From Alternaria dauci (Eukaryota; Ascomycota; Dothideomycetes; Pleosporales; Pleosporaceae): a DNA stretch of 64,000 bases. Made by a program: the position numbers and the translations under genes. Shown in pieces: positions 1 through 64,000 of the stretch (positions within the stretch are counted from its first letter, which is position 1; the number at the start of each line of letters is the position of its first letter). Where the stretch lies: positions 1,612,001-1,676,000 of the forward strand of contig NC_091276.1 of the NCBI RefSeq assembly GCF_042100115.1. The letters run 5' to 3'. The notes beneath the pieces were generated by a model that ran no database searches, was not told where the DNA came from, and saw nothing but the letters and a program-made list of their open reading frames with translations.

Positions 1-440
1 AAGTTGGCTAAATACGATATCTTCTTTCCTGCTTCAGCGTCAGCAATATTGGCAACGTATCCATCACTATACCTGCTGCTATGTTTGTCTTCCCATAAAA
101 TCAACGATTGTAATTGTATCTTCTTTCCCTTACACGTCTAGCTTGCAGATTGTACTTCACACAGAGTTCGACTGCTTCACATTCACGGTTGCCAACACTC
201 CGTCCACTCAGTATAAGCAAACCACGATCCGTCACCTGTCGGAACCTACAAAAAGACAAGTACAGTAGTAGCAGACCTTCAATGAACTACATCAACCGCT
301 TCATCGATCGTTTCTCTCCGACCCATCCACACAACAATTCATATCCTACACGGCTTCCCAACAGCCCCACCACCTCTCCTCATCGTTGTAGGTCTTGTTC
401 GCACTCTCACTATAGGCGCAAGTACCGTCACCGCAAGAAG

Positions 441-2327
441 ATGACATCCTTCAATGGCCCCTGGTCCAGCGACCTCGACACTTTTAAAATGACAGTGCAG
501 TCGATGCCAGACCAGTACAAGTCCTCTTTTGCCGCTGGATCCAAGTCTACCCTGGAAAAGGTCTGCGACTCAAAAGTCCTCCACATTTGGGAATCCAAGT
601 CCGATGTCGACGATCTTCTCCAGCTTACTTCCGTTATTGCCAAACTGTGTGACCTGGGTGTACGCAAGCACAAAGGCGCTAATGACAGCGATGGTGGTAT
701 GCTGATCATCGCTGAAGAAAGCAGGTGCTGGAACAACTTTGGTCGAATTTGTCAATTGGTCGAGTATCTGACTGGAGCTGATGGCAAGAGACATCTCGAG
801 GGTACAGTGGTGGTTTTTAGCAAGATTGTGGTGGTGAGAGGATGGGATAACAGTGTCTTGTCCGGACAGCAAGAGGCGCTCGCTAAGACAGTGAAGAGAG
901 TCAATACGGCAGTTGAGCGTGTGCTGAAAATGAGTGGGTGGAAGGAGATTGTATGGCATCATGGTGCTGTGCTATATTTCTTGCTCCAGTGGATCAACGT
1001 CACGACATCCTCTTTACGATCTGCCCTATCCGCCATCACCATCACAGGATCTCTTAACCTCTCGGAAAGCATCGCGCCTTCCGTTGCTGGGCGTGCGAAC
1101 AAATTGCCGGATCTGGAGCGCCTAGAGCAATACGCGACGAAATTAGACATACCCGTCATCTTCCTCGATGCACCTAGTCAGCTACTGAACCTCGGATATC
1201 CTGGCAACTATGTTTACTACTATGGTCACTACATCAACACTTTTCTGCCTCACTCGTTAGCCCGCTCTCATCTTCACAAAGCGCAAGACGAACTTATCAC
1301 ATTCGCTTTCAGGCTGCGAGGTGCGAGTGAAGGCCGATACGGTAGTGATGTAGTCAAGATGGTGCAGAAGCATCTCGACGCGAGCAAGGCGAGACACTGG
1401 GCGAGGATGTGTGTTAGCAAAGAAAGCTACGAGAAGAGCAAATGTAGAGCAGCTGGCAAAGATGAAGCGATTCATCATGCAGTTCAGTTAGCCGATAGCC
1501 CTTTCGCTCTTCTGGCTTCTGGCATTGGGGTACCAGCATTTGCAAGACTAGCGGTCGGTCCTGCATCTGCATCTGCACAGGATTACTACATCGCAGCACC
1601 CGTCAAAATTGCGTTTGCGAAGGCTCAGATCCGGCCTACTAGCCCTGCGACTTTTCATATCCTCATCCCACAGTCTTCTCAAGATCTCGAGAAAGTCACA
1701 AATCGCGTCCAGGGACTCATGATGGCGGTCCTGGAACTTGTAAGGCAGGAGAAAGGCGACCCAGTGCTCAACGACACAGAGAAGGTGATGTGGGACGCGG
1801 TTGTTAAGGCATGTGAATGGGCGATTGAGGGTTGTGACGAAAGCAGTATGCCCAAGGGTGTAGCGCAGAAAGTGGGATTTGTTACAGAAAAGTTGAGAAA
1901 GGGAACTTGGGGTTTCGCGCTGGATCCACCCAAAGATGGAGGTGCCGCTGCAACGAGCAACACCACTGCAGTACCGGCGATGCCGGAGCCGAATCGTATG
2001 TATGGGTTCGGGCAAAGCACGCAGCAGACTAAGGGGTCGCATCCGACATATACTGGAACCGAACAGCAGCAGATGCCACAACAGGGTTATGGAGGTGGAC
2101 TACCGCAGGGCCCTGTGCCTAGTCCTGTCCAGGGTGCCGCGTATGCTCAGCAGATGCCTGCCCAAATGCCAATGTTTGCTGGTAGCCAGGGGCAGGCTCC
2201 GGGTCAACAGCATGGTAATGGTCGCTTTGGAGGCGGGCAAACTGCAGTTCTACCATTGCATCGTGGATTTGAACATGGTGGAAGGGGTGGTGGAGAGTAT
2301 CCACAGAGTATGGGCGGACCTTGGTGA
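441..2327 (+). CDS. Unrecognised 628-aa protein with Q/G/P-rich tail
   Basis: Single uninterrupted frame. I place the start at the ATG at 441 (protein begins MTSFNGPW); the frame stays open upstream, with another ATG at 282 that would add a basic, low-complexity leader. Residues 1 to about 500 look globular, with alternating hydrophobic and charged segments. The last 120 or so residues are low complexity, rich in Gln, Gly, Pro and Met, and end in a Gly/Arg-rich stretch. I see no signal peptide, membrane segment or catalytic motif. The Q/G/RGG-like tail is of a kind common in RNA-associated or condensate-forming proteins, but that is only a compositional hint. I do not recognise the family. 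That the gene is real is supported by length and codon character. Confidence 0.75.
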   Translation: MTSFNGPWSSDLDTFKMTVQSMPDQYKSSFAAGSKSTLEKVCDSKVLHIWESKSDVDDLLQLTSVIAKLCDLGVRKHKGANDSDGGMLIIAEESRCWNNFGRICQLVEYLTGADGKRHLEGTVVVFSKIVVVRGWDNSVLSGQQEALAKTVKRVNTAVERVLKMSGWKEIVWHHGAVLYFLLQWINVTTSSLRSALSAITITGSLNLSESIAPSVAGRANKLPDLERLEQYATKLDIPVIFLDAPSQLLNLGYPGNYVYYYGHYINTFLPHSLARSHLHKAQDELITFAFRLRGASEGRYGSDVVKMVQKHLDASKARHWARMCVSKESYEKSKCRAAGKDEAIHHAVQLADSPFALLASGIGVPAFARLAVGPASASAQDYYIAAPVKIAFAKAQIRPTSPATFHILIPQSSQDLEKVTNRVQGLMMAVLELVRQEKGDPVLNDTEKVMWDAVVKACEWAIEGCDESSMPKGVAQKVGFVTEKLRKGTWGFALDPPKDGGAAATSNTTAVPAMPEPNRMYGFGQSTQQTKGSHPTYTGTEQQQMPQQGYGGGLPQGPVPSPVQGAAYAQQMPAQMPMFAGSQGQAPGQQHGNGRFGGGQTAVLPLHRGFEHGGRGGGEYPQSMGGPW

Positions 2328-3380
2328 TGCCGTCATGACGGTTTGATGGAGTCTGGTTAGTCTTTCCTAGGTGTAAGGTCAAGGTACATGAAGAAGCGGT
2401 TGAGTTTTTGTTTGGCACAACCAGAATAGAACGAGTTAATTGGACAGAAGAATGGCTGATGACGTGAAGTGGTCACGTCGGGCCGCGATGCATCTTCCAA
2501 GGTTTGCTCGCTTGCGCATTGCTTATCATAAACCTGTTGCAATCTCTTTCAAGGAGTTGGGTCCAATAATCTTATTCTTTCAATCATTCACGCACGACGT
2601 TCTTCGTCGACGTTTGTGATGCAAACAGAAGAGCAGTACGTTCCAGTGTGCCGCATTCACACATCTACTCGTCTCGCAATGTCACTAATAGCGCATCATG
2701 GCTACCATCTTGAGTTGTTTTCCCAAGTTACGTGCCTAGATACGAGTGTTGATATGGATTCATGTGTTACGAAACGAGAAGGGAGAGCGCGCTGCCCAAG
2801 CAGAACGTACGAGCGAACTCTTGGGCTATTATCCATTAGCAGGTACTATTGGAGTTGCTGGATTGATAACATATCCAGTACCATTTAACGACTGCGAGGA
2901 AACATCAGCATATCCATCTTTCGATGTATGTATCGAATTAAGTAAAGATCTCATCTGCATTTCTAAACAATCCGTTAAGCCTCAACAGTACAAAGCATGA
3001 GCTTTAGAGAAAGAAAAGCCAGAGCACTGTTACGTACGAGATATACTACATGTCTTAGATTCAAAGGCATTCAGTAAAATTCAGCATATCCAAGTCTACC
3101 TAGGTACTATCATGGAACAATCTGCAGCATCACCGGGCTGGAATTGATATGGAGAAGAAAGCGCCTGTTGTTCTTGTTATACTAGAGTAATCAGGGCGGC
3201 ATATTGAGCGTAATGATGGACTGTGTTGGGTTTGAGAAACGTTTGCTACGCTCATGGCCGGTCTGACAGGAACTGTCTGCATGTGATCTCTTTTCACGTT
3301 GCGTAGCAATCACGGTCATGTTATAATGCGCTTTCTGCAAGCAACACGACACATCGCTATATCCGAACCGTTCTTCTAGC
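2328..3380. other. Intergenic, no gene seen
   Basis: About 1 kb between two plus-strand genes. Only short, overlapping open frames on both strands, none with family character. It presumably holds the 3' end of the upstream gene and the promoter of the downstream one. Confidence 0.5.
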
Positions 3381-3830
3381 ATGCCTCCAAAGAATATCAG
3401 CACCGGCGCGTACTGGAAAGAAGACCCTACTGACGCGCCACACAAAGATGTGGAAACGGATTTCGAGACAGGCGAGACTTCCAAGCCCGAGACCCCTACC
3501 AAGCACAAGAAAGTTACCACTTCCGACAACCTAGAAGACGACCTCGTCACAGTGAGTCAAAACAGTACACCCAGCTCTACCGCTAGCGAGGTTGCGCTGA
3601 AGGCTCCTTTGGAAGATACTATGGAAGCGCAGAGTCTTGACCGTCAATGGCGGGAGCAAGGTCTAAGTAACAAAGAGAGAAAGGAAAAGCTGATGACGAT
3701 GCTGGAGGATAACCTTCGTGATAGGAACAAGAAGGAAACAAGCAAGAAGGAGGAAGAGGAGGAGGAGGATGGTGATGATGATGAAGATAAGAGTCTCAGT
3801 AAGGGAAAAGACAAGGGCAAGAAGGTTTGA
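3381..3830 (+). CDS. Small charged low-complexity protein (149 aa)
   Basis: Single-exon frame from the ATG at 3381 (MPPKNISTGAYWKED) to a stop at 3830. The N-terminal third is polar and acidic with several Thr-Pro sites. The middle contains a predicted helix around residues 90-115 (QWREQGLSNKERKEKL). The C-terminus alternates Lys-rich and Glu/Asp-rich runs and ends in a Lys-Gly tract. Very probably intrinsically disordered. Such short charged proteins are common in filamentous ascomycetes, but I can assign no function. The highly biased 3' part also opens a serine-rich frame on the other strand, which I regard as a mirror artefact. Confidence 0.6.
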   Translation: MPPKNISTGAYWKEDPTDAPHKDVETDFETGETSKPETPTKHKKVTTSDNLEDDLVTVSQNSTPSSTASEVALKAPLEDTMEAQSLDRQWREQGLSNKERKEKLMTMLEDNLRDRNKKETSKKEEEEEEDGDDDEDKSLSKGKDKGKKV

Positions 3831-4439
3831 ACACATCCATGGATGTGGTTATCCACGTTAGGGATCCAGGAGCATAGCTATTTGATTGACCTGAACCCCC
3901 CCTGGTGGCGGCATTGTATGCTAAAAGCGACCAATAAGTCGCAGTTTTACGGTCCTTTGGTGAAAAAGCCCGGGTTGATTTCTTCATCGCTGCAGGCATC
4001 TGTCTCAAGTTTTGCGCAAGTATTTGCCTGTAGTTGATACCTGCATGACTGACTGAGACACAATTGAAAGGAAGAACCTCGCATTACCTGAGCTGTTGGG
4101 ACGCGATCCCAAGCCATGTCCGTCTTTGTGCGAATGGAACAATGCGCAGGCGGCTTGTTCTCCTTCGCTTTCATTTTGCATTGTTTGTGTGTGACGATAA
4201 TGTGCGGACTGCCTAGGTATTCTTTTTCGCTTCGACTCGCCATTATTTGAACATCTAAAACAGATGCACAGAAGCCTGACCATCACACTCAAAGAAAGAG
4301 TTCTTCGTATTGAGATGCCATAGCGAATGTATCTTAAAAGAGCAGGTATCCTTTACACTTACTTCGTTCCCCAAATTAACTATTCGATACAATCGCTTTC
4401 TCACATACAACTACAAGGTCACTGCATTTAACCTTGCCA
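3831..4439. other. Intergenic, no gene seen
   Basis: About 0.6 kb spacer. A short C-run (ccccccc, near 3896) and small unsupported frames only. Confidence 0.5.
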
Positions 4440-5979
4440 ATGGCGCCACGTCAGAGCTCACAACAAGCGCGACGTAGACGAATTGCTAATGGCATAAGTA
4501 AAAAATGGCAGATAGAGCGCCAAAGCAAGCGACCCAGAGGCCTCGTCAATATCGGAAACAACTGCTACCGCCACGCCGCTCTGCAGCCTCTGCTTCACCT
4601 CCCTCGGTTCGTCAATTGGATCAAGAAACATAACCGAGGAAATCACTGGCCTTGCCACGCGAACGACCCAAACCGCGTGCTCCCCTCTGATCCCTCCACG
4701 CTACAGGTGCTCGAAGACGAGATAGGCAAGGCCAAAAAGAAGGGTGGAAAGAAGGGGGACGAACATGATGATATGTTTAGAGGATGCACTCCGTGTCTTT
4801 TAAAGAGATTGATGATAGGTTACTGGGGCAATATTGATATAGGTGGCCAACCAGCTTTCGCTCCCAATCGTTTTCCACACCAACACGAGGCTATATTCCC
4901 GTTACATAAATTGGCTGAACGTTGGTACTGTATCGATCCTCCGGGACTCTACGACAGACTCGAGCTTCTACCTGCGCAAGCACAACGGGCGAACGCAACT
5001 CGCGTAGCAAGACAGACTTACATGACAGCTCAGCAAGATTCAGACGATTTTTCGCAGAGGATATTCGACGGCATACAGCATAGTTACGATCTCGGGTGAG
5101 TACATCTTTGTTACAAGCCCAAATTTCTTGGGTCATTGCGTACTGACTTTCAATAGAACTGTAAATGGAGCTGCGCGTCAAGGCGAATATGACTCACTTC
5201 TCCACGTCAGAACTCGCGAAGTCCGCACTTGCGAGAATTGTGATGCTACTCGATCCGACAACACCTATGAGACGCTAGGTATTAGAATCATTCCAGATGC
5301 TTATATCATGAATGACACAGTCGAAGATGCCCTTGCCCGGTACTTTGAAGATTCCACAATCCTCCCATGCGATGGTTGTCCCAGCGAAAAGCACACGACT
5401 CAATCGACTAGGAGAACGATTCTAGCTTCGCCTGAGTACCTTCGCATTCAACTCGATCTTGTGAAACAAATGCTAGTGAAACAACAAGACAAGTTCGGCG
5501 ATGACAAGGTGGACAGCAAAACTGGCGAGTCCATAATGGTTATGAGCGTAGTCAAGAATACTAATCCCATCCCAATACCTGACATAATTGACTTGACAGC
5601 GCATATGGACATACCAGCAACGATTCAGGACCCTTATCCAGTACGCTATAAGCTTGTATCCGCTACCTATCATGACGGTACCGGGTTCAATGCAGGTCAT
5701 TACACAGCCAGCGTCACTGGCCCAGCGCTTCCATTCCGGACAGAACGACCACAATTTTTCTGCAATGATGCGACCATTACCAATCTGCCACCAACTGATG
5801 CCCACCCGAATGCCATTACGGAGAATCCTATGCAAGGGGACTTCAATGCTACTACTCTCTACTATGAGAGAATCACTCCTACCAGTATCTCTGTGGCTAA
5901 ACAGCGGAAGACGGCCGATCAGATGGTAATAGATGAGGGAAGAGCTAGGAGAAGAAACAACAACAGTGAACCTGAATAA
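4440..5979 (+). CDS. Ubiquitin carboxyl-terminal hydrolase (USP/UBP family)
   Basis: Two exons, 4440-5095 and 5157-5979, joined across a 61-bp intron (GTGAGT donor, CAATAG acceptor); 492 aa. The deubiquitinase Cys box is GLVNIGNNCYRHAALQ near residues 36-51, with the nucleophile Cys in GNNCY. A CxxC pair (TCENC) and a second one (PCDGC) about 45 residues later form the usual USP zinc-ribbon finger. The His box is GFNAGHYTASV, followed by FFCNDATITNLP, which supplies the third catalytic residue. Substrate is ubiquitin conjugates. The Cys box departs from the common GNTCYMN consensus (Thr to Asn, Met-Asn to Arg-His) but keeps the catalytic Cys. Which USP subfamily it belongs to is not clear. 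The ATG at 4440 is the first in frame. Confidence 0.85.
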
Positions 5980-6198
5980 AAGACACAAACAGGGCACAAA
6001 GGAGTTTCATAAGGGGAACAGCCGAGAGATGCAGTACGTACCGCTCATCTGAATATGGCTCAGAAAAAGCTCTTGTATTACTTGTCATCGGTTGGGTAGT
6101 ATGTATTTGTACCTACTATGATCTTGTTGTTGCGCAATGTTCAAAATTCTCTTTGCTTTGTTGAACCTTCTAACTTCTTCGTCTACGCCGAGTACTTC

Positions 6199-7726
6199 TC
6201 AGGCCCTTGCCTCTCGACTGACGTCTGGCAGCTCTATGGCGACTTCTTGTACTGGATCGAATATACTGCTAATTTGCTCCAAAGACAGACCCTTTGTCTC
6301 TGGCACGTAAAAGAAGATGAAGTTAATGACAACGACCAAAACACCAATATAGACCAAATAGTACTTCCAGGCAATCTTGTCAATGGCGACCGGATTTACA
6401 AACTGATTGAAGGTAATAGACACAGCTTGAGATACCCAAAAAACACTTGTGCCTTTTGTTCGGAGATGACTTGGCCAGATTTCATTGACGTAGAGGATTG
6501 GTATGGGCGTCAGACCAATGACGTAGCCGCCGAGAAAAAGGAAGAGGAATACGATCACTGCATAGCCCGCAGAAGGGGAGCCTGTAGATGAGTACAAGGC
6601 CGAGCAGATCGTTATCAGCACCATGAAGACTAGCATCAGACCGGTGGATGTCAGGAAAAGGCGACGCCGACCGGCCTTCTCGCATAGCAATGCGGCGCCG
6701 CAAGCCAAGAGCCAGACGTATATCTGAAGCCCACCATTGATGCCTTGTTGGTGAAGGGAATTGGTGATACCAACCGTTCGCAGTACCGGCGCCAAGTAGA
6801 AGCTGTGATATCGTGAGTAGATTTTCCTTTTGTACATACATTTGTACACACCTAATGATTCCGTTTCCAACCCACTGTGTGGCTACAGCTATGACAACGG
6901 ACAGAACGAGACGTTTGCGGTTGCCTGGTGTCGAAAGTAAAGCCAGCCAGCCAGTTGTATTACCCTGGGCCTCCGCCGCAGTGGATGCGCACATGCTCGC
7001 AAACTCAGACGATACTAGCTCATCTCCGTCGTGGCCGTTAGCATGATATATTATCATGATAGCTCTGGCCTTCTCCTGCTTTCCATGTCGTACAAGCCAC
7101 CTGGGTGACTCGGGACAAAATATGATGAAACTCAGCTGTGCCAGTGACCAGAACAGTTGGATAGCAACAGGTAACTGCCACGACCACGAGCCCCGTATTC
7201 TCAAAGCACCATAAGATACCCAAGCGGCAGTGATTGAACCGATGAAATAGCATGTGTTGAAGAGCGCACCGGCAACAGCCCTTTGGCGTGGGTGCGCAAG
7301 CTCGACGAGGAGAGCCGAGGATGAAATCGTGTTGGAGATGCTGGAGAATCCAACGAGAATACGCATACCAAGGAACTGATCGAATCTTGTACAAAATATC
7401 TGTCCCGTAAAGCCAGCGATCATTCCAATGTTACCAAAAATGATTCCGATGCGACGGCCATACTTATCGGATAGCCACGGTGCTGGGAAGAAAGCGGCGA
7501 TGCAACCCATAGATTGAGCGGCAGTTACCAGTCCGAGTAGCTTAGGATGGGAAAGTCCTTGTATATCTTGAAAGTACCTGGGGTTGGCAATTAGATTGGA
7601 GATCAGAGAACTGGTGTAGCCGTTGGCCATGGCACCAATGTAGCATGCGAGAAGCAGAAAGTTGAGTCTCCGCATGCCAGGATCGTTCCACCATTGTGGG
7701 TGCGTGTTGTTGGCCAAAGAATCCAT
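6199..7726 (-). CDS. MFS sugar transporter (hexose/lactose-permease-like)
   Basis: Two exons on the minus strand, 7726-6852 and 6802-6199, with a 49-bp intron (GTGTGT donor, CACAG acceptor); 492 aa. It has about 12 hydrophobic segments in two halves. Sugar-porter signatures are visible: LSDKYGRRIG in the loop after TM2, PESPRWL at the end of the first half, EKAGRRR in the equivalent second-half loop, and PETKGLSLEQI after the last membrane segment. It should sit in the plasma membrane and import a mono- or disaccharide by proton symport. The substrate cannot be read from sequence; the overall pattern is closest to fungal lactose-permease/quinate-type members. It stands alone, with no sugar-hydrolase gene next to it. 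Confidence 0.88.
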
Positions 7727-8672
7727 GATGGGTAAGTAACTTGATAATGCTCGTCTCAGTTGGGGATGCCCAATACTTGTACTAATGCATGGGTATGTTG
7801 GTCCCCATGGACAGGTTTCGGCTCTGGCGCGGGCGCTTGGAGGGATAACTCAACCGGTGGATGTAGGGCCCTTTTGACGTCTTGTCGTATCCAAGTATCG
7901 GTGAAGCGTAAGAAACGGCGATCCTTATCCAACCGGGGACGCGGATGTAATGTCCCGAGGTCAGGTGCTCACGATCCTTAAGTTTGCCACGACTCGTGGC
8001 ATCGTACGAAGCCATTCATTATATGTAGTGGACATGCTATTGTCGTGGTACTCTCCTGAGCTTTCCAGGTATTGCCACTCCTGCGCACTACTCCGCCATG
8101 ACTTCCTATTCGTCAGAGCCTATTAGGCAAACCTAACAGGCCAATCAGGATCCACCCGACCACTCGGGGAATCGGGAGACTACCGTACGAGGCAGAAATC
8201 TCACATGTTCCTGCTAGCATGCATTGGTTTGAGTGTTTGAGAGGCCGGTTATCGGCAAAATAGACCTGCTTTCGCTTGGCATACGTCCAAATCAGCCAGC
8301 TTTATTGAGACGGGTATCAAGTCTTGGTGGTAAATATTCTTCGACTTTGTTCTGCGGTCCAGAAGATTTTGAAATTCAGGGGTTGAGGGTCTGTCCTTGA
8401 GTTCGTTTCGGAATGTGGATATGATCAAGGAGCAGATGACGATCCCGAGTACGGCATGGCAGGGAGCGGGAAGTAGGACTCTTTTCGATGTTTTGAATTC
8501 TGGTATTTTTGATGGTGACACACCTCCCTCTTTATGGTCGGTTCGTGACCGGGTATCATATCGCTCGCCCTCGGTGTTGCTGTGCTTTCTGTGCGATTGC
8601 GCACATTTTGCTTGCCATGTCTGTTCGGTCTTACAGTCCCTCCTCTTGCTATTGACTCTCGTGTCATCGACC
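7727..8672. other. Intergenic between MFS transporter and NCE101
   Basis: About 0.95 kb, holding the promoter of the transporter (minus strand) and the 3' flank of NCE101. Small frames on both strands have no family features. Confidence 0.5.
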
Positions 8673-8920
8673 TCAGGCCTTCTTCTCTACCTCGTTTCCC
8701 TGCTGCCATGCAAGACTCCACCTTCGCTTGAGCACATCTATGCTCTCCTGTGTCGACCTACCCTTCTCTTTCTCTTCGCGATTTATCCGTGTAAAGGCGG
8801 CAGCGAGACCGATTGATACGGCGAAAAGAGGATCGAGACGTCTGCACAGACTGTCAGCGTATAGAATCAAGGTAGACGAGAGTGAAGGACGCACTTTGAT
8901 ATTATGTATTGGATCGCCAT
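8673..8920 (-). CDS. NCE101: Non-classical export protein 1 (NCE101) homologue
   Basis: A very small gene with a short first exon. Exon 1 is 8920-8895 (26 bp, MAIQYIISK); a 53-bp intron (GTGCGT donor, GTGCAG acceptor) leads to exon 2, 8841-8673; 64 aa. The joined protein has the family pattern: short hydrophobic start, then RLDPLFAVSIGLAAAF as the single membrane span, then TRINREEKEKGRSTQES, the conserved basic/acidic cytosolic motif, and a divergent tail. In yeast NCE101 is implicated in secretion of proteins that lack signal peptides. The exon 1 choice rests on the start codon, splice signals and phase fitting the family N-terminus. The tail is somewhat longer than in yeast. Confidence 0.82.
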
Positions 8921-9834
8921 GATTGTGGGGTTCTTGAATATGCTTCCGGAAACAATGCGGTCGATTGCTTGCGGTGGTGTGAGGATTATTTCGTTCGCCG
9001 AAGAGAGGAAGCGGCCGTGAGAAGTCGACGTAGGCGGTGGGCTCGGAAAGGACAGGATGCCGTGTTGAAGTCTCGATAAACTTGTCCCAGATCACGGCCG
9101 TCGACGATCCACTGCACCTGCATTTGCTGTGGTCCGTGCCTACCGCCGGCTTGGAGCTTTCCCCACGTCGCTGCCCCATAAAGCACTACTCCAGCAAGCA
9201 CGCTTCGAGGAGCGCTTGCTGCGAGCATGGCAGAGTGGCTAGTCTCGGAAGCTACCAGCGCATTCTATGGTGCTTTGCATGCTTTCCATGTAGCAAGACT
9301 TGAATGCAGTCACGGTGCTCTGAGGCTGCAGCTCCGATATCTTGTGAGGCGGGTGATGGCGTCATGGGTCTCAGGCCGGGGGAGCCGCAAGTCACGCTGC
9401 TCCGTCAGGCACAGATAGCGCTTCACGCGCTACATGCGAGACGTCACCGATTGGGTCATGTGAAGACAGTCGTCTTGGATTAAGTCCGGTGCATTTGGGC
9501 AGAAATATGATGATCAGACTACAGGTACAGCGCAAGGGAAAAGGCCAATCTGTCCGACCGCCACCCTTGATATCCGTAGAGCTTCGTCTCCAGCGAACGT
9601 CCAACCTAGCTGCCTTGTGCTTGATCCGCCTCATTCTCAGATAGTGTTTGCCTTGTGCTGAGTAATGACAAGTTTGCCGTGGCACCCAATCGCCCATCAA
9701 GAATACCCATCAATCACCCAGCCCATGTAGTGTTGCCATGAAACGATAAAGAAACCCGTGATCCGATAACGCCCGTGAGTTCGCCGTGGCCTTGGTGGCC
9801 ATTAGATAAGGGGATGCGGGATGGAGCGAGCTGT
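8921..9834. other. Intergenic between NCE101 and ATG8
   Basis: About 0.9 kb. Holds the NCE101 promoter and the ATG8 3' flank. No further gene supported. Confidence 0.5.
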
Positions 9835-10327
<493 letters not shown>

Positions 10328-11244
10328 CTTGGGTGGTGCTAAGGGTGCTGTGTAGATGTATGTGAGTGTGCAGAGGTGGGCTGGCGAGGGTATTATGCGT
10401 TGTGTGGGTGGAAGATGTAGGACGGTCGAGGTGCGGGCGGTGTGGGAGTTTAAGGGCAGGCAGCAGAGCGGGGCGAATCGGTCGCGGCACTGCCTTGCCT
10501 AAGCTAACCTTGGTGCTTGACCAACGCCCAAAGCCGCTGACTGAACCATGCAACTGACGGCCAACGCTTCACCCATCGGCCAGGTGCGACTTCTGTACTG
10601 AGACAGTGCAGTCAAACCCCCCTTCCGCCATTCCAGTACAGCCCTTCTTGCCCGTCAAGGGCGAGCTGACTCCCTTCTATGGCTGTGCTGACCGCTTCGC
10701 GCCTATCTTGTTGTCACTTGTCCAGCTCCCATGACCTGGCCAATACCCAGACGTATTCCCCTCTTGACTCATCTCGCGACTTGAAGCACCGCCACGCCAA
10801 CTACGTGCCGTGACAGTGTCTCGAGCTTCAAGTAGGCTGCACTGTTCCAATCCTCCATAGTGCGGTACAACGCGTTCGACGGCGCGTTGGCCTGTCATCA
10901 TAGCGCGTCCCAGAAGCTCACGGCGACGTGGCTGTCTCTTCAGACGCTTTGCAACGTATCAGAACGCGCACGAACATACACCTCATAGAATGTACAACTC
11001 TGTTCATCTCCTCCCTGCTGGGGCCGGTCATGGCAAGTTTGCTGTATTTGCATGATGCAGGTACCGCTACCGCTAGTACCGAGGAGCTCCACTGATGATG
11101 CGCCCACCATGGTGTGATGCACAACAACTTTCCACAATATCTAGCCTCTCTCTCACAGACCCAATATAAGCCAATCCACGGCTTCACCACCCCTCCCGTG
11201 ATTCTTGCATGGTGATCCCCTCCTACATACCCCACATATCCATC
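10328..11244. promoter_or_regulatory. Divergent spacer between ATG8 and CPOX
   Basis: About 0.9 kb separating the ATG8 start (minus) from the coproporphyrinogen oxidase start (plus), so it must hold both promoters. No convincing frame inside. Specific regulatory sites were not identified. Confidence 0.5.
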
Positions 11245-12583
11245 ATGCGTCCGTTCCGATCCTCGTTCCGTATCTCAAGAGCTCTCGAGCTTCCCCACAA
11301 CTATGCGCCCCGGCCAACGCTGCGCCCAAATCACATCCGCAACCGGCAATTGCATTCTTCTCCAAGTCGCCGGTTAGACTTACCCTCAGGCAAAAAGCCG
11401 GAGCAACCGGATCCTCTGGAAGAGTGGCGTAATCCTCCGCCGAGCAAATGGCCGAACAGGATACGGTTGCTATTTGTACCCTTCATTGGGGCTCTGATCT
11501 ATTCCATGGTACACCCAAACCAGCAATATCCTTTTGTGCCAAACCTTATTGACCATGTCACAGTTGACTGACGACACGATCAAAACCGAAGCACCTTCCA
11601 TCGCCGAGAAGGATGCCCTGCTCAAGCGCGAGAATGGCGTCTCTGAGCAGTCACCGATGCGTCTGCGGATGGAACAGTTCATAAAGCAACACCAGAAGGA
11701 GATTGTGGCTGAGCTGGAAAAGGTAGATGGCAACAAGTTCAGGATCGACACATGGCAACGACCAGAAGGTGGTGGTGGAATTACCTGCATCCTACAGGAC
11801 GGCAACGTCTTCGAGAAGGGAGGCGTCAACACGTCGGTTGTGTACGGTCGCCTACCAAAAGCAGCCATACAGAAGATGCGCGTCAACCACAAAGCCCTGG
11901 ACCCCAATGTTGATTCGCTCGAGTTCTTTGCCGCTGGCCTGTCCCTGGTCCTTCACCCACACAACCCCAACGCACCGACCGTACACCTCAACTACCGATA
12001 CTTTGAGACGGCCGACGAGACTGGAAACACAAACGCATGGTGGTACGGCGGTGGCTGCGACCTCACGCCCTCCTATCTCTACGACGAAGACGCCATTCAC
12101 TTCCACGGCGCCATCAAACAAGCCTGTGATAAGCACGACAAGGCATACTACCCACGCTTCAAAAAGTGGTGCGACGAGTACTTTAGCAACAAGCACAGAG
12201 GCGAGACACGAGGTGTAGGTGGCATCTTCTTCGACGACCTAGACGAGACGGAAAAGGACCAGGAGCAGCTCTTCTCCTTTATCCAAGACTGTTTGTCTGC
12301 CTTCCTGCCTTCCTACTTGCCCATCATCAACAGGCGGAAGGACATGCCGTATACAGATGACATGAAGCAGTGGCAGCAGATTCGCAGGGGGCGATACGTA
12401 GAGTTCAACCTTGTGCACGACCGTGGGACGGCTTTTGGTTTGAACACGCCTGGTGCCCGGGTGGAGAGTATCCTGATGAGTCTCCCACTCACTGCTAGAT
12501 GGCAGTACATGCACGAACCTGCAAAGGGCAGCAGGGAAGAGCGGTTGATCGAGGTGCTCAAAAAGCCAAAGGAGTGGGTGTAG
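11245..12583 (+). CDS. HEM13: Coproporphyrinogen III oxidase with mitochondrial presequence
   Basis: Converts coproporphyrinogen III to protoporphyrinogen IX using oxygen (haem synthesis). The catalytic frame contains [48 protein letters not shown] and [16 protein letters not shown], all typical of oxygen-dependent CPOX, ending at 12583. I model two exons: 11245-11508 and 11564-12583, joined in phase 0 by a 55-bp intron (GTACAC donor, ATGTCACAG acceptor); 427 aa. Exon 1 begins [17 protein letters not shown], an Arg/Ser-rich presequence, and ends in a hydrophobic segment [15 protein letters not shown], suggesting mitochondrial targeting and a membrane anchor. The alternative is an intronless cytosolic enzyme starting at the ATG at 11555, with exon 1 as a separate small gene. 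Confidence 0.88.
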
Positions 12584-12949
12584 AGAGCTCTACTGTAGAC
12601 TTGTACATACATGTACCACAAGGAAAGTGGTGAAGATATGCGTATCAATCCAGCCATCCATTTCCAGTCACCCTACTGTACGTGGCACACAAATGCGAAG
12701 ACGATTGCTATTCTTGTTTTCAATTACAATCCTGTTATTGCAGCCGTTGGCACCAAACTCGAATTGCTAATAGTCTTCATTAACTCGGCTTATATGCAAG
12801 CCCCTGTTGTTATATAGCAGTGCCAGAATATGCAAAAAGGGCTTGAAGAGTCCTTCAACACCAAGCTATGCATGCAAAAGTTCACAATCGCTGCCTCCCT
12901 GTGGAAAAAAAAAAGAAGAAAGGTCATCGCATCAACGTTGGAGCCTATG

Positions 12950-15163
12950 TTAATAAGCCCTAACCTTCTTTCCATCTCCATTGACGCCAATATCAGCCTT
13001 TCTCTTCCCAAGTACTGAATCCGGTGTGCCTGGTGTCTCCATACCAACACCCTTGCCATATACTTCCTCAAAACAAGTAGCATGGTATATCTTACCACCT
13101 ACACTCACAGCATCCATCCATACAAAGTCATTAGCCTCTACGTTCCACTGTGTCTCGAACTTGTCCTGGCAAATGGGGCACGGCGCCTGCTGCAGTGTGA
13201 CGTCTTGTGGTACGCTCACATAGCGATCCTTGGCCTGCTTCTTTGGTTTAGCGGCACCGTTACCGGAAGAAGCGTCGTTGGAGTGGTTCGGAGCTGTCTC
13301 ATCGACTTCGCGGTACTCGATCCATTCCTTCTCGGGAATATACCAGCTACGGTGTACACCTCGCTTGCCGGCATCAGGGTCCTTGACCTTGAAGTGCCAA
13401 TCCATGTGACGTGCCTTCTTCTCTTTGCCTTCGGGTGTGCTCTCAAAACGGCGGCCACATGTGGCGCAGATGTTGGGTTTGGCTTCGTACAGGCGTGAGA
13501 TGAGATGAAGACGAGGCTTCTTCATTGACGCAGTTGTAAGCTCGATCTGATCCGTCAGGCTGGTAGGGACCGGCGCCTGTTGCGTGGCCAGCTGAGACGC
13601 AATTGGAGTTGCGTTCGCAGGCATGCCGCCAGGTACACTGCTCAAGGCTTTTAGGAGCCACTCGGCTGACCCTAGAGCAGGGGCCGCAGCTGGGGGCTGA
13701 GGTGGTAATTGAGGAATGGGTGTGCTTTGCACAGGCGTGGTTGGCATAGGAGGTGGTGCCGCACCAGGTTTGCTGAACTGTGCAAGCAATGCCGCAAGGT
13801 TTGCAGTGGGTGTCGCGGACTGGGTTGGTGGAGGAGCTTGAGGTGCTGGCACCGGGGTCAAAACTGGCGGTGGAAAGCCTTGGAAAGGCATTTGAAACGG
13901 AGCTGGGGCGGGTACCGAGTTCGGCTGCGCTGGGGAAGATACACGTTTGAGTAATTCCGCCAAGTTCAAAGCGGGTGGATTAGGGGTAGGGGCAGGTTGC
14001 GGAGTCGACTGCGGTGGCGGTCGGAAGCCTGCAAGAAGTTGCGCGACGTTCGGGGGAGCACTGCTCTGAGGAGCGCCCATCGGGGAAAAGTTGGGCGGAT
14101 AGCCTGGAGGCATTGCTTGTTGTGGCGGATATACCGGCGTGGAAGGCGCAAACGTCTGTGTAGGCGCTGGTGGAGGTGCTAATGCTCGAACCTGTTGGCG
14201 TACAGCCTCTAACTGCTGAGGGGGTAATGTCTGCGTGTCTAGGATCTGCTTCAAGGACAAAAGTGCCGACAGCTTTGTGCGTAGAGCAACATCAGCTGGA
14301 TTGTGCGCGAACATGTTCTGTGTTGCGCCGATAAGCTGAGTGACCTCCGCCTTCAAGTCAGCAAGGTCAACCGATGACATGGGCTGGGTGTGTTGTTGAG
14401 GCTGTTGGTATGTAGGCGGCGTAGATGTGTGAGATGGTGGCCCATACTGAGGAGTCGGGGGTTGTGGCTGAACTAGATATTAGCAGTTGTTTGGAGACTG
14501 TAATGGTAAGGACGTACCGGTCGAGCACGCGGGTCATTAGGAGCAGCATAACGCGGGCCAGTTTGAGGCGGCGTTGATGTACCCCGCCAAGCGACGTTGA
14601 GCGACGGAGGACGAGGTGGAAGGGCGTGCTGTGGCCGAACCTGCTGCTGAGCTGCGCGGAACTTGGCGAGTGCATTCTCGATGTCCTGCGTGACGTCGGC
14701 TTGGAATACAGGACGTGGGTCCATGGACTCGGGCACAGGCATCTTCCACGTCTTCAACAAGCCTTCCATGTTCTTGCGAGTGTTCTGGTCCATGACGAGA
14801 TAGGCGTCCATGAAGGTTCTGTAAAGGTTGCGACCAATGTAGACAGTGTATGGGGTGCCGACATTCTTGACGATAGAATCAAGAACGTAGAGGGCTGGGA
14901 GTTTCCATTCAGGGCGAGTCTGTACATGTCAGTCGTGGGCGGACAGAGCGAGTGCTTGTGGACTGATGGGAGTGTCAGTCTACCAGTATCCCAGGACTTA
15001 CTGATTGGATGTGCTTCTGAAGCTCATTGGATATGGCTTCGGCGTATTCTGTGTTTTCCTTGGCGATGAGGGTTAGATTGCTAATCTCAGGTCTGCTGTT
15101 CATCCTCAAATCTTGCAAGGCATCCCGAAAGTCGGCAGCCACTTCAGCAGCTGGCAGAGACAT
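12950..15163 (-). CDS. PCF11: mRNA 3'-end cleavage factor Pcf11
   Basis: Three exons on the minus strand: 15163-15002, 14919-14518 and 14467-12950; 693 aa. Residues 1 to about 140 form the CID domain that binds the phosphorylated RNA polymerase II C-terminal domain (SRPEISNLTLIAKENTEYA, then PALYVLDSIVKNVGTPY). The centre is Pro/Gln-rich and disordered. The C-terminal third has two zinc-binding clusters: ICATCGRRF with RHMDWHF, and CPICQDKF with HATCFEEVYG, around the RSWYIPEKEWI motif that contacts Clp1. It is a subunit of cleavage factor IA and also promotes transcription termination. Start is the ATG at 15163. It shares a divergent spacer with IWS1. Confidence 0.93.
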
Positions 15164-15958
15164 GATGATGGGCAAGAACTGGGGTTAGACAAGAGTGGAT
15201 ATATGCTTTGTTAGAGGAAGAAGGGAAACTTGCGCGCAAGGGGCAGGGTGAGCGGCTGGCCTTGGGGTCGGAAAGGCGCAACGCTGACGATGTCGATGCC
15301 AGATGAACAATAGACGATATGCTTCCTCGCTCTCGACGAACACACGTAATGACAGTGCTTGTGTTGGATACTAGCTATGGCGGCGCCAGATGGACGCAGC
15401 GTGAAGACTGCGCCGGTACAGCTAGGCAGTAACAAACTCGCTCTCCTCCAGCTACTGCAGTCCTCCTTCTGTCTGTATGCCCTTCCTCCTTCACGCCAAC
15501 AGCGGTGCAGATGTGTCGCAATAGAGACGTCGAGTCAGTTTGGAGGCGCCGCGACGATGCCCCAGCCTATGTGCAGGGTGCCGTCTGTGGTGGAGGTCGT
15601 CAGTTGAAAAGCCCAAAGGCAGAGGGCGGTCGGCCTCTGTAGCAAAAGCCGTCAAAGCGTCGTGGCAGCGGGGGCCTGAGGATGGTGGTCAGGCGGGTGA
15701 GCGGTCGAACAAAGGTGGAGAGGGCAGTCGCGAAAGCAGCCGGGGCGCGGTTGCAACTGCCAAGCCCGGCCGCGGCAAATCGTATCACCGCGCGTCATGG
15801 CAGTCGCGCTCCCTGGAACTTTACTTTGGCCCTCTCGCAGTCGCCCGTCGCCCTTGTCCACCTTTACAGCCGCCAGCCACCGTCGAGCCAGTCCATATCA
15901 TCGCGGCGCCTGATCCATCCATACCCGCATCCCGACGCAACACGCCCGGCTTGTCAGC
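15164..15958. promoter_or_regulatory. Divergent spacer between PCF11 and IWS1
   Basis: 795 bp separating two divergent genes whose products both travel with RNA polymerase II. It is GC-rich toward IWS1 and contains overlapping open frames on both strands that show no protein-family signal; I read it as promoter and leader sequence. Confidence 0.55.
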
Positions 15959-17416
15959 ATGGAGGACGTCGAGTTCACCCGGTCGCATTCCAAGTCGCCG
16001 CTTCCAGAGGCTGGCCACGACCCGGCCGATCCTCTGCGCCCCGAGATTGACGAGGAGAATGCCACCCCAAACCCCCCCATCGGTGATCCAGACCAGGACA
16101 TGGAGGTGACAGAGGACCGGCCTGGCGAGATGCCTGACCAGGACGACATCGAGGCTGGCCTGTCAGACAACGAGTCGGTGCTTTCCGAGGCGCTGGACGA
16201 TGACCAAATGGACGAGCAGTTTGGTGACTTTGACATCAACAACGTCGCCATCGATGAGCGTCCGGCGCAAATTATCGACGAGGATAATGTCAAGCAGATC
16301 GGCGTACACAAGCGGAAGCGCACTGCAGGAGAGGGTGAAGAGCCCAAGAAGAAGAAAAAGAGGGCCGAAAAGCCACGTCGCAAGAAGAACAAGGACGGCG
16401 ACGATGATGGCGATATTGCTGAAGGCGACAGGCGCAGCAAGCGCTCCAAGAAGGCAGGCAGAGTCCGCGGCGCAAGTCCAGACGGCGATCCAGACGAGCA
16501 TCTCACCCCAGAAGAGCGTACGTATCTTGATACACAGACTCGGGTAGCCATACTGACCGTGATTGTAGGACGAAAGAAGCAGCTCAATGCCCAGATAGAC
16601 AGCATCGTCAGCACCAGCTCAAATCGCCGCCGCAAGAAGGATGGCATCGATCTCGAACAAATGGCCGACCAGGAGATTGAGGAGATGCGCCGCCGTATGG
16701 CAGCCGCTGCCGAAGCCGACAACGAAGGCCGCAAGCGCAACGAGCCTGCGCGACACAAGTTGAAACTTCTGCCCGAGGTGACAGCCCTATTGAACAAGAA
16801 CACGTTGAGGGATACTATCGTCGACCCTGAGGTGAACCTGCTTGAGTCAGTGCGCTTCTTCCTGGAGCCCCTCAGCGACGGTAGTCTTCCTGCCTACGAC
16901 ATCCAGAAGGATCTCATGGCTTCGTTGGCCAAGTTGCCTGTCAACAAGGACACGCTTGTTGCATCTGGCATTGGCAAAGTCATCATGTTCTACATCAAGA
17001 GCAAGAAGCCCGAGTTGACCATCAAGCGACAAGCCGAGCGCCTCTTCACAGACTGGACGCGTCCTATTCTTAGGCGGACAGACGACTACCGCAAGAAGGA
17101 GTTTGCCCAGGCCGATTACGATCCAAGGTATGATTTATTTTTGCATACTCCAGTACGCATGCTGATAGTTTCTAGTCAAATCAAGACCGGCGACAGGTCC
17201 GCTGCCAGCAGCCAAGCTGCGGCCATTGCAGCCAACCGCAAGAAACAGCTCGAAGCTCCCAAGGCCTTCCAGCGCGCCCGCATGGAGTCTGGCCCCACTA
17301 CGTATACCATTGCGCCCAAAAGCAACGTCGTGTTCAACGAGAATGCACGGAGCCGTTCGAGCAACGTGGATATCATGAAGCAGATCAGGGGGGGTCGCAG
17401 TGGTGGTAGGCGTTGA
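15959..17416 (+). CDS. IWS1: Transcription elongation factor Iws1/Spn1
   Basis: Three exons: 15959-16517, 16569-17127 and 17176-17416, giving 452 aa. The first third is acidic and disordered, followed by Lys/Arg-rich clusters (PKKKKKRAEKPRRKKNK). The conserved TFIIS N-terminal-like (LW) domain lies in the second half: PEVNLLESVRFFLEPLSDGS, then SGIGKVIMFYIKSKK and AERLFTDWTRPI. Iws1 binds Spt6 and RNA polymerase II during elongation and mRNA processing. Both introns (51 and 48 bp; GTACGT..GTAG and GTATGA..CTAG) are multiples of three and contain no in-frame stop, so the unspliced message also reads through as a 485-aa protein. I favour splicing because the retained segments break conserved sequence and have good splice ends. 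Confidence 0.9.
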   Translation: MEDVEFTRSHSKSPLPEAGHDPADPLRPEIDEENATPNPPIGDPDQDMEVTEDRPGEMPDQDDIEAGLSDNESVLSEALDDDQMDEQFGDFDINNVAIDERPAQIIDEDNVKQIGVHKRKRTAGEGEEPKKKKKRAEKPRRKKNKDGDDDGDIAEGDRRSKRSKKAGRVRGASPDGDPDEHLTPEERTYLDTQTRVAILTVIVGRKKQLNAQIDSIVSTSSNRRRKKDGIDLEQMADQEIEEMRRRMAAAAEADNEGRKRNEPARHKLKLLPEVTALLNKNTLRDTIVDPEVNLLESVRFFLEPLSDGSLPAYDIQKDLMASLAKLPVNKDTLVASGIGKVIMFYIKSKKPELTIKRQAERLFTDWTRPILRRTDDYRKKEFAQADYDPRYDLFLHTPVRMLIVSSQIKTGDRSAASSQAAAIAANRKKQLEAPKAFQRARMESGPTTYTIAPKSNVVFNENARSRSSNVDIMKQIRGGRSGGRR

Positions 17417-17864
17417 GCCGCATCTCACAGCGCAATTCGTTTTGGGGTGCGTTTTCTTTCCTATATTACTTCTGGTGGGGCTTATTCTCGACACCGCTAG
17501 TAGTGTCACAGACTCTTGGGGATTCAGCATGTTAAAATTGCATAGCGGGCGTTATTTGCAACTCAGAGTTGGTGCGTGGATCCGCCAGCTTCTTGTACAC
17601 TACACTAAATGCAGTTTTCTGGTATGCACTGCTTGTTTCCATGCCAGTATCTGAATCAGTTTACAGTAACTACCCTGTAGGTGCCTTTGGTGGTAAAGTG
17701 TAACACAGCAATGAGGTTGTTCAGAATATCCACGGTTCTCATAGGATGCTTCTTGAAGTTTGGTCACTATTCAAGAGGGAATGTCCCTTAACTTGGGATC
17801 CTCGGCCATCTGGTCGCAGTCGACATTGCTCGCCTTTTTGGGTTCTCTTCCTGCAGACATCTCC

Positions 17865-18068
17865 CTAGTGGTAGTCGTAGTCTTGATACACCCTTCTCTC
17901 AAAAAATCCCCGTCGGACAAGTCCGCTGCTGAACAATACCACGAGTTTACGAGCATAGCGCGGACGTGGTCCTAACTTACTTCGTCTTGCGGAGCGCCTC
18001 CTGCTGATCTGACCAAGGTGTAGTCGTGAGATTTGCACTAAGAGCATCAAGTGCATGTTTAGATCTGC
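17865..18068 (-). CDS. Possible C-terminal exons of a small unrecognised gene
   Basis: On the minus strand a frame around 18068-17981 can be joined to 17928-17865 across a 52-bp segment with a GTAAGT donor and TTCAG acceptor. The joined tail includes TTTPWSDQQEALRKT and SGLVRRGFFERRVYQDYDYH, which has the regular charged pattern of a small mitochondrial-type protein tail. No start is resolved; upstream exons would have to lie between this point and the tRNA gene at 18336, or beyond it. I do not recognise the family. The evidence is only the splice signals plus plausible protein character. Confidence 0.35.
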   Translation of the reverse strand, partial: ADLNMHLMLLVQISRLHLGQISRRRSARRSKLGPRPRYARKLVVLFSSGLVRRGFFERRVYQDYDYH

Positions 18069-18323
18069 GGGAAGACCAAACTGCGACCCTGCTTTGTGAT
18101 TAAAGCCCTACGAAGAGAGGAGTAAGCGCGTCCTGCTAGTGTTCAGCAAGACTACCCTGAAATCATGTGGCGTTGATGAGAGTAAAAAATCCAAATATCT
18201 GAAGCAAGCAAGAGATGCATACGTCCCGGGATCATCCCCTTTGAACCAAGTCCATCGACAGTTTAGAAAGACTTGACAATCGGGCAAAAAGAACATTTCA
18301 CACCTGTCGAAAGGCAAAAAGAC

Positions 18324-18329
18324 AAAAAA
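18324..18329 (-). terminator. RNA polymerase III oligo(T) terminator
   Basis: Run of six T on the minus strand, starting 7 nt after the tRNA discriminator base, followed by a second T-run. This is the expected polymerase III terminator and supports a transcribed tRNA gene. Confidence 0.75.
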
Positions 18330-18335
18330 GAGAAA

Positions 18336-18488
18336 TTCCGACACCGGGAATCTGTTTAATTGTTAGAATGATGAATCGAACTCGAATTGAGTCAAGAAAA
18401 CTTACCGAACCCGGGCCTTGCCGGCACTATACAGTGAACTGACTCTGCGGATGAGAGCGGCAAATCCTAGCCACTAGACCATATCGGA
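18336..18488 (-). tRNA. tRNA-Glu(CUC) with anticodon-loop intron and T-loop insertion
   Basis: Read on the minus strand from 18488. The acceptor stem TCCGATA pairs with TGTCGGA (18343-18337) with one wobble; the discriminator is A at 18336. The A box is TGGTCTAGTGG. The anticodon stem TGCCG/CGGCA flanks loop CTCTCA..C with anticodon CTC (18455-18453). A 27-nt intron (18451-18425) follows position 37, the canonical eukaryotic site. The T stem CCGGG (18414-18410) pairs perfectly with CCCGG (18348-18344), but the T loop TTCG/ATT is split by 54 nt (18405-18352). That segment begins GTAAGT, has CTAAC 13 nt before its end, and ends AACAG. Removal of both segments gives a standard tRNA-Glu. An oligo(T) terminator follows. 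Whether the gene is functional cannot be read from sequence. Confidence 0.85.
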
Positions 18489-18686
18489 CTTTGATGGAGA
18501 GAATCAACAATTGAGAACTATTATACCAGAATGCAACATGTTGGCATGTCAAAATTGAGCCAATGTTGGCAAGGGAAAAAAATTTTCCATGAAAATATGG
18601 GCATGAAATAATTGAAACACCAGACGACCAAGACCCCGCTACTAATATTACTTGTCCGGCCCCATATATATTAGTGACACCGATGT

Positions 18687-21483
18687 TTACTTCTTCAGGA
18701 TGTCGCCCAACGATACCCCCACGTCCACGGACAACTTTAGTCCAAAGCTGTCAATCTTGAACATGTTGATGGTGTCCACAAAAGTGCTGTTGTTGTCCAC
18801 ATTGCTCGCCAGATCTACGCCATCGCGCGTGATCATCTCTGTGCTACCCACAGTGTTCACGTTGTAGAGACTAATGTCATATGTGTTGCGGTCCCCTTCA
18901 ATTGACAGGATGCGCGACTGGCACACAGCACCTGCACCAACCTGCGAGCAGTCTGTTGAGTAGTTGTCGAAGAACGAGTATAGTCCCACTCCGTATCCGA
19001 GGATGTTGTTGCTGCGGATAATACGCAGACCCCAGCCTGATGCCGTGTTTGGCGATGTTGAGTTTGTTCCATTCGAAGGCGTAGCCGTAAAGACTGGATC
19101 GGACAGGGCTGGAACGGTTGGGAAGGGGATGAGAGCATCGGGGTTGGGCTGATAATAGGCAGTTTCCGTTTGAATCTGGCCCATGAAGACGTTTCGGGTA
19201 TCGACAAACTGGTACTCGTAGAGGACGTGGTGCTCGACTGCTGTACCGTATCTACTTGGATGTTAGTGACTGCTAGCGAAACAATGTTGAGTTCCAATCT
19301 TACAACCACAAAGTTCCCTGAAGACTCTCAATCAGCAGACCGCGACCGGCATAGATGGTAATCTGAGTGTTGTTGTTGCGCGCATCATCAAGATCGTGAT
19401 CAGCAGTCCAGAGCCAGTTGTTCTCCATGTACAGTCCTGCACTGTACTTGGTGATGTGCATCGACATGTAAGCTGCAATGCATTCCTGCACCAAGTTTTC
19501 AGAAGTGGTGACAAGATCAGGTGTCTTCTCGCACTGCTCGGTTTGCAGGTCTGATCCTGCAAATCCTCCGATACGAGTGTGCACATCCCAAAGGCCAGCA
19601 GGCTCGCCAGTAGGAGAATAAAGATTGTATTCAATCAGAACAGCGCCGGCTTGTTGGCCTTTTGTGCTGACAAAGAGGTCAGAAATCTCGACTCGGCCTT
19701 GCTCACCCGGTTGAGCGATTTGCACGACTGGCTTAGGAAGGGACATGTCGTTGAAAAAGGGGCCGGAGGAAAGAATGACAGTAGCGAGGGATTCTCCAAC
19801 AATAGTAACACCTGGTGGAATGTAGATCGTCGAGGTGACTAGATAGAAACCGGCGTCAAGGAAGAGAATCTTGTCTTGAGCCTTGGCCTTTAGGATTGCC
19901 GCATTGAGAGCATCGGTATCGTCGGTTTGGCCATCTCCAGTGGCGCCCAGGTTACGAGCGCTAAGAAATTGCGATAGAGGAACCTCACCATACTGAGGCT
20001 TCGAGCGCTCGTAGTATTTGCCTTCCGCGTCCAACAACTCTGCTGGTCGCTTGGTGGAAGGGACAGCGCCTCGTGCTTCGACCGGACCGTTTGGAAGGTA
20101 TCGATGCCCGTCAGCCCAAGCGTCAATGACCAAGGTACCGGGAGACCCTGCCAGGTAGGTTCCATTGGGACCAAGTACGGTAGTACCGACATTGTCGAGT
20201 TTGACATTCTCCAGGTACAAGGCGGCGGCACCGGCAGGCTCAGAGTTGGCAGTCCTAGAGGTAACGATACCAATTGGGGTATTATTGATCTCGCTGTCAA
20301 AAAAGGTAATGGATCCTACGTTGACCGCAGAGGAGCCACCAGCGGACATGTTCAGTCCAACCCGGCAATTGTTGATAGAGACAGACTTGTATGTCCAGCC
20401 CCAGTCCCATAGCTGCTCAATAGCAGTGTTGACGTTATTGAATGTGAGGTTGCGAGTAGTGAATTGTTGGTTGCCGACGCTGAACCCCTTGTTTCCTCCA
20501 TTGAAAACAAGATCAGCCATGAAGCCGCCAGAGCCTTCTTCGATGAAGAGTCCCTGGTGCTGTGTTCCGTTGTCGGCGTTCATGTTGAACACTACGTTCT
20601 GGATGCTTGTGGTCTGTGCAGTTGGCCAATGTATTCCGGTAGCTGAAAAGTTAGCTGGAAGGTGTGTCATGTCAAGGACAAGGTTGCGGATCTGGCGGAA
20701 GAATGTGTTTGTAGGTCCATAGCCAGTTCGACCAGGTCGGTTTCCAACGCCTAGGTATGGAGAGCCATCAATCAATCCTAGACCGCCTGTGGAAGAGAAA
20801 TTGGTAGCAGCCTTGATCGTAGGAAGGCAATTTGGATTTCCGATCATCTTGAAGGAGTCAGTCAAGGTAGTCTCATACAAAGAGGCTTATTGTATCGAGT
20901 TATGTCAGATGTACGTAAAGTCTTTACCAGGGGCATATATGACATGTTACATTCACTTGCTAACGAGCGATGGAACTGTGCATCCCCCTAGGACACGTTT
21001 GTATATCGAGCTGTTGGGACTCGGCGGGCTGCGTACCTGAGTGTAATAATAGTTGATGAGACTGCTCGAGATCAAATACGTCCCACCAGGAAAGTATACA
21101 ATGGCAGGCTCATTGGTAGAGCTCTCACAGAACGACGGAGCACATCTGTTGCCCTCTGTAATCGCTCTCTGGATTGCGGCAGTATCATCGGTGATTCCGT
21201 CGCCGACCGCACCATATGACTTGACATTCCTGAACACGGTGTAGTTCTTGGGGTTTGGATTGAAGCTAGCAATGCCCTGGTGCTTGATATCCTCTAGCCA
21301 GTATGGAGCGCACGACGAATCCCCATTTGCAGATTGACGAGGTTGAGCATGTGGGTGGGCGTGGCGGTTCGCAAAGTGCAAGTTGGATAATTCATGGGCA
21401 TAGCCGTTGGTGGAGCGAGCGGACAGCGCGAGTGCACAAGCGGAATACAATCCCAACACAAGGGAAGTTGTCGGGACCAGCAT
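18687..21483 (-). CDS. Secreted exo-beta-1,3-glucanase, GH55 family
   Basis: Three exons on the minus strand: 21483-21037, 20847-19304 and 19251-18687; 851 aa. The N-terminus MLVPTTSLVLGLYSACALAL is a signal peptide. Two pectate-lyase-like beta-helix repeats each start with the family motif: NVKSYGAVGDGITDDTAAIQ in the first half and ARNLGATGDGQTDDTDALN in the second, each followed by a PGGTY- or FYLVTS-type strand. This double helix is the GH55 architecture. The enzyme releases glucose from beta-1,3-glucan, in wall remodelling or degradation of external glucan. Intron 1 is unusually long for this window (189 bp); I chose the acceptor before MIGNPNCLPT because it gives the family sequence, though an acceptor eight codons earlier is also in phase. 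Several Asn-X-Ser/Thr sites fit secretion. Confidence 0.9.
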
Positions 21484-22700
21484 CTTAGTAGAAAATAGTA
21501 GGGACAACGATCGACAGGAAGGTGGACAACGTAAGCCGACGAACGATTAGGCTCCGGGTACACCACCTGTTAATATATTAATGCGAGAGCTGACTCCCTG
21601 TCCTGGCTGTCATAGGGGCGATCGACGGTGAACTACGCGGCGGCGATCAGTCATGCCTACTTGTTTGCCTGATTGGACACGCATGCCGTGCTGGAGTGCA
21701 GCGCACCTCAGCTCGGACATGGACTGTGGAGTATGTGGCGTGCATGTTGACGACATCTGTCTGGGGGCTGAAACAATCGATTTAACGGCTCGCGAAGCCT
21801 CATTACAGCGCCAGCCAGCCCTAAATTAACTCTGGTGGTGAAAGAACAGGCTGCCCAGGTGCTTTGGAGCCATGGGCTTATGTTGTGCGACTATGCACAA
21901 GTGCTGATGATGGGTGTTACGGCGCGCTGCGGATGACATGCATGCGAGTAGGTCTTTCAATTGTCTTATGCGACAGCCTCACAACGAACTCAATACCACC
22001 TCACCCCTAGTGTTTGAGATGCGGATGGACTGCCTCAACACGTGCCTGCAGCTTACTTCGCGGCAGCATGGCGCCGCAGCGCTATGACGAGAATGAGTCT
22101 GGTTTCGTGCCCTGTGTGTGTTCGAGACAGGGGCACTTATTTAGTGACCTGTGAAATGAGATGGTGTTGGGCTAAATATCCAAGGGGTAGCATTCTGTAC
22201 AAAGGTACGGAGCCTTCGGTAAGTCGAGTAGGCTTGGCTTTTTGCTAGTTGAGATGATGCATCTGCTTCGAATCACCGAGACACGTTTAGGCCCGAAAAG
22301 TTAAGACGGAGTGAGCAGTGCGCAACTCTCTCCGTTTTTACCAGGTGTCCCTGATAGAAAACAAGAACAGCATGTCCGGAGGTAGACAAGGATACCTGTG
22401 TGCCGTCGGGTAGATTGTGAAATGAGGATATCGGCATCATGCAACGATGCAGGGGAAAAGGATAGCAAGAGACTGCTCCTTTCATGCTGACGGAGGAAAG
22501 GCAGGCACAACAAAGATCCGGGGAAGGTACGCGCGGGCACGTGACCGATCTCATCGGAAGCATCGAAGCCCAAACTCCGACAACCCAAACTTTTGCCCAT
22601 CAAAGCGCACTGTGGACGTCATCTTTGAGATACCCAACTCGCACATCACTACAACCCTCCTTGTGATCGACCCCGCAAACCCACATAACACACTGCTATA
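21484..22700. other. Intergenic divergent spacer, GH55 / TOM5
   Basis: About 1.2 kb holding both promoters. Short frames only; nothing with family character. Confidence 0.5.
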
Positions 22701-22964
22701 ATGTTCGGAGGTCAGTTATGATAACGATGACGGGCGAGTCATAGATGGTGAGACTGACGTGCATGACAGCACCACCCCAACCATCCAAGCAGGAGCTTGC
22801 CGCGGCCGAAGCACAGACTATGGCCGATATCAAGTGGACAGCAGCCAGCGCTGTTGTGCTTTATTTCTGTAAGAGCAACCAAGAACTGGACAGCGGACAG
22901 GTTAGAGACTAACAGGGTGGCTGCAGCACCTCATCTCGTTGAATACGTCTCGAAACTCTTCTAA
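22701..22964 (+). CDS. TOM5: Mitochondrial import receptor subunit Tom5
   Basis: A tiny three-exon gene: 22701-22710 (10 bp of coding), 22770-22868 and 22927-22964; 48 aa. The product starts MFGAPPQPSKQELAAAEAQ and continues through a single membrane segment (WTAASAVVLYFSPHL) to the C-terminus YVSKLF. A short acidic/polar cytosolic N-terminus, one tail-anchored helix with an internal proline and a -LF end are the Tom5 pattern. Tom5 sits in the TOM complex of the mitochondrial outer membrane, assisting precursor transfer and complex stability. Both introns have good ends (GTCAGT..ACAG; GTAAGA..GCAG) and both junctions preserve frame. Yeast Tom5 is about 50 aa. Confidence 0.82.
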
Positions 22965-23492
22965 GCAACGACCCTTACTGCGACCATGTACTTTTCCACG
23001 GCACTGGGACGCTGGATGTAAATACGCGTAGACTTGGAGACACCCAGCGACATACCAACGAACTCATGTATAACATGTGCGCAAGGAATGCGCTTGTGAC
23101 AATACCGGGCTATACTGTGGGCTCTCAATGTTCAACGGACACAAATACTCTTACCGTGTACATGTTATCCACACGTAGTTCTGAGAATTGGCGGCCAATA
23201 ACGGAAGATCAACTGGTATTGGCACAATGATCTCAAAACACATAACACGGAGTCTCTAAAGTCAACTTTAGTGCTTTCAGTCAGCAAGAAAGGACTGCCA
23301 TGTGAACAAAGGAATCGGCTATCAACACTCCAGTGCGCACAATGATGACGATGACATATTATGCAACGCTCGATTGTACGTCTTCTATGCATCCGTCCGC
23401 TGCTTGGTATCTTACGACGCCCAACTTTTCAAAATATAACCTCCTGACCACCTGTGAATCGTACATGCCAAACACGCCACCGTATTATGCTC
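22965..23492. other. Convergent intergenic, TOM5 / NUP57
   Basis: About 0.5 kb between converging genes; 3' flanks only, no gene seen. Confidence 0.5.
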
Positions 23493-24937
23493 TTATCGCT
23501 TTGTCGGCCTTGATTGCTGTACCGCCTCCCATTCATCGTACTCGTCTCTGGTGTCGTCGACCCACTTCTTGAGGTGCTCGAGTTGTCGGTCGTAGTCTTT
23601 GAGTAGCTACGGTACATTGTTAGCATGTGCAAAGCGTCATGGAACTGGCTTCTTACCTTCTCTAGCGCCTTTTGGTCTTCGTCTGTAAGCAGCTCACCAT
23701 TCTGTTGCTGCTCAATTGTCTTGCCCAGCTTCTCCGTCTCTTCTTGCAGGATACGCGCCCGCTCGCGCACACCAGACATACGCGCCCAGATCTCTTCCTG
23801 TCGCCCACCAAGTACGGGATCGAACGTCTGCTTCTCCAACTCGATGAGCTTCTTTTTCAGGTCCTCTTCTGACTGATCCATAACGTATCCTCGGTTACGC
23901 AGGATCTGGACCTTGGTCGCAAGGGCTAGTGTTCGTTGGGTGAAAACAATGTGCTTTCGCTTTGCTTCGGTAATGCGCGAGGCTACAGTCAGCTCGTGCG
24001 CGTCCTTGAGAAGCGACAGACTGTTGTTGATCTCATGCAGTCTGGTCCGGAGCGCGGTGACAGCAGCTGCTTGTTGCTTGATGCGTTCGCCAACCTGTTC
24101 AAAGCCGCGGGCAAGCACAGGGATGGCACCTGGGCTTGGCTTCTTTGACAAAGCCTCCTCCCATTTTCGTTCGTCTTCGCCTTGCGAGGGCCCGTAGAAG
24201 GGCGCTTCTTCAGGCTTGACCGAGTTATAGAAGTAGTACTGGAAGACGCATTCAGGGTTCTCGGGATCCCACTTGTTGTTGAGGATGCGTATCTGCTCGA
24301 TGACCGACTTCTCTCCTAGTGGATGTTAGCATAACTTCAGCAAGGGAGTTGAAATGCCCGTACTGTGACCGGTCATGTAGGCAGAGCCAGCAAAAGGTTG
24401 CGCAGAAGACTGGCGCAGCTGCGGAAGTCCTTCGCGCTGTTGCTGAACGCTTTGCGCTTGAACGTTGTTGAGGACAGGTGCAGGCTGTAACGAGGCGCCG
24501 AAGAGGCTGTTGCCCATGCTTGGCTGTTGTTGTTGCCCCTGCTGCTGTTGCTGCTGCTGTTGCTGGGGTTGGCCAAACAGACTGGAGCCCGCATTTTGTT
24601 GTTGTTGTTGTTGTTGTTGTTGCTGCTGCTGCTGCTGTTGAGGCTGTCCAAAGAGGCTGGAGCCTGAATTCTGCTGCTGTTGTTGCGGCTGGCCAAACAA
24701 GCTTGATCCGGAGTTCTGCTGCTGTGGTTGTGTCGATCCAAACAAGCTATTGTTATTGTTGTTGTTCTGAGGAGCGGTCGACGAGCCGAAGAGTCCCCCA
24801 GACTGTGTCGCATTTGACTGCTGTGGCTGTTGCTGCTGCGATTGACCAAAAAGACCACCAGCTGGTGCTGTGGTGCTTCCAAAAAGAGTACCCGTCTTCT
24901 TCTCTCCACCAGCCGCATTTCCAAAGCTGAACGACAT
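23493..24937 (-). CDS. NUP57: FG-nucleoporin Nup57 (Nup54 family)
   Basis: Three exons on the minus strand: 24937-24364, 24315-23657 and 23606-23493; 448 aa. Residues 1 to about 190 are an FG-repeat domain of GLFG and SLFG units separated by long polyglutamine spacers. The structured part follows (EKSVIEQI, then WDPENPECVFQYYFYN, a Nup54/Nup57 signature), then a long coiled-coil region (LRTRLHEINNSLSLLKDAHE onward) that assembles with Nsp1/Nup62 and Nup49/Nup58 in the central channel of the nuclear pore. Intron 1 (48 bp) lies at the FG/structured boundary; intron 2 (50 bp) precedes the last 37 residues. The 5' end faces the complex I subunit gene across 417 bp. Confidence 0.92.
24524..24641 (-). 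repeat. Polyglutamine-encoding CAG/CAA tracts in NUP57
   Basis: Two trinucleotide tracts (about 24524-24565 and 24597-24641) of mixed CAG and CAA codons, encoding Gln spacers between FG units; the longest run is 15 Gln. Likely length-variable between strains. Confidence 0.85.
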
Positions 24938-25354
24938 GTTGTATGAAGACCGGGGTATGCGCGTATCCTCGTATACAGATGCGGTGGCGGTGTGAAAGAG
25001 TGGCGCTCTCTGAAGTCGCGAATGGAAGAGCTTCAGATGTTTGTTTTCGGTCGCGCGTGGGTGCGCGAAGAGGAAATCGCAGAGAGGTCGGCGCAGGGAT
25101 AGTTTACAAGCAAGCTCAGTCGGCGCGCATACTGATTGGCGAGAGACCCGAAACCCGTACAAGAGATGTGGTGGAGGTGCAGGTTAAATGGCGAGGGCTT
25201 GTTGTCTCTCACTCACAAAGGCCAGGCACAAGCTGCGGCCCATCATATCCCTGCCAGTTTTAGTGACCCGCCAAGACCGAGTTCCGCGACGCCCTCACGA
25301 GCATCATCTCCAGCCCATGAGCAGATAGCCCGCCATTGGCACCTCACCCTCAAG
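24938..25354. promoter_or_regulatory. Divergent spacer NUP57 / complex I subunit
   Basis: 417 bp between the start codons of two head-to-head genes, so a compact bidirectional promoter. No specific sites identified. Confidence 0.55.
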
Positions 25355-25978
25355 ATGTCGTCGCGCCAGCCCAGGTACACACTCTCTTCTCGGCCCATGG
25401 TCAGCTCCAGGCGCTAAACAATTTGCAGGTTCAACCAGCAAGCCCTCATCGACACCACCCCTCTGCCCGACGACATCCCCAAGGTCAAAGAGCTCGGAGC
25501 CAGTTCTGCGCCCCTCCTGAGTGCCTCGTTCTTCATTGGCGCGCGATGCAAGGCCTACAACGATGACTATATGATGTGCAAGACCGAGGCCAACGGTCGG
25601 GGAGAGTTTGACTGCATGAAGGAGGGCCGCAAGGTCACCAGGTGTGCCGCTAGCGTGTACGTACCGGCAGGAGGCTCCCTTGTAGACCTTGGATGTTGAC
25701 GCATGTGGCAGTATCAAGGACATTAACGAGAACTGTCTGGCCGAGTTCCGCACCCACTGGCAATGCCTAGACAACCACAACCAGCAACTCTGGAACTGCC
25801 GGTCAGAAGAGCGGAAGCTGAACAAGTGTGTGTTCGAGAAGCTGGTATGCTGCAATGTCACTTTGCTTCTCGTCCTTCACTAACATGGATCTAGAAATTG
25901 GAGAAGACGATACCAGATGCGCCCAAGGGCGAGACCCCAGTCCACCTGCGCACACGCAACATCTTTGCGAGTCATTAA
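25355..25978 (+). CDS. NADH:ubiquinone oxidoreductase CHCH subunit (NDUFA8 type)
   Basis: Four exons: 25355-25374, 25429-25656, 25712-25844 and 25895-25978; 154 aa. It carries four CX9C motifs, the mark of this accessory subunit: CKAYNDDYMMC, CMKEGRKVTRC, CLAEFRTHWQC and CRSEERKLNKC, forming two twin-CX9C CHCH domains. The N-terminus (IDTTPLPDDIPKVKELG) and the C-terminus ending in RTRNIFASH match the 20.8-kDa fungal subunit. It lies on the intermembrane-space face of mitochondrial complex I and is imported through the Mia40 disulphide relay, so no presequence is expected, and none is seen. The first exon is only 20 bp. All three introns are 50-55 bp with standard ends. Confidence 0.93.
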
Positions 25979-26517
25979 GCTTTGTATATATTCACCGCCG
26001 GAAAGGACACCAAGGTCAAATCAACGACATCACCTGACATGTGTGACTATGACATGATACTGCATGTCCGTTTGTAATGTGATAGCGGCCAGCTTTTTCC
26101 TACGGTGTTCCATCCTGTCACTTGTCGCATCTCTCAACCATACTACAAAAAAGCCTTTTTTTCTCTCTCCCTGGGATCCAATATACCCAGTCTAAACTTG
26201 TACATTCCTTCTGTTATATATGTGGCTTGCTAGGTTGTGTGCGAGTAACTTGGGGTACTTTCTGGCGTGGGTGAATCCGAGTGGTTCACCGTTCACCATC
26301 ACCACGACACTTGAATCTTCGCTGTCACCTGCTATTGTCCAGTAGTTCAGTCATCTTTTCAAGTTCTCATCAACTCAGCTACAGCTGCTCCTTCTTGCTT
26401 CGCTCCTCCCACCCAACGTCACTGCCTACTTCTCTGTCATCAATTCCTCGACCTCCTTGCAGCACGATTCTTGAGCATCTATTATCTAGTTCCAATACGA
26501 GTGTCACCGAATCAATC
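25979..26517. other. Intergenic, no gene seen
   Basis: About 0.54 kb. The last 240 bp are pyrimidine-rich and open in the frame of the next gene, but I read them as its leader. Confidence 0.5.
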
Positions 26518-27285
26518 ATGTCCAACCCCTTCTGCGACAGCTATGCAGACGACATCTCTACGCCGCCCACCTCACCAACATCCAATGGCGAAATCGAGCC
26601 TATAGATTGGAACAACCGTAACTTGGTGTATCTACTCAGCGTCTTAAAGCCTGAGGAGGTTGCGGCCGATACACTCGTCTTCAGTCCTCCACTTGAGGTT
26701 CTAGAAGACCTTACATACCCCTTCCACCTACAGATCCACAAGAAGGCTGCTTCCGCTCGCATCGACATGTACCCCCATTCCAAGGACGCTCCCACCGGCA
26801 CCGGCCGCCCTCAGACACGTACGCTAGTTGCTGAATCAAAGCGTGGATGCTTGAGCCCGGAACTCGCCCGTCGCTCCCTCGCCCATGATTTGCTCTCCGA
26901 CGACGAGCTCATCGACGCCACCATCGCCAGATACAACGCACTTTGGTTCATTCACAGTATCGAGGTGGCTACATTGGAGTCTATACTCCGCGCCATGTGT
27001 GAGATGATCAAAATTGCCGATGATGAGTGGCAGGGACGTTTCGATCAGCTGTGCGGCATGGCCGCTGGAGGCTACAGTGGCCAGTGTGTCGATGGAGACT
27101 GTTCCGCAGAGACACGTCTGGAGTATTATTTTCTGATGACAGGCAAGATCGCTTTGGAAGATTGGATCCGGTGTGTCAGTGCTTGCTTGAGTATGAGCTC
27201 TGAGAAAGAAAGGGCGTTGCACACAGAGGTATACGATGAGGCACGCAACTTCCTCGCTAGGGCATTCGATGAGATGATAGGTTAG
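26518..27285 (+). CDS. Unrecognised 255-aa protein
   Basis: Single-exon frame. The start is placed at the ATG at 26518 (MSNPFCDSYADD); the open frame extends 237 bp upstream, but that part is a Ser/Leu-rich translation of pyrimidine-rich leader sequence. The N-terminal 30 residues are Ser/Thr/Pro-rich; the remainder is predicted mostly helical, acidic, with several Cys. No signal peptide, membrane span or known motif. The coding character is good and the antisense frames are shadows. Function unknown. Confidence 0.65.
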   Translation: MSNPFCDSYADDISTPPTSPTSNGEIEPIDWNNRNLVYLLSVLKPEEVAADTLVFSPPLEVLEDLTYPFHLQIHKKAASARIDMYPHSKDAPTGTGRPQTRTLVAESKRGCLSPELARRSLAHDLLSDDELIDATIARYNALWFIHSIEVATLESILRAMCEMIKIADDEWQGRFDQLCGMAAGGYSGQCVDGDCSAETRLEYYFLMTGKIALEDWIRCVSACLSMSSEKERALHTEVYDEARNFLARAFDEMIG

Positions 27286-27478
27286 ATATAGAGAGTTTCA
27301 GGACCTTCGAAGTCATGTTTAGGATGGACAGAAATGAGCGTAGGAGATAATGAAGCCTTCAGACTTACACATCAGCAAAACGTCTCTAACAATCGAGTAC
27401 TTTCAATACACTGATACGGCCTTCATGGAATTATTGGGTATCTCTATCATACAATCATAATCATTACCGAATCTAGTC

Positions 27479-28682
27479 TCAAGCTCTCCTGCTGCCACCG
27501 CCACCACCACCACCTCTCGCAGCACCCAAGAACCTATCTCTCAAACTACCCCTATTAGCCGCAGCATTCCCCGCCGGCGAACTCCGCAGAAAAGAGCTAC
27601 CCTCGAGAAATGAACTACTCCCATCCATACCAAAACTACTCCTTCCATTTCCCAAATCGACTCCAAGACTGACCCTTCCAACTGCGGGATGTCCACCTCC
27701 AAACATCATGCCACCAGGCAAACCCGAGCTTCTGCGACTGGAGTTACGGCGTCCACTTGAACGACGCCTTGTTGAGCGTCTCGAGCGCACGGAGCTGAGT
27801 CCAGGTGGAAGAGCGCTAGTATCCACATCGCTGTCATCTTCGAGTTCGGAATCCGTGTGTTCGTAGCTCCCAGCTTCAGGAACATCGTCATCGAGATCGC
27901 GTTCATCTTGTAGCACGCCTGCCATTTCCGCCTCTTCCATCTCCAGCATGTGAGACACCTCTGCTTCGAGCATGCTGCCCTCTATGAAGCTATCCTCATT
28001 GAAGGGTACAGTGCTTTCTTCTTGGACGTCACCACTGACGTCACTGCCCTCCTCGTCTTCCTCTGATTCTTCGTCACTCGATGCTTCAGATGCACTGGGT
28101 GTGCTTTGTGCCTCTGGGACTTCATCGTCAAGATCCCGCTCTACTTCTCCTTCTCCGGCTTCTTCTTCCATTTCTGCTCTTTCCCGTTGCTCCTCATTGG
28201 CCGCATCCTGTTGTGCGGCTGCCAGATCCATCATTACTTGCTCTCTGCGCTGCATCATCTCTTGTTCCTCCTTCTCTAGCTTTTCGTCCTCGATGGCTTG
28301 TAGTGTTTTGGTGACACCAGGCGGACGGAGCCAACCCGCGCCGAATCTGCGGACATTGAGTTTGCGCTGAGCGATTGTGTTTTCGTCGGCAGTCAGACTG
28401 GATAGGAGGTGATTCTGGTGGCGACGTGGGCCGTGGTGCGAGGTTGGGCGCCGGCTGTTGTGGCCGTGAGATGTATTTGGTGGAGAGTGCGAGTGGGTGT
28501 CCTCGAACGCGGCGTGGGTGGTGTGGTGGGAAGGCCATAAGCTAGCATCCTTGAATATCGTCAGTTTGACTCTAACGCGGCTTAGATCTGAAGCTTTGAA
28601 TATCCGCATCTTCGGTTGGAGCAGTCAAGACATGCGTAAAAGTACTTACCGGGCGCGGCGCAATCATGGGTAACGAAAACAT
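27479..28682 (-). CDS. APC15: Anaphase-promoting complex subunit 15 (Apc15/Mnd2-like)
   Basis: Two exons on the minus strand: 28682-28650 (MFSLPMIAPRP) and 28549-27479; 367 aa, with a 100-bp intron (GTAAGT donor, TTCAAG acceptor). The joined N-terminus MFSLPMIAPRPDASLWPS and the block TADENTIAQRKLNVRRFGAG followed by WLRPPGVTKTLQ have the pattern of fungal Apc15. A long acidic central region holds repeated DLDDEVPEA / DLDDDVPEA motifs, also typical, and the C-terminus is Ser/Arg/Gly-rich. The protein would act in the APC/C ubiquitin ligase, affecting mitotic checkpoint complex turnover or, as Mnd2, restraining Ama1 in meiosis. Assignment rests on remembered motifs; the acidic part is not diagnostic on its own. 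Confidence 0.72.
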
Positions 28683-31600
28683 CTCGAAGCTTGTATAGCC
28701 CCTCAACAGTACGTTGCAGGATGGAAGGAATCAATTTCCAGAGTACAATGGCGCGGTTTGTGCGCGTCGAGACGCGTCGTTTGGTGTTTCCCTCGTGCTT
28801 GTTGTGAGCTCATGGCCCCACCTCGGTTCATCCCAATGCAGGAAGGTACCCAGATGGCTGCCAGCAGGGCTCTACGTCACTCTCTCCACTGCCCTCTACT
28901 ATACGCATCTACATCATTCCCGTACACTATTCAAAGAGCTGTATTTTTGTCAGCCATACACTTATTGTGGACGCCACAAGTCTCCTGACCAGCGTCATAT
29001 CTCCCCCCCCCCCCCCGGTCCGAAATCGTACCTTCATGGTCATGATTTTTATGCCATTCTGACTGTTCAAGTCATACCCGTTTTCCAAAACTTTGTTTCA
29101 GAATGACTTGGATGGGATCCAGATGTTCCCAACAGAAGGAGATATGAAGTTCAAATATTTCTTACGCAGATGACGATGGCAGTGCGGCGCATGTCTCCCG
29201 CACTTGATTGCTATGAGTGTCTGCTCATAACTCCATAATATCGTACTTTCGTGCCCGTGTCTAGACAGATCAAGAGACAATGTGGTATTTTTCAGATGTG
29301 AGGTACTCTTTCACCCACCTATTCAAGATATTCATAGAAACTAAGGATATCGTATCGTATGTGTTTTGCATAACTTACATGCGCGCCGTACACAATGCCT
29401 GTGTTGCTCAAAGACTGAGTTTAAGAGAATACAAACGTCTTCCGGATAAATCATGTTGCTGATTGGGCAAAAAGAAAAATTTTGAATTGCGAGCCATGTA
29501 GAATAGAACTGGAAATACGTCTCGTAGAGACAGTGCAGTGTTGCTGAGAACATGAAAATCTCACATGATCGAGCTACTCTCCTGTTCTACACCTTTGCTC
29601 AGTTACACAAGAAGAAAAAAGCTAGGCGCTGGACCCCATGGTGGTTCAATCCAGAATCTATCTTCAAACATTGATAGGATCGATCGAAATTTCACCACAC
29701 CAGACTGTATCATCACCACAGACACAAAAGCCGCATCTGGTTGAAGAATTCGTCTTATCGGTCCGATACCTGTTGTCAAGAAGACTCAAAGGATACATGA
29801 AACCAACTATGTTTGGCTTTGATCCACAAGAGAGCTCCAGAACCTCCGGCAGCTCTCATAGGCGCGCTGAAATATCCAATATATTAATCACGTCTCGTCC
29901 GTGGGGGTAGATTCATGAGCGAGTGTCGGGCTTGTTGTCGGTCGCATAGAGCGATAGTACGCGCTTCGTAGTAATGAATACTACTACAACGAGGAAATCC
30001 CTTGCGAATTCAATTTACAAATTGGGCAGCAATAGGTCGAAAACGGCTGTCATATCATCCTTCAATCGGCCCTGCATGGGGCCATGTTCAGCCTCCGCGG
30101 ACACTAATCGTGATGTGTACATGTACCTGTACATCCTTTTATTCGAAGGAGAACGGCGCATCCCCACCTTACTAATCCCGCTGTTACATTCGAACGTCGT
30201 CAGCCTTTGCTGGGCTTGGAATCAATCGTCCTTCGTCTACGGCACCACTTCGGGTGCATCCATGGATCTCTTCCACTTTTGCTCCAGCTCGTCGGTCACC
30301 TCCGCCTCCGACATCGCGAACCGCGCATCCGAGGATTCCAAGGTTTGCAAGGGCGTGACACGCGCTGGTACGAGGCTGGTAGTGGGCAAGTACGGACGCG
30401 ATGTAGGCGTAGTCTATCCTGAAAAAAGCATCTCCTCACCATAATCTCCGCGTCCATAAAAGAGACTATTTTGACATGGCATGGCTAACGATGCGACATC
30501 TGCGTGATCCGTCTGCCGTGCCGGGGAGTTGCCCCATTGAGTAGTCCCGGAGGCGTGCCCGCGGCACGAGAATGATTGCTTGGCCGACAAAGCTTAACGT
30601 TTGCTCTGACGCTAGCATCGCGCATTTTAGCCGCTTCGCCGCCCATAGACGGGTCGAGATTCCAGACGTGCAGCCGATGGCTTAAACAGGATGCGGCATG
30701 AGCAAGCGAAAATAAACGGGCTGAGATGTGTGGCAGTGACGATCGAGATGCCGCGTCGGAACGAAACACGGTGAGGAGACTTCGGATAGCGGATAGCGGG
30801 TAGCGGGAATAATGCCTATATGCGGTTCAGGTATGCAGCCCAAGAACGGAAGGCTGATCTTCGTGAAGCATACCATGGAGCAAGTGGTTTCTAAACTGCA
30901 GTAGCAGAACGTATCCCAAAGCATAGGTATGGTGGGATAAATGGTTTGCTCTAGTTGCATCTTTCTACGACCAAGGAGAGGCCGTCGATACCGTAACCCA
31001 CAAGGCGTCCGTATAGGTTGGCAGCTCCTAAGATCACATCGCCGTAGTGCAAAAGGCATGACGCAGGACAAAGTTCAAAGTGGAGACCAGCCTATTCATG
31101 TGCTGTGTCGAGAGGTCATGTCCATGGAAAGCAGAAGCTCCGCTTACAACCTGGACGCGTACTGCGCCAACATGCGCGCTAGCAGTGTCCAGCGTCGAGA
31201 ACTTTGCTGCGGAAACGTAAGAGGCGCCATCTTAGGGTTGCAATATCACCTGAGTGGCTGGCTGCGCGCCCGCGATAACGGTATCATGGGAATGCTGCAC
31301 AATGTCAGCAATAGTGACAAGGCGCAGTTCGATTCGCGTCTGGGAGGAGAGGGGTAAGGATCTGATGTACCGAGTACTGCCCATGGGGCTGATTTATACC
31401 AGACCTCGGGAGCCACTTATCTGCGCGTTTCTACCTAGATACGACCGTTGAGTTCGTGTCGTGCCGCTGAGCCCACAATCACACCACCTAAATACTTTGT
31501 GGGCAGGGGAAGGCGATAAAATTGGGTATGCAGATGTTGGCGAAGGCTTGCATATGCATTGTGCTGCACCTGAGGGGTTTTGTGTGGCTCGAAAGGTGGT

Positions 31601-34600
31601 GTTCTGGCAAGCAGGCCTATTCGTGCGTTTGGTAAGCGAAACGATTGCGAATACAGTGCATACATAACGGGTTATCTTCGTTGTAGCATCAGCGTTCGGC
31701 TGGTTGAATGTAAGCTTCAACTCATCGCATCGAAATGTTTAGACGCTTCTTTCATCTTAGCATGCATAGAAACTCATGCATTCCAAGGTTCTCAAGTACA
31801 TCTACCATATGCTGTGGAGGTGTGCAATGCGTTTCACATATTTTGAATTATATAAATTCAGGTAAATGTCTTTACGGCCAAATCAACTTTGCTGTTAGGT
31901 AACAAATCTTAGACAATAGGGGTGTTTCTGTATACAACACAAACTTTGTTATATATATGTGTGCTACGTATAAGGGACATGGTGATACGTTGCCATAGCC
32001 TGTCAACTGTGGTGAGACTATCTTGCTTCGAGTTGCTCATCGATGGCGTTAAACAATTTCACGTTGCACAACATATACAAATAGCCACAGTCTCCGAGCC
32101 CAGTGAACCTGAAAACAATCACCCTGTCCAAAATGACCTTTCAATAGATATGTCCAGACTCAATAGGACCCGGGCGCTGAATACCAGAGGGTTCTGGAAT
32201 GGGAAGCCCTTCTGTATAAAGACTCTCGAGGTATACCACGAAGCACAAACAGCATACCAGGGCATCAGCGGCGAAAGACCGCTCATGCTACCAATTCTTT
32301 TCGGACAGGTGCAAGCCGCCGCTGCTGTGCCGGGGTCGGCCCTCTTACAGTCGTTTAAACATGTCAAGCGGCTGATTTCGTGGCACGACAGTAGTATCCT
32401 TGTGGCATAGTTGATTGTACGTGTAATGCATGCGGGTGAACACGGAACATCCTACAAGTCTGGGAACGTGGAATTGCGTGTTCCTACCCAATGTCGGTGG
32501 GGTTTGCATACTAATTGTGTTACTGCAACACGTACCATGGTCGACTTGATATGTAAAGTACGGTACGGAAACGCTATCTTATCAAACAATGTTCTACCCG
32601 AAGGCCGCGACTGCAGACATTGGTCGGGACTACATATGCTAGACAAAGTGTGCTTGATAGTGTGGAGGTTTTTCTAATCTCCATACTGCAGGATCGTCCG
32701 CAGGGGAAGATTGTTCCTATATCTGGCCTGGTGCCAGTTGTGCTGGTAGTATAATACCTTTTGCTATAGCACGGCGCAACACAGGGACTCTGTGCGTGCA
32801 GAGATTTGGAAAAAGTTTGCATGCCATCCACATCTGACGCAAACGTCAATCTTGTCGACATACAGGAAGCACCGGATGTGAAACCGTGCTTGTATTCAAA
32901 GCACCGTAGAACAAAAGTCGATAGTTGTCAGCCTGGGCGACTGTTCGGAAGGTCTGCTTCTGCTCCTAGGCTGACTTGGCGCGTGTGTCGGACCTCTGCC
33001 AGCGAGTATCATGCTGACAGAGAGCCAATGACCAGATATACGCAAAGCCACGCGGAAGCCCGGCCGAGCAAAAAGCAGCATCAATTAGCAAAGGTTCATG
33101 TTCGTCAACCAGACTCTACGTGAGTCTGCGACGTAGCAGCCTACCGGGTTTTGGTAATATCGTGCTCTCTCACTCTTTTCTTTTGTGGACATGTTACAAA
33201 CACACTCGCGACTGAACGGTACTGCTTAAGCATGAGCTTATGTCATGGATGGAGTGGGATATGGCAGCTCGAGTAGCTGCATTCCGAGAAACCCAGCGGT
33301 GTGCGTCCATTGCCACTGGAAGCGGGGGCTGGAGACTAAATCCTGGGGTTTAACAGGGCAGATGACGGCAGCCTAGCAACAGCTCAGATATGGATACGTG
33401 TTGCGGCAGACTGCGCCCGAAAACCAGAAGGAAATTTGTGTCTGAACGCAGAGCAGAGAGTTTACAAGTCGACAGGCATGAGCAGAAGCTGCAGCTGGAC
33501 GTGCGCGACGAGGAATCCTGGAGAGCCTGAGTGGTCGATGAGCCCTGGAAACTCTCTGTCAGGCAGGCGGTCGGCGGGACCATTCGAGGCGTGTGGAAAG
33601 ACGCCCAGGTGGCAGAAAATCTTGGCTCGGTCTGCCGGATGAGACTCCGCGAGGAGCCAAGTCGCAGGCTGGCGTGGATCTGAGGCGTGCATGGTGGGCA
33701 GGCCTCGACGCAATGGTGCAGTATGATTCGCATGGCGTGGCTGCAAGGCGTCGGACAGGATGCAATGTTTTGATTGAGCACAAACGGCGCAGTTGCACGG
33801 CAAGCCGACTCCAGCCGCCTGTCAGAAGGCAGTGCGCCCAGACGAGTAAGGCGGTATCAGAGCGTTGCAGGGTGATGAAGAATCTGCAGCTAACGGGTCG
33901 TGCACTCGACGGCGCAGAGGTTCAGGTACATCTCCCGCGGTGGACCGCATGAGTTTCGCAGTGGAAGAATAGACAATTCACCACCCTGGAATAGCGGAGA
34001 TTGAAAAATTGAGGCATAATGGGTAGCGCCGAGTCCAGTGCTCTGGGGGCGGGCGTCGGACAGCGGTGCATCGGCCTGGGTAGCCGGGCGGGCGACGACG
34101 CTGCCACTTGCAGACCGTCCTGGAATCGATGTACCTCTACAAAGGCGCCCGCTCCATTTCTTGGTGGTGTCGTTCGCATGGGCAGGGATCATTCGACGTT
34201 TGGTTAGCAGTAGCCTTGGACTGCGGCGAACCTCCGTGGGGTGTTGCTAAGAGAAATACCACCCTCTATTCACTCGTCCCCATAACCCACCTCGTCCCCC
34301 CTCCGCACCCCGCTCGCCTGCTTCACTTACTCCTTCTCCCCTCACCACCTTCGCTGCCATCCACCCCCCATTCGCCCTCTGCAGCAGCCTTGGTCTCATC
34401 GTCCTCGACTGCCCCTGACGCGTCTCCCCGCCCGCCGACACCTCCGGTGCGCAACCTGGCTCGCGCGCTGTCTCATTGGACAATAGCCGGTCGTGCTCAT
34501 CACTTACGCAGCGCTGACCTGCACCCTTGGTTTTGCAAGCAGACCCCTCATCAGCAGTGGCCACGACCGATTACACGCCCACACTATTCCCATTGCTAGC

Positions 34601-34752
34601 TTTATAGTCCCAGACTGTCGCTTCCTTTGACCCGCGGGTTATCTCTGTCCTCGCATCTCCTGCACCGCTGCCTACTCTCGTTTAACCTCTTGATCGACCG
34701 CGGGACCCTCTTGCGGCCCACAATTCCTTACCCGGACGTCTGTCTGCCCACC
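28683..34752. other. Gene-poor region (about 6 kb)
   Basis: No frame here has a supportable product. Open frames are mostly under 165 codons, overlap on opposite strands and lack family motifs. The stretch about 29.1-33.1 kb is visibly more AT-rich than the flanks; 33.3-34.2 kb is GC-richer with overlapping frames on both strands; the last 0.5 kb (34250-34750) is strongly pyrimidine-rich and looks like the promoter/leader of the downstream transcription factor. I saw no terminal inverted repeats, transposase or reverse-transcriptase motifs. Long non-coding RNA or degraded mobile DNA remains possible. Confidence 0.5.
29003..29016. repeat. Poly-C homopolymer (14 C)
   Basis: Uninterrupted run of 14 C in the gene-poor region. 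Homopolymers of this length are prone to sequencing and replication length errors. Confidence 0.9.
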
Positions 34753-36492
34753 ATGGACACAATGCAGAACTACAACACCTTTGTCAATCCCCAGGACCTC
34801 GAAAACCACGGCGACTTCCCAGACTCGTTCTGGCAGATGCGCATTGACCCAAACACCTTCTCGCCATCGTACGATGCTGTGGGCGTGCTACCTGGCACAA
34901 GCGAGCGCTCCAGCAGGAAACAGGACTCGGCCCTGGACCTAACCTCCTTCTCCACCCAAGGCTACCCGTGCATCAAGGCCGAGGGTGAATTCAGCAGTTT
35001 TATCAACACTGCCCACTCCACACCCACCTCAAACACCCCCTCCCCCCACGACAACTTCATCTTTAGCAATGCCAATTCCCCAGGCGAATACAACCGGGAT
35101 CAGAGCCAGACCAGCTCCCCCGAAACATGCAATGATTCCCTTGCCAATGACAGCTGGCCCGCGATCCACATCCCGCAGGCCGTCGAGCAAGCCAAAGTCT
35201 TCATCGCACTCGATAAGAACAAGAACCGGGCCGAAACTCAAATAAAGACTACTGTGACAATGGATCCGCTCGCTCCGCACTTCCAGTGGATTCGCTTCCC
35301 TCGCCAAAACCTGGCCAAACCAAAGCAGATGGCCAGCGCCGAAGAGGTCGAGGCCAACGAGAAGAACAACTGCACGGCCCGCTTGCAGCTGACCCTCGTT
35401 CTGGCGACTGCCGTGGAAAAGCCTGAAGGGCTGGAGCGCGCCTTCCGTCGTGCCCGAGGCGAGGAAGCGACCCCAAGGCGCCCACGTGGCGTCGCCATCA
35501 CAGACATTGCCAAAGACGACCTGTGCCACCCCCAAAATGGCGGCGCAGTCATCATCTGCGAAGGCTGCAAAGAGCGCGAAGCCAAAAGGTTTAATCGCAA
35601 AAAGAAGCGAGAGGCCGATGATGAAAAAGAGTGGTCTAATTACGAGGACGACCGCATCATCATGATCAACGAGAAGGAGTTTAAGAGATGGCAGGACAAC
35701 GAAAACCCTGATTACTCTCTAAATGCCAGAAAGATTGAGTTCGTGATGCGCATAACATGCTACTGCAGGCACCAAGAAGACAAATCACCCGTCGGTTACA
35801 GGGTCATCTTCACCTTCAAGGACGCCAACGAAAACGTACTCGCACAGGAAATTTCCGAGATTGTACAAATCACAGACGACCACAAGAACAAGGAAAGCCC
35901 CTCAGAGGCCCTGAGCACCTTGACCATTCCCACTGGGCTACATGACTCCATGCCGCTCCAGTACACTGTTCCCATGTCTGAATACTCTCCGACTGTCTGC
36001 AGTAGTCAGTACTCACTGCCCACGACGCCCATTGTTGCCCAAGCTCCCGGACTGCCTCACTCGCAGAGCATGTTTTTCCCACGGGAGGCACAGTACCCTC
36101 GCATGATGAATCCCACTCCTGCGACTCAGCCTTCAAGCCAGGCCAGTATGAGTTTCTACGGTGCTGCAATGCCTGCACCTGCGCCCACACAACAGTATGC
36201 CACCCATCAGCGCGGCCAAAGCTACTTTTCGCCAACCATGCTCAGCCCTACCGGAGATCAAATGTCGGCTCAGGCTGGCTACGCCCTTCATCGCCCTCAT
36301 TCTTTGGATAGCTTCCCGCAAGCGTACAACTTTCAGTTCTCAACACAACAGTCATATCCACAAATGTACTCGTCACAGCCGCCATCACGTGCCACTTCTC
36401 GGCCAGCATCGCCAACATGGGACCAGGGAAGGGGCGCAAAGAAAATGCGTGCGCAGCCTGGATTCATGTTGTATGAGGACTTTGAGGAATGA
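34753..36492 (+). CDS. Spt23/Mga2-type DNA-binding domain protein, short form
   Basis: Single exon, start ATG at 34753 in a strong context (CCACCATGG); 579 aa. The N-terminal 160 residues are disordered and Ser/Thr/Pro-rich. Residues about 165-390 hold the conserved domain: RAETQIKTTVTMDPL, FQWIRFPRQNLAKPK, VIICEGCKEREAKRFNRKKK, RIIMINEKEFKRWQ, and ARKIEFVMRITCYCRHQEDK followed by GYRVIFTFKD. These blocks match the N-terminal DNA-binding region of the Spt23/Mga2 family. The rest is Ser/Pro/Gln-rich and disordered. Unlike classical Spt23/Mga2 (over 1000 aa), there is no IPT domain, ankyrin repeat or C-terminal membrane anchor, so ER-tethered proteolytic activation is not expected. Probably a constitutively soluble transcription regulator. 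Confidence 0.72.
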   Translation: MDTMQNYNTFVNPQDLENHGDFPDSFWQMRIDPNTFSPSYDAVGVLPGTSERSSRKQDSALDLTSFSTQGYPCIKAEGEFSSFINTAHSTPTSNTPSPHDNFIFSNANSPGEYNRDQSQTSSPETCNDSLANDSWPAIHIPQAVEQAKVFIALDKNKNRAETQIKTTVTMDPLAPHFQWIRFPRQNLAKPKQMASAEEVEANEKNNCTARLQLTLVLATAVEKPEGLERAFRRARGEEATPRRPRGVAITDIAKDDLCHPQNGGAVIICEGCKEREAKRFNRKKKREADDEKEWSNYEDDRIIMINEKEFKRWQDNENPDYSLNARKIEFVMRITCYCRHQEDKSPVGYRVIFTFKDANENVLAQEISEIVQITDDHKNKESPSEALSTLTIPTGLHDSMPLQYTVPMSEYSPTVCSSQYSLPTTPIVAQAPGLPHSQSMFFPREAQYPRMMNPTPATQPSSQASMSFYGAAMPAPAPTQQYATHQRGQSYFSPTMLSPTGDQMSAQAGYALHRPHSLDSFPQAYNFQFSTQQSYPQMYSSQPPSRATSRPASPTWDQGRGAKKMRAQPGFMLYEDFEE

Positions 36493-38257
36493 GATCTCAA
36501 CGATACGAAAGCACGAATTACGATTACAAACACGGCGCCATGTATAGCGGGCATTTGAGAGGCGTTTTTGGGGTTCTTCATTTTGATGTCTGATGATGAT
36601 CTGGGTGGATGGTTTTCTGACATGATGCAACTCTAGCTTCGGCTACTTGGTTTCTGGGGAAAAAGCGTTTGTTCCACATGAAATCTCATCTGTACTTTTC
36701 TTCGTTGTCGAATGTCGCTCTTACGGGCGATTCTGCCATAGACCTTGTTCTGTTACTATAGCTTTAATTACTAGACCAGATCCTGCATCAATTCTATTTA
36801 CTGCTAGTTCCCTCACGAGGACTAGTAGATTCAATCAATATCTTGCCATCAGCATACAAATCGAGTAGGTCCCAGTGCGTGTGATCTTTGGCACGACAGG
36901 GCTTGAAAGGCGCTATGAGTCGCACCTTCCTAGATGATCGTATTTGTCTCGGCTTGGTTAATTCCAGTTCACAACACACCAGCACAATATCTGTCGACGC
37001 CGCCCTGTTGCATGAACAATGAATACCTAGTATCGATTCGGTGAGGTATATGAGTTGATCAACAGCACAAATTGATTGAGAATGTTACCTAATTCGCAGC
37101 ATCCACAGTGCTCTCTTTTACGCAAGAAGCAGAGTTTGCATATTGACTTCATCCCATCCTGTGCAACAGCCCCACGAGCATCACGGAAGCGAGCCGAACC
37201 AATGGATACAGACAGCCAGCATAGAACTTTATGAAGGACGAAGAGAAGATCAGGGAGAAAATCTCCTCTTTGACACCCTTGTCGCCAACGAAGGAACAAC
37301 AGTCAGCTACCACAGCAAATGTATATCGCATGCTCACGTCGCCCTCCTTCAATTCGCTCGGCTCGAAACAGCGGAGCGTGTTTCGACGCCGGGAGGTTGG
37401 TGCAAAACGGCCAAGCTACGGAAGTTAATATGTGGTAGATTGGACGGCGTGGGATGCGCACCATAGACATCGATAAGCAGCCCGTAAGCCAAGTAACATG
37501 TTCCCTCAGGGCTCACAAGGCGGACGCCGCAGGTACCCGAGCATGGCCGTATACTGAGCTCCCTTGATACCGGATCATCGATAGGCCCAGCCCTTCTATT
37601 CGATACTCGGACGGACGGATGTCTAATTAACCTTCTTTGGGAACAGAGGCGTTTACGCAAGTCAGAATGATTGCGCTCTTCCAATGTATAGTGCAGGATC
37701 TTATCGAAAGGCAGATCATTATCTCATTGTCGTACCGAAAAACTATGTGTTGTGTCACCAACCCGCATACGTTCAATTCATCCGAATCCTTCCCAAATAG
37801 CCGACTGAGTCGAAACCCGAAAACAAAAGCACCAACTCCAAACACCACTTTGAACTCGTGGGATACCCCCTTTACAAAACATGGCGAAACATTAAACATG
37901 GACGGGCTTTGCAGTACGTACTGTGAAGAAAACAAGAGTCAAATAGTCCGTACAGGGTTGAGGTGAGCCATCACAACACCAGGAACAGACAGAACTATAG
38001 GCGAGTATTATCACCCTCAGCTCTTGACAGGATCCGGGGGCACCAGGATGCACAATCGGAACAGCTGCAACGGCCCGAAGCCGCGCTTGCTTGCGTATAT
38101 GCTGGGTCTGCTATATCCGAGTATGCACGGCACGCCTCTGCGCACACTGGCTGCCGCAAGCAGGCCGGAAGACAGGCCTGCACATCCCTCTCGTTCTTCT
38201 GCGGGCTTCTGCGGTGCTTTCGCGACATGGCGGCGCGATCCTGTAGGACACTGCAGG
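36493..38257. other. Convergent intergenic, no gene seen
   Basis: About 1.8 kb between converging genes. A pair of mutually antisense frames at 37627-37966 (about 100 codons each) lacks any family signal. Nothing else seen. Confidence 0.45.
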
Positions 38258-40192
38258 CTAAAAGCCCGCAGCACTAGCTTTCCTGTATTCCTGAAAGTTG
38301 CTGGCGCCGTTGGTAATTGTTGGATCTTCTTGGCTTCGTAGCTCTTCCTCGAATCGCTCTTCTTCTTGCGCGTGGGCGGCTTCGAAGGCGGCGGATTGAC
38401 CGCGATGGAAGTACAGAGGTGCGCGTTTGAGGAGGGCTACGTCTTGTGTTACGAGTATGTGCTTGACGCTCGAGCCTGATTTGGTCAGTCGTCACAATTC
38501 CTCTTGGAGGTGAGGCAACAACATACCGGGTGTTTCATATTTGGCTTGTAAGAGGAGCTGGTCGACGACATGTCGCAGTCCACGGGCGCCTGTGCCCATC
38601 CGACTCGCTTTCCGCGCGATCTCACGAAGCGCGCCAGTCGTGAAGCGCAGCTCGATGTTCCTGAGATACGACTTGTGCTCTTCCTGTCGTATCAGACTAT
38701 CCTTGGGCTCGGTAAGAACGCGAACAAGAGCCTCCTCGTCCAAGGCCGCCACTGCGCAAACTGTCGGTATGCGACCTATGAGTTCAGGTATCATGCCAAA
38801 CTTCTGCAGGTCCGCTGGCTGTACATGGTCGAGTACATTGATCTTCTCCTCTCGCTGAACCTGCCTGACGCCAAATGGATTGGGTACGTCGTTCTTGGGC
38901 GGTACAAAGAATGGCGAGTCCTTCTTGAAGGATTCAGCCTCGGGGCCGGTGAGCATGACACCATCGGCGGCGGCATGCGCATTCGATGTCCGTATCGACG
39001 CTCCAAAGCCCATGCTGCCCTTTGACTTCCTGTCCAGGATGATCTTGTGTAGGTTGGAGAAGGCACCAGTGCATATGAAGAGGATGTTGTCAGTTCGTAT
39101 GTTGAAAACCTCGCCTTTGTTTCCGCCTGGCCCAGGAGGTGGAGGACCGCCAGGCATACCGCTGGGCTTGTTTGCGCTCTTCTCTGGCTTTGCTTGCACT
39201 TGGACGGTTGTGCCCTCGATGATTTTGAGTAGCGCTTGCTGGACACCTTCACCACCAACATCCTTTCCGTATGACATTTTGGATCCTGCAATCTTGTCGA
39301 TTTCATCAAGAACAATGATGCCATGCTCGGTTGCGTCGATGTCGTAGTTGGCGGCCGAGAACAGGCGGGCGACGCAAGACTCGACATCGTCGCCAATATA
39401 CCCAGCCTGTGTAAAGGTGGTGCAATCTGACATGGAGATGGGCAGGCCCAGCGTCTTTGCCAGGGTCTTGCACATCAGCGTCTTGCCTACACCAGTTGGA
39501 CCGAGTATAAGCACATTGGACTTTTCTATCTGCAGCTGGCGCTCGCTAGTGTCGAGCAAGGGATCGGCATCGGGGGCAGTGGACGAGGCTGGTTTGTAGG
39601 TAGGTGCTTCGCTGTAGGGTAGAGGGTCACTGTGACTATGCAGTTCCACGGTGGACTGCTGGCCGGGAAACTCGTCTGCTCTGCTACTCAGCCACGGCAC
39701 GGTCTGGGGAGGAGAGATGAAATCATGGATGCGCGGATCAAAATGAGAATTGGGGCTACCTTCTACAGGATGTCTGTATACAGATGCTCTCCTCTGCGCC
39801 TGAGCCTCGCGTCTAGCCTGCTCATGATGTTGCCTTTTGATTTCCTGGATGCGGAGATGATGCTCGTGGACGGCTACGCTCAAGACTATCTTTGCGCGGT
39901 CCTGGTCCACGACGAACTGGTCGAGATGCTGTCTCAGGACCTTGGGCGTGATGAGGCCCGCGCCCACGCTGCTCGTGTTGCCCAATGGGCCTCGGGTGGG
40001 CTGATCGGGCTCGTAGAAGGAAGAGAAGCCCTGGCCGCTGAAGTCGGAGCGGTTGAACCTGGAGGATTTGCGCGCGTGCGTCTGCGACAGGGGTGCGCGG
40101 TGCGAGATGCTGTAGAGGGCGAGGTAGGAGGCGCGGGCCTGGGGCGAGACGGCAACGGGGAGAGCCCGCTGGATGGTCCGTGGCAACATCAT
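38258..40192 (-). CDS. Mitochondrial ClpX-type AAA+ unfoldase
   Basis: Two exons on the minus strand: 40192-38527 and 38475-38258; 627 aa, 51-bp intron. The N-terminus MMLPRTIQRALPVAVSP is an Arg-containing presequence. The bacterial N-terminal zinc-binding domain is absent; the protein goes straight into TPKVLRQHLDQFVVDQDRAK, the ClpX core start. Walker A is LGPTGVGKT, Walker B GIIVLDEIDKIAG, the pore-loop region follows DVGGEGVQQALLKIIEG, and sensor 2 is TGARGLRHVV. A loop KGSMGFGAS occupies the place of the IGF loop through which ClpX docks on ClpP, so ClpP partnership is plausible. The protein unfolds matrix proteins for degradation or remodelling. A His/Arg-rich insertion separates the core start from Walker A. 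Confidence 0.9.
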
Positions 40193-40868
40193 GGTGGAAG
40201 GGGAGAGGAGCGCAGAGGGATTCACACTACAAAAGCTACGCGGGCATCGAGGGCATCACGAGGGCTTTAACGGACTCACCATGGCGCCGGCTGTGCTCGA
40301 GGCTTGGAAGTAACCGTGGTTGAGCCGCCGCGAGCTCCCCACGTTGGAAGATGCGGGGAGAGGTCCCCACGGCTCCCGATGGTGCCGATAAGGGCCCTGT
40401 GGCCGCCGACCGCGCGCGCGCTGGTGCGACTACTGCTACTACTGCCACCACTACTGCTGCTACAACACAAATGTAGTCTACAAAACCATGCGGCTGCCCG
40501 TCGGGGTCGACGCGCATCGCACTCACGACTCGGATGCAGATCCGACGAATTGTAGCGCAAATCCTTCCGACACGCACCCCCGTCGCAGCGTAGAGAGCGC
40601 TGTTGGGACAAGTGGCGTGGGCGCGATGCCCGTTACAGCGTGCTCGGAGCTATGACGTTGATTGTTGGGTTGGCAACGAACTTTTGGTTGAGCGCTGCCC
40701 TCAGCAATTGGGTTAGGGACGTAGGGACCCCGCAAATTCGAAATCATCTCTGCAGTTCATCTGGCAGGCTGTCTCTGTCTCTGTCTCTGTGAAACCTGCA
40801 TCTTCCCGCTACCGTCTCCTCTGGTAGCAAACTTGACAGCTCCTTCCTTGCTCCCACCATCCCTCACC
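40193..40868. promoter_or_regulatory. Divergent spacer ClpX / glycogen branching enzyme
   Basis: 676 bp between two head-to-head start codons. It contains a short (TGTCTC)n tract at 40769-40791, about 80 bp upstream of the branching-enzyme ATG. No specific regulatory site identified. Confidence 0.55.
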
Positions 40869-43191
40869 ATGGAGCTCAACAAGGCTTCAGCAAACTCGAC
40901 CCTGAGCGACACACCTGGGCAGGTCCCAAACGATGGAACTGGTACACACCGCTCCTCTCTTGTTGTCGCTGTTGTTGTTGTTGCTGCTGCTGCAAGATGA
41001 CTGACCCAATTGCTCACAGGCATCATCCAGATGGACGGCTACCTTGAGCCCTTCAAGGACGCGCTGAAGAGCCGCTTCTCCAAAGCACAGAAGTGGATCC
41101 AGACAATTGAAGAGACCGAGGGCGGCCTTGACAAGTTCTCGCGGGCAAGTTCCATGCATGCCTCTGCAAGAGCCGTGTAGCTAACTGCGCCCAGGGTTAC
41201 GAGAAGTTTGGCTTCAACGTCCAGTCCAATGGCGACGTCGTGTACCGGGAATGGGCCCCGAATGCCCTGCGCGCCTATCTCATTGGTGACTTCAATGACT
41301 GGAACCGCGACGCGACCCCCATGACCAAGAACGACTTTGGTGTCTTCGAGGTTACCGTGCCTGGCCAGAACGGTCAGCCCGCCATCCCCCACGACTCCAA
41401 GATCAAGGTATCCTTTGTCGTTCCCAACGACCATGCGCGCCAGGAACGCCTGCCAGCCTGGATCACCCGAGTGACCCAAGACCTCAATGTCTCCCCCGTA
41501 TACGATGCCCGCTTCTGGAACCCGCCCCAGAAGTACGTCTGGAAAAACCAGCGACCGCCCAAGCCCAAGAGCGCACGCATCTACGAGGCCCACGTTGGCA
41601 TTTCCTCCCCCGAGCCAAAGGTAGCGACCTACAAGGAGTTCACGCGTGACATCCTCCCTCGCATCAAGCATCTGGGATACAACACTATACAATTGATGGC
41701 CGTCATGGAGCATGCATACTACGCAAGCTTTGGATACCAGGTCAACAGCTTCTTTGCTGCAAGCAGCCGCTATGGCCTCCCAGACGATCTCAAGGAGCTC
41801 ATTGATACTGCACACGGAATGGGTATCACAGTCTTGCTCGACATGGTACACAGTCACGCATCTAAGAACGTGCTTGACGGCCTCAACATGTTCGACGGCA
41901 GCGACCATCTCTACTTCCACGAGGGCGCCAAGGGACGACACGAGCTGTGGGACAGCAGGCTGTTCAACTACGGTCACCACGAGGTCCTGCGCTTCTTGCT
42001 CAGCAACTTGCGCTTCTGGATGGAGGAGTACCACTTCGACGGTTTCCGATTCGACGGAGTAACGAGCATGTTGTACACTCACCACGGCATTGGCACGTGA
42101 GTAATCAGATTCCCTCTTCTACTGTCAAATGCTGATTTCATTAGGGGTTTCTCGGGCGGCTACCACGAATACTTCGGCCCTTCAGTCGACGAAGAGGCAG
42201 TCGTGTACCTTATGATCGCCAACGAGCTCCTGCACAAGCTCTACCCTGACTCCATTACAATCGCCGAAGACGTGTCCGGTATGCCTGGTCTCTGCGTGGC
42301 ACTCTCATTGGGTGGAATAGGATTCGACTACAGATTAGCCATGGCGGTACCCGACCTTTACATCAAGTGGTTGAAGGAGAAACAGGACATCGACTGGGAC
42401 ATGGGCGCCCTTGTCTTCACCCTGACAAACCGAAGACACGGTGAAAAGACCATTGCGTACGCAGAGAGTCACGACCAAGCGTTGGTCGGAGACAAGACTC
42501 TGCTCTTCTGGCTCTGCGACGCGCAAATGTACACCAACATGTCGACTCTTTCAGAGCTTACTCCCGTCATTGACCGAGGTTTGTCTCTACACAAGCTGAT
42601 TCGTCTGATCACGCACGGTCTAGGAGGTGAGGGCTACCTGAACTTCGAAGGCAACGAGTTCGGTCACCCCGAGTGGCTCGATTTCCCACGTGAAGGCAAC
42701 AACAACAGCTTCCACTACGCTCGCCGCCAGTTCAACCTTCCAGACGATGAGCTTCTCCGTTACAAGTTCCTCAACGAATTCGATAGCAAGATGCAGTGGA
42801 CAGAGGAGAAGTACGGATGGCTCCACTCGCCTCAGGCCTACGTCAGCCTCAAGCACGAGGGCGACAAGGTCATTGTGTTTGAGCGTGCTGGACTGCTGTG
42901 GATCTTCAACTTCCATCCCCAGGAAAGTTTCACTGACTACCGCGTTGGTGTTGAACAGGAAGGCACCTACCGCATCGTGCTGAGCACCGACAGCAAAGCC
43001 TTTGGTGGACATGGCAATATCGATGAGACTACGAGGTTCTTCACCACGCCATTTGCGTGGAACGAGAGGAAGAACTTCTTGCAGGTCTACATTCCTAGCA
43101 GGACTGCCATCGTGAGTAGACTACTATCTGACTCTATAGTGATTGCTTGCTAACCCGAGGACAGGTTCTTGCGCTCGAGAGCACGCTGTAA
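40869..43191 (+). CDS. GLC3: 1,4-alpha-glucan branching enzyme
   Basis: Five exons: 40869-40941, 41020-41144, 41195-42096, 42145-43111 and 43165-43191; 697 aa, normal for the eukaryotic enzyme. It moves alpha-1,4-glucan segments to alpha-1,6 positions in glycogen. After an N-terminal CBM48-like module ([20 protein letters not shown]) the GH13 domain shows region [11 protein letters not shown], region [11 protein letters not shown] with the nucleophile Asp, region III AEDVSG with the acid/base Glu, and region IV YAESHDQ. The second intron (41145-41194) uses a GC donor, GCAAGT, with branch point CTAAC and acceptor CCCAG; no GT donor restores the frame. The last exon codes for only eight residues (VLALESTL). 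Intron 1 carries a TTG/CTG repeat. Confidence 0.95.
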
Positions 43192-43483
43192 TAGAATCTA
43201 GAAGATGCGTATGAGACGAGGTGCTGGAGAAATATTAGAAGGACGACATGTGTCCTCATAAGATAATAGAAGATATTTACGCATTAGTTTGAGCCTTGCA
43301 TGCATCAATACTGAATGTTATCCCTTTGATTCGTCCATATCGTTAATGCGTGTAGCCTCATATGCGTAGCTCGCTTTTCCGAACCCCGAGCTCCGTTATG
43401 TCCGACGTCATCATCGCGGAACGCTTTCCGAAGCTTCCATACAATTTCCCTGTCGCCCTGTCCAGCGTCGAAACATAGCAACC

Positions 43484-44556
43484 ATGTCTTTCACTCGAAT
43501 TTTCCAGGCTATTGCACCACATGCCTTCCGCTCCTTCTCTGCGACCCGTGCGCGATTCCAATCTACAATACCCTACACCCCATCATGCCCGTCACCGACA
43601 TGCGAATGCGCAGCAGCGCCTCCTGGCCTCGACATCGATCGCAAGACGCCATTGCTGAATACTATGGCTGCATACTCTGAACAGGTCATATTCTGTACTG
43701 GAAAAGAAGACTGGGTTAGCAACATCGAGCAGGAGGAGGGTGAGACCGGCGAGTTTGTGAGAGGGCTCAAAGGGGTGATTGGAAAGGGCGGTCCTGGGTT
43801 TGATGTAGGTCCGTTTTCCGAATCAAGATCATCTTCTGGTGCGTCGAAGACTAACACGTTCTCTCCTCATAGCCTTTTACGAATGTCCTCATCACTGCTT
43901 CCTCGCTACCCAAGAGTGAAAAGACCGGCGCAACAACGGCTCTACTGTTCCCGAGTTTCAAACGTATACCGCACGTCCCTCACACGCCGGAGGCCTTTTC
44001 GAATTTCGCAACTGCGTATCTGAAAGCTCAGAGACTACATCCTATGCATGATGCTCTCCCCGCTGAGCAAAAGGCCAAACTCCTTCGCGACGAGTCGAAA
44101 GCAATCGAACTACCAGAGGCGGAAAACATCACGAAACCCACAATTTTGATCTGCGGACACGGCGGCCGCGATCAACGATGCGGTATTCTCGGGCCCTTGT
44201 TGCAATCCCAGTTCCGGTCCGAGTTCAAGCGTAGGAGCATAGATGCGGATGTGGGCCTGATAAGTCACATTGGTGGGCACAAGTACGCAGGAAACGTCAT
44301 TGTATATCTGCCTCCCAGTATGGAAGGCAACGCGTTAAAGGGATCGGGCACATGGTACGGTAGAATTGGGCCTGAGAATGTCGAGGGTGTAGTTGAAGAG
44401 ACGGTGATTAGAGGACGAGTCATCACTGAGTTGTTGAGAGGGGGTGTCATTCAGGGCGGAGGGAATATTGGGAGGATGATCGAGAACCAATTGAAGATTG
44501 ATAGCGGAGAAGAAGATAGTGGGACCCTGAGACTAAAGGCCAAGGCGAGAGGCTGA
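43484..44556 (+). CDS. AIM32: Thioredoxin-like Fe-S protein AIM32
   Basis: Two exons: 43484-43804 and 43873-44556; 334 aa, 68-bp phase-0 intron with a CTAAC branch point. The N-terminus MSFTRIFQAIAPHAFRSFSA followed by TRARFQS is a mitochondrial presequence. The C-terminal half is the sucrase/ferredoxin-like, thioredoxin-fold domain: ILICGHGGRDQRCG supplies two Cys eight residues apart and HIGGHKYAGN supplies two His, the ligand set of Aim32-type [2Fe-2S] proteins. Yeast Aim32 lies in mitochondria and has been linked to redox quality control of import machinery. It lies about 290 bp downstream of the branching enzyme in the same orientation, with no sign of co-transcription. Confidence 0.88.
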
Positions 44557-44953
44557 GCAGAGGTCTGGAAGGGTTCACTCGATCTATATATTGGAAGGAG
44601 GTGCACATGATGAAGGGGCCTTGGATTCCGAGGAGCATAATACAGTGGTGTCTCTAGATAGGATAATGAACCTAGAGAGTCGCATTCTGAGTGCGGGAGA
44701 TTAATGGCCGTGAACGTCAAGGTGTCTACGGTTCCACAAGATATATTGACGTTGACTCTGTTTCCGCATCCGGCAACGCGGAGGTATACACATAATCGGT
44801 ATCTTGCTTCTTAAAAGTAATGCCATACCCTTGTTTCCTCCATCCAAATCATACAAGTAAAACATAGGCCAAAGCTGGAAGAACATACGCCGAAATGTAC
44901 CCAAAGCATTAGCCACCATATACTCCCCTTTTTATTATACCATTACCAAGCAC
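44557..44953. other. Convergent intergenic, no gene seen
   Basis: About 0.4 kb between converging genes; 3' flanks only. Confidence 0.5.
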
Positions 44954-47900
44954 TCAACCCCTAGAATCATGTCTCCAGCCATGCATCGCTGACAACCGCC
45001 CACTCATACCCGCAAGTCCACCAACACCGCCCTCTCCACCACCGAACCCGCCAGGACTGCCGAAGCCACCGCCTCGTCCATGGCTACTACCACCGTTGAG
45101 CAACTTGTCAAATTGCTCAATACTCACAATAGCACGCTGCTTGACATCAGTGTCCACGTCACGTCCCAGCTGCTTGGCGCCTTCCTCGAAACCCAGTTGG
45201 CGGAGACTGATAGCCCGTTCGCGCGTCGCGGCTTCGTCGGTGTGGTCTTCTACCCAAACAAGATTATGCAACATCCATGAGCAAGCTACGCGGACGTCGC
45301 GGCGAGGGTGTGAGAAAAGAGGAAGAACATGCTGCATGAGCGTAGTCTGTGAGATAAGGAGGGATCGGTGTTGAGGTCGGCCGTTGGCGAGGTGTACGAG
45401 TATATATACTGCAGCAAGGATGAGTTCGGTAGCAGGATAGGAAGCCCAGTTCGGTTGCCCTGGATTGTTCGTGGAAGAGGAACAGGGGGTACGGTGGCTG
45501 TTGCTTGGCCAGTAGCTGGGAGCACTAGGACTGGCTTGAGCTTGTGACGATGACGCGGACAAGGAAGAGTGTTTTGGTCGGATCTTTGAATCGAGAATCT
45601 CAAAGAACCGGCTGTGGCCAAACGTCTTGAGAAGGTGATCAATCATCTCACCGGAGGCTTTGTCTTCGGAGACAAAGTTACGGATGAAGTCGAGCGCTTG
45701 TTCTTGTAGGCGTATGTCGTCACGCTCGCCATTAAGCCGATGATCCTGTTCATCATTCTTGATTTGCTGTAGTCGATCTCGGATGTTCGTCGCACTCGTG
45801 TATCGAGATCCAGGACGTTGGTGTCGTCGCATAGACGGTATGCTCTCAGTCATTGCATCGTCATCATCATTTTCTGATGATGGCTCGTCATCCACGTCCA
45901 TGTGAGGCTCATCGATAGCATTGAGGATATCGACTTGTTCCCCTGCTGCATTAGGTGTTCCCATAGCAGGCTTTGACGGCTCTCCGTTGAGTACCTGCAC
46001 GAGCCAGCCTACACCGAGCTCTTCGAGACACTGTATCTTCATAGCATGTGGTAAACCCAGACACAAATGCTTGAGCGCCCAAAGGCTACCGAAGCGAAGA
46101 TCGAAGTTTGCTGATCGACATTGTTCGCACAGAGTCCCCAATACTCCGGATTCAAGAATCTCCTAGTAGTCGCATTAGCCCGAGAACACAAAGCAATCAA
46201 CATGCTACCTACGGTTCGCATGGGAGACACGTCCAGTACCAAATTGGTGATAACCTCGGTAGCGGCAATTTGCACTTTGACGTTTGGATGTGTCAAAAGC
46301 TCGAAAATCGGCTGTGCAACACCGTGATCGATCAAGCTGGTTCTAAGCACGCTGACGGATCTTGAAAGCGATCGCGTAACTTTGCAAGCAGCAATTAGCA
46401 CTGCATCAGGGTTACCATCTTTTGCTGAAGAGAATGCCCCTTTCTCGCTGCTCTCGCGGTATGGGACCAGAGCTTCGATGATGTGCGTTGCAGCGCCCAT
46501 CTCAATGACCATCTTTCTCAAAGAATCTTGATCTCCTGCTATTGCCGCCAAAGCCAGTAGAACGCTCTCTCGATATCTGAAAGCATGCAACAAATCCCCA
46601 TGCAGTCCGGATCTACCCAGTGTCGATGACGCAGGGTCAATATTTGGATCTCTGACATCGTTGGATGATGATCGTGGTTGCCACAGGGGCTTCGAGGATG
46701 TAACAGGTACATCGAACGACTTCTTGAGAATCTGAATAAGCGTCGGTAGGGTCCGAGTATGGACAACCGCTGTCTGAAGAGACTTGTTCCCAGTAACAAG
46801 CTCAGCAAGCACAACCGGTGAGCGCTCCAACACAAAGCGCAACTCGTCTCTTGCAGCAGGACTGAGGGTACTTGCCCTCTTGCTTTGCTCCGATGTCGGA
46901 CTCGAGTCTTCAATCATCTTCTCGACCAACGGGATAATCAGATACGAAAAGTGCCTTTCCCTTGTTGCCTTTGAAGGGTCGTTCAATGGCCATCGCTCGC
47001 CAAATTTCTTCAGCAATGCTAGCAGCCAACAAGCAGAGAGGCGTTCTCGCCCTTCGCTTCGACGGGCCACGTACATGAGCCATATGAACAGCGGTGACTC
47101 GGATTCGTCAGTGATGACACTTCTACTCGAAGTTTGCTGCAGCGACTCCATGCTTGGCAGACGGGAATAGCTGTCCCCAGCAGCAGAGGCGTAGGCACCA
47201 AGAGCCGGCCATTGCTTGATATACGGATCTGATTTGCTCGCCATTGTCTGCACCCGTGGAATCAATTTGTCCCAAGATGCCGCCTGTGATGTGCTACTTC
47301 CGTCCGACGCTGATGTACGCTCCTTCGGCCACCCAAAGAGTTGCTGTATTGAGTGTGAGTAGAGGAAACGAGCAGTGTAAAAGTGTGAATCCTTGATGAT
47401 GGTCGATATTGCCTCCAAAATATCTGGCAGACAGGCACGGGGAAGCTGCTCGCGATTCGACTGCTTCCATTCTGTTGCGGGGATCCGATCGTCCATGGCA
47501 GCGACAGTAGCGAGCTTGTCAGCCAGAAGATCCAGTATTCCTGAATCGACTAGCATCTTCTTCTGGTTGTCTTCTATGCACGTCTTTATGATGAGCCGGA
47601 TTGTCGCATCAATCTGCTGATTGGCTTTGATTGTTCCTGCTGGCTGCGCTAGTATCTCGGCGAGGCTGTCAATAACAGACCGGGTGTATATCGACTCGTT
47701 GACAGCGAAAGCGAGAGATGACCTGGAGGACGAGTCGGATGTGTCGAGCCAAGGTTTCTCCTGATTGACGGCGTCAATGATCTGGTTGAGGGTCTTGAGG
47801 GTCGTGGTAACGAGTTTCGAGGGCGTCTCGCTGGGCCGTAACGCCTCAAGCAGTGGAGGGAGTACATGACCTGCTAGGAGCGGGGCGACAAATGCTGGTC

Positions 47901-48290
47901 CGCCTGTGTCTCTCATACATCAGCCAACATGCTCCCTCAACGCATCCTTTTCATCGGGCACTTACCATTCGCAAGGCTGCCAACGACGAGCGTGGCCTGA
48001 AATCTCAACTCATCCTCGGTAGTCCATTCTTCCATGCCCTTTCTTGGTTCGTTGCAGAGCCCGGAGCTGTGTCCATTCGTGCCATTTCTCCTCCTCTTCC
48101 CACCCTTCCTAGCTTCCGCCCGTAGCAGACCCGCCAGCGGTTGCACAACGCCATGTGTCACTGCCAGTTCTTTCCTCTGCTCATGCCCGACTATTTCGTT
48201 TTTGAGGTTCTGAAGCGCCGTGACCTGTGCCTCGGGCGTGCTAGGGTTCGAGAGCTCGTTGAGCGCCGGAGGTATCGCTGACCGGCCCAT
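44954..48290 (-). CDS. Armadillo-repeat protein, ARMC8/Vid28 (Gid5)-like
   Basis: Three exons on the minus strand: 48290-47966, 47909-46213 and 46162-44954; 1076 aa. Start ATG at 48290 (MGRSAIPPALNELSNPS). The N-terminal part has QVTALQNLKNEIVGHEQRKE followed by GVVQPLAGLLRA, matching the start of ARMC8-type proteins. Helical armadillo-like repeats run through most of the length (TEVITNLVLDVSPMRT; ESGVLGTLCEQCRSANFDLR; GSLWALKHLCLGL; VRVACSWMLHNLVWVED). An acidic disordered insert (near EPHMDVDDEPSSENDDDD) interrupts the third exon, and the C-terminus is Gly-rich. ARMC8/Vid28 is the scaffold subunit of the GID/CTLH ubiquitin ligase that degrades gluconeogenic enzymes. The junctions are well supported; family membership is inferred from the N-terminus and repeat pattern. 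Another large armadillo protein is the alternative. Confidence 0.68.
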
Positions 48291-48969
48291 GGCGTAGACG
48301 GAAAGTAAGCGGGTAATTGGTAATGGGTGTGTGCTACGACCGGCTGGCACAGATTAACGATTGTTGTGCAGTCTCATGCGGAGAGGTCCAGTGTTGGGCG
48401 CACAAGCGTGTGGCAATGACGGTCGGCGCAATGGAAGCTTCGCTGGGAAACTGCGGATTGGAGAGTTGCGAGGATCGTCGGAGCAAGGCGCAACACGAGA
48501 GTATGTTACTGTTCATGCAGCATACAAGCTGCGACAATCAGGCAATTGTCAAGTGGTATGCGAAGTTTGCAGAACCAGTCATGCTTCACAGAGTGGTCGC
48601 GAGCGAAGATTGACAAGGCAGATAGCCGCACTTGATTCCGTTGGCGCAACGTCAGAGCAGCCGTGATAACGGTTATCGCCACGTGATTGCTCATTCACTA
48701 GTTTCCCAACATCACGAACGCAAGCTCACTCTGCATGTCCTTCGTAACGCGCGAATGCATGCAAAATTCATTAGACATGATACGTAACCATAAACTAGCG
48801 CCCCATGAGTACCTTTACAGTCGTCAAGCACGTCCCAGAGCCTCTTTCCTGTGCCACCATCCGGACCTAACAAAAGAAATCGTGTCCATCAATACAAAGA
48901 GAAGGAAAAAAATGCTGATGCAGACCAAGAGAGATGCAAATGCATATAACCAATGCCCACTCCTACCCT
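48291..48969. other. Intergenic, no gene seen
   Basis: About 0.7 kb between two minus-strand genes; promoter of the armadillo protein and 3' flank of the upstream gene. Confidence 0.5.
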
Positions 48970-51456
48970 TTACACATATCCATAAACTTCAGTGTCATTC
49001 TCCTTGATCACACCCCCTTCCGTAAGTATGACAACCGCTACACATGCCGCATATGCCTCACGAATAGCGCAAGACATGCACGTCTCCTTGATATTTGCCA
49101 CGATAGCACTATGCCCATGATGCGCACACCACGCTCTTGCAAAAACCTCATTGTCGCTCACGCCAAGAGCCTCTATGACGAGCACATTGGTAACTTGCTC
49201 GTGAGCACTCTTCTGCTTCTCGTTCATGAGTGCCAAAGCTTTCTTGCCAGGCGACGATTTAGAGGACGTGGGGCGGGGCGTGCGCCCGGATTGGTTGCCC
49301 CAGTCTTGGATGTCGACGAGGCCTTCGTCGATCTTGATGGCTTTAAAGCTGAAGTCGTAGAATAGCACTAGTGGTGGTCAGCGTATGGACAGTCGTTTTT
49401 CAAGGCCTAGATGCGTACCATGAGGGCCTTGGTGACAGGGAAACGCGTTGATGAAGTCAACGTTATATCGCAGCTTCATTGGCCAGCTCTCCCCGCCACA
49501 TGCAAATGAAATGGCGGCATCAAAAACTATTGGAGGACCGGCAGCGTGCCTCGTCCCTTCTGGTCGCTCTTTGACGGGCATAAAGCGAAGCTTCTCCATG
49601 CGTATGAGATCGGTTACGTCTTCCGTGTCCGGCATAGGAAGTATGTAGTCGTCTATGGGGTAGCTGTCGTCCGGCGCGCCCAACGGGTTGGTGCGTTGAT
49701 CCATGGATTCTACGTCAACCGAAACCAACATGGGATCGGGCGACTCTTGTTGTCTGACCTTCACACACTCAGTCCGTTTGAGATCGGGAGTGTATATGCA
49801 TGGTCCAATCCAACCTGCAATCTGTTTGACCCCCCGTGCAGCGCCTAGTACCTTGCCAACGATGGACTGCGATGACCAGTACGTATTTGCTCGGTACTGA
49901 AAACCCGACGCCGGGTGCATATGGGTCAGATACTTGAGAGCGTCGCCAGTATCCCTGTCACAGTCTATCAAGCTGTTCATGATGAGCCAGGGGAGTGTCC
50001 GACCAGGCAGGATGATGCCCGAAAACCATGACATGGCATCTGCGGACCGGTCCTCAAGCGCTTTCTCGTCCAAGTCCTGTTCATCCAGGACATACTCGAC
50101 TTCATCCATGTTCGGCCACTTTAGTGTTGCTGCAAATGTCCTCAATGCTTCGATCTGTCTACCTTTGCTCCTCAGGTCAAAGCTGAAAGTGCTCTGGGTG
50201 TTTGATATCCGCGTCTTGGAAATTTCCATATTCTCGAGCCACCGTTGGGCCACTGCCAGGTCCCAGGTGATGATGGCGGGAAGCTGCAAAATGAGCTTCC
50301 GCTTAGACTTTTCTGAATGATGTTTCGAGTGTATCCGAAGGTAAAGTTCCACCGAGAGGAGCAGTTGGTGAAAAAACTCCTGTTTCTTGCGCTGGTCGGG
50401 GTTGTCGAAAAACTTAGCTACAACCTGGTTCTTTGGGTGTGAGAAATCTATCCATTTAGGGTTGCTCAGCACTGTGATGAGATCTGTAATTTGCTGGTCA
50501 ATGCGAATGTGACGGCGTTCCTCGTCAAACTGCTCCGAATCTTCGATGAGCGTGCCGTATAGGTAGCGGTACAATTCCTCGGGATCCTGCGAAACCAAAA
50601 GTTAGGGCCATGCGAACGAAAAGCACTCCGGGCACGACGGTTGACTGACATCTTCGTTGAGGCCACTCTCTAGGTTCTGCAACCGGTCCAGAATCTGTAG
50701 GAGCTTTATCTTCCGCGGCTTTACCTCGCTAGCGAATTGCACAGGAGGGTTACTGCTTCCGCACTTGCTGACCCAATAGTTCAGTGTCGTAGTCCCTGCA
50801 CTCTTCCCGAACGCGTACGCCATGCAGGGATACTCGTGAGCAAGCCATGGAAACTGGCTGTCAGTTGCACCCGTCATGTTGAGCGAAATGTCCCGGTACG
50901 CCTCCTGCTGAAAAGTTGCCCGATCTGTTCGACTCTGATGCTCAGCCTCCATAACGGCATAGAAGCGATCGTAGCCCGCTGGTGCGTTCGCTATCGCGTC
51001 GCAGTATCCCTTGAACGACGACGCTCCAGCACATATCAGCTGCTCCGCCTGTTCGGGCTCCAGAGCATCCTCCGACCTGTATCCCTTTGGTGGCCATCGT
51101 CTTGACTTGCGGAAGTCCTCGAGAGGAGATGGTTTCGAATACGATGCGGAGCGATGATGCGGGGAGATGCTTTGGTAGGGGGCCATGCGGGCTTCTCCTC
51201 CGCTGGACAACGGTCGCATGGGGTGTGGCTCCGAGCCATGCCTAGTTATGTGTGTGCGGGTGACGACGGGCGTTGTTCGTGTTCTCGAATGCTTCCCAAC
51301 CTGCAGTTGCTGGAAACTGTTTGTGAGTTGTGGGAAAGGCTCGGCGAAGGCATACGGCAGGGCACAGGGCGCTGGAGGAGCCTCAGGGCGAGACGCGGCC
51401 CATTGACTGTCGTACTGGTGTTTGCTACCATCCCAGCGGGCGAATTCCGAGTTCAT
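48970..51456 (-). CDS. Unrecognised 790-aa protein, three exons
   Basis: Three exons on the minus strand: 51456-50650, 50586-49419 and 49367-48970, with introns of 63 and 51 bp; both junctions keep frame. The N-terminal 130 residues are disordered, rich in Pro, Ser and Arg. The rest looks globular: a helical section (DPEELYRYLYGTLIEDSEQF through LLLSVELYLRIHSK), a middle with MSWFSGIILPGRTLPWLIMN and WIGPCIYTP, and a C-terminal domain with hydrophobic and Cys/His residues (RAWCAHHGHSAIVANIKETC then MSCAIREAYAACVAVVILTE). No signal peptide. I do not recognise the family; size, splicing and organised composition argue for a real, probably conserved fungal protein. Confidence 0.72.
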
Positions 51457-52786
51457 CTCTTACGCATAGCACTCTTTGTTGGAGAATTACCTGAAGCTCT
51501 GGTGCAAGTCAGTGGATTGCCGATTGCAAGGTGGTAAAGCAGCATGGCGGAACTATCGACGGGCAACGTGAGCACGTGCGATGGTTTCAGACGAGACTGG
51601 GAAGTGAAGTCAACGCTGAGCAGAAACACAAAGCGGTCGATTGGGTCCGTGGGCTCTCGTGACCTATACACACACACACTCACCCTCATAGTACTATAGC
51701 CGCGCTACTGCCGCCTTCTCAAGAGCAAGACGCGTCAACCGCGGGTCGAAGTGAAGATCACGTCTAGATCGCGAGGTTCTCGGGGTAAGCGCCGGCACAC
51801 GATCTCTCTGATGTCACCTCGTAAAGGAAGACGCGTGGAGTGTGTAGTGGGGGTGGGGGGATGAAGGACAGATGGTTTCAGGTCATTTCCAACTGTTGGG
51901 TCAGGGTTCACTAAGCCGACAATGTTGACGGAGGTCGCGCATACTATACTTCGGCTCTCCTTGCGCCGTGGCAATCGCAAGAACCTCCGTCGTCACAGCA
52001 AAGGTGCTTGATGGCATGTAGAGATACGCCATAGGGGTGGAGTGTTAGCCTCACTCTTTCGGCAGCCGTGCGTCTCACGACTGGGATGTGCCAGTCGCCG
52101 CATTTTACTCGTCCACGTTACTCACGATGCATGCTCCTAGCGGCTTGCCCATGGTGCACTCGCCAGATCGCTCTTCATGGGACAATAGTGCGCTTTTGAG
52201 GTTGAATTTTGATTATTTGATTCTGCTGATAGTTTCAAAATAGTACAAGTGCTGCTGAATTCCTGCACACGTCTCACGCATTCTGCGCTCAATCAATCAT
52301 CAGACAAGCGATCACGCAAATGCCATGTTCTGCTGCAATCCATGCTGGCCCGCCGCTTTGGAGCCGCTGTTGGCAGCTATCATTTGTGCCGCAGCGAACG
52401 AATCGTGATGGTGGCACACCGGGTAACTACCTATGGCCGTGCTCGTTGATGGCACGAGCCTAAGATGATGTAGTGATGTGCCTCAGGCAGCTTGAAGAGA
52501 CCCATCGTTGGCGGAGCCTCTTTGGAAAGATAGACAATTCCCCTGCCGAGTCAGGTTCGCCAGCTCATCATCATTCAGCTAGTCGTCCTTTGAACCTTCC
52601 ACACAAAGGTGGCCACGGTGTGGCCTGGTGTTGGGAAGAGATAAGACGGCCCATGATGTCGCCTCTGCGATCTCATAACAACGACACGAGCCCCAAGAGT
52701 CGAGCTGCTAACGTCATCTGGAAGAGTTTCGTGAGCTGGCTAGGGACTGTGGCATGATGCTGCTCAACCATCCTGTGACTCTGTCA
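51457..52786. other. Intergenic, no gene seen
   Basis: About 1.3 kb. It contains a short CA repeat at about 51664-51679 and scattered short frames without family character. Confidence 0.5.
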
Positions 52787-54128
52787 TTATATGCCTGATT
52801 GATTAGTGTGTATGCCTGTGGCAGATCCAGTGGGATTGGGCACCTGGGGGGAGCTGACAGTCGGTCCCGATTCCGGCTCTTTCTCTGTAACGTATCCAGT
52901 CCCGCGATCGACCAGGCCCTTGTAGTAGTCTACGAGTACTTCGGGCTTGGGAACAATGCGCCATTCGAGCCTCCGCAGAAACTCTAGCTCCAGTAGCGCC
53001 AGTTCACGAACACTGACACCGCCGACCCTTGCGTACAGGCTGTTGGTCCAGAAGCTGTCACTCAGACCCTTGGCCGCGACCGTAGCAGCCGTTATGAGGA
53101 AGCGATGCACGGTAAGGCTGCTGATTGTAAAAGCGGGGTACATGGCGCACAGCCTGTCGACGTAGAAGACCATGGAGAGGAGAATGGGCGGAGACAGCGT
53201 AGCATGCACTATAAGGCGGGAGAGGTAGTCGCGTACTGAGATGCCAGGTGGGGCTCTAGGGTGTCAATGTCAGCGGGTACTTTGTTCAGCCAGGCTTGCC
53301 GTGAACGCACCTCGAATGGAATCTTGTGAGGGTCCCATCCCGCAGCGGATAACCGTCATTTAGCCGGACTAGCTCCATGAGCATGTCGGAGATGAGCACG
53401 CCGAGATCTTTCACATCGCACGTCTCATACTGGAGAGGCATGACCTTGACGTCGGGCTCCTGCGGCCTCGCTCTCTTAGCTGGCGAGGCCGGGACCTGCA
53501 GAACAGTGCTGGTCTCTTTGGACACGACAGCTGGCTCTGCGTCCGAGTGCGCGCTCTCGTGCGACATGCGGCGACCCTGGGGCTGTACATTGTAGGCGGG
53601 TGCCACGGGCTGCGGAGTAACCCGCACTTGAGGCTCGAGAGGCTCCGTGACGACAGGCGCGGCGGAGGTATCCCCCCGCTGAGCAGGCGCAATTGCGGGA
53701 GCACTCGAAGACGTGGGGTCGGCCTCTTCGTGGTCGTGGTCGAGCGCGACCGTGTCGAGGCCGTTATCGGCGGCAGAGGTGGTGGTAGTGATGGTGGTGG
53801 TATTGTTGTTGCTGCTGCTGGGCTGGGGCCGGTAGGTGGGAGGAAACCCAGAGGGCGAGTATTGGGTTGCCTTGTCCGCGTAGCTTCTGTTGCGGCCCTG
53901 GGGGGAAGGCGCAAAGGCGGGCACTGGGGAAGGCGCCGAGAAGGTGGGCTTTGGAGTGGGCGGCGCGTCGAACCGCCGCGAGGGCACAGTGGTCACGGCA
54001 AAGCGGGGCGAGTGGGCGCTGGAGGATGCCGATGTGCGTCTCGAGGCATGGTACGGGCGGTGGGTGGGCGTGTGGAAGGTCGTGTTGGGCGAGGGAGGCT
54101 GCGATATGGTGGGTGAGGAAGTGATCAT
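52787..54128 (-). CDS. Pho80/Pcl-type cyclin
   Basis: Two exons on the minus strand: 54128-53311 and 53255-52787; 428 aa, 55-bp intron. Residues 1 to about 225 are low complexity (Ser, Thr, Pro, Asn), with many possible phosphorylation sites. The cyclin domain starts at [20 protein letters not shown] and crosses the splice junction: [20 protein letters not shown], then [39 protein letters not shown] and [19 protein letters not shown]. This is the Pho80-like cyclin box, partner of a Pho85-type kinase in nutrient or morphogenesis control. The FHSR-P-ISV-DYL block is the family signature and supports the junction. Which Pcl subfamily it belongs to is not resolved. Confidence 0.88.
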
Positions 54129-55288
54129 GTCGACGGGGCCGGGGAGCGGTGGCTAGGGTCGAGGAAGATGGCAGTGTCGGATCATTTTGGCAACGTGGGG
54201 AAGAAAGGAACCATCGAGGACGGGTGCGGAAGAGGCTTCATCTGGCGTGAGCGTGGCAGCGATGAAAGGGCTTGGCTGCCAGGCGTTTGACGATAGCACG
54301 TGTGACGTCCGGGGATTTCAGTAGGCTATCACGCCAACCTTGCCTTGCACATCTATCGCGCGCCTCCCAGCGGCGACAAAACTGCATACCTCGCCGTGGC
54401 TCCCCCTTCCCTCTTCTGCCCACCTCGGAGCAACTTTGACCGCATTTCCTTGCCCGTTTGTGCATAGGAGCGGCGGCCCTGCGCGCCAGCATGCTCGTCA
54501 TCGCCGTGCGGAGCTGCTGACCGCCAATGACTTGCAACTAAGCCTTACACATGGAGTCAACTCCAGGGAAGATCCTCTAATCAAAATTTCCAGAACTTGA
54601 CGGCCGATGCTTAGCTTCCGTGCCCGCTAGTTTAGACTCGAGTAGTTTGGAGAGATTTTGCTCCTGCCAATCTTTTGCACCAGTCATCGACCGCATCCTC
54701 CATCAAGACTACATAAACTCCCTGTCTATCTCACCGTTGTACCTAAGAGCCCGGCAAGCAGCGTACGCAAGGCGACCCATTGACAAGCAACGCATCCATC
54801 ATGCCCTACCTGGGTGCCCACCTGCCCGCGACTCGTCCCAACTTCCAACCTCATATTAGCTAATCCGCGGCCCCTCTGCTGCTATCTACCTGCGATAAAC
54901 TGGTACCGCACTGTCGCTAGCCGTTGGTTGCCGGAGCACGTTGTACAATGCCACAACATCACTCGACGACATTTGAGCCGCTTGGCAGCGTGTTACAGGA
55001 AAAGGCCCGAAATGCATATAGTGTCGCGATTGCACACACAGTACCCGACTCCTTACTGCGATACGCTTCACCGTGACCCAGACCGATCTGATAGCTGCCG
55101 AGAATTCCGCATCCAGTCTAGTCTCAGGTCGGCGTGTACAACACAGGTTACTCGTACTTGTACCATTCCATGCTGTAATCACGCTTTCCGCATCAGTCTT
55201 TTTTCGGCAATGCGCTACTCGATTTGAAATGGTAGTAACGACCGTCGTGTGCAGGAACGAGATCATAATTCATATCTACATCATCCAC
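54129..55288. other. Intergenic, no gene seen
   Basis: About 1.2 kb separating the cyclin start from the 3' end of the cupredoxin gene, both on the minus strand. Nothing supportable inside. Confidence 0.5.
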
Positions 55289-56594
55289 TCAACCTCTCGG
55301 CTTATCGCGCCCAGATGCTTCCAGTTCGGCCGAAAAGGACTGCTGTTCCAGCGGCGGACTGTGCAGTTCTGCTACAACAGGTTGCGCGTTCATCTGTGCA
55401 TACTTTATCTGGTCAATCCTGGAAACAATGGTTAGCTTGCACGTCTGACCCAGCTTCGTTCTGCACTCAAAAGCACTTACTGTTGTTGCGACATCCCACT
55501 GACATTGCTCATCATGCTCAGATGACCTTGTTGCTGCCCAGGACTCGACCAGCCAGACGGATATTGTTCCCCTACACTGTGCTGGCCATACTGTGGTGGT
55601 GAGCTGAACATGTGGTCTGGATGGTGTCCTGGTGGCGGTGTGGCATAACCTGGGCCTGATTGCTGGAAGCCTGGCGACGCAAGCCCTCCGTGACCGTAGT
55701 TCGAGCCGCCGTAGGGCTGACTCATGTTTGGGTCGTGGTTATTTGCAGCGTCTTGTCGCTTGATGACTTCCCTGAGTGATTTGGATCGACCGACAAAAAA
55801 GAAGAGAGCAGCGCAGATTGCCAAGAAGGCCACTCCGCCCACTGCTATGCCAACTATGGCGCCAGTGGATAGGCTGTGGCTGCCACCATTGCCCCCGCTA
55901 ACTGGCGGCGGCGTAGAGCTCCCGGTTGATGTGGGAGCAGTAGACAGTGTTGATGATCCTTCAGCAGGAATTGGCTCACCCGGTGCTACTTGGAAGTCTG
56001 CCGCAGCTGCCGCGTGGACTTGTGATGCCAGGGTTTGCGTAGAGTTTGGATTGATGACGCCGACCATGTGTTCACCCTCGCATGAATTTGGTGCTGCGCA
56101 ATAAAAAAAGATAGGTTCCGTTGAGTTAATCGTGACGTTGAAGTATTTGAGCTAGAGACCTGTCAGTATCTTCGTTGTGTCTGCACCAGGAGACGAACCT
56201 CATCCGTGCTATTCACCACTTGCGTCCCCGACCAAAAGCCAACCTTATCTTTCCCAGTATATTCGTACGGTACACAGGCTGACTGCCATTCTGCCCTCGC
56301 AATCGAATGGCCTGATGGATAGAACTCCCATGACACAATGTCGCCGACTGAAACGTTTTCAAGTTCTGGTGGGTCAAATTTGAAGCCTCCGGCGCCAGTC
56401 TTGATAGTATGTACTGCTGGTTCGCCAGAGGATGTTGGTGTTGCGCTTGACGAACTCACCGACTCCAAAGTTGTGGGCGTTGGTGATACTGATGGCAATA
56501 CTGATGAGACAAGGTCTTGTGCGATTGCGCGTTGAGAAAAGCTCTGGCTAACCACGATTGTAGCTGCCAGCCTTGCGGCCCATGAGCGTCTCAT
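55289..56594 (-). CDS. Membrane-anchored extracellular cupredoxin (Ser-rich)
   Basis: Three exons on the minus strand: 56594-56199, 56151-55481 and 55418-55289; 398 aa. The N-terminus MRRSWAARLAATIVVSQSFS is a signal peptide, followed by a Ser/Thr/Pro linker and a cupredoxin domain: IKTGAGGFKFDPPELENVSV, SWEFYPSGHSIARAEW, and EPIFFYCAAPNSCEGEHMVG. The His of GHS and the Cys, His and Met near FYC..GEHMVG fit type 1 copper ligands. A second Ser/Thr/Gly stretch leads to one membrane span (AIVGIAVGGVAFLAICAALF) and a cytosolic tail. An in-frame TAA ends exon 2 if intron 2 (GTAAGT, CTAAC, CCAG; 62 bp) is retained; splicing adds 43 residues including VVAELHSPPLEQQ, typical of such tails, so I prefer the spliced form. 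Function at the cell surface is unknown. Confidence 0.82.
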
Positions 56595-57189
56595 GGCGAC
56601 AATTGTGCGAGGATTAGGCAGGTACAATAGCGAGGCCCGATTCCCGCGCAAAACTCTGGATTCTTCCAACGGTCCCGGGTTTCTGGTCGTCGGGAAAATA
56701 GCAATACGATATCAGCAGTTCAGCTGGCAATAAGAGGCTCAAGAAGGGGAACAGAGCGAAACAAACCCAGCAGGCTGACCGACAACCTTAAGTCACTCTT
56801 TCGCCCATCTTGCCCAACATCCAATACCGCCACTTTCAGCCCCCACAGCCGCAGGTGTGGACAGCGGACCAGGCGATAGGCCACCTTCTTGCCTCAACCA
56901 TCACAGGCAGTCTTTGTTCGTCCCCTTTGACCAATCAACACAATTCACAATGCCGATCTAGCAGGTACGCCCTTGTCCAGGCGCATCTGAGGCGTACAGC
57001 TATCGCAGCTAGATGCTGCTACATTCACCAGCGGGGCAGACCACCAGCGTATCAGCAGGGAACAGAAAAGACGGTTGAGGGGAGGTTGGTTGTGTATAAC
57101 GGTAGCTAGTGCTGATGCTGCTCCAAGGGTACCTAGGTACTCGAGCTATTTCCGTGGTACCTCTTCCTTGACTGCGCCGCCCAGTGCAC
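56595..57189. other. Intergenic, no gene seen
   Basis: About 0.6 kb upstream of the cupredoxin gene; promoter and flank only. Confidence 0.45.
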
Positions 57190-57740
57190 GACTATTGACA
57201 ACCTCTTTCCAACCTAATCGCGTTGAGTGCGTTTCGTTGGCCAAGGGCGCGTAGCAACTCTTTTGCCTGGGTGTACTCGACGATTTGCGGTGTTCGCAGC
57301 CTTCAGGTCTTCAAGTTCTTCCTTGCGCACGAGCTGGCATATAGTGGAGCGCAGCTGAGTTGTCGTCAAGGAATGAGCATCGAGTATTTGAGCCGCCAGC
57401 CTCAAGTAAGCTTAGTGCTAGTCCAAAACCTGGGTCCATCCACTTGGCGCATATATGGCTTGAGCGCAGCATGCTGATTGAAGATGGCCATGCGCTGCGC
57501 GTGCGGAGCAATTGCTACGGCGGGTCGAGCATCATGTGAGGGTGGAGTGAAGGATGCCAGCCGTAGGACTCGATAGCGGCTGGTATCATGATTAGCTGCA
57601 TTCCAAGGTTCCAAGCGAGGCGTGCCAAGCATCCTGAAGCGGATAATGGCACCCAGGTTTTGCGTCGCATCAGCAGAACTTTGGAAAAGATCTTCACTCA
57701 TCACTCTGGCTGTCATTGAGCGTATGATTTTGAGACGCAG
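57190..57740 (-). pseudogene. Frameshifted remnant of an unrecognised gene
   Basis: On the minus strand, protein-like sequence runs through successive frames with no splice signals at the switches. Pieces include NLGMQLIMIPAAIESYGWHP, then HAQRMAIFNQHAALKPYMRQ in another frame, then LALSLLEAGGSNTRCSFLDD, then QLVRKEELEDLKAANT, then VEYTQAKELLRALGQRNALN. Each reads naturally for 15-40 residues before a stop or loss of sense. The order is consistent with one ancestral coding sequence broken by several small insertions or deletions. I do not recognise the family. An unusual set of introns is a less likely alternative. Confidence 0.45.
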
Positions 57741-57932
57741 TTGGCCTCTGGGAAACGTGTATCGTCTGTATCTACGGGTTGAGCAATTCAAAGCGCGTAC
57801 TTAGCACGTGTGAAATGATACATCGCTTCCATCGTACAATTGGAAAAAGGATACTGATTACGCCAAAGCGCGAGCGCATACCGATATATCGCAGAAATAC
57901 CAGACCATGCAATAGACACAATAGATGCCAGC

Positions 57933-60900
57933 TCATAGAGGCGGCCTTTTCATGGGACTCCTTGGACCGGGGCTTGCACTGAACAAGCCTATCTGTGGCA
58001 TTTTGGGACTCTTCCGCACGGCACCTTCTTGCCTATTTCCAAGGTCAAGTCGTTTCGGTATCTGCGACGCGCTTGGTAAGGGTGGGCTTCGCAATCCCGT
58101 AGCCATGTGCTGCGGTCCCTCGTCAGTACGGCTGGAAAGGTCGTTCATTTCATCGAATTCGCCCTATTCAGGTGTTAGTTCGGATAATGCGCTTGCTTCC
58201 TACATAGGCAGAAGAGTATTAAGCGCCAACTCAAGGCTACATGTGTAGGCGGTAGAACACTATATGCTGTTGCTATTTCCTCCTGCCCAGGGTACTTTAA
58301 GGAAAAAACGGAGAGACAGAACGTACTATTATATGTTAGCTAGATGTTTGAGCTGTCATCATAGAGGCTACTTTACCCTTCTTTTCCAAAAGCAAATTCT
58401 GGACGTCCTCCAAATGGTGCTCAAGCATGTCATCCAAACTATCCTTGGGTGATTGGATAAGATGGCCAAGCTTCTTGCGCATCTTACGTTGGCGACTCGG
58501 GTTCCAGACGAAGTGACTATTCTTCACAAAGATCATGGAATGCTGCAAATGTTAGCTGATGTCACGTTGATATCTGCTGGGCGGTGGTGCTGTGGTGTTG
58601 ACGGGAGAGTTGCTAATGAGGATCACAGTGATGATCTCCATGGTGCGATTCTCGATCGTACTTACTGAGTAGTACCAGCTTGATATGGTGTCATCTGTGG
58701 CTCGCTTTATCGACTGAATGGTCGTTTCTCCGACGAAGCCGATTAAGCACTCAACCGCGCTATCAGCATCGGTACAGTTTTCTGTTTAGTCAGCAATCTG
58801 AAAAAACTGCCAGAAATGGGAATGGTGCTTACCATTGTGACTCAGTAGGTCGACCAGACCAAGATATGCATCTCCGATACCCATGAAAAACACTTGTGTC
58901 GCATCATTTGGTCTAGAATGATGTCAGTGACTAGTTTGAAGCATTGTCTGGGCAGCCTACTCGATGTAATTCTCCCACAGATACGCTGCAAGTTCGCGGG
59001 TTTGCTGTGCTCGAACTGCAGAATCTTCGGATCTCATATAGCCGATGATGGACTGAAATCATTAGCGGAATATACCGAAATCAGCACATTGCAGTCTCAC
59101 GTCTTCAACTGTAACGACTTTCGGGATATTGACATCAATGACCTGGAAGTCATTGTTGATGGCCCAGTCAATATACCTCTTCGTAACATCAGTCTTCGTC
59201 CAAAGTCAGTGATTACACAGTACAAGACTGTAACCGTACTTACAAGCCATGTGTTGTGTAATTCTCTCTTACCAGTAACTGGATCAGAATGGTCGTGGAA
59301 GCTCGGCGGATCGTGAAAGATCACGAGAAGAGGATGTCGTTCCATAAAGTTTGGTCTGGAGAGTTTCAGCATTTGCCACTAGTGGAAGCGCCGATGAACT
59401 TACGTAGCGATAATATTGTGCTCGAAGGTTTGCGCTAGACCTGCCTTGTTTATCTGCAGTGCAGGAAGCGGAACCATCGCGTGCTCTGAAGCCAGTCGTT
59501 TGCTCTGCCATTCTCGGATAACCTCATGCAATCGAATTGTATCTTTGTATCCAGGGTCTGTTTTGTCCAGATGTTTGGGATAGAGCGATTTCCAATACTT
59601 TGAATGCTGACGTTTCACGTTCTCGACAACGTAGACTGCACTGTCTTTTGGGGCAGAGAGTTCGTCGCTCAAGCGATCCGGAGGCTCCAGCATGAGCACT
59701 CTTGTTACTGCGAGCGCTGAGCGCGCTATTGATCTCAGATTGTAACCGCCTTCAAGACATACTACAATCTTCCCTTTCGCAAGTCGCATAAGCATGTGCG
59801 TCATGTGACCGTAACACGCTGGGGTGACGAAACAACCACCTAGTAGATCTCCTTCAGCCGCGTCGAAACCAGCCGAGACTATAACAAGATCTGGATCGAA
59901 CTCAGTAGCAATAGGCATGACGATTTCTTGAAAAGCATATAGGTACTCCGAATCACCCATGCCGTGTTCAGCCCACGGAATGTTTACGTTCTTTCCTTCG
60001 CCGAGACCTTCACCGCAATAGTCGAAATTGCCATCCTTCAGGTTGGGATAGAAGTTTCCGTCCTTGTAGACATGCAGAGATATGTAGAGCACGTTTGGAT
60101 CATCGTAGAAGGCGTGCTGAACACCATTACCGTGATGAACATCCCAGTCAAGGATCAAGACCTTACGACAGGTCTCTGGGTAATCATTCTGACATACGCG
60201 GGTGGCTATTGGGACGTTGTTGAAAATGCAGAACCCAGAAGGCTGATTGGTTTCCGCATGATGACCTGGAGGACGAATGATGGCGATTGCATTGCGTACA
60301 GTTCCTTGCACTACCGCTTTGCAGGCCTCGATAGCACCACCAGCTGCGAGCTTGGCACAGTCATAAGTCGCATGATTGAAGTAGATCGAGTCACGATTTT
60401 CAGCTTCCAGTTTCAAAGTCTCTGCAGTCATATCTAATGAAGACATTAGTCGCAATCTTTACACATAGTTGTAAACTTACGCTGCAATGACTCTACGAAT
60501 GCGTAATGCTCCGGCGTATGTATAAGGAGGATCTCCGGTCTCGTAGCAAAGCGAGTCATTATTCTCCAACACTTGTCCTCTTGTTCTTCATCTGCATCGC
60601 TGGTCGCAACCAGACCAGCTTCCCGAAGTTCTTCGTAGATGGAGTGAATGCGACGCGGGTCCTCGGGATGAATATCATCGATTAAATTCATATCAGGAAG
60701 CTCCGCGTGGAAGCGCATACGTGAGTCATACACAAGGCCTGTTTTGTTGGTCGAATACGGAAGGAGAGAAGATCTTGGCTTTGGGGGTATGCGAACCTGC
60801 GGACTTGAGCGCCGAACAGGAGTGGGGCGCGACATGTTCATCTTATCCGACCACCCACTCGGTGACTTTGTTGTTCGATGTGATCCGGATTGGCTTTGAG

Positions 60901-61090
60901 TAGTTCCTGGCTGCAGGAATGAGGTGTTCTTTGATGGACTGTGGAATGGTAACTGCTCTCTCTTGGACAACGCTGGTCCTTTGTTGCGAAAGAGCTCGGT
61001 CGGGTTTATGGTATCTGGTACATGATCGCCATTGGGCTCCGTCGAAGTGACGATGGTGTCTTCTTCCATGGCATAGTCTTCGTCGTCCAT
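57933..61090 (-). CDS. HDA1: Class II histone deacetylase Hda1 with Arb2 domain
   Basis: Exons on the minus strand: 61090-60481, 60433-59404, 59355-59244, 59193-59101, 59052-58961, 58912-58833, 58781-58666, 58542-58377, then a probable last exon 58163-57933. After a disordered N-terminus, the deacetylase domain shows IIRPPGHHAETNQPSGFCIF, LDWDVHHGNGVQHAFYDDPN, VSAGFDAAEGDLLGG and CLEGGYNLRS, supplying the His pair and zinc ligands. The C-terminal Arb2 domain spans six short exons (HPLLVIFHDPPSFHDHSDP, RYIDWAINNDFQVIDVNIP, LVDLLSHNENCTDADSAVE). The enzyme removes acetyl groups from histone H3/H2B tails in the Hda1 repressor complex. The join between exon 8 and the last block (GEFDEMNDLSSRTDEG) is unresolved: no choice of signals gives a clean frame. 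Confidence 0.88.
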
Positions 61091-62576
61091 AGCTACGTAG
61101 ATGAGTAAAGCGGACGTAAAACGCCTCACTTACGGTCGCGGGCTAACAGCTATATATGTTCATTAGCGACAAGACTGGCATGCGCGATGATCACATGGCA
61201 TATCTGAGTGGGCCCATGACTTTGCAGAAGTGCGCTGAACAGATAAGCCACAAGCTATGCTAGAAAACAAGTATGTTGGAGAAATGGGAAATACTTAGGG
61301 CATCGACAACCTCGTATGCGAAGAATTTGCATGGCTGCTTTGAGATACCTTTGATACTGACAGGACTGGAGGCACTTACTGACGAGATCGGTACCGCATT
61401 GAGACCCGACGTGTTGCTGATGATTTGGTAGGATATGGTAGGAGTCGTACTTCGCCGCGATTGCAGGGCAAAGGCACACAGCCTCGTTACTGATGCGCTG
61501 TGTACAAACAAAGTATGTTTTCAGGATAAATTTTCCTGCATGAGGTTGTACGCCAAGAAAAGACGAGTTCCTTGATAATGTTGTTGGTCGCGTCGTGTCG
61601 GAGTTCACTCACGCTCGATATTTGATTACGTGATACCGAAGCTGTAGCAATTCGATGTGAGGTAAAAGAAGAGAACTGATTTCTGCTTTTTGCGATAGCT
61701 GATGCTTGGCTTCAAAGTGAAGGTTAAGGTGGAGCGTAGCAATGCGAGTTCCCTACGTGGACAAGATCCATCATATGACTAAGCGGTGCCAAGGTATTTA
61801 GCGTTATCCATCGACTCTCATCTCACTGCTCCATCCATGTTACAAGAGCAATGGACAGAGTACGAAAGAAGACTTCGCAGAAAAGGAGCCTGCCGTAACA
61901 GGTGGTTTTCTAGTCTCACTATCCACTTTGCAGCACGGTCACGTTGATAACCAGCAGAGCAAGGCCACGTGTTCATCCAGTACCATTTGTCGATGATACG
62001 CTAATACTTCAGTGTGTACCTTCGCTGACTACAAATAATGTTCCGGAACCTGCAGACTTTCGGACTACATGCTTGCCCTGCACGGCTTCTCAGCATGGCT
62101 ACATCTGACCGCAAAGCCGATAGTACCCACTTCCATATCTACAGATGCCGCATCACGGAAGTCACCTTGAACACCCGTTCTTCCCCGCACGATCTTTCGC
62201 CAGATCACGGGCTGTAAATAAAAGTCCGGGAACTAGACGGGAGAAAGGGATCCGCGTACATGTATATGTTCGCCCGAGTCGTACCTCGGGAACTAGGTTG
62301 CAAACAAGCGCTAGAAAACGCATCGACAGGGGCAGCTCCACTGCCATGCGTAAGGACGACAGGACCTCTCACGTTACCTCACATTCAGTTGGTCAAAGGA
62401 AGTATTGTTTGTGACGATTATTATTCATTGGTTCATGTCTAGCATAACGCATTCATGGTCAAGCCCTATTTTCTTCCCCGCGTTATCCGCGCCTAGCCGA
62501 AGGTAGTCCGGTCTTTCTGATCGGTCATGAAGAAGTGAACTCAGAGTTTGGGCAGTGCCTGGCTCTGTCCTGACTC
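61091..62576. other. Intergenic, no gene seen
   Basis: About 1.5 kb between HDA1 and the 3' end of GAPDH, both on the minus strand. The first 50 bp next to HDA1 carry a GTAAGT and a TAG just before the ATG, so a small leader intron is possible. A 117-codon frame at 61255-61608 has no family signal. Confidence 0.5.
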
Positions 62577-63872
<1,296 letters not shown>

Positions 63873-63943
63873 GATGAACTGAGTGTAATGCTGCGAAAGG
63901 CGATGAGCTGGAGAAGAAGCCGGGCGATTGAATGGAGCTCACT

Positions 63944-63952
63944 CTTTTTATA
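63944..63952 (-). promoter_or_regulatory. TATA box of the GAPDH gene
   Basis: TATAAAAAG on the minus strand, about 72 bp upstream of the GAPDH start codon, a position suited to a TATA element of a highly expressed gene. Confidence 0.55.
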
Positions 63953-64000
63953 GGGTATTAGCTGATGTAGAAGTGGTGAGAGACAGAGTTTTGTGTCCAG

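Follow-up and report, generated by a model that had tools for sequence, protein, structure and literature searches.

The window analysed here, a stretch of 64,000 nucleotides from Alternaria dauci, contains a tRNA-Glu(CUC) gene on the minus strand whose T loop is interrupted by 54 nt (Table 1). The two halves of the T stem, CCGGG and CCCGG, surround TTCG^ATT, and the break lies exactly at 18405-18352. A sequence-only reading of the locus had described this segment as starting with GTAAGT, containing CTAAC and ending with ACAG, and both the letters and ARAGORN runs before and after its deletion bear this out. In the window as it stands ARAGORN detects no tRNA; once the 54 nt are deleted, it reports tRNA-Glu(ctc) and places a 27-nt intron at 37^38. 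This ordinary intron of the anticodon loop and an RNA polymerase III terminator had also been noted and are present, the T6 run starting 8 nt past the last base of the acceptor stem. The proposed boundaries depend in part on a convention: a boundary shifted by 1 nt (GGTAAG...ACA) would rebuild the tRNA equally well by position alone, and the choice between the two equivalent solutions follows from the GT-AG rule. Rfam at the gathering score gave 0 matches in the window and left the tRNA-Glu gene undetected; a permissive Rfam search of the locus did not detect the tRNA gene either and returned a sub-threshold SNORD67 instead.

Table 1. Anatomy of the interrupted tRNA-Glu(CUC) gene of the window
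Feature	Position	Strand	Basis or remark
tRNA-Glu(CUC) gene	18336..18488	minus, 5' end at 18488	reading of letters, ARAGORN, sister genes
Exon block 1 (tRNA positions 1-57 and anticodon-loop intron)	18406..18488	minus	
Ordinary 27-nt tRNA intron at 37^38, tRNA splicing endonuclease type	18425..18451	minus	ARAGORN, joined sequence
Anticodon CUC	18453..18455	minus	reading and ARAGORN
Putative 54-nt spliceosomal-type intron in the T loop, 57^58	18352..18405	minus	
Putative 5' splice site GTAAGT	18400..18405	minus	
B-box-like AGTTCGATTCA within the intron	18372..18382	minus	8/10 consensus positions; replaces the exonic B box split by the intron
Branch-site-like CTAAC	18362..18366	minus	
Putative 3' splice site ACAG	18352..18355	minus	
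Exon block 2 (tRNA positions 58-73)	18336..18351	minus	
T6 run, predicted RNA polymerase III terminator	18324..18329	minus	

The segment had also been likened to the introns of protein genes in the window. For two introns placed by homology, one of 49 nt in a sugar transporter gene (GTGTGT..CTCAC..ACAG) and one of 62 nt in an armadillo-repeat gene (GTAAGT..CTGAT..ACAG), the likeness holds in length and GT-AG ends but not in the branch site, which is weaker in these two introns, too few for a genome consensus, than in the tRNA inserts. Among the proteins encoded in the window, ClpX matches A. alternata at 92% and the sugar transporter matches Alternaria sp. RS040 at 96% (70% of the query).

Counting and aligning the tRNA-Glu(CUC) genes of the same genome, which the sequence-only reading had proposed, gave five genes in the 34.9-Mb assembly of 10 contigs. 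Two carry the insert, namely the window gene and a gene at C9:482265-482417; three (one on C8, two on C1) lack it precisely and have a contiguous TTCGATT. The intron-free copy at C8:627329-627411 is 100% identical to exon block 1 of the window gene over 83 nt, anticodon intron included, and the exon after the insert is identical as well. Since otherwise identical genes occur with and without it, the insert must have been gained or lost precisely. Given three intron-free sisters, the window gene could be silent; it retains a B box and a terminator.

Similar inserts in other tRNA genes

Where the sequence-only reading expected a single odd gene, we found a genome-wide pattern that includes 20 further tRNA genes. 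By pattern searches, BLAST and reading of fetched loci, 21 tRNA genes carry 32 inserts in the D arm, the anticodon or the T arm, both numbers being lower bounds, with matches not recognised as tRNA judged by eye. The interrupted genes are two for Glu-CUC, one for Gly-GCC, three for Gln-CUG, two for Gln-UUG, one each for Lys-UUU and Arg-CCU, two for Arg-UCG, one each for Ser-CGA, Ile-AAU and Thr-UGU, four for Pro-AGG and one each for Pro-CGG and Pro-UGG. Ten positions are affected: 57^58 (9 inserts), 11^12 (6), 53^54 and 21^22 (4 each), 9^10, 10^11 and 34^35 (2 each), and 14^15, 52^53 and 55^56 (1 each). The two inserts at 34^35, in Pro-CGG and Pro-UGG, sit inside the anticodon.

All 32 inserts are 48-60 nt long and have GT-AG ends, with YAG in 30 of them. 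CTAAY with its second A 9-13 nt from the insert end is present in 31; the exception, the D-arm insert of the Gln-UUG gene on C4, counts against a spliceosomal reading. Among the first 30 inserts CTAAY was observed 29 times, compared with a mean of 0.5 and a maximum of 4 in 2000 rounds of dinucleotide shuffles of the interiors, although paralogous genes inflate some of the insert counts. With the inserts removed, ARAGORN recognises a tRNA in all 21 genes, compared with 1 of 21 when they are left in place; this sole unspliced call, Pro-CGG, is misread as Thr with an 87-nt intron. Both spliced Arg-UCG genes are named Leu(taa) by ARAGORN via a different placement of the anticodon intron, and UCG is our manual reading. 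In their GT-AG ends, branch-site distance, length range and restoration of the tRNA on removal, the inserts agree with U2-type introns.

Textbook nuclear tRNA introns adjoin the anticodon, and it is the tRNA endonuclease that cuts them. According to ARAGORN such an ordinary anticodon-loop intron is additionally present in 17 of the 21 interrupted genes (all except Lys-UUU, Arg-CCU, Ile-AAU and Thr-UGU). The inserts, in contrast, range from 9^10 to 57^58 with none at the canonical 37^38, carry GT-AG ends and a branch site, and would need another machinery. A different possibility is that they are ectopic introns of the bulge-helix-bulge type, known from red algae and archaea, and that the tRNA splicing endonuclease excises them, the GT-AG ends being incidental. 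The ectopic tRNA introns of Cyanidioschyzon merolae are described as being of this type in two reports (PMC3978253; PMC9602550), the former of which states that TFC1/TFC3 homologues were not identified in this alga. Here, unlike in these ectopic introns, most of the inserts that split the B box carry a substitute for it. The central 4-bp helix of a bulge-helix-bulge is complete in 1 of 30 inserts (a simple test with one registration and without shuffle control), and cutting by the endonuclease leaves the GT-AG ends, CTAAY and the narrow length of 48-60 nt unexplained. We consider this explanation very unlikely.

The pattern counts themselves were hardly above their backward controls, and the identification of the genes therefore rests on the surrounding tRNA context. 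The first search gave 33 matches (control 34), 7 of which are tRNA genes, and the second 10 matches (control 7), 8 of which are tRNA. The third gave at least 110 matches (control 53); 20 places were fetched among the matches listed and 3 had inserts. Five tRNA genes, 3 of them new, were among the 25 matches of the fourth search (control 30). The fifth search returned 21 matches (control 54) with 5 known genes and 1 new one, Pro-UGG, its remaining 15 matches being judged from the matched letters only. A pattern combining a 5' splice site, a B box and CTAAC matched 9 times at 8 places in the whole genome (control 15), and 7 of these are tRNA inserts. Nine further fetched stretches comprised 3 tRNA genes, 5 that are not, and one 61-nt piece (L172). 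RF00005 gave 60 matches over the genome with 63 of 931 candidates scored, and hence provides no census.

Outside this genome, a 15-base junction pattern matched 19 viral contigs, of which 0 continue as tRNA in a simple text test, and a second junction pattern matched 0 viral contigs. Three further patterns matched 6 and 27 viral contigs and 12 prokaryote loci; by the same test 0 of these 45 continue as tRNA, and some of the viral and prokaryote loci end shortly past the match. Among the titles and abstract starts listed from the open-licence PMC literature we found no report of spliceosomal introns in nuclear tRNA genes.

Glutamine, proline and lysine tRNA genes

The five tRNA-Gln genes found, three CUG and two UUG, each carry one insert in the D arm and one in the T loop. 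A genome BLAST at E 0.01 with a combined query of nine interrupted genes, which together hold 13 of the 32 inserts, revealed no further Gln gene. No sequence in the 34.9 Mb matches the uninterrupted Gln D arm GTGTAGYGGTTATCACTC at 0 or 1 mismatch; at 2 mismatches there are six matching places, namely four of the interrupted Gln genes and two that do not read as tRNA. Codon usage over 869 codons of two window genes includes 12 CAA and 32 CAG. A second 3' half of a tRNA-Gln with an intact B box is located 60 nt downstream of an interrupted Gln-CUG gene (L078, C8:593254-593914).

All four full-length Pro-AGG genes found contain two D-arm inserts each. A fifth Pro-AGG match, at C10:716434 and 43 nt long, looks like a degraded relic; the Pro tRNA relic in this region (L159, C10:716220-716520) lies about 4.5 kb from an intact gene. 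For Pro-CGG the nine-gene BLAST found a single gene, and for Lys-UUU we found a single gene with two inserts. Since we found no uninterrupted Gln gene and no uninterrupted full-length Pro-AGG gene, the inserts would have to be spliced out, and in the case of Gln no cytosolic tRNA would arise without splicing from any gene found.

These observations bear on the idea that the interrupted loci are dead or decaying tRNA genes inactivated by insertions, which had been raised for the window gene. Intron-free copies exist for Glu-CUC (3 of 5), Gly-GCC (5 of 6) and Ile-AAU (4 of 5), as well as at least one for Arg-CCU (L096, ARAGORN) and one for Thr-UGU (L142, by manual reading; ARAGORN called it Ser), and interrupted copies of the first three may thus be dispensable. 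For the class as a whole, however, the idea fails on the five Gln and four full-length Pro-AGG genes, and the sequences between paralogs speak against it as well. In nine paralog pairs, identity amounts to 85-100% for the joined exons with their anticodon introns and to 58-92% for the inserts, and the differences among the three joined Gln-CUG genes are confined to their anticodon introns. Stems are kept by paired changes that we read by eye: across the inserts, 6:67 changes from C-G to U-A between the Gln-UUG paralogs, and 5:68 from C-G to U-A and 7:66 from G-C to A-U between the Pro-AGG paralogs. Gln-UUG 27:43 also changes from C-G to U-A, with only the ordinary anticodon intron between its strands. 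Splice signals and B boxes are likewise retained. Decay of the whole set is thus even less probable than the cutting of ectopic introns by the endonuclease. The spliced Lys-UUU retains an A12-C23 mismatch, which we count against a spliceosomal reading.

Promoter elements and terminators

Ten inserts (at 57^58 and 55^56) split the B box, and these mostly carry what looks like a replacement. With the consensus GGTTCRANYCC, which has 10 informative positions, and a threshold of at least 8, a match lies inside 7 of the 10; the shuffle mean is 0.46 and 0 of 2000 rounds reach 7. When only one gene per isoacceptor is counted, a substitute is present in 4 of 6 splitting inserts (0 of 2000 shuffle rounds). 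Of the inserts located elsewhere 1 in 22 has a match (shuffle mean 0.96, with at least one match in 1259 of 2000 rounds). The intron of the Schizosaccharomyces pombe U6 gene also contains a B box, and in their intronic B-box matches these seven inserts agree with RNA polymerase III genes of this kind.

The single match in a non-splitting insert comes from the Gln-UUG gene on C4: it lies in the D-arm insert, and the T-loop insert of this gene is devoid of a match. In the second Gln-UUG gene a match is situated 15 nt downstream of the gene, ahead of the T run. The shuffle control refers to the two groups of inserts and not to either of these Gln-UUG sites on its own. The Gln-CUG gene on C8 has a match in the insert and a second one 60 nt downstream, and the best match of Lys-UUU reaches only 7 of 10. 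In five genes with inserts at 52^53 or 53^54 the terminal AG of the insert supplies a G of the B box, which is thereby restored at the junction of insert and exon.

Eleven genes (Gln, Lys, Thr and Pro-AGG) have D-arm inserts within or next to the A box, a further point that counts against a spliceosomal reading. Placing the A box at position 8 gives a distance of 33-181 nt to the closest B-box match of at least 8 in 19 of the 20 genes measured (Pro-UGG not included; none in Lys), and in 12 of the 19 this distance is above 93 nt. For yeast tRNA genes an A/B box spacing of 31-93 nt is given (PMC4937561). Within the sequence retrieved, a run of at least five T follows 17 of 20 genes; only T4 was seen for one Arg-UCG and one Pro-AGG gene, and the T run of the Ile gene was found in separate pattern-search letters.

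Discussion

Judged from the sequence, the 54-nt segment is very probably a U2-type spliceosomal intron in a nuclear tRNA gene and one of at least 32 in 21 genes. Among the options that the sequence-only reading had left side by side, processing of a tRNA precursor by the spliceosome is strongly favoured. RNA polymerase III would transcribe the Glu gene from the A box and the intron-borne B box, given that the exonic one is split by the intron, and would stop at the T run. Excision of the 54 nt by the spliceosome at GT-AG, via the branch site CTAAC, would restore the T loop TTCGATT. The 27-nt intron of the anticodon loop would be taken out separately by the tRNA splicing endonuclease. In Pro-CGG and Pro-UGG the spliceosomal-type intron lies within the anticodon, and its removal by the spliceosome should therefore precede endonuclease cleavage or be independent of it. 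The agents named here, the spliceosome, the polymerase and the endonuclease, as well as the order of steps, are what we infer from these signals. The spliceosome would here have to handle first exons of only 9-14 nt and precursors that are structured and uncapped, all of which is unusual for its substrates, and we count these features against this reading.

That a transcript of RNA polymerase III can be spliced at an mRNA-type intron is shown by the U6 precursor of fission yeast (PMC10484740). The resemblance to the tRNA genes described here lies in an intron of mRNA type within an RNA polymerase III gene whose product is a structured RNA; the difference is that tRNA genes are concerned here, with at least 21 genes affected at 10 positions in total. 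In the A. dauci genome the two full-length U6 copies read as intron-free. A 5'-truncated U6 snRNA copy is located near a full U6 gene (L091, C1:5437718-5437778).

The sequence-only reading had further considered that an intron-like element landed in the gene. As an origin of the inserts this still stands. Introner-like elements are a source of intron gain in Dothideomycetes, and the feature shared with our case is intron gain in related fungi. As a full explanation, in which a mobile introner-like element spreads into tRNA genes and splicing is a by-product, it is no more probable than decay. The T-loop inserts of Glu and Gly are alike (z 5.7 and 6.6 in simple shuffles of 60 rounds) and have identical flanks, a weak sign of such spread, but other pairs of different isoacceptors score as high (z 6.8 for Pro-AGG against Gln-UUG; z 5.1 for Arg-UCG against Glu) and the inserts are spread over all ten positions. 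Unlike introner-like elements, the inserts searched have no copies outside tRNA genes and their relics: the nine-gene query at E 0.01 matched only tRNA genes and one tRNA relic, and the Glu insert gave nothing outside tRNA genes at E 10, a search of limited reach at about 50 nt. An introner-like origin would also be compatible with splicing. The similarities only suggest kinship between the inserts; gene conversion or reverse splicing might have carried copies from one tRNA gene into a different one.

Returning to spliceosomal excision, we think it likely, with less confidence than for the nature of the introns, that the spliceosome acts as an obligate tRNA processor in this fungus. Cytosolic Gln, Pro and probably Lys-UUU tRNAs would need it, and the introns would have taken over the B box, making intron and gene interdependent. 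If this is true, translation is tied to the spliceosome through essential tRNA genes that are interrupted, some of them in the anticodon, and the action of the spliceosome on RNA polymerase III transcripts extends beyond U6. The genes would also represent a natural case of introns bearing a promoter element. Tools built for introns at 37^38 would miss such genes, and genomes of this kind may seem to be without Gln or Pro tRNAs.

Further observations

Several loci came up in the course of the searches. At least about 10 copies, among the matches listed, of a 3' end resembling that of RNA polymerase III genes and close to GTTCGAATCGCGTTGTTACTTCATCTTTTTT have a conserved flank and perhaps represent a tRNA-derived SINE; they include C1:1710303, C2:964267, C3:404204, C3:3098374, C6:2202949, C7:239941, C8:151863 and others, one of which is L140. 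A dense tRNA cluster with organelle-like anticodons lies at C3:3344209-3399162 on a contig of chromosome size and could be mitochondrial DNA joined to it or a large nuclear insertion. Two tRNA-like loci, L138 (C1:347390-347617) and L144 (C2:1393095-1393317), have good acceptor and T stems; ARAGORN places 94-99 extra nt in their anticodon arm, with no evident GT-AG intron or normal anticodon loop.
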